This document shows positions 1-64,000 of a stretch of 64,000 nt of DNA, piece by piece. The stretch covers positions 22,346 to 86,345 of the forward strand of contig JADHWI010000004.1 in assembly GCA_016783565.1 (NCBI GenBank), in the 5' to 3' direction. The notes under the pieces were generated by a model. It worked only from the letters and a program-made list of their open reading frames with translations. It was not told the origin of the DNA and did not search any database. The stretch is from Kiritimatiellia bacterium. GTDB taxonomy: Bacteria; Verrucomicrobiota; Kiritimatiellia; UBA8416; JADHWI01. The stretch's first letter is position 1; the number at the start of each line of letters is the position of its first letter. A program made the position numbers and the translations under genes.

Positions 1-1445
1 GTTCCGATTACGGTGGGAGCTGCCGTGTTGCTTGTGTCGATGACCAGGAGGCCTGCGTTGCCTGCGGCGGCCAGGAGAAGGTCGCCTTTGAATGCGAGGT
101 CGAAAACGTGACCGTCGACAGCGCACGTTCCTTTTGGGTCGAGGCCGTTGAAGATTTGAATCTGGTGTCCGTCCGAAACCGCCAGAGTGTCTTCCGATGC
201 CGTGATGGTTCTGATGGCGGTTAACGTCGTGTCCAGCGAAGTGGTCAGGGCAGAGGGCGCTGCCGGGGTGGTTACGTTTACGGCGCTCAGGCCGTAGAGA
301 TCGTCGGCGATATATAGAATGTTGCCCATAAGGGCCAAGTCGCGGGCGTTGCCTGCGGTTGGGCAGCCTCCGATGCGGACGGGTTGTTCCGCGTTGGTGA
401 GATTGTAGATGTTCAGGCCGGCTTCACCCGCCGCAACAAACGCGATGTCTCCCTGGGTTACGATCTGTGAGGCGCGTGAGCCTTGTTGTATCGCTGAAAT
501 TTCCGTAAGGACTGGAGTTGAGATATCAACTACGCGTAGTCCGCCGAAACCTGCGGCGACGTATGCTGTGAATTCGGAGATTGTCAGCGCGGTTGCGTGA
601 CCGCTGAGTGTGATGGGTGCAAGTGGTGCGGGTGATGATGGCGTAGCGATGTTGATGGGTTGAACGCCTGTGGCCCCCAGAGCGGCAAAAGCAACGTTCC
701 CTTTTGCGCAGATTTCGTGTGCAGGACCCGCAAGGTTGGTTGTGCCTATGATGGAGGGTGCATTGAGGTCTGAAACGTTGATCAGTGCGAGCTGGCCCTT
801 TTCGTCAACGAGAAGGATCGTGGTTCCGGACAGGTGGATGTCACGTGCGAAAGGGAGGCTTTCCACGGAACTCAGTTTGACTGGAGAAGTGGGGTCTGAT
901 ACGTCGAGAATGAGTAGGCCGAGGTGGTAGTCGAGTACGTAGGCCACGTTGCCTTGCACGATGATGTCGCGGGCGGGACCCTCGGTGGCGAAGGTTCCTT
1001 CCTGCATTGGTGTGGAAGGATTGGTGATGTTAATTAAACGGAGCCCTGCACTACCATCAGCCAGAAAGATACGATCGTCGGCAGCGAAAGCAGCGTAGCT
1101 GTGCGCGGCCGAGGGGATCGTGCCGACAACTGCGGGTCCTCCGGGGGATGCGAGAGTTAGAATGTGAACACCGCGCCGCCCGCAGGCGGCAAATGCCCGC
1201 CCGCCGTCCATGGAAAGAGATTCAATGCTTCCGACGAGTCGCAGACGATCCAGTACGTGTGGGGTGTCAGGTTGGGAAACGTCAAGGATTGAGAGAGTGG
1301 GTCCCTCGCCGATGCAAAGGGTAGTTTCTGAGATGGCAATGGCTTGGCTGTACCCGCCGATGCCACCACCGGTCATACGGAGTTCTGCGTATGCGGGGAG
1401 GCAGATGCTGACGGCCAGAAGGATCTTAAGGTGTTTTTTTAGCAT
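1..1445 (-). CDS. Secreted LVIVD-repeat beta-propeller protein, partial (continues past the left edge)
   Basis: Reading frame open on the minus strand from ATG at 1445 to the window edge, absent from the ORF track because it has no stop in the window. Translation begins MLKKHLKILLAVSICLPAYAELRMTGG (signal peptide) and contains repeated units such as GLLILDVSDPTSPVKLSSV, GVQPINIATPSSPAPLAPI, GLRVVDISTPVLTEIS, GLSAVNVTTPAAPSALT, GLLVIDTSNTAAPTVIG. Confidence 0.85.
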   Translation of the reverse strand, partial: MLKKHLKILLAVSICLPAYAELRMTGGGIGGYSQAIAISETTLCIGEGPTLSILDVSQPDTPHVLDRLRLVGSIESLSMDGGRAFAACGRRGVHILTLASPGGPAVVGTIPSAAHSYAAFAADDRIFLADGSAGLRLINITNPSTPMQEGTFATEGPARDIIVQGNVAYVLDYHLGLLILDVSDPTSPVKLSSVESLPFARDIHLSGTTILLVDEKGQLALINVSDLNAPSIIGTTNLAGPAHEICAKGNVAFAALGATGVQPINIATPSSPAPLAPITLSGHATALTISEFTAYVAAGFGGLRVVDISTPVLTEISAIQQGSRASQIVTQGDIAFVAAGEAGLNIYNLTNAEQPVRIGGCPTAGNARDLALMGNILYIADDLYGLSAVNVTTPAAPSALTTSLDTTLTAIRTITASEDTLAVSDGHQIQIFNGLDPKGTCAVDGHVFDLAFKGDLLLAAAGNAGLLVIDTSNTAAPTVIG

Positions 1446-1948
1446 GGTGCAGGCTCCATCGTTATCGTGGGCTTGGTCTGTAGAGGGCTTGTCCAGCAAT
1501 GGACTGTTCTCATTACGGTTTCGATTACCTTTGGTAGGGCCGCTTTGACAGGGCCCGAGAGTTTCATCCCGTACTCAAGAGATTTCGGCTCTACTCCGAG
1601 AACAGTCATGGGCGGGCATTGATGGGGGGCGGGCATTAATCGCGAAAGTGAGCGCATTCCGAGCGTATGAATGGAGGTTGCTGGGCCGTCTTCGCGTACA
1701 TCATCCGCATCGAGGAGATATATGTCTCCCGGGTTACCCCCGGCCTTGACGGCATCAATCAGTAGAACACGATCCGCGTGTTCGAGGTAGTGCATGGCAT
1801 GGAAGACCGCCGTACCGATGTCGGCTGTTGTGACACCGATCATCGGTTGTTTGGCCAGTTCGTGCACGGCATGAATGCCCACACCATCATCGCTCAGCAA
1901 TAAGTTGCCGAGTCCTGCGATCAAAATGGATTGTTTATGTGCGTGCAT
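1439..1948 (-). CDS. Hydrogenase maturation protease (HyaD/HupD, M52 family)
   Basis: 169 aa; N-terminal ILIAGLGNLLLSDDGVGIHAV and DRVLLIDAVKAGGNPGDIYLL motifs; immediately downstream of the [NiFe] large subunit. Confidence 0.9.
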   Translation of the reverse strand: MHAHKQSILIAGLGNLLLSDDGVGIHAVHELAKQPMIGVTTADIGTAVFHAMHYLEHADRVLLIDAVKAGGNPGDIYLLDADDVREDGPATSIHTLGMRSLSRLMPAPHQCPPMTVLGVEPKSLEYGMKLSGPVKAALPKVIETVMRTVHCWTSPLQTKPTITMEPAPC

Positions 1949-3413
1949 TGTTGGATCTCAGGGTGATGGGTGGGGTGAAAGATGTTGAAGGGATGCGAAC
2001 TACGGTTTTATCTTTGGGGCGCATGACGTGTGTGGCGCAATCCAGGCATGGGTCGAAGGAGTGAATGACGCGCAGCACTTCGATGGGTTCGTCGATGTTT
2101 TCAACAGGGATGCCGATCAATGCCTCTTCAAGGGCGCCGCGCACACCATTGCCGTCACGGGGTGAGACGTTCCAGCAGGTTGGTGTAATGATCTGGTAGT
2201 GTGAAACTTTTTGGTTTGCGATGTCGACCCAGTGGCCCAGTGCGCCTCGTGGTGCTTCTGTGAGCCCAATGCCGGTGCCTGTCTGTGGCACGGAACAGTG
2301 GGTATAGGCGCTGGCGCCGACGGGCAGCGCGTTCAGCCAAACCTGCATGGCATCAGCGATTTTCAACGCCTCATGGGCGCGGGCGATGTGTCGGTCCATT
2401 ACGGAGACTCCGCCGGTATAGTCGCCCGTGATCGACATGCGGGCCAGGGGGCCGAGTTCGTATGGAAGGTTGTCATAGCGCGGTGCCTTGAGCCATGAAT
2501 ACGCTCCGGGTTTGGGGTGTTGTGGTACGGTGTCTCCGCCTGACGGATTCAGATTGTGCGTGTCTTGATCATACCAGGAATGGGTGACATGTTCCGAGAT
2601 ACCTGCGGTGTTGAGCGGTAGGACATCGCGCGAACCCTTCAGCAAGCGTCCGCGGTGAAAAAGGAGTTCGGAGCCGGAGTTGTTTTCGCGGTAGACGCCG
2701 TAAGAGAGCAGGTTTGCGTGTCCGCGACCGAGAGAATAATATTCGGAATGCAGTGATGCCAGTCTCTCTGCATCGGGAATGTAGACATTGGCGATGAAAT
2801 TACGCAGGTCGCTCAGTATGGTTGCAAAGGCATTTTTTTGGGAACTCTTGGCAATCGCTGTGAAACCTCCGCTGATATAGGCGGGGGAGTGCGGCAGGCG
2901 ACCACCGAATATGGCTCCCATTTCGTGGGCTTTGCGGCGTTTCTCAATGGCGGTAAGATAGTGGTTGAGAAAAGAGGCGGACTCTCTTTTTCCAATGCGG
3001 TTGCCGACGTTCCAGCCTGGGGTCCAAGGGGCCATACCGGGACCGGAGACATAGTCGAGCAGCGACAGCAGGTAGAAATGAAGAATGTGCGACTCGATGA
3101 AACAGGCCCCATGAACCAGATTACGCATCAGGCGCCCTGCGGTTGGGGCGGTGATTCCGCAAGCTGCATCCAACCCCAGGACTGCAGCTTGGGCGTGCGA
3201 AGTGGGGCATACTCCACAGATGCGTGAAGTGATAATTGCGGCATCGCGTGGGTCTCGGCCTTCCAGTATCTTTTCGAAGCCTCGAAAAAGCGTGCCGACT
3301 GCTTTTGCATCGACGACTTGCTGGGCTCCATTGACCGTGTCTACGGTTACTTCGATTTTCAGGTGTCCCTCAATGCGTGTGACCGGGTCGATAGCAGCGA
3401 TGATCGTTGGCAT
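1935..3413 (-). CDS. [NiFe] hydrogenase large subunit
   Basis: 492 aa; VTRIEGHLKIEV, RICGVCPTSHAQA (L1) and C-terminal DPCLDCATH (L2) followed by a removable extension. Confidence 0.96.
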   Translation of the reverse strand: MPTIIAAIDPVTRIEGHLKIEVTVDTVNGAQQVVDAKAVGTLFRGFEKILEGRDPRDAAIITSRICGVCPTSHAQAAVLGLDAACGITAPTAGRLMRNLVHGACFIESHILHFYLLSLLDYVSGPGMAPWTPGWNVGNRIGKRESASFLNHYLTAIEKRRKAHEMGAIFGGRLPHSPAYISGGFTAIAKSSQKNAFATILSDLRNFIANVYIPDAERLASLHSEYYSLGRGHANLLSYGVYRENNSGSELLFHRGRLLKGSRDVLPLNTAGISEHVTHSWYDQDTHNLNPSGGDTVPQHPKPGAYSWLKAPRYDNLPYELGPLARMSITGDYTGGVSVMDRHIARAHEALKIADAMQVWLNALPVGASAYTHCSVPQTGTGIGLTEAPRGALGHWVDIANQKVSHYQIITPTCWNVSPRDGNGVRGALEEALIGIPVENIDEPIEVLRVIHSFDPCLDCATHVMRPKDKTVVRIPSTSFTPPITLRSNNART

Positions 3414-3436
3414 GATATTACCTTTTCTGTGTGGGA

Positions 3437-4348
3437 TTAGTCATCGTCATACTCTGTGAAGAAAGACTCGGGGCCGGGGAATGTTGGTTCGACGCAGCCG
3501 TGACAGGGTGCGTTTACGCCGATGCACCAGTTTCCCTGACCTGCGATTCCGTTCCAGTTGTTGTGGCAATTTGCTTTCGTTTCAGGACCGCGGCAGCCCA
3601 AATGTTTCAGGCAGCGATTGTCGGTGCCGAAGTCATCAATTTCGTCCCGCTCTTTTCGGGGGCAGCTCTTGTGGATGTAGTTGTGCGCTTCGTAGAGTGC
3701 GGTGGGTCGCCCAGAGCTGTCGAGAGGAATAGAATTGCCGAGCAGCACCTGTACGATCGGCCAGATGATCCAGTCGGGATTGGCCGGGCATCCGGAAATG
3801 TTGACGGTGGTTCGCCCGGTAAGTGATTTGACACCAACCACTTGCGTTGGATTGCTGCCGGCGGCGGGGATTCCGCCCCATGAGGCGCAGGTTCCTGCGC
3901 AGATGATGTGGCTGGCGCGTTCTGCATAGCGTAGAACAGCATCCTTGAAAGTCACTTCCTGTCCCTTGTAACTGTAGGAGATGCAGGCATGTCCGTTGAA
4001 TGCCATGGGGATGCCGCCTTCAACCACCAGCACATAGTTTCCTTTAGCGTAAGCCTGTTCCATGACCGCAACGGCTGACTCACCGGCGAAGGTCATCAGG
4101 TTGGTGTGGAATGTCAGGTCGATATTGTTAATGAGTACATCCGCCGCTGTGGCGGGTGCAGTCTCGGCAATCCGATTGAGTAGTGATATAGAACATCCGT
4201 CGCAGGAACTCCCTTTAAGCCAGATCACTTCCGGTGCGCCGGTAGAGGCAAGAGCAGCTTGAAGCAGGCCCAGTTCGCTTGAACTCAGACCGATGGTGAC
4301 GGCTCCCGCTCCGCAGTACTTGAAAAAAGCCCTTCGTGAAAGCTGCAT
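3437..4348 (-). CDS. [NiFe] hydrogenase small subunit, Tat-exported
   Basis: 303 aa; twin-arginine signal SRRAFFKYCGAGAVTIG; WLKGSSCDGCSISLLN, GTCASWGGIPAAGSNPT, GCPANPDWI and C-terminal cluster-ligand Cys. Confidence 0.95.
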   Translation of the reverse strand: MQLSRRAFFKYCGAGAVTIGLSSSELGLLQAALASTGAPEVIWLKGSSCDGCSISLLNRIAETAPATAADVLINNIDLTFHTNLMTFAGESAVAVMEQAYAKGNYVLVVEGGIPMAFNGHACISYSYKGQEVTFKDAVLRYAERASHIICAGTCASWGGIPAAGSNPTQVVGVKSLTGRTTVNISGCPANPDWIIWPIVQVLLGNSIPLDSSGRPTALYEAHNYIHKSCPRKERDEIDDFGTDNRCLKHLGCRGPETKANCHNNWNGIAGQGNWCIGVNAPCHGCVEPTFPGPESFFTEYDDD

Positions 4349-4396
4349 CGGTTGTATCCTTTCAGGGTCGTCTGTTGTCTCAATTTACAGGTAGCG

Positions 4397-4411
4397 TACC
4401 ACAACGTGGTA
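4397..4411. promoter_or_regulatory. Inverted repeat TACCAC-AAC-GTGGTA, possible operator
   Basis: Perfect 6-bp arms with 3-bp spacer in the gap between the XRE gene and the hydrogenase operon. Confidence 0.35.
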
Positions 4412-4428
4412 GCAGTAAGCATTCCAAT
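4411..4428 (-). promoter_or_regulatory. Candidate sigma-54 promoter upstream of the hydrogenase small subunit
   Basis: Minus strand reads ATTGGAATGCTTACTGCT: GG-N10-GC spacing, 6/8 match to TTGGCACG and 4/5 to TTGCW. Confidence 0.4.
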
Positions 4429-4521
4429 TATGATACTTTTTTAGAAATGGCCTTTAATTGAGGCAATTCATCTCGAGGGTTGAAAATTGGATGAGTTGTG
4501 CTCTCAGAAATGAGAAACGTT

Positions 4522-4938
4522 TCAGACTGTCGGAGTGGTTTCGTTTGGGGCGTGTAGGAGTCGGGCAATGACAGGGCATGAGGTAAAGTCGGCAACGGGA
4601 TTGTTCTCGTTGCTGTTCATCATCTGGCAGTGGTTGGCTGCCAGCATCCAGCAGCAGCAGCCAGCTCCGGCTTGGCGGGAGGGGCAGGTCTGTTGATGTT
4701 CGTTATCGCACTGTTTCACGCGCCAACAGGGTTGCGTTTCCTGGGTGTGATTGTGGAACTCGTTGAGCATGACAAACAGTTGGCTGAAAAATCGATTGGG
4801 CACTGCACGCCAGCCTTGTTCATAGCTCTGAATAGCTTTCGGGGAGACTCCGATGCTTTTCGCCAGGCGTGTTTGAGAAAGCGCCATCAACTTACGGGCT
4901 TTGGTAACAACTTCTGCTCTAATCACGAGGCGCTCCAT
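4522..4938 (-). CDS. XRE/Cro-type HTH regulator with C-terminal Cys-rich (CW-type) domain
   Basis: 138 aa; HTH ALSQTRLAKSIGVSPKAIQSYEQGWRAVP followed by PCWRVKQCDNEHQQTCPSRQAGAGCCCWMLAANHC...C. Confidence 0.8.
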   Translation of the reverse strand: MERLVIRAEVVTKARKLMALSQTRLAKSIGVSPKAIQSYEQGWRAVPNRFFSQLFVMLNEFHNHTQETQPCWRVKQCDNEHQQTCPSRQAGAGCCCWMLAANHCQMMNSNENNPVADFTSCPVIARLLHAPNETTPTV

Positions 4939-4972
4939 TCTTCATAAGCCCAGAAAGTCTGCATGTGGTCAC

Positions 4973-6061
4973 CTATTCTTTCGGAGTAGTGGGAGATGAA
5001 GAGAGTTCCGTGTAGAGCTTGATGGTCTTTTCCAGGGTGTGCCGGACGTGAAAGGGGCCGTTGATGCGTTCTCGAGCAGCGATGCCAAGACGTTCAACTT
5101 CGTTGGGGTGCGACGCCAGGCGTTGGAATGCTGCGGCCAAAGCCTGTGAATCTCTGGGGGGTACAATGAGTCCGCTGATCTCCTGCTCAATGAGTTCCGG
5201 CATGCCGCCTACGTTGGATACTACAGCGGGTATGCCCTGCGACATACCCTCCAGTAGAACTCTCGGTAAACCTTCGCGATCCACTGACGGCATGGTCAAA
5301 ATCTGACACGCACCTGCCAGTGCGGGTGCGTCTGTGCGGAATCCAGCGAAATGAACCCTTGGCGCCACATCGGGGTGTCCAGCCAGTCGGGCAACGCGAG
5401 GGTCCCGCACTTCGCCGACAAGCAGGAGATGAATCGGGCTGTCTGCCGGTAAATGTCGGATGGCCTCAAGCAGCACATCGACACCCTTTACGGGGCGCAT
5501 ATTTCCCACAAACCCTATCACAAAGGCGTGTTCGGGGATTCCAAACTCCGCGAGGGACGCAGAGGTATGGTGTTGATACCAATCCGGGTCATGTCCTTTG
5601 TGAATGGTTGTGAGTCGGTGGTTTGCGACTCTGCAGTTTTTCAGGTATTGCTCAACAGCACCGGACACACAGACGATTTTATCCACTCGGCGGTTGAAAT
5701 AGGTCATCCATGCCGCTGGATCAAAGCGACTCAGGTGCCCCATGGTCCCCCTGTACCCCACATGTTTTATGGGGCGTCCGCGTGTAGCTAGCAAGACATT
5801 TGATAAGGCTCGATTTGTATAGGAGTGAATGATGTCGTAATCATGTTCGGCGATCATTTCACGCAGTAATCGAATGGCCGTCCGGTCTATGCGTGACTGG
5901 AAATCATGGACATGATGTGTTACGCTCAATTCCTTACAGAGTGCATGCCCCATCGAGTTTTCAGAACACACGACATGCACGTCTATACCGGCGGCATGAA
6001 GTCCGCTCAGAACGTAATTTTCAGTGCGATCGTTGGACAGACCGCTTTGAAGTACCTTCAT
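4973..6061 (-). CDS. Glycosyltransferase family 4 (GT-B)
   Basis: Start placed at MKVLQSGLSNDRTENYVLSGL (internal Met of the 398-aa ORF, which opens at 6169). GT4 features: IIHSYTNRALSNVLLA, FVGNMRPVKGVDVLLEA, MPSVDREGLPRVLLEGMSQGIPAVVSNVGGMPELI. Confidence 0.85.
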   Translation of the reverse strand: MKVLQSGLSNDRTENYVLSGLHAAGIDVHVVCSENSMGHALCKELSVTHHVHDFQSRIDRTAIRLLREMIAEHDYDIIHSYTNRALSNVLLATRGRPIKHVGYRGTMGHLSRFDPAAWMTYFNRRVDKIVCVSGAVEQYLKNCRVANHRLTTIHKGHDPDWYQHHTSASLAEFGIPEHAFVIGFVGNMRPVKGVDVLLEAIRHLPADSPIHLLLVGEVRDPRVARLAGHPDVAPRVHFAGFRTDAPALAGACQILTMPSVDREGLPRVLLEGMSQGIPAVVSNVGGMPELIEQEISGLIVPPRDSQALAAAFQRLASHPNEVERLGIAARERINGPFHVRHTLEKTIKLYTELSSSPTTPKE

Positions 6062-6220
6062 GTCAGACACCTCGCAGTAAACCGTTTGGTGTTCCAAGCA
6101 TAGCGGTGTGAGTAAACATGCGCACCTTTTTACCTGCGTAGGTGCAAACGTCAAGACCTTAACGCGCATTATTCACGAAGAATCGTCCTTAATCCGCGAT
6201 GTTGCCAATGCGCGTGCCCT

Positions 6221-7102
6221 ATGATAGAAGGTCTCGCAATGAAAAACGTTGGCAAAGATGATGTGGACAGCGGATATTACGGTAAAGGACGATATGAGAT
6301 CCTGAAATCAGATCCGGATGCGGTCTGGGTTGGTGAGTGGATTCGATCGCAAAAATTTCTTGCGTCAGAGCTTGGTGCTCCTGTTTCGTCAGGGAATCTT
6401 GGGACGCATCTTCGTCGTATTGAGCTGCCTTCGGGAGGGCAGGCTGTGTTCAAGGGATTTGGTGTGCGTCCTCACCCACGTACTTCCCGTGAATTGAATC
6501 GGCGGCTGAGCCTTTTGTTTCGGAATTATGCGCGTACATCATTTCGGGGTGCGCTCTTGCTGCAGCGTCTGGGTGTGGACACGCCTTCACCGTTGGCTTG
6601 GTGGACCTATCATAAAGGGATTGGACGTGTTAGGCAGTATTATCTTTGTCGATGGGAACCGCACGAGAACACATTGACAGACTGTCGGGAGCGGTGGAAG
6701 CGTGACCCTGATCCGGAGAATAGAAAGGCGTACGAAGGCATGATTCGCGTTTTGGCGACGATGTGTCGTCGATTGCATGATCATGGGATCACGCATGGTG
6801 ATCCAGCGCCACATAACATTCTTGTGCTTGATGAATCTGCCATTCCTCCTTCGCTAGCCATGGTGGATACGGATCATGTCAGCCGAAAATATTATCCTGC
6901 ACCATTCAAACAATTTTTTCTTTTTCGCGATTTCAGGCGATTGAACCTGGACCGAAAGGTGTGTCCGGAGGATGGGGTGCATTTTATGCATATTTTTTTG
7001 AAAGCTTATCTTGGAGATGCCTATCATCCCGGTTGGTACAGGGTTTACCGTTTCTGGCGACAGGGAGCTCTGGGCTATTTGCGAGAGATGCTACAGAGCT
7101 GA
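6221..7102 (+). CDS. Lipopolysaccharide kinase (WaaP/Kdo-kinase/InaA-like)
   Basis: 293 aa; kinase-like HDHGITHGDPAPHNILVL and MVDTDHVSRKYYP; divergent to a glycosyltransferase. Confidence 0.7.
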   Translation: MIEGLAMKNVGKDDVDSGYYGKGRYEILKSDPDAVWVGEWIRSQKFLASELGAPVSSGNLGTHLRRIELPSGGQAVFKGFGVRPHPRTSRELNRRLSLLFRNYARTSFRGALLLQRLGVDTPSPLAWWTYHKGIGRVRQYYLCRWEPHENTLTDCRERWKRDPDPENRKAYEGMIRVLATMCRRLHDHGITHGDPAPHNILVLDESAIPPSLAMVDTDHVSRKYYPAPFKQFFLFRDFRRLNLDRKVCPEDGVHFMHIFLKAYLGDAYHPGWYRVYRFWRQGALGYLREMLQS

Positions 7103-7308
7103 TAGCAAAATGACGGGTCCGACAGGTTTATTGCCGGATATTGTCTTTAGGTACTGTCAGGGTGAAGGGAGGGCTGTCATGGTCTCCGTGCGTACCTCAG
7201 CCTTGATATGCGGCCTTCAGGTCGGTATGGTTTCTCACAAAATCATTTCTTTTTCCGGGTTTTTTGCATGGGTGGATTTGATGCGAGAGAAACCGTAAGG
7301 GGTAATTT

Positions 7309-8655
7309 ATGCGAATTTTGATTGTGGGGGCAGGTAAAACCGGTCACAACCTGGCGCTGAAGCTGTGCGAGATGGACCATGATGTGGTTGTGGTGGATCA
7401 TAACTCCGAGCAGCTTGCCGCCCTGGATGCCCAACTGGATGTAATGACTGTCGTGGGTTCCGGTTCTTCTCCGGATGTGCTTGAGAAGGCTGAAGTGGCG
7501 AAGGCTGATCTCGTGGTTGCTGTGACGAGCCTGGACGAGGCCAATATTCTCGCCTGCGAGTTTGCGCACGCTGCCGGAGTGCCCCATAAAGTCGCACGCG
7601 TAACAAATTCCGCCTTTGCACGATCCTCGGTGCTGGACTTCAAGAGTTTGGGCGTGGATCTCATGATCAGCCAGAATGAAGAAGTGAGTCGGGAGATTTT
7701 TGATATTCTGTGTAATCCGGGATTGACGGAATCCGTGGAACTTCTGGATGGGCGATTAGTGATCGTTGGCGTCAGGGTGCGCGCTGATGGTCCGCTCTTG
7801 AGGGGAGCACTTGCCGAGTTTCAGTCTGACCCCATGGTAGCCAGTGTTCGGTTTGTGGCGGTGGTACGGGGAGAACGGTTGAGTTTGCCGCGTGGGAATA
7901 CTCATTTTGAGGTGGGGGATGATATTTACGTGGCAACACGACCTGAAGCGTTGCCATCTTTTCTCGATTGGATGTATCCCGGTCGCCATGCTTTTGAGAA
8001 GACTGTGGTGGCGGGTGGTGGCGGGCTCGGGCTTGATATTGCACAGCGGTTGGAAGGGGTGCGCATGCCTGTTGTCCTGCTTGAGCGGGATGCCGATCGT
8101 GCGGGAGAATGCTCTGATGTATTGCACAAGACCCTGGTGATGCATGGTGATGCGTCTGACCGCGAAATGTTGGTCAATGCGGGTGTCGGACCGGAGACTG
8201 CTTTTGTGGCAATTACGGGGGATGAAGAGTTAAATATTATCAGTTGCATTCTGGCGCATAAGTTGGGTGCTGCGTTTAGTTTGGCGCAGGTGGCCAATCC
8301 GGATTATGCCCCGGTTGTTCGAAGCCTGGGACTGTTGGACCGTGTGGTCAACCCGCATCAGTCCATGGTGAATGCGATTTTGCATTTTGTGCATGGGCGA
8401 CACGTGAAAGCAGCCGCACAATTGCATCGGGCACCAGGAGAATTGCTGCATGTGGCCATACGCGAAGGACATCGCTGGGTTGGGAAGCCGGTGCACCGTC
8501 TTAAAATGCCCGGCGAATGCGTATTGGCCACCGTGCTTCGCGACGAACAGATTCATGTCCCCACCGGTGATCTTGTGATTCAGGCAGGTGATCAGTTGGT
8601 GATCTTTTCCCTGCCGAAAGATGTAGAGCGCGTTCAGGGCGCTTTTAAGAGTTGA
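7309..8655 (+). CDS. trkA: Trk system potassium uptake regulatory protein TrkA
   Basis: 448 aa with two RCK/TrkA_N nucleotide-binding halves (MRILIVGAGKTGHNLALKL; TVVAGGGGLGLDIAQRLE) and TrkA_C segments; followed by trkH. Confidence 0.92.
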   Translation: MRILIVGAGKTGHNLALKLCEMDHDVVVVDHNSEQLAALDAQLDVMTVVGSGSSPDVLEKAEVAKADLVVAVTSLDEANILACEFAHAAGVPHKVARVTNSAFARSSVLDFKSLGVDLMISQNEEVSREIFDILCNPGLTESVELLDGRLVIVGVRVRADGPLLRGALAEFQSDPMVASVRFVAVVRGERLSLPRGNTHFEVGDDIYVATRPEALPSFLDWMYPGRHAFEKTVVAGGGGLGLDIAQRLEGVRMPVVLLERDADRAGECSDVLHKTLVMHGDASDREMLVNAGVGPETAFVAITGDEELNIISCILAHKLGAAFSLAQVANPDYAPVVRSLGLLDRVVNPHQSMVNAILHFVHGRHVKAAAQLHRAPGELLHVAIREGHRWVGKPVHRLKMPGECVLATVLRDEQIHVPTGDLVIQAGDQLVIFSLPKDVERVQGAFKS

Positions 8656-8666
8656 GGGTCTGAAGG

Positions 8667-10115
8667 GTGAATCCAAAACCAGTTTTCCACTTGATATCTG
8701 TTATGCTTATGGTGCTGGGCCTGGCCATTGCATTCTGTGCATGGATTGCGTGGTTTTGCGGTGATCCGGTGCACACGCAAGTGGGGTTGCTTGAGTCCGC
8801 CGGGATTGTAGTGGTTGCCGGTGCCCTGCTGTTTGCCGGCACGCGTGGACCTGTGGACCTGTCACGTCGAGATGGATTTGGAATTGTTGCGCTGGGCTGG
8901 ATTATGGCGGCGAGTTTCGGGGCGTTGCCCTATCTGTTGACGGGGGTCATCGTCAACCCTGTTGCAGCCGTGTTTGAGACCATGTCTGGGTTTACGACGA
9001 CCGGGGCTTCGGTCCTGTCCGATCTTGAGGCCATTCCGTGCGGGGTGATGTTCTGGCGTGCCATGACGCATTTCTTCGGTGGCATGGGTGTGCTGGTTCT
9101 GTGTGTGGCCATTCTTCCATTCCTTGGAGTGGGCGGGATGCAGATTTATCGTGCGGAGATGCCGGGACCCTCGAAGGATCGGCTTACCCCTCGCATTGCC
9201 ACGACGGCGAAATTGCTGTGGGGGGTATACGTGTTGCTTTGCGTGGCCGAAGCCGGATTGTTGCGTCTGGGTGGGATGAACTGGTTCGATGCCTTCTGTC
9301 ACGCATTCGCGACGATGGCTACGGGTGGGTTTTCGACCCGGAGCGCCAGCGTCGCTGCATACAACAGTGTTTATATTGAGACCGTAATTATCGTTTTTAT
9401 GTTTTTGGCAGGCACGAACTTTGCGTTAAATTATCGTGCGTTAACCGGGCAGCCGCTCTGCTATTTTCGTGATCCGGAATTCAGGTTTTACCTGGGCGTA
9501 TGGCTGACCGCGACAGCGGTGATTGTCTGGAATATACATGGCTCGGTGTATTCCTCTTTCGGCGAGGCTGTGCGCGCGGCATTTTTTCAGTCGACCTCTA
9601 TTATGACCACGACGGGATTCTGTACCGAGAATTTTGACGTGTGGCCGGGGGCCTCCAAGGTGGTTCTGATACTGTTGATGTTTGTCGGTGGTTGTGCGGG
9701 TTCGACCGGTGGCGGGATGAAGAACATCCGCATCTTTGTGGTCGTGAAGAAGGTGCTTCGTGAAGTACGGCTGTTTATGCAACCGCAGGCCGTGCTGAAG
9801 GTCAAAATCGGGCGTGTGCCGGTGTCACCGGAAGTGATATCACACATCTCAGCATTCTTTATCGTCTTTGTCTTGGTGTTTGCCATGGGGACGTTGATCA
9901 TGACATTCTTTACACCGGATTTGCAGACGGCGTTGTCGTCCGTTATCGCCACGCTCGGAAACATTGGTCCCGGGTTGGGTGGCGTGGGTGCGGTGCAGAA
10001 CTATGCGGCTATTCCCGCGCCCGGTCAGGTGTTGTTGACCGTGTTTATGCTGCTGGGGCGACTGGAGCTCTACACGGTATTGATTGTGCTTTTGCCGAGT
10101 TTCTGGCGAAAATAG
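8667..10115 (+). CDS. trkH: Trk potassium uptake transporter TrkH
   Basis: 482 aa membrane protein; MSGFTTTGASVL, STSIMTTTGFCTENFDVWP and GGCAGSTGGGMKNIR selectivity/loop motifs. Confidence 0.93.
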   Translation: MNPKPVFHLISVMLMVLGLAIAFCAWIAWFCGDPVHTQVGLLESAGIVVVAGALLFAGTRGPVDLSRRDGFGIVALGWIMAASFGALPYLLTGVIVNPVAAVFETMSGFTTTGASVLSDLEAIPCGVMFWRAMTHFFGGMGVLVLCVAILPFLGVGGMQIYRAEMPGPSKDRLTPRIATTAKLLWGVYVLLCVAEAGLLRLGGMNWFDAFCHAFATMATGGFSTRSASVAAYNSVYIETVIIVFMFLAGTNFALNYRALTGQPLCYFRDPEFRFYLGVWLTATAVIVWNIHGSVYSSFGEAVRAAFFQSTSIMTTTGFCTENFDVWPGASKVVLILLMFVGGCAGSTGGGMKNIRIFVVVKKVLREVRLFMQPQAVLKVKIGRVPVSPEVISHISAFFIVFVLVFAMGTLIMTFFTPDLQTALSSVIATLGNIGPGLGGVGAVQNYAAIPAPGQVLLTVFMLLGRLELYTVLIVLLPSFWRK

Positions 10116-10139
10116 GCATCGGCAACTGCGCGAAAGGAA

Positions 10140-12350
10140 GTGTGTGTTATGGCACAGCAAAGCGCAACACAGTCCAAGGCGGCGCGCTTCGGAACTTTTG
10201 GCGGCGTGTTTACTCCCTGTACGCTGACGATCCTTGGCGTCATTATGTTTCTGCGCTTCGGTCAGGTCGTCGGCAATGCCGGTGTGCTGCGAGCGATTTG
10301 CATTGTGTTAACCGCCAAGCTCATTACGGTGCTGACGGCGTTGTCGCTGTCTGCGGCCGCGACGAATACGCGGGTAAAGGGAGGCGGTGCATATTATTTG
10401 ATCAGTCGCTCCCTTGGCATTGAGTTCGGTGGTGCGATCGGCGTGGTGTTCTATGTGTCGCAGGCGATCGCGGTGGCTCTCTATGTCATGGGTTTCACTG
10501 AGGCTCTCATCGCCATTGTACCGGATCTTGCTGCTGCGCCCCGCGTGTTAGCGACTGTCGTGAATGTGGTTGTCTTTGTTTGCGTGTTTATTGGCGCCGG
10601 GTGGGCGATCAAGGTGCAATATGTGATTTTGGGAGCTTTGATGCTGGCGATCACATCGTTTGCACTCGGGGCGTTAAGGCTTTGGGATTCCGCGTTGCTG
10701 GCAGCAAACTGGAACCAGAGCTACGAGCCCGGGCAGAGTTACTGGATCATGTTTGCATTGTTCTTCCCTGCGGTGACGGGCATCATGGCAGGTGCCAACA
10801 TGTCGGGCGACCTGAAAAATCCGGGTCGTTCCATTCCGCGTGGCACGTTGTTGGCAATCCTGTTCACGGGGCTGGTCTACCTGGGGGTTGCCGTGCTTCT
10901 TGGAGCTTCGTCCTCACGTGAAGCATTGAAAACCGATTCAATGATTGTATCGACGAATGCGCTGGTTCCATTATTGATTGTGGTGGGCGTGTTTGCGGCC
11001 ACACTTTCTTCGGCCCTGGGCAGTATGATGGGGGCTCCACGAATATTGCAGGCTCTGGGGCGCGACAAGGTATTGCCATTTCTGAAACCTTTCGGAAAGG
11101 GTAGCGGCCCGGCTTCGGAACCGCGTCGTGCAACCGTGGTTTCTTTTGCAATCGCCCAGAGTGGTATCATGCTCGGGGACCTCAATGCGATTGCCCCGGT
11201 GATTACGATGTTTTTCATGATTACCTACGGTGCAATCAACCTGGCGACTTTTTTCGAAGCTTTCAGTGGAAACCCCAGCTATCGTCCGACGTTTCGCTGG
11301 TGTCATTGGGTGCTGTCGTTGGCCGGGGCGGTGCTTTGCGGCGGTGTCATGTTTCTGATCAATGCTTTGTGGGCCGTTGTGGCCGTGATCACCATGGGCG
11401 GTATCTATGCGTATCTGCGACGTCAGGAACTGCAGGTGACGTGGGGAGATGTGGCCAGCGGAACGATGTTTGAGCGTGCTCGACGAAACTTGCTGATGCT
11501 GGAGGAAGAGGAGTACCATGCCAAGAATTGGCGACCGGCCATTCTGGTGATGGGCGGTGGAAGTGCGGATCGCTTGTATATTGCTGTGTATGGGCGCCGT
11601 CTGGCAGGCAAGCACGGGTTGTTGATGCTGGGGCATGTTCTGGTGGGTGATGCGGATGAGCTGCTGGAGCGTCATGTCAAAGTGCAACCCGCGCTGCGCA
11701 AGCTGATTGCCGACAATGAGTTGGAAGCGTTTCCTGTGGTTACGATTGCTCCGGAGTTGACGGCCGGGATCTCCTCGCTGATTCAGTGTTGTGGCGTGGG
11801 CGCGCTGCGCCCGAATATGGTGCTTTTGGGATGGAATACTGATCCCGGTAAGAGGGCTGACTTTGAAGCCAATTTGCGTACGGTTGTGCGATTGGGAAGG
11901 AGCATGGCGGTCCTGCGTTGTCTGGAACCGCCCGAAGATATATGGGATATTCGATCCGGCACCGTGGATGTATGGTGGCAGGGCAAGGGGGCTAATGGGC
12001 ATTTGATGCTACTGCTTGCCTACGTGCTGTGCCGTGATCCTGACATGCGTGGTCGAAAGGTGCGGTTGATTCGTATGTTGCCTTCGGAGACAGGGCGCGA
12101 AGAGACGCTCACACATTTGCGCAAGCTGTCCGAAGAGGTTCGGATTCCTGCCGAGGGCGTCGTCGTGGTCGGCGAAGATTTTGCCCAGGTCGTACGTGCT
12201 CAGAGTGCACGCGCTTCTTTGGTCATGCTTGGGATGGCGGACCCGCGTGAACAGGAGGACGGCTTTGTCTCCCGTTTAGAGTTTCTCGCAGCAGATTTGC
12301 CCAACGTGCTGTTTGTCTACAGTGCTGGAGACATGAGCCTGCATGCCTAG
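10140..12350 (+). CDS. SLC12-like (cation-chloride cotransporter / APC superfamily) permease
   Basis: 736 aa; KAARFGTFGGVFTPCTLTILGVIMFLRFGQVVGNAGV, FFPAVTGIMAGANMSGDLKNPGRSIPRGT and a long C-terminal cytosolic domain, as in SLC12 relatives. Confidence 0.85.
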   Translation: MCVMAQQSATQSKAARFGTFGGVFTPCTLTILGVIMFLRFGQVVGNAGVLRAICIVLTAKLITVLTALSLSAAATNTRVKGGGAYYLISRSLGIEFGGAIGVVFYVSQAIAVALYVMGFTEALIAIVPDLAAAPRVLATVVNVVVFVCVFIGAGWAIKVQYVILGALMLAITSFALGALRLWDSALLAANWNQSYEPGQSYWIMFALFFPAVTGIMAGANMSGDLKNPGRSIPRGTLLAILFTGLVYLGVAVLLGASSSREALKTDSMIVSTNALVPLLIVVGVFAATLSSALGSMMGAPRILQALGRDKVLPFLKPFGKGSGPASEPRRATVVSFAIAQSGIMLGDLNAIAPVITMFFMITYGAINLATFFEAFSGNPSYRPTFRWCHWVLSLAGAVLCGGVMFLINALWAVVAVITMGGIYAYLRRQELQVTWGDVASGTMFERARRNLLMLEEEEYHAKNWRPAILVMGGGSADRLYIAVYGRRLAGKHGLLMLGHVLVGDADELLERHVKVQPALRKLIADNELEAFPVVTIAPELTAGISSLIQCCGVGALRPNMVLLGWNTDPGKRADFEANLRTVVRLGRSMAVLRCLEPPEDIWDIRSGTVDVWWQGKGANGHLMLLLAYVLCRDPDMRGRKVRLIRMLPSETGREETLTHLRKLSEEVRIPAEGVVVVGEDFAQVVRAQSARASLVMLGMADPREQEDGFVSRLEFLAADLPNVLFVYSAGDMSLHA

Positions 12351-12409
12351 AGTTTCGTATTGCGGATTGGGTTTGTGATATACGACTTCAGGCATCCCAT
12401 TGATACCGA

Positions 12410-12449
12410 CCGGACTCCAGATAGCCTCTGGCTGAACCATGGAGTCCGG
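12410..12449. terminator. Stem-loop between convergent genes, putative bidirectional terminator
   Basis: CCGGACTCCA ... TGGAGTCCGG, perfect 10-bp arms, with an inner AGCC-TCT-GGCT hairpin. Confidence 0.55.
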
Positions 12450-12466
12450 CAGATTCTTTATCGGTA

Positions 12467-12667
12467 TTAGTGATCATGCCCTTCATGACTGTCGTGATCG
12501 TGCTCGCCAGCAGGGCAGGTAGCCGTCGCCTCTTTAGCCATTTCCGGCTCCCAGTTTGTTGACGTGTTTTCACTCTTTTGTTCGGTGATCTCTGGTTTGG
12601 CTGATTCTGTGTTGCCGCAGCCTACGCAAAGGCCTGCGATGATGAGTAATGCAAGCATGCTCTTCAT
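12467..12667 (-). CDS. Small His-rich lipoprotein of the metal efflux operon
   Basis: 66 aa MKSMLALLIIAGLCVGCGNTES...CPAGEHDHDSHEGHDH; lipobox plus His-rich tail; ATG overlaps the stop of the RND gene (ATGA). It lies in frame inside ORF 12467..12910. Confidence 0.8.
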   Translation of the reverse strand: MKSMLALLIIAGLCVGCGNTESAKPEITEQKSENTSTNWEPEMAKEATATCPAGEHDHDSHEGHDH

Positions 12668-15600
12668 ATCTCTTCTCCCGTTGTTGTGTTTTCTATGCCA
12701 GGTTGGCGTTTCCAGTGTTTCTCGATCCAAATATATGCAGCGGGGATGACAAATAGCGTCACGACGGTTGATGTGGCAAGGCCAAAGACAACCACGATAG
12801 CCAGGGGACGTTGCACTTCTGAACCGGTGCCGGTCGCGATGATCAATGGCAGCAGCCCCAGTGCGGTGGTGACCGTGGTCATGAGAACGGGTCTGAATTT
12901 TGATCGGCACCCGGATAGTACGGCAGTCAGCAAGGACGTACCTTCCTGGCGAAGCCGTTCAAATCGTGATATCAGTACAACACCATCAGTCAGAGCAATC
13001 CCGAAAAGTGCGATGAATCCGATGGAGGAAGGAATGCTGATGTTCTCACCAAAGGCTGCCAGTGCCAGTACTCCGCCGACTAATGCCAGAGGCACATTCA
13101 GCATAATGAGCAAAGCGAGCCGGATAGACCCAAAGAGACCGTAGAGCATGCTGAGTACCAGAGCCAGCGTGATGGGGATGACGACTGCCAGCCTGCGGTT
13201 TGCGGCTTGCTGTAGTTCGAATTGTCCACCCCATGCCACCCTGTATCCCGTTGGAAGTATATCCGCTTGTGAAACTGCGGTTTGCGCATCTCTCACAAAG
13301 GTTCCGACATCGCGGCCGCGGACGTTGCATTGTACTGAGATGTAGCGCTGGGTATTTTCTCTGCTGATTTGCCGCAGACCGGTCACCGTTTTAATCTCGG
13401 CCAGAGTGCTTAGCGGGACGTGTGATCCGGATGGTGTGAGAATCAGTAAGTTGCCAATAGCTTCGTTGTCTTCCTGGTAGCGTTTATCCAGACGTACCAG
13501 GATTCGTGATGACATTTCTCCCTCGAATACATCGCCGACGACATCCCCTGTAAGAGCCTGGTGGACGAGGGCTTGAACTTCGTGCTTGTTGAGCCCGTAG
13601 CGGGCCAGATGCTCAGTGTTTAAAATGACCTGTACCTGAGTCTGTCCGTCTGTTTGTTCCACTCGTAGATCGGCAACGCCATCAACCTCTGCTACGATGT
13701 GTTCTATTTCGCCAGCCAGCGTTTTCAGCTGATCCATGTCGTCGCCGAAGATTTTCATGACGACTTGCGCTCCGGATCCGGCGATCAGGCCGTCCACTTC
13801 GTGTGCAATGGGCTGAGAGAAGCCGATGGCGACGCCAAGGAATTCATCCAGGCGATCTTCGAGAACGGCAACGACTTCCTGTTGGGTTCTGGATCTGCTC
13901 CCGAATCGCCGGGGCTTCAGGGTGATGGTGATGCACCCGTAGTTTGTGTGGTGCATGTGCGGACCGACTTCCCCGTAACCGATGTCCGCGATGATGTTTT
14001 TAATCTCGGGAACGTCCGTAGCGATTTCTGAAATGTCCGAGCAGATTGACTTGATCTCCTCCAAAGAAATGTTCGGGTTCATGTAGGCGTAGCAGTTGAT
14101 GGTGCCTTCCTGCAAAGTGGGCACGAACTCTCTGCCTAAATGTGCGAATCCCATTATGCCGCATCCCAGAAGCACCAGAAGTATGCCGTTTAAGGCGAAG
14201 GGATGTTTGAGTGTTCTGTTGACCATCTTCTCATAGCCATTCAGCAGTCGGGTTAAGACCTCTCCCGGTCCACGCCCAGCACGCCTGTGGTCCGTGCGGT
14301 GCAGTAGACGGAAGAAAATAGGCGCGACCAGAAGTGCGTAGAGAAGGGAGCCTCCCATGGTTGCGACGACCGCAAATGCCAGCGGTTTGAACATTTTCCC
14401 CTCGATTTCACCAAGTGTGAAGATGGGTAGAAAGACGACCGCGATCACCGCTACGGCAAACACAATCGGACGTCCGACTTCCTGAGCGGCTTTCAAAATT
14501 TGGCTTTCGCTCTCGCGTTGTCCTTTTTTGGTGCCGGCGGCAGTCTGGAGCTTTTCGACCATGATGATGCTTGCATCAATGATCATGCCAAGCGCGATGG
14601 CCATCCCCCCGAATGAAATGAGGTCTCCCGGGATTCCGCTTCGTTCCATGAGCACGATTCCGAACAGCAGTGCGAAAGGAAGCGAGCAAACCATGATGAA
14701 TGCATTTCTCAGGTTTCCCAGAAACAGAAATGCCACCACGGACACAAGGAACAGGCCGAGCAGCAGCGCGTTGCGGACCGTTCGGATGCTGTCGGCCACG
14801 AGGTCCGCCTGGTCATAATAGGGTATAATCTTGACGTTTTCAGGAAGGGTCTCGTTGAGCTCGCCAATGCGGGCACGGAGATCTTTGATTACGGCGAATG
14901 AATTCGCGCGGTGCAGTTTGTACACCCCACCCAGAACCACTTCCTGTTTGCCGTCCAGAATGGCCACGCCCCTGCGGAAAGCCTGTCCCAGGTTGACGGT
15001 GCCCAGGTCTTTTACGAGCACTGGTTTTGCATCGATGGTTTTGACGACCGTGTTGGCAATTTCTCCGACGCTGCTGACGCGACCCAGCGTACGCACAATG
15101 AGCTCCTCGCTGCCTCGCGTGATGATGCCGGCACCGACGTTTGCATTATTCAGTTCTATGGCCTTACTGACGTCTGAGACGGTGAGACCGTGAGAGAGTA
15201 AATTTTCGGGTGAAAGCGCCACTTCGTATTGACGGATGAATCCTCCCTGGCTGATGACTTTGGCGACGCCAGGTACGGTTTCAATGCCGCGTTTGATGAT
15301 CCATTCGTGCAGAGTCCGAACTTCCGTAATGTCACGGTTTTCGGCTTCAAGATAATAGGCAAGGATCTTACCCATGCCGCTGGCCACTGGCCCCATTTCA
15401 AGTCCATGCGGCATATCCACGCCTTCCGGAATACCTTCTTCTGCTTGTTTGAGACGTTCTGAGACGAGCTGTCTGGCACGGTAGATGTCAATATCGTCTT
15501 CGAAGTAGACGTTGACGGTTGATAATCCAAGCGAGGACAGAGAACGAATTTTCTGCACGCCTGGAATGCTGCGCATTGCCGTTTCCGCAGGGCGTGTTAC

Positions 15601-15792
15601 AAGCTGCTCGACTTCCTCGGGAGCCATTCCGTCAACTTCCGCAAAGACCTGAACGAGGTTGGGACTGATGTCCGGGAATGCATCGATGGAGAGTCTGGAG
15701 AGTGCGGAGACACCCAGGGTGCAGACCACTACGGTTGTGATGACTGCGAGCAGCTTGTGCTTTAATCCAATATGTATAATCTTTTCAATCAT
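12664..15792 (-). CDS. Heavy-metal efflux RND transporter (CzcA/CusA family)
   Basis: 1042 aa; HME-RND features SIDAFPDISPNLVQVFAEVDGMAPEEVEQLVTRPAE, GMIIDASIIMVEKL, GIALTDGVVLISRFERLR. Confidence 0.95.
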   Translation of the reverse strand: MIEKIIHIGLKHKLLAVITTVVVCTLGVSALSRLSIDAFPDISPNLVQVFAEVDGMAPEEVEQLVTRPAETAMRSIPGVQKIRSLSSLGLSTVNVYFEDDIDIYRARQLVSERLKQAEEGIPEGVDMPHGLEMGPVASGMGKILAYYLEAENRDITEVRTLHEWIIKRGIETVPGVAKVISQGGFIRQYEVALSPENLLSHGLTVSDVSKAIELNNANVGAGIITRGSEELIVRTLGRVSSVGEIANTVVKTIDAKPVLVKDLGTVNLGQAFRRGVAILDGKQEVVLGGVYKLHRANSFAVIKDLRARIGELNETLPENVKIIPYYDQADLVADSIRTVRNALLLGLFLVSVVAFLFLGNLRNAFIMVCSLPFALLFGIVLMERSGIPGDLISFGGMAIALGMIIDASIIMVEKLQTAAGTKKGQRESESQILKAAQEVGRPIVFAVAVIAVVFLPIFTLGEIEGKMFKPLAFAVVATMGGSLLYALLVAPIFFRLLHRTDHRRAGRGPGEVLTRLLNGYEKMVNRTLKHPFALNGILLVLLGCGIMGFAHLGREFVPTLQEGTINCYAYMNPNISLEEIKSICSDISEIATDVPEIKNIIADIGYGEVGPHMHHTNYGCITITLKPRRFGSRSRTQQEVVAVLEDRLDEFLGVAIGFSQPIAHEVDGLIAGSGAQVVMKIFGDDMDQLKTLAGEIEHIVAEVDGVADLRVEQTDGQTQVQVILNTEHLARYGLNKHEVQALVHQALTGDVVGDVFEGEMSSRILVRLDKRYQEDNEAIGNLLILTPSGSHVPLSTLAEIKTVTGLRQISRENTQRYISVQCNVRGRDVGTFVRDAQTAVSQADILPTGYRVAWGGQFELQQAANRRLAVVIPITLALVLSMLYGLFGSIRLALLIMLNVPLALVGGVLALAAFGENISIPSSIGFIALFGIALTDGVVLISRFERLRQEGTSLLTAVLSGCRSKFRPVLMTTVTTALGLLPLIIATGTGSEVQRPLAIVVVFGLATSTVVTLFVIPAAYIWIEKHWKRQPGIENTTTGEEI

Positions 15793-15809
15793 GGTCGATT
15801 CTCCGTGGA

Positions 15810-17378
15810 TCAGTGTGAATGCCCTGCGTGTGCGCCGCGTTCACCTGCTGCCGACTTGATGTATTCTGCCTTCAAGTGGAAGGCATTTACGGTGGCAACC
15901 TTTTCTCCGACGTGTAAGCCTTTGAGAATTTCTATCGTTTTGCCATCCGTTATGCCGGTTGTGACTTCGCGCAGTTCAAAGTCGGCCTTGCCCCACACGA
16001 ACACGCAGGGGTGATCATTCACCAATTGCACACTCGCTTCAGGTACGATAACGGCCTCTTCCCGGGAGGGTATGAGTATGGCTGCGTCAACAAAAGTTCC
16101 GGGGCGGAGTTTTTCCTCGGAATTACGCACGATGGCGCGTGCCAATGCGGTACGCGTGTCGGAAGCGACAATGGGTGAAATGAAGGTAATGGTCGTTTTC
16201 GTCGTACTGCCGTCAGGTAGATAGATGGTGACGAGTTGTTCTTCCTGTATTGATCCGATCGCATCCTGACTGATCGCCAGGTCTACCCAGACGCTCGTTA
16301 GATCTGCAATGGTGAAAACCTCGGCGGATTCATCGATGGACTCGCCCATCACAATATGTTTCTTGATTAAGGTTCCGTTAAAGGGAGCTCGTAATGCGTA
16401 CCATGCGAAGCGACGGTCTTTTCCCAGGGTGTCGGCGACGGGTGCGAGCGGATCTTTCCCGCAGTTTGGGTCGTCGCAAACGCATGGCTCAAGGCTCGTC
16501 GTTTCGGGAATCAGGGCTTCCACTTTCTTTACGGCCTCGTCATCAGCCCCTTTTAGACGCAATTGTTTTTCAGCGGCACTGGCGTTGAATCCCGCCAGTT
16601 GATTCTCCTGAATGGCTTCGGTATATGCGATCAGCGTTTCGTAGCGCGCCGTGTCCATGGCCGCAGCAAAGTGGGCTTGGGTTTGTCTCAGTGTGGTTTC
16701 GGCGATCAGGCGTTCCCTGTCGCTGCTGATTTTTTTGTCGTGTAGTCGTGCTTCCTGCTCGTAGGTGGTTCGTGCGGCCAGGAAGGCTGTATAGGCCGAA
16801 AGCAGTTGCCCCCGATATGCGCCCATTTCCAGGCTGTCCAGTTTATGGATGGCTTCGCTGGTGGCTTCTGTTTTGAGTAGTGCGATGAGTTTGATCACGT
16901 TTTCAAAGATCGCCTTGGCACGAGGCAGCTTGATGGCGCAGCAGCCGACTTCGGATTTCTTTTCGTAGAAGTTCAACTTGGCATTTGCGAGCTCATCGCT
17001 TTCGATCCATGCCAGAACATCATTGGTTTGTACGCGATCGCCGAGTGTTTTCTTTACCTCTCGTACGATTCCTTTTGCTCGCGGTACGACGTGTGCCACT
17101 CGATCCGAATTGATTTTGATTTCTCCTGGCACTCGAATCTCTCTGTGAACGGATCCGCGGACAGCGTACGCTATCTTTATGCCAAGGCGCTTAACTTGTT
17201 CCTGTGTGACGGGGATGCGTCGTGGCGCATTGTTGTGGTCTACATGTTCATAAGAAGTGTGTGGATGTTCTTCGTGGGAATCGTGCGGGTGGTTCTCTGC
17301 GGCAAAACTTGAACCGCTTGTCCACATCCACAGGGCTACTCCCGTGATCATTAATTGAATGTGTGTGTTTTTTTTCAT
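15810..17378 (-). CDS. Metal efflux RND membrane fusion protein (CzcB/CusB family)
   Basis: 522 aa; His-rich N-terminus ENHPHDSHEEHPHTSYEHVDHNN, HlyD-like barrel regions, CVCDDPNCGKD Cys segment, C-terminal AHAGHSH. Confidence 0.92.
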   Translation of the reverse strand: MKKNTHIQLMITGVALWMWTSGSSFAAENHPHDSHEEHPHTSYEHVDHNNAPRRIPVTQEQVKRLGIKIAYAVRGSVHREIRVPGEIKINSDRVAHVVPRAKGIVREVKKTLGDRVQTNDVLAWIESDELANAKLNFYEKKSEVGCCAIKLPRAKAIFENVIKLIALLKTEATSEAIHKLDSLEMGAYRGQLLSAYTAFLAARTTYEQEARLHDKKISSDRERLIAETTLRQTQAHFAAAMDTARYETLIAYTEAIQENQLAGFNASAAEKQLRLKGADDEAVKKVEALIPETTSLEPCVCDDPNCGKDPLAPVADTLGKDRRFAWYALRAPFNGTLIKKHIVMGESIDESAEVFTIADLTSVWVDLAISQDAIGSIQEEQLVTIYLPDGSTTKTTITFISPIVASDTRTALARAIVRNSEEKLRPGTFVDAAILIPSREEAVIVPEASVQLVNDHPCVFVWGKADFELREVTTGITDGKTIEILKGLHVGEKVATVNAFHLKAEYIKSAAGERGAHAGHSH

Positions 17379-18760
17379 TGTGTCTCCATGGTCTGTTGGT
17401 CGTTCAAGGGTTCTTCGATTTCTGCTCCGGTGAGTCTCTCAATGGTGATTGCAGCAGCGTGGTAGTCCGACAGTGCGTCGATCAGTAAGTTTTTGGTCTG
17501 AACAAGTCCGCGCTGTGCGTCCAGCATATCCAGGAATCCAAATTTGCCCTGCTGATAGCCGTCTCGCGCGGCGGTGAAGGCACTCTCCATGGCAGGGATA
17601 ACGGTTTGGGTCAGTGTTCGAGCACGCCGGTGTGCTATGCTGAGTTTTGTGTGACCCTCAGTCAGGTCGGTGGTCAGCCAGCCTCGGACGGCGATGCGCT
17701 GAGCGTTTGCCCCGTCCAGTGTATGTTTGGCGGCGGCAATATGTCCCTGATTGCGATTGAAGAGTGGCAGCGGGGCTGCGATCCCGAATGCCATTGCATC
17801 GGTTCCGTCTTCTTCGTAGCTTTGCAAGGCGATCGATGCTTTTACGTTGGGCACGCGTGCCGCCTTGGCGGCGGCCAGATTGGCTTCCAGCTTCTCCTGT
17901 TCAGCGTTCAGACGAGCCAGTTCCGGGTTGGCATCCAGCTTCTCCCGCAGAGCCTGTAGGTCGGGAATAGCATCTGGAATCGTCTCGATCTCTCCCGACA
18001 TGCGCGTAAAATGGGGTTCCTGTGCGCCCCACATTTGTGCCAGCCTGATGCGCGCGGATTTCAGATTGTCGCGCGCTGCAGCGATATCCAGTCGGGTAAG
18101 TTCCAGTGCCGCAGCAGTCTTTGTTGCTTGCAGCGGAGGCTCTTTGCCTGCGTTGACGCGCTCTTGTGCCGCATCGCGAACGCTTTCTGCGAGTTTTACG
18201 GCATCCAGTGCCAAGGTCATTCGCTGTTGTGCGGCGATGAGTATGGCTGACCGCTGTCGGGTCTCCGCGATGACATCAAGGCGAGCTGATTTGTAGTCCC
18301 ACTGGGCCAAGCGGGCATTGATGTCAGCCTGGTGCGTGCGCCACTTGCGTTTACCGCCAAGTTCAATTTCCTGAACCAGTGCGAGGACTGTTTCCGAGGA
18401 ATCAAATCCCGCTCCGTCCCTGTCGTACTCCTCGACTTCGGCTTTGATTATGGGGTTGGGCAGGAAACCAGCCTGTTTTGCCAGAGCTCGGGAAGCCTGA
18501 ATTCGGTGTTCTTCTGCTATGAGCTTGGGGCTTCTGGCGAGGGCGAGCTGCAGAGCTTGCGACAGATTGATCTGATCTGTGTGTTCAAGTGGTTCCTGCG
18601 CTGTCTCAGCGGTAGGCTTTTCCTGTTTGGCTGTTGCGTACTGCTCGGGAGTCAATTGCGTGTCGTGAGGGTTCGCGTATTGTGTACTCGTGGCGCACCC
18701 TGATCCCGCTGCTATGCAGATAGCGAGCAGGGCAATGGTTGCATCGTGTCTTTCTATCAT
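17375..18760 (-). CDS. TolC-family outer membrane efflux lipoprotein (CzcC/CusC-like)
   Basis: 461 aa; LLAICIAAGSGCATS lipobox and duplicated outer-membrane efflux helices; 4-bp overlap with the membrane fusion protein start. Confidence 0.92.
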   Translation of the reverse strand: MIERHDATIALLAICIAAGSGCATSTQYANPHDTQLTPEQYATAKQEKPTAETAQEPLEHTDQINLSQALQLALARSPKLIAEEHRIQASRALAKQAGFLPNPIIKAEVEEYDRDGAGFDSSETVLALVQEIELGGKRKWRTHQADINARLAQWDYKSARLDVIAETRQRSAILIAAQQRMTLALDAVKLAESVRDAAQERVNAGKEPPLQATKTAAALELTRLDIAAARDNLKSARIRLAQMWGAQEPHFTRMSGEIETIPDAIPDLQALREKLDANPELARLNAEQEKLEANLAAAKAARVPNVKASIALQSYEEDGTDAMAFGIAAPLPLFNRNQGHIAAAKHTLDGANAQRIAVRGWLTTDLTEGHTKLSIAHRRARTLTQTVIPAMESAFTAARDGYQQGKFGFLDMLDAQRGLVQTKNLLIDALSDYHAAAITIERLTGAEIEEPLNDQQTMETQ

Positions 18761-18893
18761 CGTCTTCTCCGTTTGAACCGTTATGAAGGGTTGTGTCCTG
18801 TTGTAGCAACACAGGGGGGGGTAGGGGCGGCAGCTAAAATTCCAGACAAAGAGGTCGTGAATTTTGGTTATCGCCGATACAGGGGGATGCTGA

Positions 18894-19337
18894 TCAGGTT
18901 CGCAGTATCGTCACGCGCTGCACGTGCAGGTGAGGCGACGGGCGAGCGGTCATGCCGCAGGTCAAATGTTGAATGGATGTCTCGGCAGTTTTTAGAGGAT
19001 GAATCAGTGTTGTTGTAGCATTCTTGAGTAACTTCGTAATTGAGCGCGATGTCGTGTTGGGAGCGGTGCTGTGGAGGGCGTGATCGAGGGATAGAGCCAG
19101 ATCAATACAACTGTTGCAATCGTGTGCACCTGCGTGCTCTTTGATCAATGGTTCCGGGGGTCGGTGTTTGTTTGTGGTTTCGCATGCGTTATGACACGTG
19201 TCATGGTGCGCTGGCTCAATCGCCACATGCCCATCCGTTCCGATGCACAGCACCATGCCCGATGTGCCTGAGATCAGCACCGAAAGCATGGCCCAGCCTG
19301 CAACAATCACTTTTAAAATATTTAAACGTTTTTTCAT
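18894..19337 (-). CDS. Secreted Cys/His-containing small protein upstream of the efflux operon
   Basis: 147 aa; hydrophobic N-terminus MKKRLNILKVIVAGWAMLSVLISGTSGMVLC, then CIGTDGHVAIEPAHHDTCHNAC and HDCNSCIDLAL; co-directional with the efflux genes. Confidence 0.65.
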   Translation of the reverse strand: MKKRLNILKVIVAGWAMLSVLISGTSGMVLCIGTDGHVAIEPAHHDTCHNACETTNKHRPPEPLIKEHAGAHDCNSCIDLALSLDHALHSTAPNTTSRSITKLLKNATTTLIHPLKTAETSIQHLTCGMTARPSPHLHVQRVTILRT

Positions 19338-19432
19338 CCGCTAATTAGATTAGCATATCGATGCGGGTACGACAACCGGTAATTTGAGACGAAAAGAGTA
19401 GCGTTTTTTGTCGCTGCCGTTCGGATAAAAGG

Positions 19433-19591
19433 ATGATGAAAATGAAGCCCATAGGAACGATCCATACGCCATTCACTGACCCAGCGGGAATGCCTATCCA
19501 GCCCGCGGGGGCCTCCGGCGTGAAGGGCACTGTCGAAGTTTTGGAAGAATACCGAGGGGGGCTGAAGGATCTCGATGGGTTTTCCCATCTC
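19433..19591 (+). pseudogene. Truncated trmO/tsaA 5' fragment (tRNA-methyltransferase family)
   Basis: Only the first ~53 codons of a TrmO-like protein are present; no TrmO C-terminal sequence recognised elsewhere in the window. Confidence 0.75.
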
Positions 19592-21055
19592 CCAAAACGG
19601 AATTCTCGCTGGTATGTCTGCGTGGCCATAGCACTCATGCTCGGTGTAAGCGTACTTCTTGCCGGTGCTGAGGAAGCAAAGAGACCGAACGTCCTTCTGA
19701 TAGCCATAGACGATCTGAATGACTGGGTCGGATGTATGGGCGGACACCCGCAGGCGAAGACGCCGAATATTGATCGGTTGGCCGCTCGGGGAGTGCTGTT
19801 CAACAATGCCCACTGTCAGTCCCCCGTGTGCAACCCCTCACGGGCCAGCATGATGACATCGCTCTATCCGGCGACTACGGGTATCTACTTTCTCAGCCCT
19901 GACCTCAGTGCATCACCTGTTGCCAGGAAGAATGTACTCTTACCTCATCGCTTTGAGAAAGAAGGATATCATGTCACCGGGGCTGGCAAATTGTTCCATG
20001 GTAATCAGAACAAGAAGTACCTGTCCAATTATGCCGGTTCGTTCGGAGGCTTTGGGCCCAGGCCAAGGAAGAAACTCTCATCTTTTCCCGGACATCCCCT
20101 ATGGGACTGGGGAGTCTTTCCGGATCGCGACGACGAAATGCCGGATCATAAGATCGCCAAATGGGGGGTGTCTCAACTACAGAAGAAGCACGACAAACCA
20201 TTATTCCTGGCCACCGGCTTCTATCGTCCACATGTTCCTCAGTACGCACCTCAGAAATGGTTCGACATGTATCCCCTGGACTCCTTAAAACTTCCCGCCG
20301 TCATGGAGAACGATCTTGGTGACTTATCTGAGTATGCGATCAATCTGACACGGCTCAAACACGTGTCACCCACTCATAGCTGGGTGATGAAGAACGATGA
20401 GTGGAAGCCGCTGGTTCGGTCCTATCTGGCCTGTATGAGCTTTGTGGATCATCAGGTTGGCAAGCTTATGGATGCACTGGATAACAGCCCCTACAAAGAC
20501 AATACCTTCGTTGTGCTTTATACTGACCATGGTTTTCACCTGGGAGAGAAGGAACGTTGGGCCAAGCGCAGTCTTTGGGAGGATGGCACGCGAACACCCA
20601 TGGTCATCGTCGGTCCCGGCGTTGCCAAGGGTAGAGTTTGCAAGAAGCCTGTTCAGTTGTTGGATATCTATCCAACCCTATTGGATGTGGCAGGCTTGAA
20701 GGCTGACCCTAAGCTTGAGGGTCATTCCATGACGCCATTGCTGAAGAATCCTGAGGCAGATTGGCCTTATATGGCTCGAACCAGTTTTGGCCCAGGCAAC
20801 TATGCCATACGCTCAGAACGCTATCGCTTCATCCATTACAATGACGGCAGTGAGGAGTTTTATGACAATGCGGAGGACCCCAATGAATGGAAGAACCTGA
20901 TCGAGACCCCTGAGCTGGTTGCGCTGATAGAGGAACACCGAACTTTTTTGCCGAAGAGCACCCATCCGATCCTTGGAAAGGACTCAACAGGACATGCAGC
21001 TTTCAACGCAAGCAAAAGAAATGCCAGCAAACCGGATGCAGGCGACAGCAAATAG
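19433..21055 (+). CDS. Sulfatase (iduronate-2-sulfatase-like) with an in-frame N-terminal TrmO/TsaA fragment
   Basis: 540 aa. Residues ~1-53 match the TrmO/TsaA (UPF0066) N-terminus (KPIGTIHTPFTDPAGMPIQPAGASGVKGTVEVLEEYRGGLKDLDGFSHL). Then RNSRWYVCVAIALMLGVSVLLAGAEEAKRPNVLLIAIDDLNDW and SPVCNPSRASMMTSLYPATTGIY (sulfatase CxPSR motif). Confidence 0.85.
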   Translation: MMKMKPIGTIHTPFTDPAGMPIQPAGASGVKGTVEVLEEYRGGLKDLDGFSHLPKRNSRWYVCVAIALMLGVSVLLAGAEEAKRPNVLLIAIDDLNDWVGCMGGHPQAKTPNIDRLAARGVLFNNAHCQSPVCNPSRASMMTSLYPATTGIYFLSPDLSASPVARKNVLLPHRFEKEGYHVTGAGKLFHGNQNKKYLSNYAGSFGGFGPRPRKKLSSFPGHPLWDWGVFPDRDDEMPDHKIAKWGVSQLQKKHDKPLFLATGFYRPHVPQYAPQKWFDMYPLDSLKLPAVMENDLGDLSEYAINLTRLKHVSPTHSWVMKNDEWKPLVRSYLACMSFVDHQVGKLMDALDNSPYKDNTFVVLYTDHGFHLGEKERWAKRSLWEDGTRTPMVIVGPGVAKGRVCKKPVQLLDIYPTLLDVAGLKADPKLEGHSMTPLLKNPEADWPYMARTSFGPGNYAIRSERYRFIHYNDGSEEFYDNAEDPNEWKNLIETPELVALIEEHRTFLPKSTHPILGKDSTGHAAFNASKRNASKPDAGDSK

Positions 21056-21198
21056 CCGCGCCCGATCCGCAGCGTCGGCTGCTTGGTAAATACATCCATA
21101 TCTCTCATTCTGGTATGTTTGAAAGCAACACTCAATATTGACGACGCAATTCTTAAAGGCGTATCGCTGACGAGGTGGCTTGAAAAATATATGCATAG

Positions 21199-22737
21199 GT
21201 GTATCTTTACCGGATGCGTAAATGGATAAGGAGTCCGTGGAAGGACAGGTTCCGGCAACATGCCTATACGCACAACATAGCTCTACTCTACGGGAAGACA
21301 AAGGGTATTGAAGTGGAAACAACACGACACAATTTTGTGATAACTGTAGCTCTCATTGCTATGTGCGTGCTGTCACCCTGGACTGCATCTTCGGCTGAAG
21401 CTAAAACAAAACCCAACATCATTCTTTTGTTTATCGACGACATGGGCTGGGCTGATTTTTCCTGCTTCGGCAATAAGGATGCAGCCACGCCTAACATAGA
21501 CAATATAGCGAAAGAGGGTATTGCCTTTGAGCAATTCTACGTGAACTCTCCTATCTGCTCACCCTCGCGCGTTGCGATCTCCACGGGGACCTACCCACAA
21601 CGCTGGCGGATCACCTCGTATCTGGCACATCGCAAGGCAAATAGGAACCGCGGTATTGCGAATTGGCTTGATCCACAAGCACCCATGCTGGCCCGTAGCC
21701 TCAAGGACGCCGGTTATACTACTGGTCACTTCGGAAAGTGGCACATGGGGGGGCAGCGAGATGTAACCGATGCACCCGCGATCACTGATTATGGATTTGA
21801 CGAATCATTGACCAATTTTGAGGGGCTTGGCCCAAAACTCCTGCCATTGACGATAAACAAAGAAGGTAAAGTGGGGCGCATCTGGAAGGACGCCGAACGA
21901 CTGGGAAAACCCGTGATCTGGATGCAGCGATCTGAAATCACTACTGGATTTATCGATGCAGCCATTAGGTTCATGAAATCCTCGAACGAGGCGGGCAAAC
22001 CATTCTATGTGAATATATGGCCTGATGACGTCCATAGCCCATTCTGGCCCTCCTATGAGCGTATCAAGAAAACGAGCAACAAACGTGAACTTTATCTGGC
22101 CGTCCTGGAAGAAATGGATAAGCAATTTGCCAAGCTCTTTGATTTCATCAAAGGGAATAACGACCTGCGCAAGAATACCATTGTTCTTGTCTGCTCAGAT
22201 AATGGACCAGAAAAGGGTGCAGGGTTGGCTGGTCGTTTTAAAGGATTTAAGACCCATTTATACGAAGGAGGCATTCGCTCATCCCTCATAGTATGGGCAC
22301 CAGGCTTGATGGAGATGAATGCGGTGGGTTTGAGAAATAAAGAGTCGGTATTTTCCGCCATTGATCTAACACCTTCCCTGATAAAATTGGCTGATGCCAA
22401 AGCGCCAGACAACATCAACTACGATGGGGAAGATCTTCTTGATACCTTGTTGGGGAAATCAAAAGCATCACGTAAGAAACCTATTTTCTTTGGTCGACCG
22501 CCAGACCGGAAAAATTTCTATGGATTTAAAAACCTGCCTGATCTTGCCGTTCGCGATGGAAAATGGAAGTTGCTATGTGATTTCGATGGCGGGAGACCAG
22601 AGTTATATGACTTAATTAGCGATCCAGGCGAAACTACGAACCTTGCAGAGGCACAATCCAGGAAGACGAAAGAGCTCAAAGAAAGGCTCTTGGACTGGTA
22701 TCGATCCATGCCGTCTTCTTCTCCTTTGGGGCTGTAG
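21199..22737 (+). CDS. Sulfatase, secreted
   Basis: 512 aa in the ORF track; KPNIILLFIDDMGWADFSCFG, SPICSPSRVAISTGTYPQRW, GKWHMGG, SDNGPE. The true start may be the GTG near 21312, ahead of a signal peptide (NFVITVALIAMCVLSPWTASSAEA). Confidence 0.92.
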   Translation: MYLYRMRKWIRSPWKDRFRQHAYTHNIALLYGKTKGIEVETTRHNFVITVALIAMCVLSPWTASSAEAKTKPNIILLFIDDMGWADFSCFGNKDAATPNIDNIAKEGIAFEQFYVNSPICSPSRVAISTGTYPQRWRITSYLAHRKANRNRGIANWLDPQAPMLARSLKDAGYTTGHFGKWHMGGQRDVTDAPAITDYGFDESLTNFEGLGPKLLPLTINKEGKVGRIWKDAERLGKPVIWMQRSEITTGFIDAAIRFMKSSNEAGKPFYVNIWPDDVHSPFWPSYERIKKTSNKRELYLAVLEEMDKQFAKLFDFIKGNNDLRKNTIVLVCSDNGPEKGAGLAGRFKGFKTHLYEGGIRSSLIVWAPGLMEMNAVGLRNKESVFSAIDLTPSLIKLADAKAPDNINYDGEDLLDTLLGKSKASRKKPIFFGRPPDRKNFYGFKNLPDLAVRDGKWKLLCDFDGGRPELYDLISDPGETTNLAEAQSRKTKELKERLLDWYRSMPSSSPLGL

Positions 22738-22937
22738 TGAGCTCTCTGAGGATAGCGAACCACGGCATGGAACGCTCTCTCCTCTTACCTGCGGCATTTC
22801 ACATTACACTTCTCACAGAACGCTCTTACTGTGCAAGAGTCTTGCCAACGCAGTGCTTTACTCGTATGCTTGGTTTGGTTTATTCAGGCTTAACTTAACC
22901 GGCCTGAATCGTTGTATAGGGGGCAGCCTGAGGAGGT

Positions 22938-24275
22938 ATGGTGAGCGATAAGAAGAGTTTTGTTCTTGATACGAATGTGTTGTTGCACAATGCGGAATGC
23001 ATTGAGTGCTTTGCGGACAATTCGGTTGTGATCCCGATGGCCGTGATTGAAGAGCTGGATAAATTCAAGAGCCAGAGTAATGAGCTGGGGCGCAATGCCC
23101 GACAGGTCATCCGGCATTTGGATGCATTGCGGGCTCAGGGTAATTTGCGTGATGGCGTTCCATTGACATCCGGTGGCGAGCTTAAAATCATGTCGCAAAC
23201 TTTCCCCTCTGCAGACTCGGAGCTTGTCGAAGATATTCCGGACAACCGTATCCTGCTGGTTGCCGCAGTGCTGCATCGTGCCGGTGAACGTGTGATTTTT
23301 GTCAGTAAGGATATCAATGCCCGGTTGAAGGCCGATGCGCTCGGTATTGAGGCGCAGGATTTTGAGAAAGAAAAAATAAATTTTGATGAATTGTATACGG
23401 GATACTCCGATGTGGAAGTATCTGCCGAGGTGATTGAAGCGTTCTTTGCCACCAATGTGCTTGAAGGCGTTGATGATTTGGGGAGATATCCCAACGAGTT
23501 TCTGAGTTTGCACAGCGACAATGGAGAGCGAAAGACGGCTCTGGCGCGGACGGTGAAGCCGGGGACGATTTCGCACCTTTCGAGCAAATACGAAAAGATA
23601 TGGAACGTGCAGGCCCGAAATCGTGAACAACGCATGGCGATTGAGTTGCTCATGGATCCTGATGTTCAGCTTGTCACGCTGGTGGGCATGGCGGGTACAG
23701 GCAAGACGTTACTTGCTCTTGCTGCTGCGCTACAATGCACAGAGAAGAATGGACGCTACGATTCTGTGTTGGTGAGTCGACCTGTTGTGCCTTTGGGCAA
23801 GGATATCGGTTACCTGCCTGGTGATAAGGACGAGAAGTTGGCGCATTGGATGCAGCCTATCTTTGATAATCTGGCGTTTTTGTTGCGGCCGGCACCCCAG
23901 ATGGCTGGAAAGAAAAAGAAGAGCACGGTTACTACGCAGCAGCGAATCGATAAGCTTCTAAAGAGTAATACCCTTGTTCTTGAGGCGCTTACGTATATCC
24001 GGGGACGATCTATTCCTCGTCAGTATGTGATTGTGGATGAGGCGCAGAATCTGACCCCGCACGAGGTGAAGACGATTATCAGTCGGGCAGGGGAGGGGAC
24101 TAAGATGGTGCTGACGGGAGACCCGTATCAGATTGATAATCCGTATCTTGATGCGTCCAGCAATGGGCTCACCTATGTGGCCGAGCGCATGAAGGTGCAC
24201 CAGTTGCACGGACATCTGACGCTGAAGACCAGTGAGCGTAGTGCGTTGGCTGCCATTGCTGCGGAGTCGTTGTAA
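22938..24275 (+). CDS. PhoH family protein with N-terminal PIN domain
   Basis: 445 aa; SFVLDTNVLLHNAECIECFADN (PIN), VTLVGMAGTGKTLLALAAAL (Walker A), YVIVDEAQNLTPHEVKTIISR. Confidence 0.92.
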   Translation: MVSDKKSFVLDTNVLLHNAECIECFADNSVVIPMAVIEELDKFKSQSNELGRNARQVIRHLDALRAQGNLRDGVPLTSGGELKIMSQTFPSADSELVEDIPDNRILLVAAVLHRAGERVIFVSKDINARLKADALGIEAQDFEKEKINFDELYTGYSDVEVSAEVIEAFFATNVLEGVDDLGRYPNEFLSLHSDNGERKTALARTVKPGTISHLSSKYEKIWNVQARNREQRMAIELLMDPDVQLVTLVGMAGTGKTLLALAAALQCTEKNGRYDSVLVSRPVVPLGKDIGYLPGDKDEKLAHWMQPIFDNLAFLLRPAPQMAGKKKKSTVTTQQRIDKLLKSNTLVLEALTYIRGRSIPRQYVIVDEAQNLTPHEVKTIISRAGEGTKMVLTGDPYQIDNPYLDASSNGLTYVAERMKVHQLHGHLTLKTSERSALAAIAAESL

Positions 24276-24302
24276 ACGCTGTAGACTGGTTCGATCCTGG
24301 TG

Positions 24303-25088
24303 CTATTCCTCGCGGATGAGGGCTTTTTCTTTAAGGTTGTCAATGAAGGCATTGAGTGCGTCATCTCGTGCGGTCTCATGCAGGTGTTCCGCAATATACG
24401 GGCGGGCTTCTTCCAATGAAGATTGTTCGGCTTTATGTTTTTCATACACCTTGGCAATGTGGTAGCCGAACGGCGTTTGAAAGACATCGCTGACTTCGCC
24501 CGGTTGCAGATTGAAAACGACCTCGTCAAAGGCGTCCACCATTTGACCTCGAGAAAAAATGCCGAGATCGCCGGCTTGGTCGGGGCAATCGGAGTGCTGA
24601 ACGGCCAATTCTTCAAAGGAAGCACCTTGCCTGATCTGTTCCCGAATATTCAGCGCTGAGGTATATGCATTCGGTTCGCTGTAACCCTGGGGGGCGTGTT
24701 TGACAATGTGTGCGGCATGGATCCGCTCCGGTTCGATGAACAGGTCTTTGTGATCGTTGTAGTATGTGGTGATTTCGGCATCGGAGGGTTCTGGCGTCTG
24801 GCTTGTAATGTCGTCAACGACGGCTTGAACCTGTTCCTGCGTCAGCGTGTTATCGGCAATTTCCTCATTTGTCGAGGTGTCGTCGGATGTTTTTTTTGCG
24901 CGCACGGCAGCTTCCTGTTGAAGCAAATGTCGTTCGATAATGTTTTCTCTTGCCCACTTTTGCAGGCGATCCAAATCTGCGTCCATCTCATTGTGTTGGG
25001 CGTACTGTTCATATTCAGGTCTGAGGCGATCGAACTCGGCGTCAATTTCCTCTTGTTTGATTTCGAATTCATTCACAAAAAGCGTCAC
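24303..25088 (-). CDS. Peptidylprolyl isomerase, parvulin/SurA-type
   Basis: 261 aa; SELNIREQ-type helix and ELAVQHSDCPDQAGDLGIFSRGQMVDAFDEVVFNLQPGEVSDVFQTPFGYHIAKV. Confidence 0.9.
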   Translation of the reverse strand: MTLFVNEFEIKQEEIDAEFDRLRPEYEQYAQHNEMDADLDRLQKWARENIIERHLLQQEAAVRAKKTSDDTSTNEEIADNTLTQEQVQAVVDDITSQTPEPSDAEITTYYNDHKDLFIEPERIHAAHIVKHAPQGYSEPNAYTSALNIREQIRQGASFEELAVQHSDCPDQAGDLGIFSRGQMVDAFDEVVFNLQPGEVSDVFQTPFGYHIAKVYEKHKAEQSSLEEARPYIAEHLHETARDDALNAFIDNLKEKALIREE

Positions 25089-25113
25089 GAGGCTTGTCTC
25101 CAGTTTTATTGCT

Positions 25114-25569
25114 TTAGTTGTTTTTCAATTTCGGTCGGACCAGTGGCTGTTTGCCTGCTTTGTGGCGCAACAAGTTGGTGAATCGCCATACGGAATGTTG
25201 CGTAATCAACCACCGTTCGGCCCGGTATTTCCCAGGATAGTTCATCAGGGTCAATCCGACCAGTATGGTGAGTACGCCTTGCCCAGGCGTGACCAACATG
25301 ATGATCCCCATCAGAGCGAACGTTAGACCAATCAGGTTTCGAATGATCAGCAGGAGGATGCAAAGGATGGGGTAGCGTTGGGTTAAGCAAGCGGTGTGGC
25401 GTCTGGGTTCGGAAAAATAGTCAGGCGGAATGGACGCCACAATAATGGGGATCAGAATGAGCGTTGCAATAAATATAATGGCCGACACACCGGCAATCCA
25501 CCCCATCCAGTCTTCTGTGTTCGGTATCATGTCCGACAGTATCCATGTTGGCGTTGTTCTTGCAAGCAA
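25114..25569 (-). CDS. PGPGW-like small integral membrane protein
   Basis: 151 aa (start may be the internal Met near 25530); several hydrophobic segments and MLVTPGQGVLTILVGLTLMNYPGKYRAERWL. Confidence 0.6.
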   Translation of the reverse strand: MLARTTPTWILSDMIPNTEDWMGWIAGVSAIIFIATLILIPIIVASIPPDYFSEPRRHTACLTQRYPILCILLLIIRNLIGLTFALMGIIMLVTPGQGVLTILVGLTLMNYPGKYRAERWLITQHSVWRFTNLLRHKAGKQPLVRPKLKNN

Positions 25570-25686
25570 GCTTTGAGATGGCAGTGACGTTTTGTGTAGT
25601 TCAGCTTCTGTTTGGCGTGGCTATACGTGTAGGGTGGGTGGGAAATATAGGAATTCGTGTACAATGTGGTGGTTAATCTCTTTGTT

Positions 25687-25730
25687 ATTACATATTTGTA
25701 ATGCTATGCGTTATAAAATTACATAATTGT
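25687..25730. promoter_or_regulatory. Candidate upstream activator sites of glnN
   Basis: ATTACA-TATT-TGTAAT inverted repeat (25687..25702) and a second ATTACATAATTGT (25718..25730), starts 31 bp apart, ~110-150 bp upstream of the sigma-54 -24 element. Confidence 0.35.
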
Positions 25731-25832
25731 GTTGCCGTTGTGATGCTCTACGAAAAAGTAGATTTTTTAAGAATGTATAACGTCTTTTTCTGCAATGACT
25801 TGCAGGTCTTACTTCTCAAGCATGTCAAACGA

Positions 25833-25849
25833 TTGGCACGTTTGCTGCA
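25833..25849 (+). promoter_or_regulatory. Sigma-54 promoter of glnN
   Basis: TTGGCACG-TTTG-CTGCA: full TTGGCACG -24 element, GG-N10-GC spacing, 4/5 match at -12. Confidence 0.8.
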
Positions 25850-25959
25850 ATAAGCTTACCAGCGAAAGATATTATGACTTTTCTGTGCTGGACAGAGTAG
25901 TTTAAGGAGAATAGCTTGGCATAATGGTCGATGGAGCGGCCGGAAAGGCAGGAGTAGAG

Positions 25960-28071
25960 ATGAGTGAACAGGCAACAGGTATGATGTTGGGAGACGCGCA
26001 TAGCGTTTTGGCTCACTATGGTGAAAATGTATTCAGTATTAAGACGATGCGGAACTATTTATCGGAAGCTGCTTACAGCTCTTTGTTGAACACCATCTGC
26101 TCCGGCAGCAATATTGATGAAAAGATAGCAGACGAAGTTGCGGATGCCATGAAGACATGGGCGCTTGAGAAGGGGGCGACTCATTACACGCATTGGTTTC
26201 AGCCACTGACTGGTGCGACCGCTGAGAAGCATGACTCCTTTTTCTCGCCAGATGGTGAGGGGGGAGTCGTTGCCCAGTTTTCCGGGAAAGAGCTGATCAA
26301 GGGCGAGCCTGATGCGTCCAGCTTTCCGTCGGGTGGATTGCGTGCAACGTTTGAGGCCCGTGGTTATACTGCGTGGGATCCCACCAGTCCTGCCTTTATC
26401 AAGGAAGCGGAAAGTGGATCAACGCTGTGTATTCCTACTGTCTTTGTGGGGTATCATGGTGAAGCGTTGGACAAGAAGGCACCGTTGCTTCGTTCCATGG
26501 CTGCGGTTTCCGAACAAATCTGTCGACTTGGAAAGTTGTTTGGAATCGAGGCCGAAGGCAAGCGTGCCTATGCAACGCTCGGTGCTGAGCAGGAGTATTT
26601 CCTGATTGATGAGGAATTCTATGCGGCACGACTGGATTTGCTCCAGACCGGTCGCACGCTTTTCGGTCGCAAGCCGGCAAAGCATCAGCAAATGGATGAT
26701 CATTATTTTGGTTCTATTAAGACGCGTGTGATGGAGTTCATGTACGAGCTTGATCACGAGCTGTGGCGTCTTGGCGTGCCGGCCAAGACGAGGCATAACG
26801 AAGTGTGCCCGGGGCAGTTTGAACTGGCGCCGATGTTCGAGGAATTGAACCTTGCTGTGGATCACAACATGATCACCATGCAGACGATGAAGGAAGTGGC
26901 GGAACGTCACGGTTTTGTTTGTCTGCTTCATGAGAAGCCGTTTGCGGGCGTGAATGGTTCAGGCAAGCACAACAACTGGGCGGTTTGTGGTCCTGACGGA
27001 AAAAACTGGCTGACGCCAGGCGATAATCCTCATGAGAACGCGAAGTTCCTCACGATGATTTGTGCATTGATTAAGGCCGTCGACACCCATGCTGACTTGT
27101 TGCGCGCAGCGGTGGCATCTGCAGGAAATGATCACCGTCTGGGTGCAAACGAGGCGCCTCCGGCCATTATTTCCGTGTTCCTGGGTGAGCAGCTTTCCGA
27201 TGTGATCGAGCAGTTGGAAACTGGTGGAGCGACAACATCCAAAGCGGGTGGAACGCTGCAGGTTGGGGTGTCATCTTTGCCGGAATTGCCGCGCGATGCA
27301 ACCGATCGTAATCGTACTTCGCCATTTGCCTTCACGGGCAACAAATTCGAATTCCGCGCCGTGGGGTCAAATCAGAGCTGTGCGGGTGCCAATATCGTAT
27401 TGAACACGATCGTGGCCGAAGCGTTGGACGGAATGTGCACCAAGCTCGAAGCTGACGTGGCCGACGGTAAGGATTTCAATGAGGCCCTGCAGACCCTGTT
27501 GAGTGCTGTGGTTAAGGAACATAAGCGTGTTCTCTTTAATGGCGACAATTACACCGATGAGTGGCAGGAGGAAGCGGCGGGTCGCGGACTGCCGAACCTT
27601 AAGAAGACTCCGGAGTCTCTGGATCGTTTGCTGCAGGACAATGTGATTGAAATGTTTGGCAAGTATAATGTTCTGAGCGAGCGTGAACTCAAATCCCGCT
27701 ATGAAGTGTACGCGGAAGAGTATGACACCACGATTCGCATTGAGGCAGATTGTGCCGTGACGATTGCACGGACACAGATTGTGCCGGTTTCGGCTGAATA
27801 CCAGGCTGAGTTGGTCGAAACGATTCAGGGGTTGGAGTCGGTTGGTGTGGATGCGACTGCAACGCGTGAGCTGTTGACTGAGATTGCCGGGGAAACGGCA
27901 AAAGTGTTGAATGCAATCAAGACGCTTGAAGCATCCAGTGCCGAGAGTGATGTAGTGGAGGTCCGTGAGCTCACGGAGGCGCTACGTGCCCCGGTGGATC
28001 GTTTGGAAGCATTGCTGCCGGATGAGATTTGGCCATTGCCGTCGTACGCTGAAATGATGTTTATGATGTAA
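25960..28071 (+). CDS. glnN: Type III glutamine synthetase
   Basis: ORF 25924..28071 (715 aa); start placed at MSEQATG after the RBS AGGAG. GS III signatures [39 protein letters not shown]. Confidence 0.95.
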
Positions 28072-28115
28072 TCATTGACACAGATCGCTTTTTCTGACAG
28101 AAGAAGCGCGCTTTG

Positions 28116-28150
28116 AAGGCCTGTCTCCCGTTGTGCGGAGTCAGGCCTTT
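28116..28150 (+). terminator. Stem-loop downstream of glnN, terminator or attenuator
   Basis: AAGGCCTGTCTCC ... GGAGTCAGGCCTT (13-bp stem with one mismatch) followed by a short T run. Confidence 0.55.
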
Positions 28151-28213
28151 GGGGCCTGTAGTGACATTTCGTCACACGTATGATATTAATAAGATCTCCA
28201 AGGAAATTGAGGA

Positions 28214-31200
28214 ATGCAATCACAGATGAGGAAGCCCAATCCATTGCGAGATGCAAGCGTGCCAAGAGGTCTTTACGATCCGAGCTATGAGCATGATGCA
28301 TGCGGTGTCGGATATGTTGCCGATCTTAATGGCAAGCAGAGCCATTCGATTATTGAGAAAGGACTTGAGGTACTGGTAAACCTCACGCACCGTGGCGCAA
28401 CGGGTGCTGATGCCAATACGGGGGATGGCGCGGGGATTCTCATCCAGGTTCCTGATGCATTTTTACGCAGTGCGTGTGCCGATTTGGATATTGATTTACC
28501 TGTAGCCGGGGCCTACGGGGTCGGGATGTTCTTTCTCCCTCAGGATGATGATCAGCGGAAGCAGTGCGAGGCGTTATCCGAGCAGATTGTATCGGATGAG
28601 GGGGGTGTCTTTCTGGGATGGCGTGATGTGCCGGTGTCCGGTGAGGTACTGGGCGAACGGGCGCGCGAAGATCAGCCCGTGATACGTCAGGCTTTTATCG
28701 CGGTGCCTGGGTTGGATCAGGATGCGTTGGAACGCAAACTTTATGTCATCCGTAAGCAGATTCAGAAGCGTGGGCTTTCTCTTGTCGGCAATGACCGCGA
28801 GGCGTTTTACGTTGCCAGTTTGTCGTCGCGTACGCTGGTGTATAAGGGATTGATGATTGCGTCGCAGGTCATGGAGTTCTACGCAGATCTGCGTGATGAA
28901 CGGATGGTCAGTGCGGTGGCTGTGGTCCATCAGCGTTACAGCACCAATACGTTTCCTTCCTGGTCGTTGGCGCAGCCGTTTCGCTATCTTGCGCACAACG
29001 GTGAGATCAACACCTTGCGCGGCAACTTGCGCTGGATGCGTTCGCGGGAGCGCAATTTCAAGTCGGATTTGTTTGGTGATGATGTGTCTAAGATTGTTCC
29101 GGTGATCGAAGAAGGCGGAAGTGATTCCGCTTGTCTGGATAACGCACTGGAGTTGCTCGAGCGCGGCGGTCGGTCGTTGTGGCATGCTATGATGATGCTG
29201 GTGCCGCAGGCGTGGGGCGAGTCGTATCCCATGGGACCGGACTTGCGCGGTTTCTTTGAGTATCATGCCGGGTTGATCGAGCCCTGGGATGGGCCGGCGG
29301 CGGTCGTTTTTTCCGATGGGTTGCATGTGGGTGCCATGTTGGATCGTAACGGATTGCGTCCTGCGCGATACACGGTGACCAAGGACGGGATGGTTGTTTT
29401 TGCATCTGAGGCAGGGGTGCTGAATCTTCCGCCGGAGAGTATTGCTGAGTGCGGCGCATTGCGCCCTGGTCAAATGATGCTTGTGGACTTGGTTGAGAAG
29501 CGCATTATTCGCGACTACGAGATCAAAATGCGCCTTGCTCGCCGGCAGCCATATCGTCGCTGGGTTGACGAAAATCAAATCTCAATTCACGGTTTCTTTA
29601 ATGCCGTTGCGCCGGTCGAACCCGATTCGGCTAACTTGCTGACGTCGCAGCGTTTGTTCGGGTACTCGCGTGAGGATCAGCGTCGCCTTTTGGACGTGAT
29701 GGCCTCCGAGGCCCATGAGCCGGTCGGGTCGATGGGAGCGGATCAGCCGTTGGCTGTGTTGTCTGAGAAGCCGCAGTTGATGTACTGGTATTTCAAGCAA
29801 CTTTTTGCCCAGGTGACCAATCCGGCTATTGATCCGATTCGGGAAGAGTTGGTCATGTCTCTGATGACTTTCCTGGGGTCGCCGGATCAGATTCTCTCGG
29901 AGACACCGCAGTTGGCTCAACTGGTGAAATTGCGTCACCCGATTCTTTCCAATGATGACCTGGACCGCATCCGGAATCTTGAGCACGAGCGGTTTGCCTC
30001 CCGCACGCTAACGATCGGTTTCAAGGCTGATGGCGGTGGGGCGGAGTTGGCGCGCTCGCTTGACGAGTTGTGCCGGCGTGCGGAGTCGATCGTCAACGCC
30101 GGATATCGCAACGTGATTTTGAGTGATAAAGAGTTGCTGGATGGGGAGGCCCCTATTCCTGCAGTTTTGGCTGTTGCAGCGGTGAACCAGTGGCTCATTG
30201 ACAAACAGTTGCGTACGAGTATTGCCTTGATTCTGGAGACCGGGGAAGCGCGTGAGGTGATGCACTTTGCTGTTTTACTTGGGTACGGCGCCTCGGCGGT
30301 GAACCCGTATCTGGCATTCGAGACGGTAGCGCAGATGGCGCTCAGCAAGCAGTTGTCTAAGCCGGTTGGGGTAGCGCAGGCCATTGAGAATTACGTGAAA
30401 GCTGTTTGCAAGGGTCTATTGAAGACCATGTCAAAAATGGGTATTTCCACGTTACGCAGCTATCGCAGCTCGCAGACATTCCAGATTATTGGTTTGAATC
30501 GGTCGGTGGTGGATCGTTATTTCACGGGGACTGCTTCGCAGATCGAGGGCATTGGGTTGGATGAAATTGCACAGGAAGCAGTTGCGCGTTATCGAAATGC
30601 GTATCATCAACCTGTCGGGGCGTCTGCATTGTTGCCTCATGGTGGACAGTACCAGTTTTCCGTTGATGGAGAGCGACACTTGTGGACGCCTGACACGATC
30701 CGTTTGCTTCAGTGGGCGACACGGACAAATGATACCTCTCTTTATCGACAGTACGCAGAGCTGATTAACAACCAGGAAGAGAAGCTCAGCACGCTACGTG
30801 GGTTGTTCCGATTTAAGACAGTCGAAGCTATTCCTCTTGAGGAAGTGGAGCCGGCGTCTGAGATTGTGAAGCGTTTTGTGACGGGCGCTATGTCATTCGG
30901 TTCGATTAGTCGCGAGGCTCATGAGACGCTGGCGATTGCAATGAATCGTTTGGGCGGGATGAGCAACAGCGGCGAGGGAGGCGAGGACCCGGAGCGCTAC
31001 AAACCGTTGCCCAACGGCGATAGTCGCAGCAGTGCGATCAAGCAGATTGCAAGTGGGCGCTTTGGTGTGACGGCGGAATACCTGGCCAATGGTCGAGACC
31101 TGCAGATCAAGATTTCCCAGGGAGCCAAGCCCGGCGAGGGCGGTCAATTGCCGGGTCACAAGGTGAATGAGGAGATTGCACGTACACGGCACTCCACGCC

Positions 31201-32776
31201 CGGTGTGACGCTGATATCTCCTCCGCCGCATCATGATATCTACTCCATTGAAGATATTGCACAGCTCATTTATGACTTGAAGAATGCGAATCCACGGGCG
31301 CGCATATCGGTGAAGTTGGTGTCTGAAGTTGGTGTGGGTACGGTGGCTGCCGGCTTGGCCAAGGGGCATGCGGATATGATTCTGATTGCCGGCTATGATG
31401 GAGGCACCGGTGCCTCGCCCCTGTCGTCGATCAAGCATGCCGGCGGTCCGTGGGAATTGGGTTTGGCCGAGACGCACCAGACCCTCGTGTTGAACGGGTT
31501 GCGCAGCCGAGTGCGAGTGCAGGTGGATGGTCAGCTCAAAACAGGACGCGACGTGGTGATCGGAGCGCTTCTGGGTGCAGAGGAATTTGGTTTTGCAACC
31601 TCGGCCCTTGTGGTGTGTGGTTGCATTATGATGCGCAAGTGCCACACCAACGGCTGTCCTGTAGGCGTGGCGACACAAGATCCGGAGTTGCGCAAGAAGT
31701 ACACGGGCAAGCCCGAGCACGTGGTTAATTTCATGACGATGATTGCCGAGGAAGCGCGTGAGATTATGGCGTCATTGGGTTGTCGTACGCTGGATGAGCT
31801 CGTTGGGCGTTCGGACCTTTTGGAAGTCAATGATGCCGTTGCGTTCTGGAAAGCTAAAGGTCTGGATTTCTCCAATGTTCTTATGAGTCTGGACGCGCGG
31901 GAGGAAGAGCGCCGCTGCACGCAGGAGCAGGATCACGGATTGAGCACTTCGCTCGATTATCAGTATCTTGATGATGCGTGCAAGGCCATGGATGCGGGTA
32001 AGCCGTTTGCAACGCGATGTGAAGTGCGCAACGTGCACCGGACTGTGGGGACCATTGTATCCAGCGAGATTGCGCGACGCTTTGGTCAAGCAGGTCTTGC
32101 GGATGATTCAGTGTCGCTGAGTTATGTTGGTGCGGCGGGGCAGAGTTTTGGCGCTTTTGCATCAAGGGGTATGACCATGGTGTTGGAGGGTGAAGCTAAT
32201 GACTACCTCGGTAAGGGGTTGTCTGGTGGTAAGATTATTGTCAAACCCTATCCTGATGCAGACTATTCGCCAGGGGAGAATATGATTGCGGGCAACGTGA
32301 TTCTGTATGGGGCCACGGGTGGCGAAATATACCTCAATGGTCAGGCGGGCGAACGTTTTGCGATTCGTAATAGTGGTGCCAGGGCTGTGGTCGAAGGGGT
32401 AGGGGATCACGGCTGCGAATACATGACGGGTGGCACGGCAGTGATTCTTGGACCCACGGGTGTCAATTTTGGTGCCGGCATGAGCGGAGGCATCGCTTAC
32501 GTGTATGACGAAGCCGGTACGTTTGACAATCAATGCAATCTGGATACGCTGGATCTTGAGCTTGTCAACAATGAAGAGGACGAGAACCTGTTGCGCGAAC
32601 TCCTGGGAAATCATGTGCGTTATACGGGGAGTCCGAAGGCACGCAGAATGCTGGACGACTGGGATTTGTATTTGCCGCGTTTTATTAAGGTGTTTCCCAT
32701 GGAGTACAAGCGTGCCCTGGGGCAACTCAGCCGTGATGACGAAGCAACGAAGCGAGCAGAGAAGCCACACCAGTAA
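28214..32776 (+). CDS. gltB: Glutamate synthase large subunit
   Basis: 1520 aa; HDACGVGYVADLNG (class II amidotransferase nucleophile), RYSTNTFPSWSLAQPFRYLAHNGEINT, GSISREAHETLAIAMNRLGGMSNSGEGGEDPERY, CHTNGCPVGVATQ. Confidence 0.97.
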   Translation: MQSQMRKPNPLRDASVPRGLYDPSYEHDACGVGYVADLNGKQSHSIIEKGLEVLVNLTHRGATGADANTGDGAGILIQVPDAFLRSACADLDIDLPVAGAYGVGMFFLPQDDDQRKQCEALSEQIVSDEGGVFLGWRDVPVSGEVLGERAREDQPVIRQAFIAVPGLDQDALERKLYVIRKQIQKRGLSLVGNDREAFYVASLSSRTLVYKGLMIASQVMEFYADLRDERMVSAVAVVHQRYSTNTFPSWSLAQPFRYLAHNGEINTLRGNLRWMRSRERNFKSDLFGDDVSKIVPVIEEGGSDSACLDNALELLERGGRSLWHAMMMLVPQAWGESYPMGPDLRGFFEYHAGLIEPWDGPAAVVFSDGLHVGAMLDRNGLRPARYTVTKDGMVVFASEAGVLNLPPESIAECGALRPGQMMLVDLVEKRIIRDYEIKMRLARRQPYRRWVDENQISIHGFFNAVAPVEPDSANLLTSQRLFGYSREDQRRLLDVMASEAHEPVGSMGADQPLAVLSEKPQLMYWYFKQLFAQVTNPAIDPIREELVMSLMTFLGSPDQILSETPQLAQLVKLRHPILSNDDLDRIRNLEHERFASRTLTIGFKADGGGAELARSLDELCRRAESIVNAGYRNVILSDKELLDGEAPIPAVLAVAAVNQWLIDKQLRTSIALILETGEAREVMHFAVLLGYGASAVNPYLAFETVAQMALSKQLSKPVGVAQAIENYVKAVCKGLLKTMSKMGISTLRSYRSSQTFQIIGLNRSVVDRYFTGTASQIEGIGLDEIAQEAVARYRNAYHQPVGASALLPHGGQYQFSVDGERHLWTPDTIRLLQWATRTNDTSLYRQYAELINNQEEKLSTLRGLFRFKTVEAIPLEEVEPASEIVKRFVTGAMSFGSISREAHETLAIAMNRLGGMSNSGEGGEDPERYKPLPNGDSRSSAIKQIASGRFGVTAEYLANGRDLQIKISQGAKPGEGGQLPGHKVNEEIARTRHSTPGVTLISPPPHHDIYSIEDIAQLIYDLKNANPRARISVKLVSEVGVGTVAAGLAKGHADMILIAGYDGGTGASPLSSIKHAGGPWELGLAETHQTLVLNGLRSRVRVQVDGQLKTGRDVVIGALLGAEEFGFATSALVVCGCIMMRKCHTNGCPVGVATQDPELRKKYTGKPEHVVNFMTMIAEEAREIMASLGCRTLDELVGRSDLLEVNDAVAFWKAKGLDFSNVLMSLDAREEERRCTQEQDHGLSTSLDYQYLDDACKAMDAGKPFATRCEVRNVHRTVGTIVSSEIARRFGQAGLADDSVSLSYVGAAGQSFGAFASRGMTMVLEGEANDYLGKGLSGGKIIVKPYPDADYSPGENMIAGNVILYGATGGEIYLNGQAGERFAIRNSGARAVVEGVGDHGCEYMTGGTAVILGPTGVNFGAGMSGGIAYVYDEAGTFDNQCNLDTLDLELVNNEEDENLLRELLGNHVRYTGSPKARRMLDDWDLYLPRFIKVFPMEYKRALGQLSRDDEATKRAEKPHQ

Positions 32777-32829
32777 GGGTGATGATGTGATGTGGAGTAG
32801 GATAGACGGTTACGTTACGGAGAGGCAAG

Positions 32830-34284
32830 ATGCGGCATAGAGAACGCGGATTTATGGAGGTAGCCCGGAAAGATCCGGGGTACCGGTCTAAGGGCGAGCG
32901 GATCAAGGATTACAAAGCGGTGGAGCTGCAGCTTCCGGACGCTGAACTGCGTGAGCAGGCGGCACGGTGCATGGATTGCGGGATACCTTTTTGTCAGAGT
33001 GCACATTCATTGGTCGGGTGCCCTGTGACGAATGTAATTCCCGAATTTAACGACCAGGTTTATCACGAGAAGTGGCGTGATGCGCTGGCGTTGCTTCTTG
33101 AGGGAAGTTGCTTTCCTGAGTTTACGGGGCGCATCTGTCCGGCACCATGTGAGGCGTCCTGCGTAGTGGGGATCAATCGCGAACCCGTGTCGATCCGGCA
33201 GATAGAGTTGACGATTATCGAGCACGGTTTTTCCCGGGGATACATGCAGCCGCGCATTCCTGAGTCCCGGCGTGATGGTCGGGTGGCTGTGGTGGGCTCG
33301 GGGCCTGCGGGGTTGGTCGCGGCACAGATGTTGAATCAGGTAGGATTTAACGTGGTGGTCTATGAAATCGATAAGTATCCCGGGGGCATGCTGCGTTACG
33401 GGATTCCTGATTTCAAGCTTGAGAAATGGGTTGTGGAACGTCGCATTGAGTTGATGGAAGCGGAAGGCGTGGTCTTTGAGACCGGTGTCGAGGTTGGCGT
33501 TGATGTGTCCTACCATTTTCTTAAACAGCGTTTCGATGCGGTCATCCTGGCGGGTGGTGCGCGCAAGCCACGTGATCTTGATGTGGAAGGTCGCGATCTG
33601 GATGGCATTCATTTCGCGATGGATTTTCTCATGCAACAGAACCGGAGAAACGGGGGCGAAGATGTTTCGCAGGAGGCCCAACTCAGTGCTGCCGGAAAGC
33701 GGGTTGTGGTGATCGGTGGAGGGGATACCGGATCTGATTGTGTGGGGACTTCCATTCGACAGGGTGCTGCCAGCGTCATGCAGTTTGAGATTCTGCCCAA
33801 GCCACCTCCGGAGCGGCCGGATTCGACTCCGTGGCCGTTGTGGCCGAACAAGATGCGTGAGTCCAGCAGCCATTTGGAAGGTTGCGAACGACGTTGGTCT
33901 GTTTCGACTCACACGTTTCGTGGCGAAGATGGGCATGTAAGTGGCTTGGCATGTGGTGGGGTGGAATGGGTTTTCCCGGAAGGCGCCTGGCGACCCTCTC
34001 CTGAGCATGTTGAAGGGTCGGATTTCTCTGTGGATGCTGATCTGGTTTTGCTTGCGATGGGATTTGTCGGCCCGGGGCATGAGGCGTTGACGGATAGTCT
34101 GGGTGCAGAAATCAATGAGCGCGGCTTTATCCAGTGCGATGAGAATAACATGACTACCGTGCCGGGTGTGTTCGTGGCTGGTGATATGGCTGAAGGGCCA
34201 TCTCTGGTTGTTCGAGCCATGCAGGATGGTAAGCGCGCGGCCCTGGGCGCACAGCGTTACATTGAGGCAAAGGCGTCCGCTTGA
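32830..34284 (+). CDS. gltD: Glutamate synthase small subunit
   Basis: 484 aa; CMDCGIPFC, CPAPCEASCVVGINREPVSI, VVGSGPAGLVAAQML, VIGGGDTGSDC. Confidence 0.96.
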   Translation: MRHRERGFMEVARKDPGYRSKGERIKDYKAVELQLPDAELREQAARCMDCGIPFCQSAHSLVGCPVTNVIPEFNDQVYHEKWRDALALLLEGSCFPEFTGRICPAPCEASCVVGINREPVSIRQIELTIIEHGFSRGYMQPRIPESRRDGRVAVVGSGPAGLVAAQMLNQVGFNVVVYEIDKYPGGMLRYGIPDFKLEKWVVERRIELMEAEGVVFETGVEVGVDVSYHFLKQRFDAVILAGGARKPRDLDVEGRDLDGIHFAMDFLMQQNRRNGGEDVSQEAQLSAAGKRVVVIGGGDTGSDCVGTSIRQGAASVMQFEILPKPPPERPDSTPWPLWPNKMRESSSHLEGCERRWSVSTHTFRGEDGHVSGLACGGVEWVFPEGAWRPSPEHVEGSDFSVDADLVLLAMGFVGPGHEALTDSLGAEINERGFIQCDENNMTTVPGVFVAGDMAEGPSLVVRAMQDGKRAALGAQRYIEAKASA

Positions 34285-34337
34285 TTCAGGGCGTTTCCCG
34301 CTTGTTTTTTGTATCAATCCACAGTTAACAACGGGTC

Positions 34338-36995
34338 CTATTTCTGTGCCGGGATTCCGGGTGTCTGTGCACGTTCATCGCTGATAAAACAATCTACTTT
34401 CTGTTCGATTGCGTTGGCGGTGAGTGTCACAAAGCGATTTGAAGGCGACAGGGACGAGGCATCGAACACACGCACTGTATCCTGCCATTTTTCGGAACCG
34501 GGAACCAGTTCCGTCAGACGCGATGACGCGGACAGGAACATGTCTTCGTTCAGGTAGCTGTTATCTTCCGATGGGAAGAGGGCCAGATAGAGCATATCCA
34601 TTTCGACGAGCTCGTTGAGAAAATGCGTTCCCAGTGAAACATCGGGGATGAGATCTTCTCGCATGGATACGATTTCGCAGAGTATCGAGACACCATTGAT
34701 GTCGGAGTATGCTACAGGGATGCCCAGCGAGGGACTGCTGGTGCCCCATCGACCGGGTCCGAGCAGGACTGTGACCGCTTCGTCTTTCTGTGTTTTAAGC
34801 GCTCGGTTTATGTCTCCGAGAAGGCGTGCGACTTCATATCGATCCCGGACAGGGAGCGCACCGTAAAGCTTTGGCACGACATAAATGAAGGTGTCGACGT
34901 TTACGATGCGGCTTTGACCGATAACTGCGCTGCGCGCACCGATGATGCGATCTTCGTCTCGGACTTCGATGTTTGGCATCTCGATGACTTCTGCACCTTG
35001 TACCTGCAGGGGGCGACATTGAACCAGGTTGATCCGGTATTGATCGTCCTCGTCGATGTTGGTGGTAAATTCGATGTCCACCGGATAGTTATAGGCCTCG
35101 TGCAGGGTCTGCATCATGGTGCGCATGGTGTCTACAAAATCGGTGTTCATGAGTAGTTTGTCGAAAGAGACGATGCGTGGTTCGCTGACCGTCCGTCCGT
35201 GAGACCGAAGTTCGCGAGCACGTCTCGCGCTTTCTGCATCTACCGAGGATACGAGGTCGATGGGTAAGTCCGCGCAGTCCGAGAGTAGTGTGTGCGCAGA
35301 GCCGGATGCCAGGTGGTTTGCCTCCATATCAATGAAGTCGACGCGACGCTGTGCATATTGGCGCACTTCGTCAAAGCTGTGTTCTGGTCGCCGGGAAGGG
35401 GCATTGAGGGCGACTAAACGCGTGTAGTCATCGTCTGAGCGGTCCACGGCGCGCGTTCCGAGTCCGAAGACCAATCGGATGACGCCGGCTTCGGGGTCGA
35501 TATCTTTGCTCCATACGTAGGGGTTAAAGGAGAATCCGACGCCCGCGATGGGTGGGTAGAACTGTTTGCCGTAGGCCTTTCCGGAAACGCGCATGACCAA
35601 CAGTCCCATTTGCTCGTCTTTGTCGAGCATGTCGCGACGTGCTCGATAGCGAAGCGCGCGCTCGCTCATAGAACTGGCGTAGATCGTTCGAACCGCCGCA
35701 AGGAAGTCTTCAAGACGTTGCGTGCGGGGGCCTTGGTTGGCGCAGAAGACGCTTTCATATTTTCCTGCAAATGCGTTGCCAAAGTTATCTTCGAGCAGGG
35801 AACTGGAGCGAACAATGAAAGGCGATTGTCCGAAGTAGTCGACCATTTCCTGAAATTGGCGAATGGTGTGCTCGGGGAATTTTCCGGTGATGATCAGGCG
35901 TCTGGCTCGTGTGGCATGTTCATAGAAATCTTCCGTGTCGCGTTGCTGCTGGCGGGTGGACCAGATGCCATTGCGCACCAGGTACGTATAAAAGACATCG
36001 GAACCAATGAAAAACGAGTCATGCGGTTCAAGACGTTCTCGAAGGGCTTGGGACGACCGTTTTAGAATCGCGCGTGCGAGCAGCATGCCAACAGCCTTGC
36101 CTCCGATGAGGCCTGTTCCGATCATGCGACGGCGGACATCCAGTACATCTTCCAGTGACAGGTATTTCTTTGCAAGATCCTGCATGGTTGTGTCGCGTGT
36201 AATGACCATCGGCAGGAGTCGGTCAAAAGATTCGTTTTCGTCTTCGGCAGGTCGCAGGCCGGTGCGGACCTCGTGCAGGACCTCTTGTGCCTCAATAAAA
36301 TTTGTTTCCCAGAAACCTGGGCGACGATCTGAGTGCAGTCCGGACCATTTCGCAGATGTCAGGATTTCGGAGATGGTGAGGCTATCGCTGACGGGAATGA
36401 CTTTATCGCCGTCCCAGCGATGCAGCATGTTCATTGTGGCGGAATAGCGGTGTTGAACTTTCAGGGGGCGAATGAACCGATATCCATGATGGTGATAGAC
36501 GTCCAGGAAGATCTGGGTGGTTTCGGTGATCGGGTCTATGGCATGCGATGAATGGTGATTTCGGAATAGACCGAAGTAGGCAAGGGTTTCCAGATCGAAC
36601 AGGTAGGGGCAGGTTAGCTTGAAAAAGTTTCCCAACATCTGGTCGGAGTACCAGCAGTTGGCCAGAAGTGATAGGCAGTCAAATATGTGACAGGCGCCTC
36701 GGCCGGCCTCACGAATGGCCTGGTGGATATGACCGACGAATGTCTCAAAACCTTCATTGGGGTCCAGGTGGTAGACTTGTGCCGGAGTGTCCTCTGGCAG
36801 TAGTGCGGGGTGATCTGCAAATTGGAAATAGACGAGGGGGAGAGAGGTTCGTATGGCATAGTCGGCATAAGGGGTGACGAGGGCCTGATAATCCTCGTAG
36901 CTGTCGACCGCCCATACTACGTTGTCGCCGGGTAAGATGCCGCGAAGAATTTTGTCCAGACCGGGGAGCCCTGTTGAGAAATTTGAATCTTTCAT
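34338..36995 (-). CDS. PEP/pyruvate-binding (PPDK N-terminal ATP-grasp) protein with KaiC/RecA-like N-terminal region
   Basis: 885 aa; N-terminus FSTGLPGLDKILRGILPGDNVVWAVDS (KaiC-like), then GLIGGKAVGMLLARAIL and SPFIVRSSSLLEDNFGNAFAGKYESVFCANQG (PPDK_N). Confidence 0.8.
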   Translation of the reverse strand: MKDSNFSTGLPGLDKILRGILPGDNVVWAVDSYEDYQALVTPYADYAIRTSLPLVYFQFADHPALLPEDTPAQVYHLDPNEGFETFVGHIHQAIREAGRGACHIFDCLSLLANCWYSDQMLGNFFKLTCPYLFDLETLAYFGLFRNHHSSHAIDPITETTQIFLDVYHHHGYRFIRPLKVQHRYSATMNMLHRWDGDKVIPVSDSLTISEILTSAKWSGLHSDRRPGFWETNFIEAQEVLHEVRTGLRPAEDENESFDRLLPMVITRDTTMQDLAKKYLSLEDVLDVRRRMIGTGLIGGKAVGMLLARAILKRSSQALRERLEPHDSFFIGSDVFYTYLVRNGIWSTRQQQRDTEDFYEHATRARRLIITGKFPEHTIRQFQEMVDYFGQSPFIVRSSSLLEDNFGNAFAGKYESVFCANQGPRTQRLEDFLAAVRTIYASSMSERALRYRARRDMLDKDEQMGLLVMRVSGKAYGKQFYPPIAGVGFSFNPYVWSKDIDPEAGVIRLVFGLGTRAVDRSDDDYTRLVALNAPSRRPEHSFDEVRQYAQRRVDFIDMEANHLASGSAHTLLSDCADLPIDLVSSVDAESARRARELRSHGRTVSEPRIVSFDKLLMNTDFVDTMRTMMQTLHEAYNYPVDIEFTTNIDEDDQYRINLVQCRPLQVQGAEVIEMPNIEVRDEDRIIGARSAVIGQSRIVNVDTFIYVVPKLYGALPVRDRYEVARLLGDINRALKTQKDEAVTVLLGPGRWGTSSPSLGIPVAYSDINGVSILCEIVSMREDLIPDVSLGTHFLNELVEMDMLYLALFPSEDNSYLNEDMFLSASSRLTELVPGSEKWQDTVRVFDASSLSPSNRFVTLTANAIEQKVDCFISDERAQTPGIPAQK

Positions 36996-37082
36996 CAGTA
37001 ATGATCCTTTCTATTGCTCTAGTCTTATCCTGTAGGAAATGAAGATGCAATCTGAACTTACGCAAGCAATCGGATATTGCAG

Positions 37083-37115
37083 AAAAAAAGCGACCCTGCG
37101 CAAGGGCAGGGTCGC
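37083..37115 (-). terminator. Rho-independent terminator of gdhA
   Basis: Minus strand GCGACCCTGC-loop-GCAGGGTCGC followed by a run of seven T. Confidence 0.85.
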
Positions 37116-37144
37116 TTTCGTATTTCGCATTAAATGCGTTGAGC

Positions 37145-38641
<1,497 letters not shown>

Positions 38642-38646
38642 TTAAG

Positions 38647-38666
38647 ATACGGCAATATTGCCGTAT
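38647..38666. promoter_or_regulatory. Perfect 20-bp palindrome between gdhA and the NrpR-like gene (candidate operator)
   Basis: ATACGGCAATATTGCCGTAT; the half-element TGCCGTAT recurs at 38769..38776, nearer the regulator start. Confidence 0.6.
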
Positions 38667-38830
38667 TGTTGCAGGTGTTTTTTTTGTGTTTGTCTATTGT
38701 TTCTTGGAGCTTATAACGTTGTTGTGGTCTCAGATTCACATAGATGATTTATTACGCATTTAGGTCTATGCCGTATAGTCTGCGAAGAATAGGGCATAAT
38801 ATGGGATAGATTATTGAGGAGTTTTTTTTC

Positions 38831-39853
38831 ATGGAAGAGAGAATTGACCGGGTTGATGCGACGATATTGAAGGTGCTTTCCGAATTTGGGGGACCTGTTG
38901 GGGCTGCCCGGATAGGTCGCGAGCTTGAGTCTATGGGTATTGAGGTGCGACCGCGTACGATCCGTTTCCGATTGAATCGTATGGATGAAGTTGGATTGAC
39001 TGAATGTGTCAGTCGTCGTGCGGGAAGGCGGATTCTCGAGCGTGGGCGTGAGGAATTAGGACGCGTCCATGTTATTGATAAACTTGGGTTTGTAGCAGCC
39101 CGCATGGATGTATTGAGTTACCGAATGACCTTTGATCCACTTGAGCAGGCGGGGTCCATTATTGCCAATGTGGTGCTTGTTCGTCGGCAGGATTTATCGC
39201 GATCGATTTATGCGATGTCTCCAGTTCTCGAGGCGGGGTTGGGTATGGGCTCACATTTGGCATTGGCGCAACAGGGCGAGATCTTGTCCGGAGTTCGGGT
39301 TCCGCCCGGACGGGTTGGGCTGGCTACGGTATGCAGTGTGGTTGTCAATGGCATGTTGCTCCGTCGTGGTATACCGGTTGTTTCCCGGTTTGGAGGTCTG
39401 TTGGAGTTGAGGGAGCACAAGCCGGTTCGATTTGTGCAGTTGATCGAGTATCGCGGTACGACCATGGATCCCCTGGATGCTTACATCAAGGCTGGTATGA
39501 CGACCGTGGGTGCATGTGTTGAGTCGGGCAATGGTGTTATTGGGGCCAGTTTCAGAGAAGTACCGACGGTTGCGCTGGACGCGGTGTTTCTTGCTCAACG
39601 GGACATGAAAGGTTGCGGGTTGTCGGGCATTCTGATGACGGGGCAGCCGAATCAGCCTTTACTGGGTATTCCTGTCTCCGAGGGGCATACGGGCATGATT
39701 GTGATCGGTGGGATGAATCCATTTGCGGCGATGTTTGAGGCGGGGATTCCGGTTGAACTGGAGTCTCTTTCCGGGTTGGAGGACTGGGCTCGATTCAAAC
39801 CGCATGACGACTTTGAATCTATTGCGCGTCGCCGCAGTCCGTACGTGGATTGA
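38831..39853 (+). CDS. NrpR-domain (DUF128) winged-helix transcriptional regulator
   Basis: 340 aa; N-terminal winged helix ATILKVLSEFGGPVGAARIGRELESMGIEVRPRTIRFRLNRMDEVGLTE followed by an NrpR-like region (GVRVPPGRVGLATVCSVVVNGMLLRRGIPVVSRFGGLLEL). Confidence 0.85.
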   Translation: MEERIDRVDATILKVLSEFGGPVGAARIGRELESMGIEVRPRTIRFRLNRMDEVGLTECVSRRAGRRILERGREELGRVHVIDKLGFVAARMDVLSYRMTFDPLEQAGSIIANVVLVRRQDLSRSIYAMSPVLEAGLGMGSHLALAQQGEILSGVRVPPGRVGLATVCSVVVNGMLLRRGIPVVSRFGGLLELREHKPVRFVQLIEYRGTTMDPLDAYIKAGMTTVGACVESGNGVIGASFREVPTVALDAVFLAQRDMKGCGLSGILMTGQPNQPLLGIPVSEGHTGMIVIGGMNPFAAMFEAGIPVELESLSGLEDWARFKPHDDFESIARRRSPYVD

Positions 39854-39889
39854 TCTGTTACACGCATCCAAACCTGTTGAGGCATACAT

Positions 39890-39932
39890 AACAGCCCATC
39901 GGCTTTTTGGACCGATGGGCTGTTCTTGTTTT
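39890..39932 (+). terminator. Strong stem-loop terminator after the NrpR-like gene
   Basis: AACAGCCCATCGG-CTTTTTGGA-CCGATGGGCTGTT followed by CTTGTTTT; perfect 13-bp stem. Confidence 0.85.
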
Positions 39933-39945
39933 AGATTTATGTGTA

Positions 39946-40827
39946 TTAGTTCGCGGCCTTCAAGTCATTGTACATCTGGAAGGCACTATCAGGGGTTGCG
40001 TTCTCGTGCACGACGGAGCGCACAGCCTGAATCATGGCGATGGGGTCTTCAGCCTGGAAGATATTCCGCCCCATGTCCACGCCCATGGCGCCCTGATCAA
40101 TGGCCTTGTAAGCCATATTGAGAGCATCCAGTTCAGGCAGTTTCTTTCCGCCCGCGATTACGATCGGCACGGGACAGGCCGCTGTGACCTTTTCGAAGTC
40201 CTCTTCGCAATAGTAGGTCTTGACGACCTGGGCACCATTTTCGGCGATGACGCGCGCGCCCATTGCCAGATAGCGGGCATCGCGGACAAGTTCTTTCCCA
40301 ACAGCGTTGACGCCGAGGGTAGGGATGCCATAGCGCAGACCCGTCTCGATCATCTTGCATAGGTTACGGATGGTAAGCGCCTCATATTTGCCGCCAATGG
40401 CACACATGGTCGCCATCATGGTAGCGTTGAGGCGAATGGCATCTTCGACTTCGACGCCGACGCATTCGTCATTAAGCTCAGTCAGGATTGTTGAGCCGGC
40501 AGAGCAGCGCAGTGAGATGGGCTTGTTGAATGTCGGGGGGATCACCGTTCGCAGAATGCCGCGGGCACACATCAGGCAGTCCGCGTATTCCAGTAGTGGC
40601 GTGATGGTGAGATCGATACGCTCCAATCCCGACGTCGGGCCCATGATATAACCATGATCGAAGGCCAGCATCACGGTTTTTCCCGATTTCTGATCGAACA
40701 CCCGTGAGAGGCGATCCTTCATGCCCCAGTCATAGTTGTTGGCGCCTTTGAGTTCGTATACGGTGTTTTTTTGTGGTGTATCGAACCCGTAATCTTTAGC
40801 GGCGATATTGCCTGTTGCATCAGCCAT
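39946..40827 (-). CDS. LsrF/DhnA-family class I aldolase or thiolase
   Basis: 293 aa; KTVMLAFDHGYIMGPTSGLERIDLTI, CARGILRTVIPP, VIAGGKKLPELDALNMAYKAIDQGAMGVDMGRNIFQ. Confidence 0.85.
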   Translation of the reverse strand: MADATGNIAAKDYGFDTPQKNTVYELKGANNYDWGMKDRLSRVFDQKSGKTVMLAFDHGYIMGPTSGLERIDLTITPLLEYADCLMCARGILRTVIPPTFNKPISLRCSAGSTILTELNDECVGVEVEDAIRLNATMMATMCAIGGKYEALTIRNLCKMIETGLRYGIPTLGVNAVGKELVRDARYLAMGARVIAENGAQVVKTYYCEEDFEKVTAACPVPIVIAGGKKLPELDALNMAYKAIDQGAMGVDMGRNIFQAEDPIAMIQAVRSVVHENATPDSAFQMYNDLKAAN

Positions 40828-41461
40828 TTTGTAATCCCTCCTTTAGTCCTGTGAATAGAATCGACATGGATGTTGCGCCCGGGTCGACATGACCAATGGA
40901 GCGCTCACCAATATTTTTTGCTCGTCCAAACGTTGCCTGCATGTCCTTTGTGGATTCTGCGCCTTTGATGGCGGCTTCCGAACCGGCGGTCATGGCGGCC
41001 TCGATCGTTTCTCCTGCGTCTGCGGCTGCACGTATGGCTGCTATTGCGGGAACCAGTGTATCGATCATGGTCTTGCCGCCGACTTCCGCACGCGTATTCT
41101 TGCGCAGTTTGGCAACGCCTGATTCGAGCATGGCGGTCCAGATTGCGCAATCAATCGGTCCTTCTTCCGGTGTCGTTTCGCTCATACCCATGAACAGAGA
41201 GCCGTAAAGAGGACTGGTCGAACCGGCATCGGTTGACATGGCGGCCCAACCAATGGCTTTGAGAAGTTTTTTGAGGTTGCCGTCTTCGTTCTGGTCTATG
41301 GTGGTTGTGATGGCATCTGCCACCTTGGCAATTGCGGTTCCGTGGTCCCCGTCGCCCGTGGCTGAATCGAGCTCGGACAAATGGTCACGGTTCGCTTTGA
41401 TTTGTGCTGCCGCGGTCTTAAGCATGGTGACCACGGAGTTGTAATCTACCGTATCTGGCAT
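40820..41461 (-). CDS. Dihydroxyacetone kinase DhaL-type subunit
   Basis: 213 aa; LDSATGDGDHGTAIAKVADAI, STDAGSTSPLYGSLFMGMSE, HVDPGATSMSILFTGL; 8-bp overlap with the LsrF-like gene. Confidence 0.9.
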   Translation of the reverse strand: MPDTVDYNSVVTMLKTAAAQIKANRDHLSELDSATGDGDHGTAIAKVADAITTTIDQNEDGNLKKLLKAIGWAAMSTDAGSTSPLYGSLFMGMSETTPEEGPIDCAIWTAMLESGVAKLRKNTRAEVGGKTMIDTLVPAIAAIRAAADAGETIEAAMTAGSEAAIKGAESTKDMQATFGRAKNIGERSIGHVDPGATSMSILFTGLKEGLQNG

Positions 41462-41565
41462 TGATTTTCTCCATGTTCGCTATATGGGTAGGCATGCGTT
41501 CTGCATGGTTGAAACGAATGTTACCGCAAAGCGTATTGTTGTATGTTGTTCTTAATATCGGAAAC

Positions 41566-41592
41566 GCCGACAGTCTTGAATAGACTGTCGGC
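41566..41592 (-). terminator. Intra-operon stem-loop (attenuator or processing hairpin)
   Basis: GCCGACAGTCT-TGAAT-AGACTGTCGGC, perfect 11-bp stem, in the 160-bp gap between the DUF1097-like and dhaL-like genes; only a weak T tract on the minus strand. Confidence 0.5.
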
Positions 41593-41621
41593 ATTCCCGT
41601 GGTTTACTTTATCTTTTGTGT

Positions 41622-42227
41622 CTAGCTTGCTGCCGGCGTGACGGCCTTTTCGTAAGCGCCTCGCCACAGGACGGTGATGAAACCGAAGACCTGACCCACT
41701 GCGCAAGCGATCAATTCAGGAACGGCGACTGACATGAAGCTGGGCATGTCGTGTGCAATCCCGATCTTGACGGCTTCGCCGGCTTCGTTGACTCCTACGG
41801 TTCCGCCAAGTGTCATGATGGCGAAGAACATTCCTGATCCGATGAACAGACCTGGAATGAAGTCGAACATGGGCACTCTCTCCAGACTGATGGCCGGAAT
41901 CACGATGATGAATACCGCCAGAGCGTAGGAGAGATAGTAGTTCGGTGCCTCTGCGCTACCGAGCATCGGTGCCATGGCATCACCCATCAACATGATGGCG
42001 ATGGATGCTGCAATACCGCTGGCATAGGCCAGAAGTACTTTGACGCCATTTTTCGGCGTGCAGCCTGCTGCAAAGTACACGGCCCATGCCTGGAACGTAA
42101 CAAAGATGAGCAGTCCCGGTCCGCCTACCGCAGCGGTTGAACCTGGGATGAATTTGCCGATCAACATTAGAATCGCGGCCTGAACACCCAGAAGAATCGG
42201 AATTATAATGAATTTTCCAAACGACAT
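41622..42227 (-). CDS. DUF1097-like integral membrane protein
   Basis: 201 aa, multiple TM segments, AWAVYFAAGCTPKNGVKVLLAYASGIAASIAIM. Confidence 0.6.
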   Translation of the reverse strand: MSFGKFIIIPILLGVQAAILMLIGKFIPGSTAAVGGPGLLIFVTFQAWAVYFAAGCTPKNGVKVLLAYASGIAASIAIMLMGDAMAPMLGSAEAPNYYLSYALAVFIIVIPAISLERVPMFDFIPGLFIGSGMFFAIMTLGGTVGVNEAGEAVKIGIAHDMPSFMSVAVPELIACAVGQVFGFITVLWRGAYEKAVTPAAS

Positions 42228-42299
42228 ATGACTTTACCTCAATGTGTGTTTTCGCCCTGTTTTGGGCATTTATTGTTACGTTACCTATTTGTAGACGGG

Positions 42300-43301
42300 T
42301 TACCTTGTGACCCAGAACGGTGCATCCGACGGAGCGTTAAGCAAGGCTTCGAGCTCGTCATCGAGTTTCGCCGCAAACATCTGGAATCCACCCATTTCCT
42401 GTACGGTGAGATATTCGCCTACCAGTGCATGCGCAACGCTCATGCCCTGTGCTTCTACGAAGTTCTTTGCCGCGCGGAATACGATGAACTGCTCCATCAA
42501 CGTGGTGGACCCGGCGCCGTTGATCATGAGCAGGATTTTGTCGCCGCTCACGCAGTTTGCTGCAGGCAGCAATTGTGTAGCCATCTTCACGGCTGTTTCG
42601 TCGGCCGTCAGCATCTTGCTGCTGCCGGTTCCGGCTTCGCCGTGCTGGCCCATGCCGATTTCCATCTCATCGTCAGCGAGTTCGAAGATTGCGCCACCGG
42701 ACTGAGGATGGGTTGCCGTGGTGAGAGCAACGGCCAGCGTGGCCATGTTGTTGTTGATCTTTTCGGCTACAGCGTAGACTTCGTCCAGACTTTTTCCGGC
42801 TTCGGCAGCGGCGCCCGCAACTTTGTACAGGGGCACGCAACCTGCCAGGCCACGACGATTTTCGATCGGGGCATCAGCACCCGGAGCGATGTCTTCGTGT
42901 GTCAGGATCATTTTGACGTTGATGCCTTCTTCCTGTGCCATTTCCATGGCCATGTTGCCACTCATGACGTCGCCTTCGTGATTCAGCACCACGAACAGGA
43001 TGCCGGCATCGCGTTTCAGGAGACGAAGGGCTTCGATGACTTTCGGTGCGCCCGGTGCCGCGAAGATATCGCCGACCACAGAAGCGTCCAGCATGCCTTC
43101 GCCGACGAAGCCACTCAGCGCGGGCTCGTGTCCGGCTCCACCGAGAGTGACGATGGCTACTTTGCTTTCGTCTTTCGGGGTTGCCCGCATGACGATTTTA
43201 TCTGAAACCAGTTTGACCTGGTTGGGATTGGCGGCGCAGTAGCCCTCCAGGAGCTCTGCTGTCAGGTTGTCAGGATTGTTGATGAATTTTTTCATAGGCA
43301 T
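42300..43301 (-). CDS. Dihydroxyacetone kinase DhaK-type subunit
   Basis: 333 aa; MKKFINNPDNLTAELLEGYCAAN, GGAGHEPALSGFVGEGMLDASVVGDIFAAP, NHEGDVMSGNMAMEMA, IGMGQHGEAG. Confidence 0.93.
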   Translation of the reverse strand: MPMKKFINNPDNLTAELLEGYCAANPNQVKLVSDKIVMRATPKDESKVAIVTLGGAGHEPALSGFVGEGMLDASVVGDIFAAPGAPKVIEALRLLKRDAGILFVVLNHEGDVMSGNMAMEMAQEEGINVKMILTHEDIAPGADAPIENRRGLAGCVPLYKVAGAAAEAGKSLDEVYAVAEKINNNMATLAVALTTATHPQSGGAIFELADDEMEIGMGQHGEAGTGSSKMLTADETAVKMATQLLPAANCVSGDKILLMINGAGSTTLMEQFIVFRAAKNFVEAQGMSVAHALVGEYLTVQEMGGFQMFAAKLDDELEALLNAPSDAPFWVTR

Positions 43302-43332
43302 GATTGATGCACCTTTTTGTTATGTCGTTTAA

Positions 43333-43650
43333 TTAAGCTGCGAATTCCATGAGTTCGATAGGTAGTCCTTCTTCAACGATAAACGCTACAGTCAGTCCTT
43401 CTGCTGGAGAGAAGGGTTCAAGTAGTGTTTCTTTGCCCTCCATGGCTGCCTTGATGTCCGGTACCGTGTAGGCGATATGAACGGATTTCTGCAGCAGTTC
43501 AGGCATGGGGCTACCTTCTTCAAACCGGAGCCATTCGATTTTGTTTGGGCTGTCGTCTACCTCGGTGAGATAGAGCTTCGCGTCAGCCATGTAGCTTTCT
43601 TTTTCTTTCGGCTCGGCCGTTGGAATTCCGATATGGTGAATTTCTCGCAT
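43333..43650 (-). CDS. Small VOC/glyoxalase-fold-like protein
   Basis: 105 aa; N-terminal REIHHIGIPT and SVHIAYTVPDIKAAMEGKETLLEPF pattern. Confidence 0.55.
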   Translation of the reverse strand: MREIHHIGIPTAEPKEKESYMADAKLYLTEVDDSPNKIEWLRFEEGSPMPELLQKSVHIAYTVPDIKAAMEGKETLLEPFSPAEGLTVAFIVEEGLPIELMEFAA

Positions 43651-43674
43651 ACGTTGACTCTCCTTTTTTGACGT

Positions 43675-44490
43675 TTAGGCTTCGGCCTTGGTGTTGTCGA
43701 ATGCCATTTCAGGTTTGCTGAATTGAACGTGGTTGTGATAGGTCGCGTACTCTGTCACGATCGCTCCCTGGGCACCAGCGCGCTGGAAGTGCCATGTCTC
43801 GGGATCTTCCAGGCTGTATAGTTTGCCGGACTGTGCCGTACGTTTGGTGATGTACTTGGACTTGAACCAGTCTTCGCCGTATCCCCATGGACGCTCGTTC
43901 TCCGGCATGTCGCTGATCAAGGTCTCTGTGCCGTCACCTTTTACTTCTCCGAAGAACTCCACCTCGCCATAGCGTACCTGCCAGGCTTCCATCTTCGGAC
44001 CCAGACCTTCATTTCCGCCGACATGACTGTGCTCAGGCAGTGCCTGGCCGGGCAGCAGGTAAATTTCGTGTCCGAGGTAACCGAACTTGTTGTCTTTGTA
44101 CTCACCTTTATAAAGGGCGGAGCCGTTTTCTCCATAGGTCCCGATCTCGTTAATCCAGAAAATTCCTGCCATACCGAGTTTTGTGAAATCGGCTTGCAGA
44201 AAATCGCAGGCCCAGAGTTGATCGGTCTTGAGAACGTCGGGGATGGGGTAGGCGAACCGTTCCATCATGGCGTAGTAAGCATCAAGAGCCTTTTTTGGAT
44301 CGAATGCACCATTGGTGTAGAAGGCTTCGGTTTTCATGGCAGGAACTCCTGTGGGCTTTGGTCCGCATCCGCATGCGGTTTCCTTTTTAGACTCGCAGTT
44401 GCAGCCCGCCGCTGTGATTGCGCCTACTCCACAGACGCCCATTTTCAATGCTGTTCTTCGGGTCAACAGTTTCTCGTTGCTCATAGCCAT
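43675..44490 (-). CDS. Cupin-type protein (sugar isomerase-like) with Tat/lipoprotein signal
   Basis: 271 aa; TRRTALKMGVCGVGAITAAGC (twin-Arg plus lipobox-like); cupin-like LPGQALPEHSHVGGNEGLGPKMEAWQVRYGEVEFFGE. Confidence 0.65.
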   Translation of the reverse strand: MAMSNEKLLTRRTALKMGVCGVGAITAAGCNCESKKETACGCGPKPTGVPAMKTEAFYTNGAFDPKKALDAYYAMMERFAYPIPDVLKTDQLWACDFLQADFTKLGMAGIFWINEIGTYGENGSALYKGEYKDNKFGYLGHEIYLLPGQALPEHSHVGGNEGLGPKMEAWQVRYGEVEFFGEVKGDGTETLISDMPENERPWGYGEDWFKSKYITKRTAQSGKLYSLEDPETWHFQRAGAQGAIVTEYATYHNHVQFSKPEMAFDNTKAEA

Positions 44491-44813
44491 CTCCGTAATA
44501 GTGTTTCAGAATCAGATTTCTATAGCAGAGTTCGGGGTGGCATTCAAGCATGAGGAGTAGGGTTTTTTGGAATCTTTCGGATACGTTGTCTTGTGGTGTG
44601 CCCAAAGTGCTAAGCGTGTTTTTTTCGCGCTCCAAGTGCTTTCAGTCATGATTTTACGGTTACATTTTTTGCCGATTTTCGGGTCCGAAAAGATACTTGA
44701 AAAAAAGAAATCTGGCTTTTTTATCTTTGGTTATTGATGGATGCAAACAGGGACGTTATAGTGCCCTCCCGGTTGGTGAGAACGGAAAAATGCGTCTTAA
44801 TGGATGATTTTAG

Positions 44814-46253
44814 ATGAGCGATAATCAATCGGATGAGCCCAGAGAAGAGTGTGGTGTTTTCGGCGTTTACGGCGTTGATGAGGCCCAGTTGCATATTCAC
44901 CGGGGACTTTTTTCTCTCCAGCACCGGGGGCAGGAAGGAGCTGGGATTGTCATCAGCGATGGCGAGAAGATTCGTTCCGCCAAGGGGTTGGGGCTAGTTA
45001 ATGAAGTGTTTAACTCCGAGACTCTGGGAAGGTTGAAGGGGCATATCGGCATTGGTCATACGCGTTATTCCACCACGGGTTCCACTCGCATTCAAAATGT
45101 GCAACCTCTGGTGGTTGAATGCGTAGATGGGCTGTGGGCAGTAGCTCATAATGGGAATCTGGTGAATGCATCCAAGATTCGGAGGATGTATCAGGATTCA
45201 GGTGCCATTTTTCAGACCAGTACGGATAGTGAGGTGCTCGTCCATCTTCTTGCTGATCCGCTTTTTCGTTCGCGCCCGCAGCGCGTTGCGCGTGCATTGG
45301 GGGAGCTTTCAGGAGCATTTGCATTCCTTGTTATGACCAAGGATTGTCTGATTGCGGCTCGTGACCCGAACGGTTTTCGTCCGCTTTCCATTGGCCGACT
45401 TGGTGATGGCTATGTCTTTGCCAGTGAGACCTGCGCTTTGTCGCAGGTCGGAGCCGAATACATGCGTGATGTGTGTCCGGGCGAAATGGTTATCGTGGAT
45501 GCGGCTGGGATGCGCTGCAGCCGATTTACTGACGAAGGCGAGCATGCAAGTGCGCAATGCATCTTTGAAGTAGTCTATTTTGCGAGGCCGGATAGCTGTG
45601 TTTTTGGAAAGAACGCGCATATGGCTCGCGTTAAGTATGGTATGCGACTGGCTGAAGAGTATCCCGTTGAGGCGGATATTGTGATTCCGGTTCCGGACAG
45701 TGGAAACAGCGCAGCGCTTGGGTTTTCGCGCGGCAGCGGCATTCCTTTGGATTTTGGTTATATCCGTAATCATTATGTGGGGCGGACGTTTATCATGCCG
45801 CAGCAGGATGCGCGTGCGACCGGGGTGGATATGAAGCTGTCGGTGCTTCCTGAAGTGGTTCGTGGAAAGCGCGTGGTGGTGGTGGATGACTCGATTGTGC
45901 GTGGCACGACCATGCAGCACCGTATCAAGCGTTTACGGGATGTGGGTGCAAGTGAGGTTCATGTGCGGGTGTCCTGTCCGGCCATTCGCAATCCCTGTTA
46001 TTACGGGATTGATTTCCCCACACAGGAGGAGCTGATTGCGGGTCTGGACCGTCCAATTGATGAGATTCGTGAATCGATAGGGGCTGATTCACTTGGTTAC
46101 TTGAGTTTGGATGGTTTGTTTATTCCGTTTGACGGGCGAAAACAGGATTTTTGCTCAGCCTGTTTTACGGGGAATTATCCGACATCGACTGAGCATATTT
46201 GCGGGAAAGAGGAGCTCGAATCGCGCGTGTCCGAGCTTCAATTGAATTTGTAG
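44814..46253 (+). CDS. purF: Amidophosphoribosyltransferase
   Basis: 479 aa; EECGVFGVYG, LQHRGQEGAGIV, VVVVDDSIVRGTTMQHRIKRLRDVGA. Confidence 0.96.
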   Translation: MSDNQSDEPREECGVFGVYGVDEAQLHIHRGLFSLQHRGQEGAGIVISDGEKIRSAKGLGLVNEVFNSETLGRLKGHIGIGHTRYSTTGSTRIQNVQPLVVECVDGLWAVAHNGNLVNASKIRRMYQDSGAIFQTSTDSEVLVHLLADPLFRSRPQRVARALGELSGAFAFLVMTKDCLIAARDPNGFRPLSIGRLGDGYVFASETCALSQVGAEYMRDVCPGEMVIVDAAGMRCSRFTDEGEHASAQCIFEVVYFARPDSCVFGKNAHMARVKYGMRLAEEYPVEADIVIPVPDSGNSAALGFSRGSGIPLDFGYIRNHYVGRTFIMPQQDARATGVDMKLSVLPEVVRGKRVVVVDDSIVRGTTMQHRIKRLRDVGASEVHVRVSCPAIRNPCYYGIDFPTQEELIAGLDRPIDEIRESIGADSLGYLSLDGLFIPFDGRKQDFCSACFTGNYPTSTEHICGKEELESRVSELQLNL

Positions 46254-46328
46254 ACATTGAGAGCTGATATCGCTGAGCGGGAATGAGCCTTCTGCTTTTG
46301 CGAATGAATCCCGGATGGAGGCTAGGCT

Positions 46329-47951
46329 GTGGCGAAAAAAGTGACAAAGCACATTTTTATCACGGGTGGCGTAGTGTCATCGCTGGGCAAAGGGTTGACG
46401 GCAGCATCGGTCGCTCTACTTCTTTCCAAGCGTGGTTATCGCGTGCGCCTGCAGAAATTGGACCCTTACCTGAATGTGGATCCAGGCACCATGTCACCTT
46501 TTCAGCATGGTGAGGTCTATGTGACGGTTGACGGAGCGGAAACGGACTTGGATCTTGGGCATTATGAACGTTTTACTGGGGTTGACTGCACTCAGGCCAG
46601 TAATTACACGACCGGACGTATCTACAGTTCGGTGATTGAGCGCGAGCGCCGCGGCGACTATCTTGGTAAGACCGTGCAGGTTATTCCGCATATCACGGAT
46701 GAGATCAAGGCCTCTATCCGTTCTCTGGATAGTGATGATGTGGACATCGTGATTACGGAGATCGGTGGAACGGTCGGGGATATCGAATCGTTGCCGTTTC
46801 TTGAGGCTATTCGCCAGTATCGTCAGGAAATCGGACGAGAGAATGGTTTATTCATTCATGTGACGCTGGTGCCATATCTCAAGGCAGCCGGAGAAATGAA
46901 AACCAAGCCATCGCAGCAATCAGTCGGTATTCTACGAACGATCGGTATTCTGCCGGACATTTTAGTTTGCCGTTGCGAGCGTCACATGACAAGTGAGCAC
47001 CGCGAGAAACTGGCTCTGTTCTGTAATGTGGCACGCAACCTGGTTATTGAAGAGAAGGATGTTGCCCATTCGATTTATGAGGTGCCGGTTGAGTTGGCCA
47101 AGCAGGATATGGATGTATATATCCTCGAATTGCTGCGGTTGCATGTGGATCGGTTGGACATGAGTGATTGGCAGGCGATGCTCAAGACCTTGATTTATCC
47201 TGAGAATGGCGAGGTGGAGATCGCGGTTGTGGGCAAGTACATTGGTCTGCAGGACTCCTACAAAAGTATTTACGAAGCCCTGACTCATGGCGGAATTGCC
47301 AATAACGTCAAGGTCAAGGTACGCATGGTGGAGTCTGAGAACATTGAGAAGAACGGTGCGGGCAAGGCGTTAGCCGGCGTATCGGGTGTTTTGGTTCCCG
47401 GAGGATTCGGCGATCGAGGCATTGAAGGTAAGATTCAAGCCGTGCAGTATGCCCGGGAGAATGGCATTCCGTTTTTTGGCATTTGTCTGGGCATGCAGTG
47501 TGCAGTCATGGAGTTTGCCCGAAATGTCTGTGGCCTCAAGGACGCAAACAGCACTGAGTTTGCGTCAGATACACCCCACCCGGTGATTCATCTCATGGAA
47601 GAACAGGAAAAGATTTCAGACAAGGGTGGCACCATGCGTTTGGGGGCGTGGAAGTGCAAGGTGCAATCCGATACGCGTACAAAGACTGCTTATGAGAGCG
47701 ACGTGATTTGGGAACGACATCGTCATCGGTACGAGTTTAATAATGACTATCGGAAGCGGTTTGATGAGGCTGGCCTGACTATCGCAGGCCTTTCAGATGA
47801 TGAGAATCTGGTGGAAATTATTGAATTGCAGAGCCATCCATGGTTTGTTGCATGTCAATTTCATCCGGAATTTCAGTCGACGCCTTTGAAGGCTCATCCG
47901 CTATTCCGTGATTTTGTGGGAAGTGCAGCGCAGGTGAGGGTTGAGGACTAG
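46329..47951 (+). CDS. pyrG: CTP synthase
   Basis: 540 aa; [72 protein letters not shown]. Confidence 0.97.
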
Positions 47952-48026
47952 AATCCTGAGTGCTGATGGCGTGGAGCAAACAGCGCGTTGGGGATATAAC
48001 AGCAATACGAGTGAGTATTTGAGATC

Positions 48027-51000
48027 ATGCCGAAACGTAGTGATATAAAGAAGATCATGCTTATTGGGTCCGGGCCTATTGTGATCGGCCAGGCTTGTGA
48101 GTTTGATTACTCGGGCGTCCAGGCCTGCAAATCCCTTCAGGAAGAGGGGTTTGAGGTTGTCCTGGTCAACAGCAACCCGGCAACCATTATGACAGACCCG
48201 GAATTTGCGGATCGCACCTATATTGAGCCGCTTTCGGTTGATGTGCTCACGTCGATTATCTGTCGGGAACGGCCGGATGCATTGTTGCCGACTTTGGGCG
48301 GACAAACCGCGTTGAACCTGGCTATTGATCTTGCTGAGGCGGGTATTCTGGAGCGCTATAATGTGGAGTTGATCGGTGCGCGTGCAGACGTGATCCGCAA
48401 GGCTGAAGATCGCAATCTATTTAAAGTTGCGATGCGCAACATCAACTTGGATTTACCTCGCAGTGGTTCGGCGCATTCTATGGAAGAGGCCGTGGCCGTG
48501 CAGGCTGAAATCGGCCAGTATCCAGTCGTGATTCGTCCTGGTTTCACCTTGGGCGGAACCGGCGGCGGTATCGCATATAATGAGAAAGAATTTAAGGAAA
48601 TCGTCACGCGCGGCCTTTTCTACAGTCCCAACAACGAAGTGCTGATCGAAGAATCGGTATTGGGTTGGAAGGAGTACGAGCTTGAGGTCATGCGTGACGT
48701 CAGGGATAACTGCGTGATCATTTGTTCCATTGAGAATATGGATCCAATGGGTGTCCATACGGGGGACAGTATTACGGTTGCCCCCGCTCAGACGTTGACG
48801 GATCGCGAGTATCAGGTCATGCGGGATGCGGCCATTGCGGTCATGCGAGAGATTGGGGTTGAAACCGGTGGATCCAATGTGCAGTTTGCGATCAACCCGG
48901 ATAATGGTCGCATGATTGTGATCGAGATGAACCCGCGTGTCTCTCGCTCCAGTGCACTGGCGTCGAAAGCAACGGGCTTTCCGATTGCCAAGATTGCAGC
49001 GAAACTTGCAGTGGGTTACACGTTGGATGAAATCTCCAATGATATCACTCGCGAGACACCGGCCTGTTTCGAGCCGACGATCGATTATGTGGTTACCAAG
49101 ATTCCCCGCTTTGCGTTTGAGAAGTTTGTGACGGCCGATGATACCCTGGGTACGCAGATGAAATCTGTGGGTGAGGCAATGAGCATCGGCAAGAACTTCA
49201 AGCAGTCGTTCCAGAAGGCTCTGCGGTCGTTGGAAACCGGTCGATCCGGATTTGGTGCAGACGGTAAGGATGCGCCCTATGAAGCGCTGAGCGACGCGGA
49301 ACTCAAAGTGGCATTGGTTCGTCCCAATGCGCAACGGGTGTTCCAGTTACGTGCAGCGTTCCGTCGCGGGTGGACGGTGGAACAGGTTTTTGATCTAACA
49401 AAGATTGACCGGTGGTTTTTGCGTCATCTTGAGGAACTGGCTGCATTCGAAGACGAAATTCGATCGGCAGGTTCCCTGGATGCGTTGAGTGCGGATGCGG
49501 CCTTGTTCAGGCAGACCAAAGAATACGGGTTTTCGGATCGACAGATCGGCTGGATCATCAATGAGAGTGAAGGGGCTGTGCGCGCCGCCCGGGAACGCAT
49601 GGGGCTACAGCCTGTCTATGGGTTGGTGGACACGTGTGCGGCCGAATTTGTCGCGTTTACTCCGTATTTTTACTCAACGTATGGCGAGGTGAATGAAGCA
49701 TGCCCCTCTGACCGTAAGAAGGTCATGATTATCGGGGGCGGCCCGAACCGCATTGGTCAGGGCATTGAGTTTGATTATTGCTGTGTTCATGCCGCATTTG
49801 CTTTGCGGGATGCGGGGTTCGAGACGATCATGGTCAACAGCAATCCGGAGACGGTGAGTACGGACTATGATACCAGTGATCGACTTTATTTTGAGCCGTT
49901 GACACTTGAGGACGTACTGAGCATTTATCGCAATGAGAATTGCTGGGGGGCGATTGTTCAGTTTGGCGGCCAGACGCCGCTGAATCTCGCCAAGGATCTG
50001 GAATTGAATGGGGTCAATGTGATTGGCACCTCACCGGATAGTATAGAGGCGACGGAGGATCGTAAGTTTTTCCAGGAACTGGCAACGCGTCTGGAAATCC
50101 GGCAGCCTGAGAATGGAATAGCCGTCAGTATTGAGGAAGCCGAGAAAATAGCGGATCGCATTGGTTATCCAGTTCTGATGCGCCCGTCTTTCGTGCTGGG
50201 TGGCCGCGCTATGGTCATTGTCTATGATGCCGAAATGCTGCGCAAGTACATGGCTGAAGCCGTGGAAGTCTCGCAGGAGCGACCGGTGCTCATTGATCAC
50301 TATCTCGAAGGTGCTATAGAAGTGGATGTGGATTGCATCTCGGATGGTGAGACCTCTGTTATAGGTTCGATTATGGAGCATGTTGAGCTGGCGGGAGTGC
50401 ATTCCGGGGACAGTGCATGCATGATCCCTTCGCAGAATTTATCGAGTGAGGTGCAGGATGTCATTCGGCAGCACACGCACGCCCTGGCGCGTGAGTTGCA
50501 TGTTTGTGGTCTTATGAATATTCAGTATGCCGTGCAGGATAACGTGGTTTACATTCTGGAAGTGAACCCGCGGGCTTCTCGAACGGTACCCTTTGTAAGC
50601 AAAGCCATTGGCGTTCCGCTTGCCAAACTGGCTGCCCTCGTGATGGCCGGAAAGAAATTGCCGGATCTGGGCTTTACGGAGGAAATTCTCCCGAAGCATT
50701 GCAGTGTAAAGGAAGCGGTTTTCCCCTTTGTGCGGTTCCCTGGGATTGATGTGATTTTGAGTCCTGAGATGAAGTCGACCGGGGAAGTCATGGGCATTGA
50801 CTTTACGGTTGGCAGCGCTTTTCTGAAGAGCCAGACTGCGGCGGGAAATCGACTTCCGGTTGATGGGAATGTCTTTCTCAGTGTACGGGATCAGGATAAG
50901 GATGCCGCCGTGATTCTTGCTAAACGACTGGTGGATCTTGGATTCAGAATTTTTGCTACCTCGGGAACCAGTACGACTTTGTACGATGCTGGAATTGAGA

Positions 51001-51287
51001 CGCAAGCGATATTTAAGATTTCAGATGGGCGACCCAGCGCTATTGATTTAATTGAGGATAAGCGTGTGGGTTGGATTGTCAGCACCCCATCAAGTGGTGC
51101 CACTCCGCGCCTTGATGAGATCAAGATGCGGGCACATGCGGTGACGCGTGGTATCCCGATTACGACAACAATTGACGGATTGCGTGCGGCCATCAATGGA
51201 CTGTATGCCATGCGCAAAGCAGAGGGCGTGGAGGTGTGCAGCCTGCAGGAATATCACAGGCACTCACCTAAATTGAAACTGACATGA
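48027..51287 (+). CDS. carB: Carbamoyl-phosphate synthase large subunit
   Basis: 1086 aa; [27 protein letters not shown]; duplicated ATP-grasp halves; C-terminal MGS-like domain. Confidence 0.97.
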
Positions 51288-51336
51288 TGCCGGCTGGCTT
51301 TTTTGAGCCGAAGACCGGAGATTGACGGGAAACGCA

Positions 51337-52494
51337 ATGACCAAAAAGTGGAATTGGCTGGAGCGGCGGGAGAAACGTGATTTTCTTGCCCTTGAAGATG
51401 GAACTGTTTTGCGCGGGCATTCTGTCGGCGCGGAGCGTGATAGTGTTGGCGAGGTCGTGTTCAATACCGGAATGTCCGGTTACCAGGAGATTCTCAGCGA
51501 TCCATCTTACAGTGGGCAGTTTGTGACCATGACTTATCCGGAGATCGGTAATACCGGGATTAATACTCCTGATATGGAGTCACGAAAGTTCTTTGCCAAC
51601 GGATTTCTTGTGCATGAATTGAATGAGCCCAGCAACTGGCGTTGTGAGGAATCGCTGAGCGAGGCTTTCAAGCGGCAGGATGTGCCGGCTCTGGCGGGAC
51701 TTGATACGCGCACATTGACGAGTCTGCTTCGTGAGAAGGGTACGTTAAAAGGTTACCTGTCTCTGACTGGGGCGGTGTCGGAGGAGGATGCCATTGCGAA
51801 GGCACGCGCTTGGGAGGGCCTGGACGGCCAGGATTACGCCGCACAAGTGACGTGTGACGAGGCGTTTGATTGGGATCCTGATGGTTCGTTGACGGCATCG
51901 TGGGGCATTACCGATGTATTGCCCGAAACAGATCTGAACATCGTGGCTTATGACTTTGGTATTAAATGGAATATCCTGCGCAGCATGAGGCGCAGTGGTA
52001 TGTCGGTGCAGGTGGTCCCGGCGTCCACACCGGCGTCCGACGTGTTGGCTGCGAAGCCGGATGGCGTGTTTCTCTCTAATGGACCGGCGGATCCCAGTGC
52101 GGTGACTTATGCGATTGAGGCTGCACGCGAATTGTTGGGCAAGGTTCCCTTGATGGGGATTTGTCTTGGACACCAGATCCTGGGGCTGGCGTGTGGCGGC
52201 AAAACCTATCGTCTGAAGTTCGGTCATCATGGATGCAATCATCCGGTCATGGACCTTCGGACGAAGAAGGTGGAGATTACTTCTCAGAATCATAACTTTG
52301 CCATTGATCCTGAGTCGTTGCAAAAGGATCTCGTAGAGGTCACTCACCTGAATCTTAACGATCAGACGGTTGAAGGCCTGGCGCACCGCAGAGAGCCGAT
52401 GTTCTCGGTGCAGTATCATCCTGAGGCCTGTCCCGGTCCGCATGATCCCTACTACCTGTTCGAACGCTTTCGCGAGGTGATCGCCTCGGCGTAG
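51337..52494 (+). CDS. carA: Carbamoyl-phosphate synthase small subunit
   Basis: ORF opens at 51322, likely start [74 protein letters not shown]. Confidence 0.95.
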
Positions 52495-52553
52495 GCTGGC
52501 GCAATGGTGCGCAGGTCTGATCGAACAGGGAGCGGAAGGCATTCTTTCCCGGG

Positions 52554-54134
52554 CTACTTATAGTTGCGCGGGTTAACTCCGAGTTGGTGGATGCGGTAAT
52601 TCATGACCCGTTGTGTGGTTTGGAGGTGGCGCGCAGCCGCTGCCGCATTGCCCCTGTGCCGCTTGAGCGCATCGACAATAATTTCGCGTTCATAGGCATG
52701 CACGAGCGATTTTAGACTGGCCCCCTCATCGGGAATCGTTGGCGTATGTGTCAGCTCGCTTGTTTGCAGCGATGGCGGCATGGAATATCCATGAATTACG
52801 TCATCGTTCGATGTCAGTACGGCTCGCTCAATGCAGTTTTCCAGCTCGCGAACGTTGCCGGGCCAGTGATAACTCATCATCATGTTGATTGCCGTTGTGG
52901 AAATGCGCTTGATGCTTTTTTCGTAGGCTTCGTTGTACTTCTGAAGGAAGTGATCGGCAAGTGCTGTGATATCGGAACGTCGATTGCGCAATGGTGGCAG
53001 ATGGATAGGGAACACGTTCAGGCGATAGTATAGATCCTCTCGAAATGATCCTTCTGTGATGTGTGTTTCCAAATCACGGCTGGTTGCGGCGATCATGCGA
53101 ACGTTTACCGGGATTTGATCGATGCCGCCCACACGTTCGAATGTGCGTTCCTGTAACACGCGAAGGAGCCGGACTTGTACAGCAGGGGAGATGTCCCCGA
53201 TTTCATCAAGGAAAAGCGTGCCGCCATTGGCGAGTTCAAACCGCCCGAGTCTTTGTTGCACGGCACCGGTGAAGGAACCTTTCTCATGACCGAAAAGTTC
53301 GCTCTCGATGAGTTGTTCAGGTAATGCTGCACAGTTAACAGCTACAAAAGGACTGTTTTTCTTTTCGCTGCTAAAGTGGACCGCCCGTGCAACCAGTTCT
53401 TTTCCGGTTCCGGATTCCCCGCGGATCAGAACCGTGGCATTGCTGTCGGCAACCTGTGCAACCTGCTTATAGACCACATGCATGCTGCTGCAGTTTCCCA
53501 CAATATTTGCAGGGTGATAATGGTCTCCGAGTTCCTGCCGCAACCGTTGGTTCTCTGCCCTGAGAGATGCATGCTCGGCAAGCTGCTCGCGAATGCTGGC
53601 GACAGCCTGTGCCAAAAGATCTGCCACGAGTTGTATGAGGTTGAGCTCACGGCTAAGACCTTCTTCATGGATGACTGTGCGGTCAATACTTAGTGTGCCG
53701 ATGACATGTCGCTGGTGATGGATAGGGACGCAGAGAAAGGCTGTCCTTTCATCTTTTCGGGAGCGGGTTCGGTGTAGGAATCGCGGATCGTTTGCAATGT
53801 CAGGTACGAGGATGGGATCACCGGTTTCGGCGACCCGCCCCGTCACGCCCTCTCCAAGTTTGTACTGACCACGAGCTATCTCTTCCGTAGTGAGTCCCCG
53901 GGAAGCTTCAATCACGAAGATATCTGTTTCGGGGCGTCGGAGTGTCAGTGTCCCCCGGACAATGCTCAGCGAATCTTCTAGAATGTCCCAAACTTCGTCC
54001 AGCAATGCAGGTACGTCGTGCTGCCTTGTGATGGCACCTGAGATGCTGTAAAGAATCTCTAATTCGCGAGCATATTGTGTACTTTCGGCTCCAACTGCTT
54101 CGGTTGTAAGGTTGTCATTCATTTCTGATTCCAT
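52554..54134 (-). CDS. NifA-like sigma-54-dependent activator (GAF-AAA+-HTH)
   Basis: 526 aa; N-terminal GAF region, [48 protein letters not shown]-terminal [35 protein letters not shown]. Confidence 0.92.
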
Positions 54135-54224
54135 CTTGTAGATTCAATAATGTTTATAAAAATAAATATAATACAATAATGTATTGATGTAAATAAAAAG
54201 AACATAAAATAAATAATACTGACA

Positions 54225-55349
54225 CTATTTGCGACGTTTCGTGGCACGCGTGGGTTCTACTGCAAACGCGTTGGGTGTACCGGAAGTACGACGCTTCATG
54301 ATAGGGACATTCGGAGCGGGATTGAGAGGGCTTTTGTGAGCTTGAGAGCTTTGGATTTCCGCAAGGTATGGCGCAGGCAGGAAGGTTCTTTGCTTAAAAT
54401 GGTGTATCAGGCCCTGCGAGATGGCGGTTGCAAGGGATTCTCTGTAGCCTGATGTTGCGAGACGGGCCTCTTCCCGGGGGTTGGATATGAATCCTGTCTC
54501 GATGAGGATGGCAGGGCAGGGTGCTGCCCGCAGGACTGCGAATCGGGCGTGGCGGATTCCGCGATCTGGCGTAGCCGTAGCGGGGAGGATTGCGGTATGA
54601 ACGGAGTAAGCCAGGAGGAGGCTTGCAGCATCGAATCGGTTTCCAATACTGCGTTTTCCGGGACGGCTCCCCTCCGCGGTTGACGGGAATCCTGCCGCAG
54701 AGACGATGTAGGTTTCGTAGCCTGTCGATTGAGGATTGGATGAAGAGTTGACGTGAACACTCACGAAAACGGTTGCTTTGTGGCGTTTGGCTATGGTTGA
54801 TCGATCCGCCAGGGCCAGGGTTTGATCTGATTTGCGGGTGAGTGCCGTGCGTATGCCGGCATTGCGCAGGTGCATGGCCGTGCGACGACAGACGTCAAGG
54901 GTGACATCTTTCTCGTATAAACCGTGGGAGCCAATTGCGCCGGAATCCGCTCCTCCATGACCGGGATCCAGTACCACAATGGGTGTTTCAGCCGGTGGCA
55001 GGTATGATCGTGGTCGTAGAAGAGGTGCAAGGGTCTTTTCTGCATCCTGATCTGTCACGATCCAACGTTTTCTATTGATCATGGTGGGGGCATTGAGCCA
55101 GATGATTGCGTTGTTGAATTGTAGTTTTCTGCTGTTTGCGTGGAAGATGAGCTTGTGCTCCTGGCTGCGTAATAGTGCTGAGTTTCCTGAAATACGAGGG
55201 CGGGACAGTTCAAAGCGTTTTGCAATATCATGTATGTCTGTGGTTTCGGAAAGCCGTCTGGGATCGGCTGCGCCGTGAACGTGCAGCAGTGCTGCGAAGC
55301 TCAGTAGCGTCGTTATGGCTGCTTTAGTCTTGATCGTTTGCGTTGACAT
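54225..55349 (-). CDS. N-acetylmuramoyl-L-alanine amidase (Amidase_3), secreted
   Basis: 374 aa; signal-like N-terminus; VVLDPGHGGADSGAIGSHGLYEKDVTLDVCRRTAMHL, VFVSVHVNSSSNPQ, ILIETGFISNPREEARL. Confidence 0.9.
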   Translation of the reverse strand: MSTQTIKTKAAITTLLSFAALLHVHGAADPRRLSETTDIHDIAKRFELSRPRISGNSALLRSQEHKLIFHANSRKLQFNNAIIWLNAPTMINRKRWIVTDQDAEKTLAPLLRPRSYLPPAETPIVVLDPGHGGADSGAIGSHGLYEKDVTLDVCRRTAMHLRNAGIRTALTRKSDQTLALADRSTIAKRHKATVFVSVHVNSSSNPQSTGYETYIVSAAGFPSTAEGSRPGKRSIGNRFDAASLLLAYSVHTAILPATATPDRGIRHARFAVLRAAPCPAILIETGFISNPREEARLATSGYRESLATAISQGLIHHFKQRTFLPAPYLAEIQSSQAHKSPLNPAPNVPIMKRRTSGTPNAFAVEPTRATKRRK

Positions 55350-55414
55350 GCTGCGAGACCTATATCATCATCCCACCTGTTTAATCAATCCAAGAGATTT
55401 ATTGACAGGAGAGA

Positions 55415-56800
55415 TTGATGGCTGAAGTTGTGATTGATGCGGTTCCTCAGAAAGTGCGCGACTTGTTTAACAAAGGATTTTCGGCGCTGGAGCGAGGCAG
55501 GCTTGACTATGCAATTGACATGCTTTCGGAATGTCTTATAGATGTGCCGCAGTTCCTTCAGGCACGGCGGTTTCTTCGTGCCGCCGAGATGCAGCTATAC
55601 AAGGCTAATTGCGGATCGTCGGTGTCACGCATTGCGGCGCTGGCATCCACATTGCCCCTCTATCCTGTCGCCTTGTTGAAAATGTACAAAGGCGGCTTGC
55701 CGGCGGTGAATGCGGTTGACAAGCTGTTGCGCAAGGCTCCGTTGTTTAAACCTTATATGTTGATGTTTGCTCATGCGGCCGAGAGTGCAGATATGCCGGA
55801 AGCGGCCGTTCAGATGCTGGAAATCGGACGTGAGCACCACGTGGACGACGCACAGATTCTTGAGGGGTTGGGAGAGGCCTATGTCAAGGGCGAGCGACAT
55901 AAGGACGCCATTGCGTGCTATGAACGTGTTTGTGAACTGCGTCCCAATGATCCTGCTGCGCTCAAGTTGCTGAAAGATGCCATGGCGCTTGACAGTTTGA
56001 GTTCAGATTGGTCGCAGGCAGGGGAAGAAGGCGGTAGTTTTCAAGACCTTGTTCGCGATTCTGATGAAGCGAAACGCCTCGAGAAAGAAAGCAAGGCCGT
56101 CAAAAGCGAAGCGGATATCAACTTGCTTATTGATGATACGCTGAAAAGAATCGAGGCAGAGCCTGAAAATACAAATTATTATCGGTCACTCTCACGACTG
56201 TACGCACAGATTCATTCCTTTGATGATGCTGAAAATACCTTGAAGAAGGCCATTGAGTTGGCTCCGGGTGACCCGGAAATTGAGAATGCACTCATGAATG
56301 TACGCGTTCAACGTTTTGATGCTCAAATCAAGGAGTTGGATGCGCAAGGGGATGCAGAAGCTGCAACGGCTATGAGAGGCGAGCGCGATCAGTTTGTCTT
56401 TGATGATCTCCAGGATCGTGTTCATCGTTATCCCAATGATTTGATGTTGCGCTATAAACTCGGTGTCATCATGTATGAGAATAAATACATTACTGAGGCT
56501 ATTCAGCAATTTCAGCTTGCACAGCGAAATGCCAAGAATCGTACGCGAGCGTTGTATTACCTGGGTATGTGTTTCAATGTGAAGGGGCAATTTGATCTGG
56601 CTGCACAGCAGCTTCAGACTGCGGCGTCGGAGCTTTCCGTTATGGACGGGACCAAGAAAGATATCCTCTACGCAATGGGTGAAATTGCGGAGAAAACCGG
56701 TGATACGGTATCCGCCTTAGAGTACTTTAAGCAGATTTATCAAGTTGATATCCAGTTCCGTGACGTGGCGCAGAAAGTGGAGAAGGGATACGGCAAATAG
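55415..56800 (+). CDS. TPR-repeat protein
   Basis: 461 aa; multiple TPR-like units (GEAYVKGERHKDAIACYERVCELRPNDPAALKLL; ALYYLGMCFNVKGQFDLAAQQLQTA). Confidence 0.8.
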   Translation: MMAEVVIDAVPQKVRDLFNKGFSALERGRLDYAIDMLSECLIDVPQFLQARRFLRAAEMQLYKANCGSSVSRIAALASTLPLYPVALLKMYKGGLPAVNAVDKLLRKAPLFKPYMLMFAHAAESADMPEAAVQMLEIGREHHVDDAQILEGLGEAYVKGERHKDAIACYERVCELRPNDPAALKLLKDAMALDSLSSDWSQAGEEGGSFQDLVRDSDEAKRLEKESKAVKSEADINLLIDDTLKRIEAEPENTNYYRSLSRLYAQIHSFDDAENTLKKAIELAPGDPEIENALMNVRVQRFDAQIKELDAQGDAEAATAMRGERDQFVFDDLQDRVHRYPNDLMLRYKLGVIMYENKYITEAIQQFQLAQRNAKNRTRALYYLGMCFNVKGQFDLAAQQLQTAASELSVMDGTKKDILYAMGEIAEKTGDTVSALEYFKQIYQVDIQFRDVAQKVEKGYGK

Positions 56801-56850
56801 ATAAGCGTCGAATCAACGAGGGAGTGCGACTCGGCGGGAGCGACAGGCTT

Positions 56851-57678
56851 TTATTCAGCAGGCTGTATCCCGTTTGACGGCTTTGGCCGTTCTGGCCAAG
56901 TTCCGTTCATCGCATTTTCGACAATGAGACGCGTATCTTGTGGGAAATCGCTTCGTAGCATCCATTTGATGAAATTCGGGTCGTTTCTGACCAGGTCGGC
57001 CAATGGCCGTCCCTTATTTTTTCCGAAGTTGATGGAAACCTGGCCGTTTTCCCACCGTAAGCGTCCCGTTCGATCCACCCAGTCCGGATCTTTTGGGTTA
57101 CAGTAATCGTGCAGCGCGTCTGGATCTGTGGGTAGATCGTTGTACTTGTCGTATTGCCCTTCCAGAACCCGGATTGTAGCCAGGACGTCATCCTCGGCGC
57201 CGTGGGCCCCCATATGCATTTCTCCGCAGTAGAATGACAGGGCTGCACTCAGGTCACGCGGCTCTTTTCGATGAAAAATGCGTTGCACGTCGATCATGCG
57301 TCGTGATTCTGTATCAAACGTGACGCCGGCACGTTTGAACTCCTCCTGTAACATTGGAACATCAAAACGCACGATGTTATAGCCAGCCAGGTCGCTGTCA
57401 TCCAGAAGCTCACATACTTTTTCTGCAATCTCTTTGAATGTGGGGCTTTCGCGCACGTCATCGTCGGTGATGCCGTGAATGCGTGTGGACCCTTCCGGGA
57501 TAGGCATCTCGGGGTTGACACGGTAGGTATAGGTGCGTCGTTCGCCATCGGGAAACAGCTTGGTCACGGCAAGGTCGATGATGCGGTCTCCGCGTGGAGA
57601 TGTGCCAGTTGATTCTATATCGAAGAATGCCAGCGGTCGGTCAAGTTTGAGTAGGATATGTTGCTCTTTTTTAGTCAT
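56851..57678 (-). CDS. 3'-5' exonuclease, DnaQ/DEDDh family
   Basis: 275 aa; LAFFDIESTGTSPRGDRIIDLAV, RIHGITDDDV, LAGYNIVRFDVPMLQEEF, HGAEDDVLATIRVL. Confidence 0.9.
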   Translation of the reverse strand: MTKKEQHILLKLDRPLAFFDIESTGTSPRGDRIIDLAVTKLFPDGERRTYTYRVNPEMPIPEGSTRIHGITDDDVRESPTFKEIAEKVCELLDDSDLAGYNIVRFDVPMLQEEFKRAGVTFDTESRRMIDVQRIFHRKEPRDLSAALSFYCGEMHMGAHGAEDDVLATIRVLEGQYDKYNDLPTDPDALHDYCNPKDPDWVDRTGRLRWENGQVSINFGKNKGRPLADLVRNDPNFIKWMLRSDFPQDTRLIVENAMNGTWPERPKPSNGIQPAE

Positions 57679-57714
57679 GCAGTCATCCTAACGGCTTTAA
57701 CGCTGTGCATCAAC

Positions 57715-58290
57715 TCACGAATTCAATTGTTCTATTTCGGCATGACGAAAGCATTCTGTTACGTGGTCGTTGACCATGCCGATGGATTGCATGAATGCGT
57801 AGCAGATAGTGGAGCCAACGAAATTGAAACCGCGGCGTTTCAAGTCTTTACTCATGGTGTCTGACCGTGTGTCTTTTGACGGTATCTGGTCCATGGATAT
57901 CCATGTGTTCTGAATGGGGTTGCCGTCAACGTATCGCCAGATAAACGTCTCCAAAGATCCGAATTCTTCGATAATGGCTAACGTTCCACGGGCATTTCTG
58001 ATAGCGGATTCAATCTTAAGACGGTTGCGTACGATGCCCGCATCGGCAAGTAGACGCTGAACGTCTCTGTTATTGTATTCAGCAATTTTTGTATAATCAA
58101 AATTGTTGAATGCCTTTCTGTAATTATTTCGCTTTCGTAGAATGGTCAGCCAGCTTAATCCTGCTTGTGCGCCCTCAAGTATGAGCATTTCAAACAGGTA
58201 CCGATCATCGTGAATGGGAACCCCCCAGTCCTCATCGTGGTATGCAACATAAAGCGGATCGCTGCCGCACCATTCACATCTTTTTTTCAT
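57715..58290 (-). CDS. tag: DNA-3-methyladenine glycosylase I
   Basis: 191 aa; CEWCGSDPLYVAYHDEDWGVPIHDDRYLFEMLILEGAQAGLSWLTILRKRNNYRKAF. Confidence 0.93.
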   Translation of the reverse strand: MKKRCEWCGSDPLYVAYHDEDWGVPIHDDRYLFEMLILEGAQAGLSWLTILRKRNNYRKAFNNFDYTKIAEYNNRDVQRLLADAGIVRNRLKIESAIRNARGTLAIIEEFGSLETFIWRYVDGNPIQNTWISMDQIPSKDTRSDTMSKDLKRRGFNFVGSTICYAFMQSIGMVNDHVTECFRHAEIEQLNS

Positions 58291-58358
58291 TTTACTTTAC
58301 TCAATACGGATGGCTCTTATGTGCTTATCAATGGATTAAGCGAACATGCAGTCTTCCT

Positions 58359-59816
58359 CTATTCGGGAAGGGTTTCTTTCCATTCCGATAGTTGTTGGAG
58401 CAGGCGGGAAACGATGATTGGATTTTGTTCGGCTACATTGTTTCTTTCTTCGGGATCCTTTGGGATGTGATACAACTCTTTCCTGCTTCCGTCCGGTTCG
58501 GCAAAGAGTTTCCAGTCACCATCCCGTATGGCAAGGCCTGGAGGGGTGAACGCCTTGTTTCCGTGAACGCGACCGCGCCATTCCCAGAAGAGTGGTCGTC
58601 GTCGGGCCCGGGGGGTGCCTTTTAGTATATCTGAGACATCTTCGCCGTCAGGTTTGATGTCGGGTGTGGGAATGCCCGCAAGGGCGCATACCGTGGGAAG
58701 CCAGTCGACGGCCGCCATAACAGAAGTCTTGTCTACTGCTCCCGCAGGAATGTGATCAGGCCAGCGGGCAATGCATGGCATGCGAATGCCACCCTCGTAT
58801 AAGCTACGCTTTCGGCCTCTGAGCCGTCCAGTAGAGCCCATGCCCGAATTGCGCACGTTGCCGATGTGGTAATCTTCAGGGCCATTATCGCTCGTGAAGA
58901 AAATTAGAGTATGGTCTGCGATTTTCATCTCATCCAGTTTGTCAAGCAGTCGCCCCAGTGCCGCGTCAATATTGCCCATGACGGCACAGTAGGTTTTCAT
59001 CTGTTCTTCAAGGTCACTGGCCTTTTCAGCGTAGCCGCGCATCCATGATTCAAAGTCTTCTGGCTTTGCTTTAAGGCCCTGGTATTTCTTTAACTGTTCC
59101 GTAGTTGGACGGTTTGGCGCATGCGGAAGGAGTGTCCAGAGATTCAGGTAGAATGGCTGTCCTTCATTTTTTTCCAGAAAGGCGATGGCTTCGTCGACAA
59201 TGAGGTCGGTTGAGTGAGTCCAGAAATGGTCTTTGTTTGTGCAGGAATCGTAGCTGAGGTGCGCAAGATCAGTTTTGCTTTTCTTGCCGTTTCGGTCCCA
59301 GCTGGGGCCTGTTCCGACCAGGGTCCGATATGCATCAATGCCATACGCGCCGGGCTCCGGTGCATTCTGCGTGTTGCCAAGGTGCCATTTTCCGAAATGG
59401 CCGGTGTGGTATCCGGCGTTTTGAAGGATGCGTGTGACCATAGCTGCTTTTGGATCCAGATAATCCGGCATGCCGAGGTGCTTGTTATGGCTGTGTTTCC
59501 AGAGGTGTTGGTGAATACGATGTCGAGCGGGATAGTGGCCCGTCATAAATGCCGCCCTGCTTGGCGAACAAACTGAGGCGCTGGAGTAGAATTGCTCGAA
59601 ACGAGTTCCTTCTTTGGCCAGTCTGTCCATGTTGGGTGTTTTAAGGTAGGGGTGACCTGCGCATTTGAGATCCTGCCATCCCTGGTCATCTGTGAAGAAA
59701 AATATAAAGTTTGGGCGTGGCTTGTTGCGGGCGCCCGTTGCAGCCAGGCATCCCTGCATAGCCAGGCTGATTCCTCCTAATCCAAGTGTTTTCAGAAAAG
59801 TTCTTCTGGAGTTCAT
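58359..59816 (-). CDS. Sulfatase, secreted
   Basis: 485 aa; RRTFLKTLGLGGISLAMQGC (Tat/lipoprotein-like), FIFFFTDDQGWQDLKCAGHP, SVCSPSRAAFMTGHYPARHRIHQH, FGKWHLG. Confidence 0.92.
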   Translation of the reverse strand: MNSRRTFLKTLGLGGISLAMQGCLAATGARNKPRPNFIFFFTDDQGWQDLKCAGHPYLKTPNMDRLAKEGTRFEQFYSSASVCSPSRAAFMTGHYPARHRIHQHLWKHSHNKHLGMPDYLDPKAAMVTRILQNAGYHTGHFGKWHLGNTQNAPEPGAYGIDAYRTLVGTGPSWDRNGKKSKTDLAHLSYDSCTNKDHFWTHSTDLIVDEAIAFLEKNEGQPFYLNLWTLLPHAPNRPTTEQLKKYQGLKAKPEDFESWMRGYAEKASDLEEQMKTYCAVMGNIDAALGRLLDKLDEMKIADHTLIFFTSDNGPEDYHIGNVRNSGMGSTGRLRGRKRSLYEGGIRMPCIARWPDHIPAGAVDKTSVMAAVDWLPTVCALAGIPTPDIKPDGEDVSDILKGTPRARRRPLFWEWRGRVHGNKAFTPPGLAIRDGDWKLFAEPDGSRKELYHIPKDPEERNNVAEQNPIIVSRLLQQLSEWKETLPE

Positions 59817-59838
59817 GTTGTGGATCCGTCTGTATGTA

Positions 59839-61326
59839 TCAGTGTAGTAGGTTTTCTTTGTGCTTCTGTGGCATATCGGAGGCCAGAATGTAGGCGGTGG
59901 CAGATGTGGGGTCCTGTCGCATCCAGTGCGTGGCTACCTGGTACATCGTTTGTTTTCTCATTCCGCTTGTGGTAATTGAGGCCGCCCAGGTCATGGCGTT
60001 GGCCGGATCCTGTTTCATGGTCGCACGCACAAGTGTGCTTGCCGCCGGGTCGGTCTCCCATGAGGGGGGGTATTGCCCCAGCCATTCTGAGGTGGCGGTA
60101 GGGTCTGCCTTGATCCAGGCTGCTGTGAGCCGACTGAGTTCACGCCGTCGCAGTTCGGGTTCGTTCAGGGCCATAATCCAGTTTCCGGCAGCTTCGGGTG
60201 CATTCTTGCTCCATGACGAAACCAGACGATCGACGGCCGGCTGGTAGGCGGCGCTGCCCCGCAGGGCCTCGGTCCATTCTGCGGCCAGCTCAGGCTGGTA
60301 TGGCGTCCACGTTGAGATCATGGCTTCGGCCAGCAGGCGTTGGCTGCTGCCTTCACGAACCTCGTTGAATAACGTAGACATGGCGACAGGGTCAACACGC
60401 TTACTCATGTTGCCGATGACGCTATAGACGGCTGCGCGTTGGAGCTTCAGGTCGGGCAGTTTCCAAATATGGTCGAATGCCCAATCCGGGTCCTTTTTTG
60501 TCATCATATTAAAGAAAGGCCCCAGGCTGCTTTTTATGGCGTCGCCTTCAATATCCGGATCGGATGACAGCCATGTGAAGGCTGCATCCGGGTCAGCGGA
60601 AGCCCAGCTCATAAGGGCATTCTTTACTGCAGCATTGCGTGTAAGACGGTTGTCGATGCCGGCGGCATATTCCAGCGCGGATGCAGGTTCCAGTTGCCCC
60701 CATCGTGACATCAAACCCTGAAACAGTGCGTCGGCATTCGGTCCCCATTCCATATCTGCAATGGCGGCCAGTGCGGTCTCAATGTCTTCCGGTGCAATGT
60801 TTGCCATTGCCGCCTTGATTTGTTTTGAGTTCATGGTTCCGGATGCAATGGCCTGGTGCAAGGCAGACAGTCGCTTTTCCTGCTCGCCCTTAAGTGCATC
60901 GGAGTTTCTTGAGGATGGGTTTGCGTTGTTTAGTACGGTCGGTCGTTCGCCGCCTTCTCTTGCCGATAGGTAAAGGTCTCCTTCCGCCAGAAGCTCGGTA
61001 TGAGAGTTGTCGTCGCCGGAGCGTTGCGAGGCGTCTGTGACGCTATTGCCTTGTTCGTTGAGGGGGGTGCTCTCGGTTGGGCTTGTGCCTCCTTGAGCCT
61101 TGTTCTTGCCTGCAGTCAATGACATGGAGTCATGCGTACCCTGAAGGATTGTTTCCGTTGGAGTTGCGGGTATCTCTTCCGGTTTCTCGCGCAAGGTTGC
61201 GAAGGAGATCGCACCGACAATGCCGATGCAGGTGGTGCCAAGAACGATTTCCAGCACGGTAATTCTGGCCGTTCCATTACGCCTAGTTCCGTAATGCGTA
61301 TTTGCGTTGTTCATTTTGGTGCTCAT
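59839..61326 (-). CDS. Membrane-anchored repeat protein with W/DP-containing ~30-40 aa units
   Basis: 495 aa; N-terminal TM (ITVLEIVLGTTCIGIVGAISFATL), low-complexity linker, then reiterated units (SWASADPDAAFTWLSS; TKKDPDWAFDHIWKLPD; WTPYQPELAAEWTEAL; WSKNAPEAAGNWIMAL; WIKADPTATSEWLGQYP; MKQDPANAMTWAASI; WMRQDPTSATAYIL). Confidence 0.75.
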   Translation of the reverse strand: MSTKMNNANTHYGTRRNGTARITVLEIVLGTTCIGIVGAISFATLREKPEEIPATPTETILQGTHDSMSLTAGKNKAQGGTSPTESTPLNEQGNSVTDASQRSGDDNSHTELLAEGDLYLSAREGGERPTVLNNANPSSRNSDALKGEQEKRLSALHQAIASGTMNSKQIKAAMANIAPEDIETALAAIADMEWGPNADALFQGLMSRWGQLEPASALEYAAGIDNRLTRNAAVKNALMSWASADPDAAFTWLSSDPDIEGDAIKSSLGPFFNMMTKKDPDWAFDHIWKLPDLKLQRAAVYSVIGNMSKRVDPVAMSTLFNEVREGSSQRLLAEAMISTWTPYQPELAAEWTEALRGSAAYQPAVDRLVSSWSKNAPEAAGNWIMALNEPELRRRELSRLTAAWIKADPTATSEWLGQYPPSWETDPAASTLVRATMKQDPANAMTWAASITTSGMRKQTMYQVATHWMRQDPTSATAYILASDMPQKHKENLLH

Positions 61327-61395
61327 TGTGTGCCGTATGATTGGTGGTGTGGGAGGGGCGCTCAGCGATGGGCGTCCCTATCCCGATCGACGTCC

Positions 61396-61554
61396 CTACA
61401 GGTTAAGAACCAAGCGAAGGCCCTCATCAACCTGACGCATTGTCTGGGCATCGGTGTCTTCGACCTTGTCGCTTCCGGCTCCAATCTGTACGGTACTGTA
61501 CAAAATACAGGTCAACGGGTCAATTCTCGTTATCTTGGCCAACGTGCGATTGAA
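61396..61554 (-). pseudogene. Possible coding remnant
   Basis: Minus-strand open frame without ATG: FNRTLAKITRIDPLTCILYSTVQIGAGSDKVEDTDAQTMRQVDEGLRLVLNL*. Adjacent sequence carries two direct CGTCCCTA copies. Family not identified. Confidence 0.3.
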
Positions 61555-61574
61555 CTATTTTCTTGTTCGCCTTC

Positions 61575-62240
61575 TCATTCTGCAGAAAGCGTGCCTGCGA
61601 CCTGCTTCGCAAGTTTCTTATATCCATCCACTGTGTAATGCACATCGCCTGGCTTCTTGAAATGATTGGCTGGGAAGCTCTTAGAGAGAGTGTGTAGGTC
61701 GTTGATGGGTACTCGATGCTTCTTCATGATCTTTGTGGCTACAGCATTGTATTTTCTATCGTCACCCACAATGCGCCCAGCTTCTCCCTCTGGAACAACG
61801 GTAGTGTGAGCCCAGATTAGTTTTGCATTCGTTTTCTTTAACCGAACGACGAGCTGATCAAGATTGGCCTCATATTGCTCCAATGTATGGGTTATCTTGC
61901 CATTGACCTTGTCTCTATTTCCCTGGACCTTGGATTTTGGATGACGGTAACAGAGATCCCATAGACCCCAATTGAAATGGATAATATCCCATCTTGTATC
62001 GCCGATCCATTTGTCGAGATTCTTCAATCCCATTCCGGTGTGCCCCGCATTGCCTCTATGATGCGTTACAACAGCCTTACTCTTCAGGATCTTAGCAACA
62101 TGGGGAGTATATCCTATGGATATTGAATCCCCGATGATCAACACCTTGGGCAGATCGTTCTTCTGAGGCGTATCCTTCGCAAAAAGTAATGGCAAGGCGA
62201 TGTAAGTCAGCAGAAATGTTGAAATTAGTAGTTTTTTCAT
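61575..62240 (-). CDS. SGNH/GDSL hydrolase, secreted
   Basis: 221 aa; signal peptide MKKLLISTFLLTYIALPLLFA, KVLIIGDSISIGYTPHV, HFNWGLWDL, KPGDVHYTVDGYKKLA. Confidence 0.88.
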   Translation of the reverse strand: MKKLLISTFLLTYIALPLLFAKDTPQKNDLPKVLIIGDSISIGYTPHVAKILKSKAVVTHHRGNAGHTGMGLKNLDKWIGDTRWDIIHFNWGLWDLCYRHPKSKVQGNRDKVNGKITHTLEQYEANLDQLVVRLKKTNAKLIWAHTTVVPEGEAGRIVGDDRKYNAVATKIMKKHRVPINDLHTLSKSFPANHFKKPGDVHYTVDGYKKLAKQVAGTLSAE

Positions 62241-62292
62241 TAGTGATATTTCCTTTCTCCGTTTGGCGAACGCCTAAACTAAGGCACGCGGT

Positions 62293-63282
62293 TTACCGCC
62301 TCGCCTTCAGCTCCTTGCTCGAATAGAAGACTCCGATCACACGCGTCTGCTTTCCTTGCAGCGTGGGAAAGTGCCCGCCGGGATTTCCGTCGTGGTCTTT
62401 CATGTTGCAGGTCATGACGTAACGACCAAGTTCTGGGATATACGCAATATCCGGATCTTGGATTCTGTAATTGTCCCAGTCATCGACTTCATCAGATCGT
62501 GGGGTGATTGCTTTGCCCAGGTATTCAAAGGGCTTATTAAGGTCTTTCGATCTCCATGCAACGACCTTGTAGGGACTACCCTTTGATTCCCGGTCGCAGA
62601 AGATATAGTAGATTCCTTCAATCTTGGCGATTGTGGCGTCACCCACGCCATACTTGTGTCCCCCGTCGGGATTAGGGTCGACGGCTTTGGCATTGACGAG
62701 CTTCCAGTCGCCCAGCCCTGTCTCAGAAGTGAAATGAGCCAGACTGGTTCCATCAGGGCCGTGAGGGAATCTGCCATGCTCCCCAAACATGTGGAATACC
62801 CCATCCTCGACGTAGACACCTATGTCATCGCACTTCTTGTGAGGAAAGGTGCCTGCTGCCTTCCACTTTCCGCTGGCTTCCTCCAGCGGTCCAGAGAACG
62901 TGTATACTTTGCCCTCTTCATAAATATAGTACGTGCCATTCACCTTTACGCCGTCATCGTACTCGTAATGGTTTCCGATCTTGTATTGGTCGGAGACAAA
63001 CTCCCAGTCGGCACTGCGCCATGAGAACTTCTTTGCCCGCCACAAATGGGCTGCTTTAGGGGTGTGGCTAATGATCAGGTGATAGGGGTATTCTAACTCC
63101 GGTTCAACAAAGAGTATCGAGTCGTGGTTGTTGCCCTTCGTCGTAATGAAAGCGTTGTTGTCAGCTGGTCGATACCACCCGATCCAGGGATCCTTATCCA
63201 TTGATGGTTTCTCCGCATGGCATAGGTAGACCGCTACAAAGGCAACTACTAAAAAACTGGTGGATACATGGGCTCGTTTCAT
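62293..63282 (-). CDS. Secreted five-bladed beta-propeller glycoside hydrolase-like protein (GH43/GH117-like)
   Basis: ORF 62293..63309; start placed at MKRAHVSTSFLVVAFVAVYLCHA (signal peptide). Propeller-type segments VNGTYYIYEEGKVYTFSGP, YGVGDATIAKIEGIYYIFCDRES, IQDPDIAYIPELGRYVMTCNMKD. Confidence 0.7.
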   Translation of the reverse strand: MKRAHVSTSFLVVAFVAVYLCHAEKPSMDKDPWIGWYRPADNNAFITTKGNNHDSILFVEPELEYPYHLIISHTPKAAHLWRAKKFSWRSADWEFVSDQYKIGNHYEYDDGVKVNGTYYIYEEGKVYTFSGPLEEASGKWKAAGTFPHKKCDDIGVYVEDGVFHMFGEHGRFPHGPDGTSLAHFTSETGLGDWKLVNAKAVDPNPDGGHKYGVGDATIAKIEGIYYIFCDRESKGSPYKVVAWRSKDLNKPFEYLGKAITPRSDEVDDWDNYRIQDPDIAYIPELGRYVMTCNMKDHDGNPGGHFPTLQGKQTRVIGVFYSSKELKARR

Positions 63283-63362
63283 CTTACTTTCCTTTCGAAC
63301 GTCTGACATGAGGCGCGCGGTTTACTCCATCGTCTCAATGGCCTTGTTCCAAACTCCCCATG

Positions 63363-64000
63363 TTACTGATCATAGCAGCTTCTCATCTTCCACGATTCGA
63401 ACCTCAGCAGGCTGGCATCACCGCCGTTTGCCTGAACTGAGACGCCGTCACTTTTCTCAAGCGTCGGATACGCGCGCAAAAGCATCCACCGCTGTTTGTT
63501 CGCGAACACTTCAACGATACATCGATCCACGAATATCCGTAGGTCGAGTGGCTCGTTTTTTACACGGCGGAGCGGGGCAACTTCCGGTGGCTGTTTCTTG
63601 AGCCCTTTTAGAAGCGATATGTTCGAGACATCGAGCGTTATGTGGTCTTTCTCCTCTTCGACACCTGGGTCAAGGCGAATCGACATGTACTCTTTCTTCT
63701 CCGGATGGCGAAAGACTTTTATCTCAATCGCTTTTGCGTTCTTTGGATCAATCTTCATGTGAATTTCCATCACCTTGCCATTCACGTCTTCGAGGACAAC
63801 CTCTTTATCGGCTGGCAGTTCTTGCGACGACAGCTTTATTCTTGATTTCTTCTTTCGAAGTTTTTTGAGAGATGCAGCAGGCTGCACGACCAGCATCTCG
63901 TCCTCGTTGAGCGACAGGTGTGTCGGGACGGACATAACTTGCCCGTCAAGGAAACTCCCTCGGTTCGCTGCAACATTGAAGATAACGTAAGCGCCGCCTT
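63363..64000 (-). CDS. GH32-like protein, C-terminal part (runs off the right edge)
   Basis: Frame stays open upstream of the track ORF to the edge (GGAYVIFNVAANRGSFLDGQVMSVPTHL...); C-terminal beta-sandwich signature LDLRIFVDRCIVEVFANKQRWMLLRAYP. Confidence 0.7.
   Translation of the reverse strand, partial: GGAYVIFNVAANRGSFLDGQVMSVPTHLSLNEDEMLVVQPAASLKKLRKKKSRIKLSSQELPADKEVVLEDVNGKVMEIHMKIDPKNAKAIEIKVFRHPEKKEYMSIRLDPGVEEEKDHITLDVSNISLLKGLKKQPPEVAPLRRVKNEPLDLRIFVDRCIVEVFANKQRWMLLRAYPTLEKSDGVSVQANGGDASLLRFESWKMRSCYDQ

Follow-up and report, generated by a model that had tools for sequence, protein, structure and literature searches.

In-frame joining of a 5' trmO fragment to a sulfatase gene in a Kiritimatiellia MAG, probably by a recent rearrangement

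TrmO (TsaA/YaeB; TIGR00104, PF01980) is the tRNA m6t6A37 methyltransferase, and residues R92, D125 and K136 of the E. coli protein belong to the AdoMet site and have been tested by mutation (PMC4132733). The S1-type formylglycine sulfatases form the family PF00884, and these bacteria abound in sulfatases, of which one Kiritimatiellota isolate carries 165 genes (PMC10880615). The two families meet in one frame of the DNA analyzed here, a stretch of 64,000 nucleotides (the window) from a Kiritimatiellia MAG of 2.42 Mb in 77 contigs that is 84.8% complete. The ORF list of the window gave an uninterrupted plus-strand frame at 19433-21055, of 540 amino acids and free of stops or frameshifts. Residues 1-53 correspond to the N-terminal third of TrmO, and residue 54 onward to a sulfatase signal peptide followed by a complete PF00884 domain. 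The translated chimeric ORF probably spans 19442..21055 (+), as judged from the Shine-Dalgarno spacing and the N-terminus of TrmO relatives; the longest ORF starts at 19433.

The 5' trmO fragment (19433..19591, +) holds codons 1-53 of about 155, and most of the AdoMet site is missing from it. Searched alone, it matched TIGR00104 (tRNA_TsaA/TrmO; residues 1-53 on positions 3-54 of 143, E=1e-6) and columns 1-37 of the 116 of Pfam TrmO_N (PF01980). These scores lie under the curated cut-offs (17.3-21.9 versus 26.8 bits for Pfam, 23-29 versus 93 bits for TIGR00104) because the N-terminal third alone is present; judged by sequence, the TrmO match of residues 1-53 is not due to chance. Compared with its nearest intact counterparts in Kiritimatiellia, the fragment shows 71-83% identity, the MPIQP stretch included, but the chimera lacks residues 54 to ~155. 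It is thus no full-length TrmO beta-barrel: of Q25, R92, D125 and K136 (E. coli numbering), only the MPIQP stretch, the counterpart of Q25, is retained. Since the counterparts of R92, D125 and K136 (PMC4132733) are lost, no TrmO activity is expected of the fragment, and TrmO function is presumably gone at the 19433-21055 locus.

The nearest trmO at the nucleotide level is that of a Kiritimatiellae MAG (G331), which matches the window at 83.6% over 159 nucleotides, exactly 19433-19591, with 83% amino acid identity; no nucleotide match between the window and this gene was found outside that interval. Hence the trmO/sulfatase join is sharp to within a few bases, and the switch that a sequence-only reading of this DNA had placed near 19591 is real. 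In the junction zone (19589..19600, +) the end of TrmO homology and the onset of sulfatase homology fall within a few bases, in a sequence not repeated elsewhere in the genome. No terminal or long direct repeats occur at the junction, so an insertion element at this place was rejected, and the junction was absent from the viral contigs searched. An Rfam search gave no RNA element match, promoter and terminator scans yielded sites no more numerous than in shuffled sequence, and the structure predicted for the product had a mean pLDDT of 46, too low for use.

The sulfatase catalytic domain and C-terminal region occupy 19685..21052 (+). The PF00884 match covers residues 85-421 (173.8 bits, E=6.6e-51) and is followed by an SGSH_C region. 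The C/S-x-P-S-R motif is intact as CNPSR and, like the metal-site motif DHGFHLGE, is conserved with the orthologs; by homology, 19685..21052 is an S1 formylglycine sulfatase. An anSME maturase is encoded on contig C45 of the same genome (TIGR03942, 414.6 bits). The nearest solved chains by sequence are those of an arylsulfatase (6hhm), choline-sulfatases (6fny/7pth) and iduronate-2-sulfatase (5fql). Three orthologs were found in genomes of the same family and order, with 79% (G001), 72% (G015) and 65% (G021) identity; all of them have their own ATG and signal peptide, lack the TrmO part and lie in unrelated neighbourhoods. The chimera shares with these S1 enzymes the full catalytic domain, CNPSR and the signal peptide, but it has no start codon of its own for the sulfatase and its N-terminal 53 residues are foreign. 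A second, unfused sulfatase lies downstream (21199..22737, +); its longest-ORF start appears too far upstream, and by inspection GTG 21313, after AAAGGG, is the more probable true start.

Neither half of the chimera shows excess change, which speaks against the earlier suggestion that it is a decaying product. The TrmO fragment has a dN of 0.10 and a dS of 0.54 to G331, with no acceleration. The sulfatase has a dN of 0.126 to G001, with a near-saturated dS of about 2.1, and its branch is not accelerated, since its distance to G015 is 0.204 versus 0.228 for G001. These observations are in keeping with a recent event; for the same reason, the lack of decay is in itself no proof of expression or use.

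A Shine-Dalgarno-like AAAGGA is located at 19428..19433 (+), 8 nucleotides from ATG 19442. The sequence-only reading had recognized this element, but had taken it to precede ATG 19433, which it in fact overlaps. Because of this overlap, and because ATG 19442 (MKPIGTIHTP...) is well spaced and is the usual TrmO start, translation probably begins at 19442 rather than at 19433. The sulfatase signal peptide (19592..19669, +) has kept its n-region PKRNSRWY (+3), the hydrophobic core VCVAIALMLGVSVLL and a cleavage-like AGA|E, contrary to the earlier view that a charged N-region was lacking. That it has no ATG of its own was borne out by the N-termini of the three orthologs (MRTLVTNRERLV..., MGNKMKHLV... 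and MPKGNHYIKHG...), a comparison by which the window sulfatase has lost just its ATG and a few codons. From the junction to the hydrophobic core the frame contains no ATG, GTG or TTG, and expression from the trmO start, as previously proposed, is the most plausible arrangement. About 58 residues would then stand upstream of the core. It is possible that so long an N-terminal extension blocks export. Very long signal sequences are known from exported autotransporters (PMC2805444), but the extension of the chimera did not evolve for export.

We looked for the missing part of trmO, a check that the earlier reading had proposed, and for comparable fusions. Neither an intact trmO nor its 3' part was found elsewhere in the assembly, which at 84.8% completeness could leave the rest of the gene in the unassembled 15% of the genome. 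A weak match on contig C74 (E=0.16) overlaps an rsmI-like gene and was judged to be chance. The sole other PF01980 match in this genome, a 148-amino acid protein on contig C49 (27938-28258), is a different gene; it is TrmO_N-like with an apparent signal peptide, and secretion would be odd for a protein related to tRNA methyltransferases. As to the fusion, the 30 named contig matches of the TrmO fragment included no fused relative and none extended beyond residue 53; nor did the same fusion occur among the class and phylum matches or in the three closest sulfatase orthologs. The fusion is thus, by these searches, private to this Kiritimatiellia MAG within the collections covered.

Of the 346 genomes searched in the class, 47 matched the TrmO fragment, as did 41 of 388 in the phylum sample, so trmO is patchy in the class and not the core tRNA-modification gene that it had been called; the best reading is that in this lineage it is dispensable. 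Its relatives, at about 50 loci, are mostly free-standing and of ~155 amino acids. The clear exceptions are the window itself, one copy in G010 (contig C74), the G040 gene (contig C79), which has an in-frame internal deletion of about 60 codons, and the G331 gene, cut by a contig end. The G010 copy (C74:41905-42054) is truncated and ends in ...DLEGFSCEE, no more than two codons from the point at which trmO breaks off in the window. Both G010 and G040 thus resemble the window in the loss of trmO sequence by deletion, but in neither is the remnant joined in frame to another gene, and G010 has an intact second trmO on contig C134, with flanks related to those of the C74 copy. A breakpoint hotspot, considered from the G010 similarity, was rejected, as the C74 copy is a duplicate locus with deletions of its own and two breakpoints are too few.

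The explanation that we consider likely is a recent, lineage-specific rearrangement that destroyed trmO and left an in-frame sulfatase to the trmO start. A deletion, or an illegitimate recombination without long repeats, would have joined codon ~53 of trmO to the codons just after the sulfatase start, taking away the 3' two thirds of trmO together with the sulfatase ATG. The intact sulfatase frame would now be read from the trmO ribosome-binding site, with its start at 19442, and the product would be a sulfatase whose signal peptide has an n-region of ~58 residues. Such a protein might either be exported and cut at AGA|E or be kept in the inner membrane by an uncleaved helix. The junction is known from a single MAG, as assembled sequence alone, and an assembly chimera, in which reads from two separate loci, one with trmO and one with a sulfatase, were wrongly joined at ~19592, would also account for its presence in no other record and has in its favour a 77-contig, incomplete assembly. 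We hold this to be unlikely, because the two parts meet exactly in frame, well within a contig of 86 kb and with even GC across the join, and no stretch of more than 17 bases around the junction recurs in the genome; the absence of such a repeat makes an assembly error less probable. An established, selected TrmO_N-sulfatase architecture would be in keeping with the frame and with conserved residues on either side, but it is extremely improbable for a fusion missing from every other genome examined, whose fragment is a third of TrmO with the key residues gone.

A genuine rearrangement need not have made anything useful. The sulfatase, its own ATG gone, may have just lost its start and become a silent pseudogene, one random join in three falling in frame by luck and about 58 residues now preceding the signal core. 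This seems rather doubtful for 540 codons still open, with CNPSR and the metal-site motifs intact, the rate not raised and a good Shine-Dalgarno and ATG upstream. An internal start within the trmO fragment would give a shorter n-region and ease the export problem, and the nearest candidates, TTG 19541 and GTG 19520, are both in frame; as neither has the convincing Shine-Dalgarno that ATG 19442 has, we regard this as quite improbable. The one-in-three chance also means that selection for frame cannot be shown. A working start-site capture kept by selection, in which the sulfatase would owe its expression and a membrane-anchored rather than free location to the dead trmO remnant, is put forward as a tentative idea only.

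If real and expressed, the locus under the favoured rearrangement would be a fresh case of one gene acquiring its new start from what is left of a second gene, and, if real, it would show that trmO can be lost in the class Kiritimatiellia. The chimera points to no new system; it is better seen as an ordinary gene fusion, a clean curiosity and not an established fused enzyme. Its surroundings have changed as well: phoH (22938-24275 in the window) adjoins the two sulfatases, which stand before it where many relatives carry deoA-cdd, so the region has been rearranged. Elsewhere, a TrmO-like domain was seen in a 509-amino acid open frame of another genome (G309, contig C76) with 268 residues upstream of it, which may be another fusion or a composition-driven open frame.
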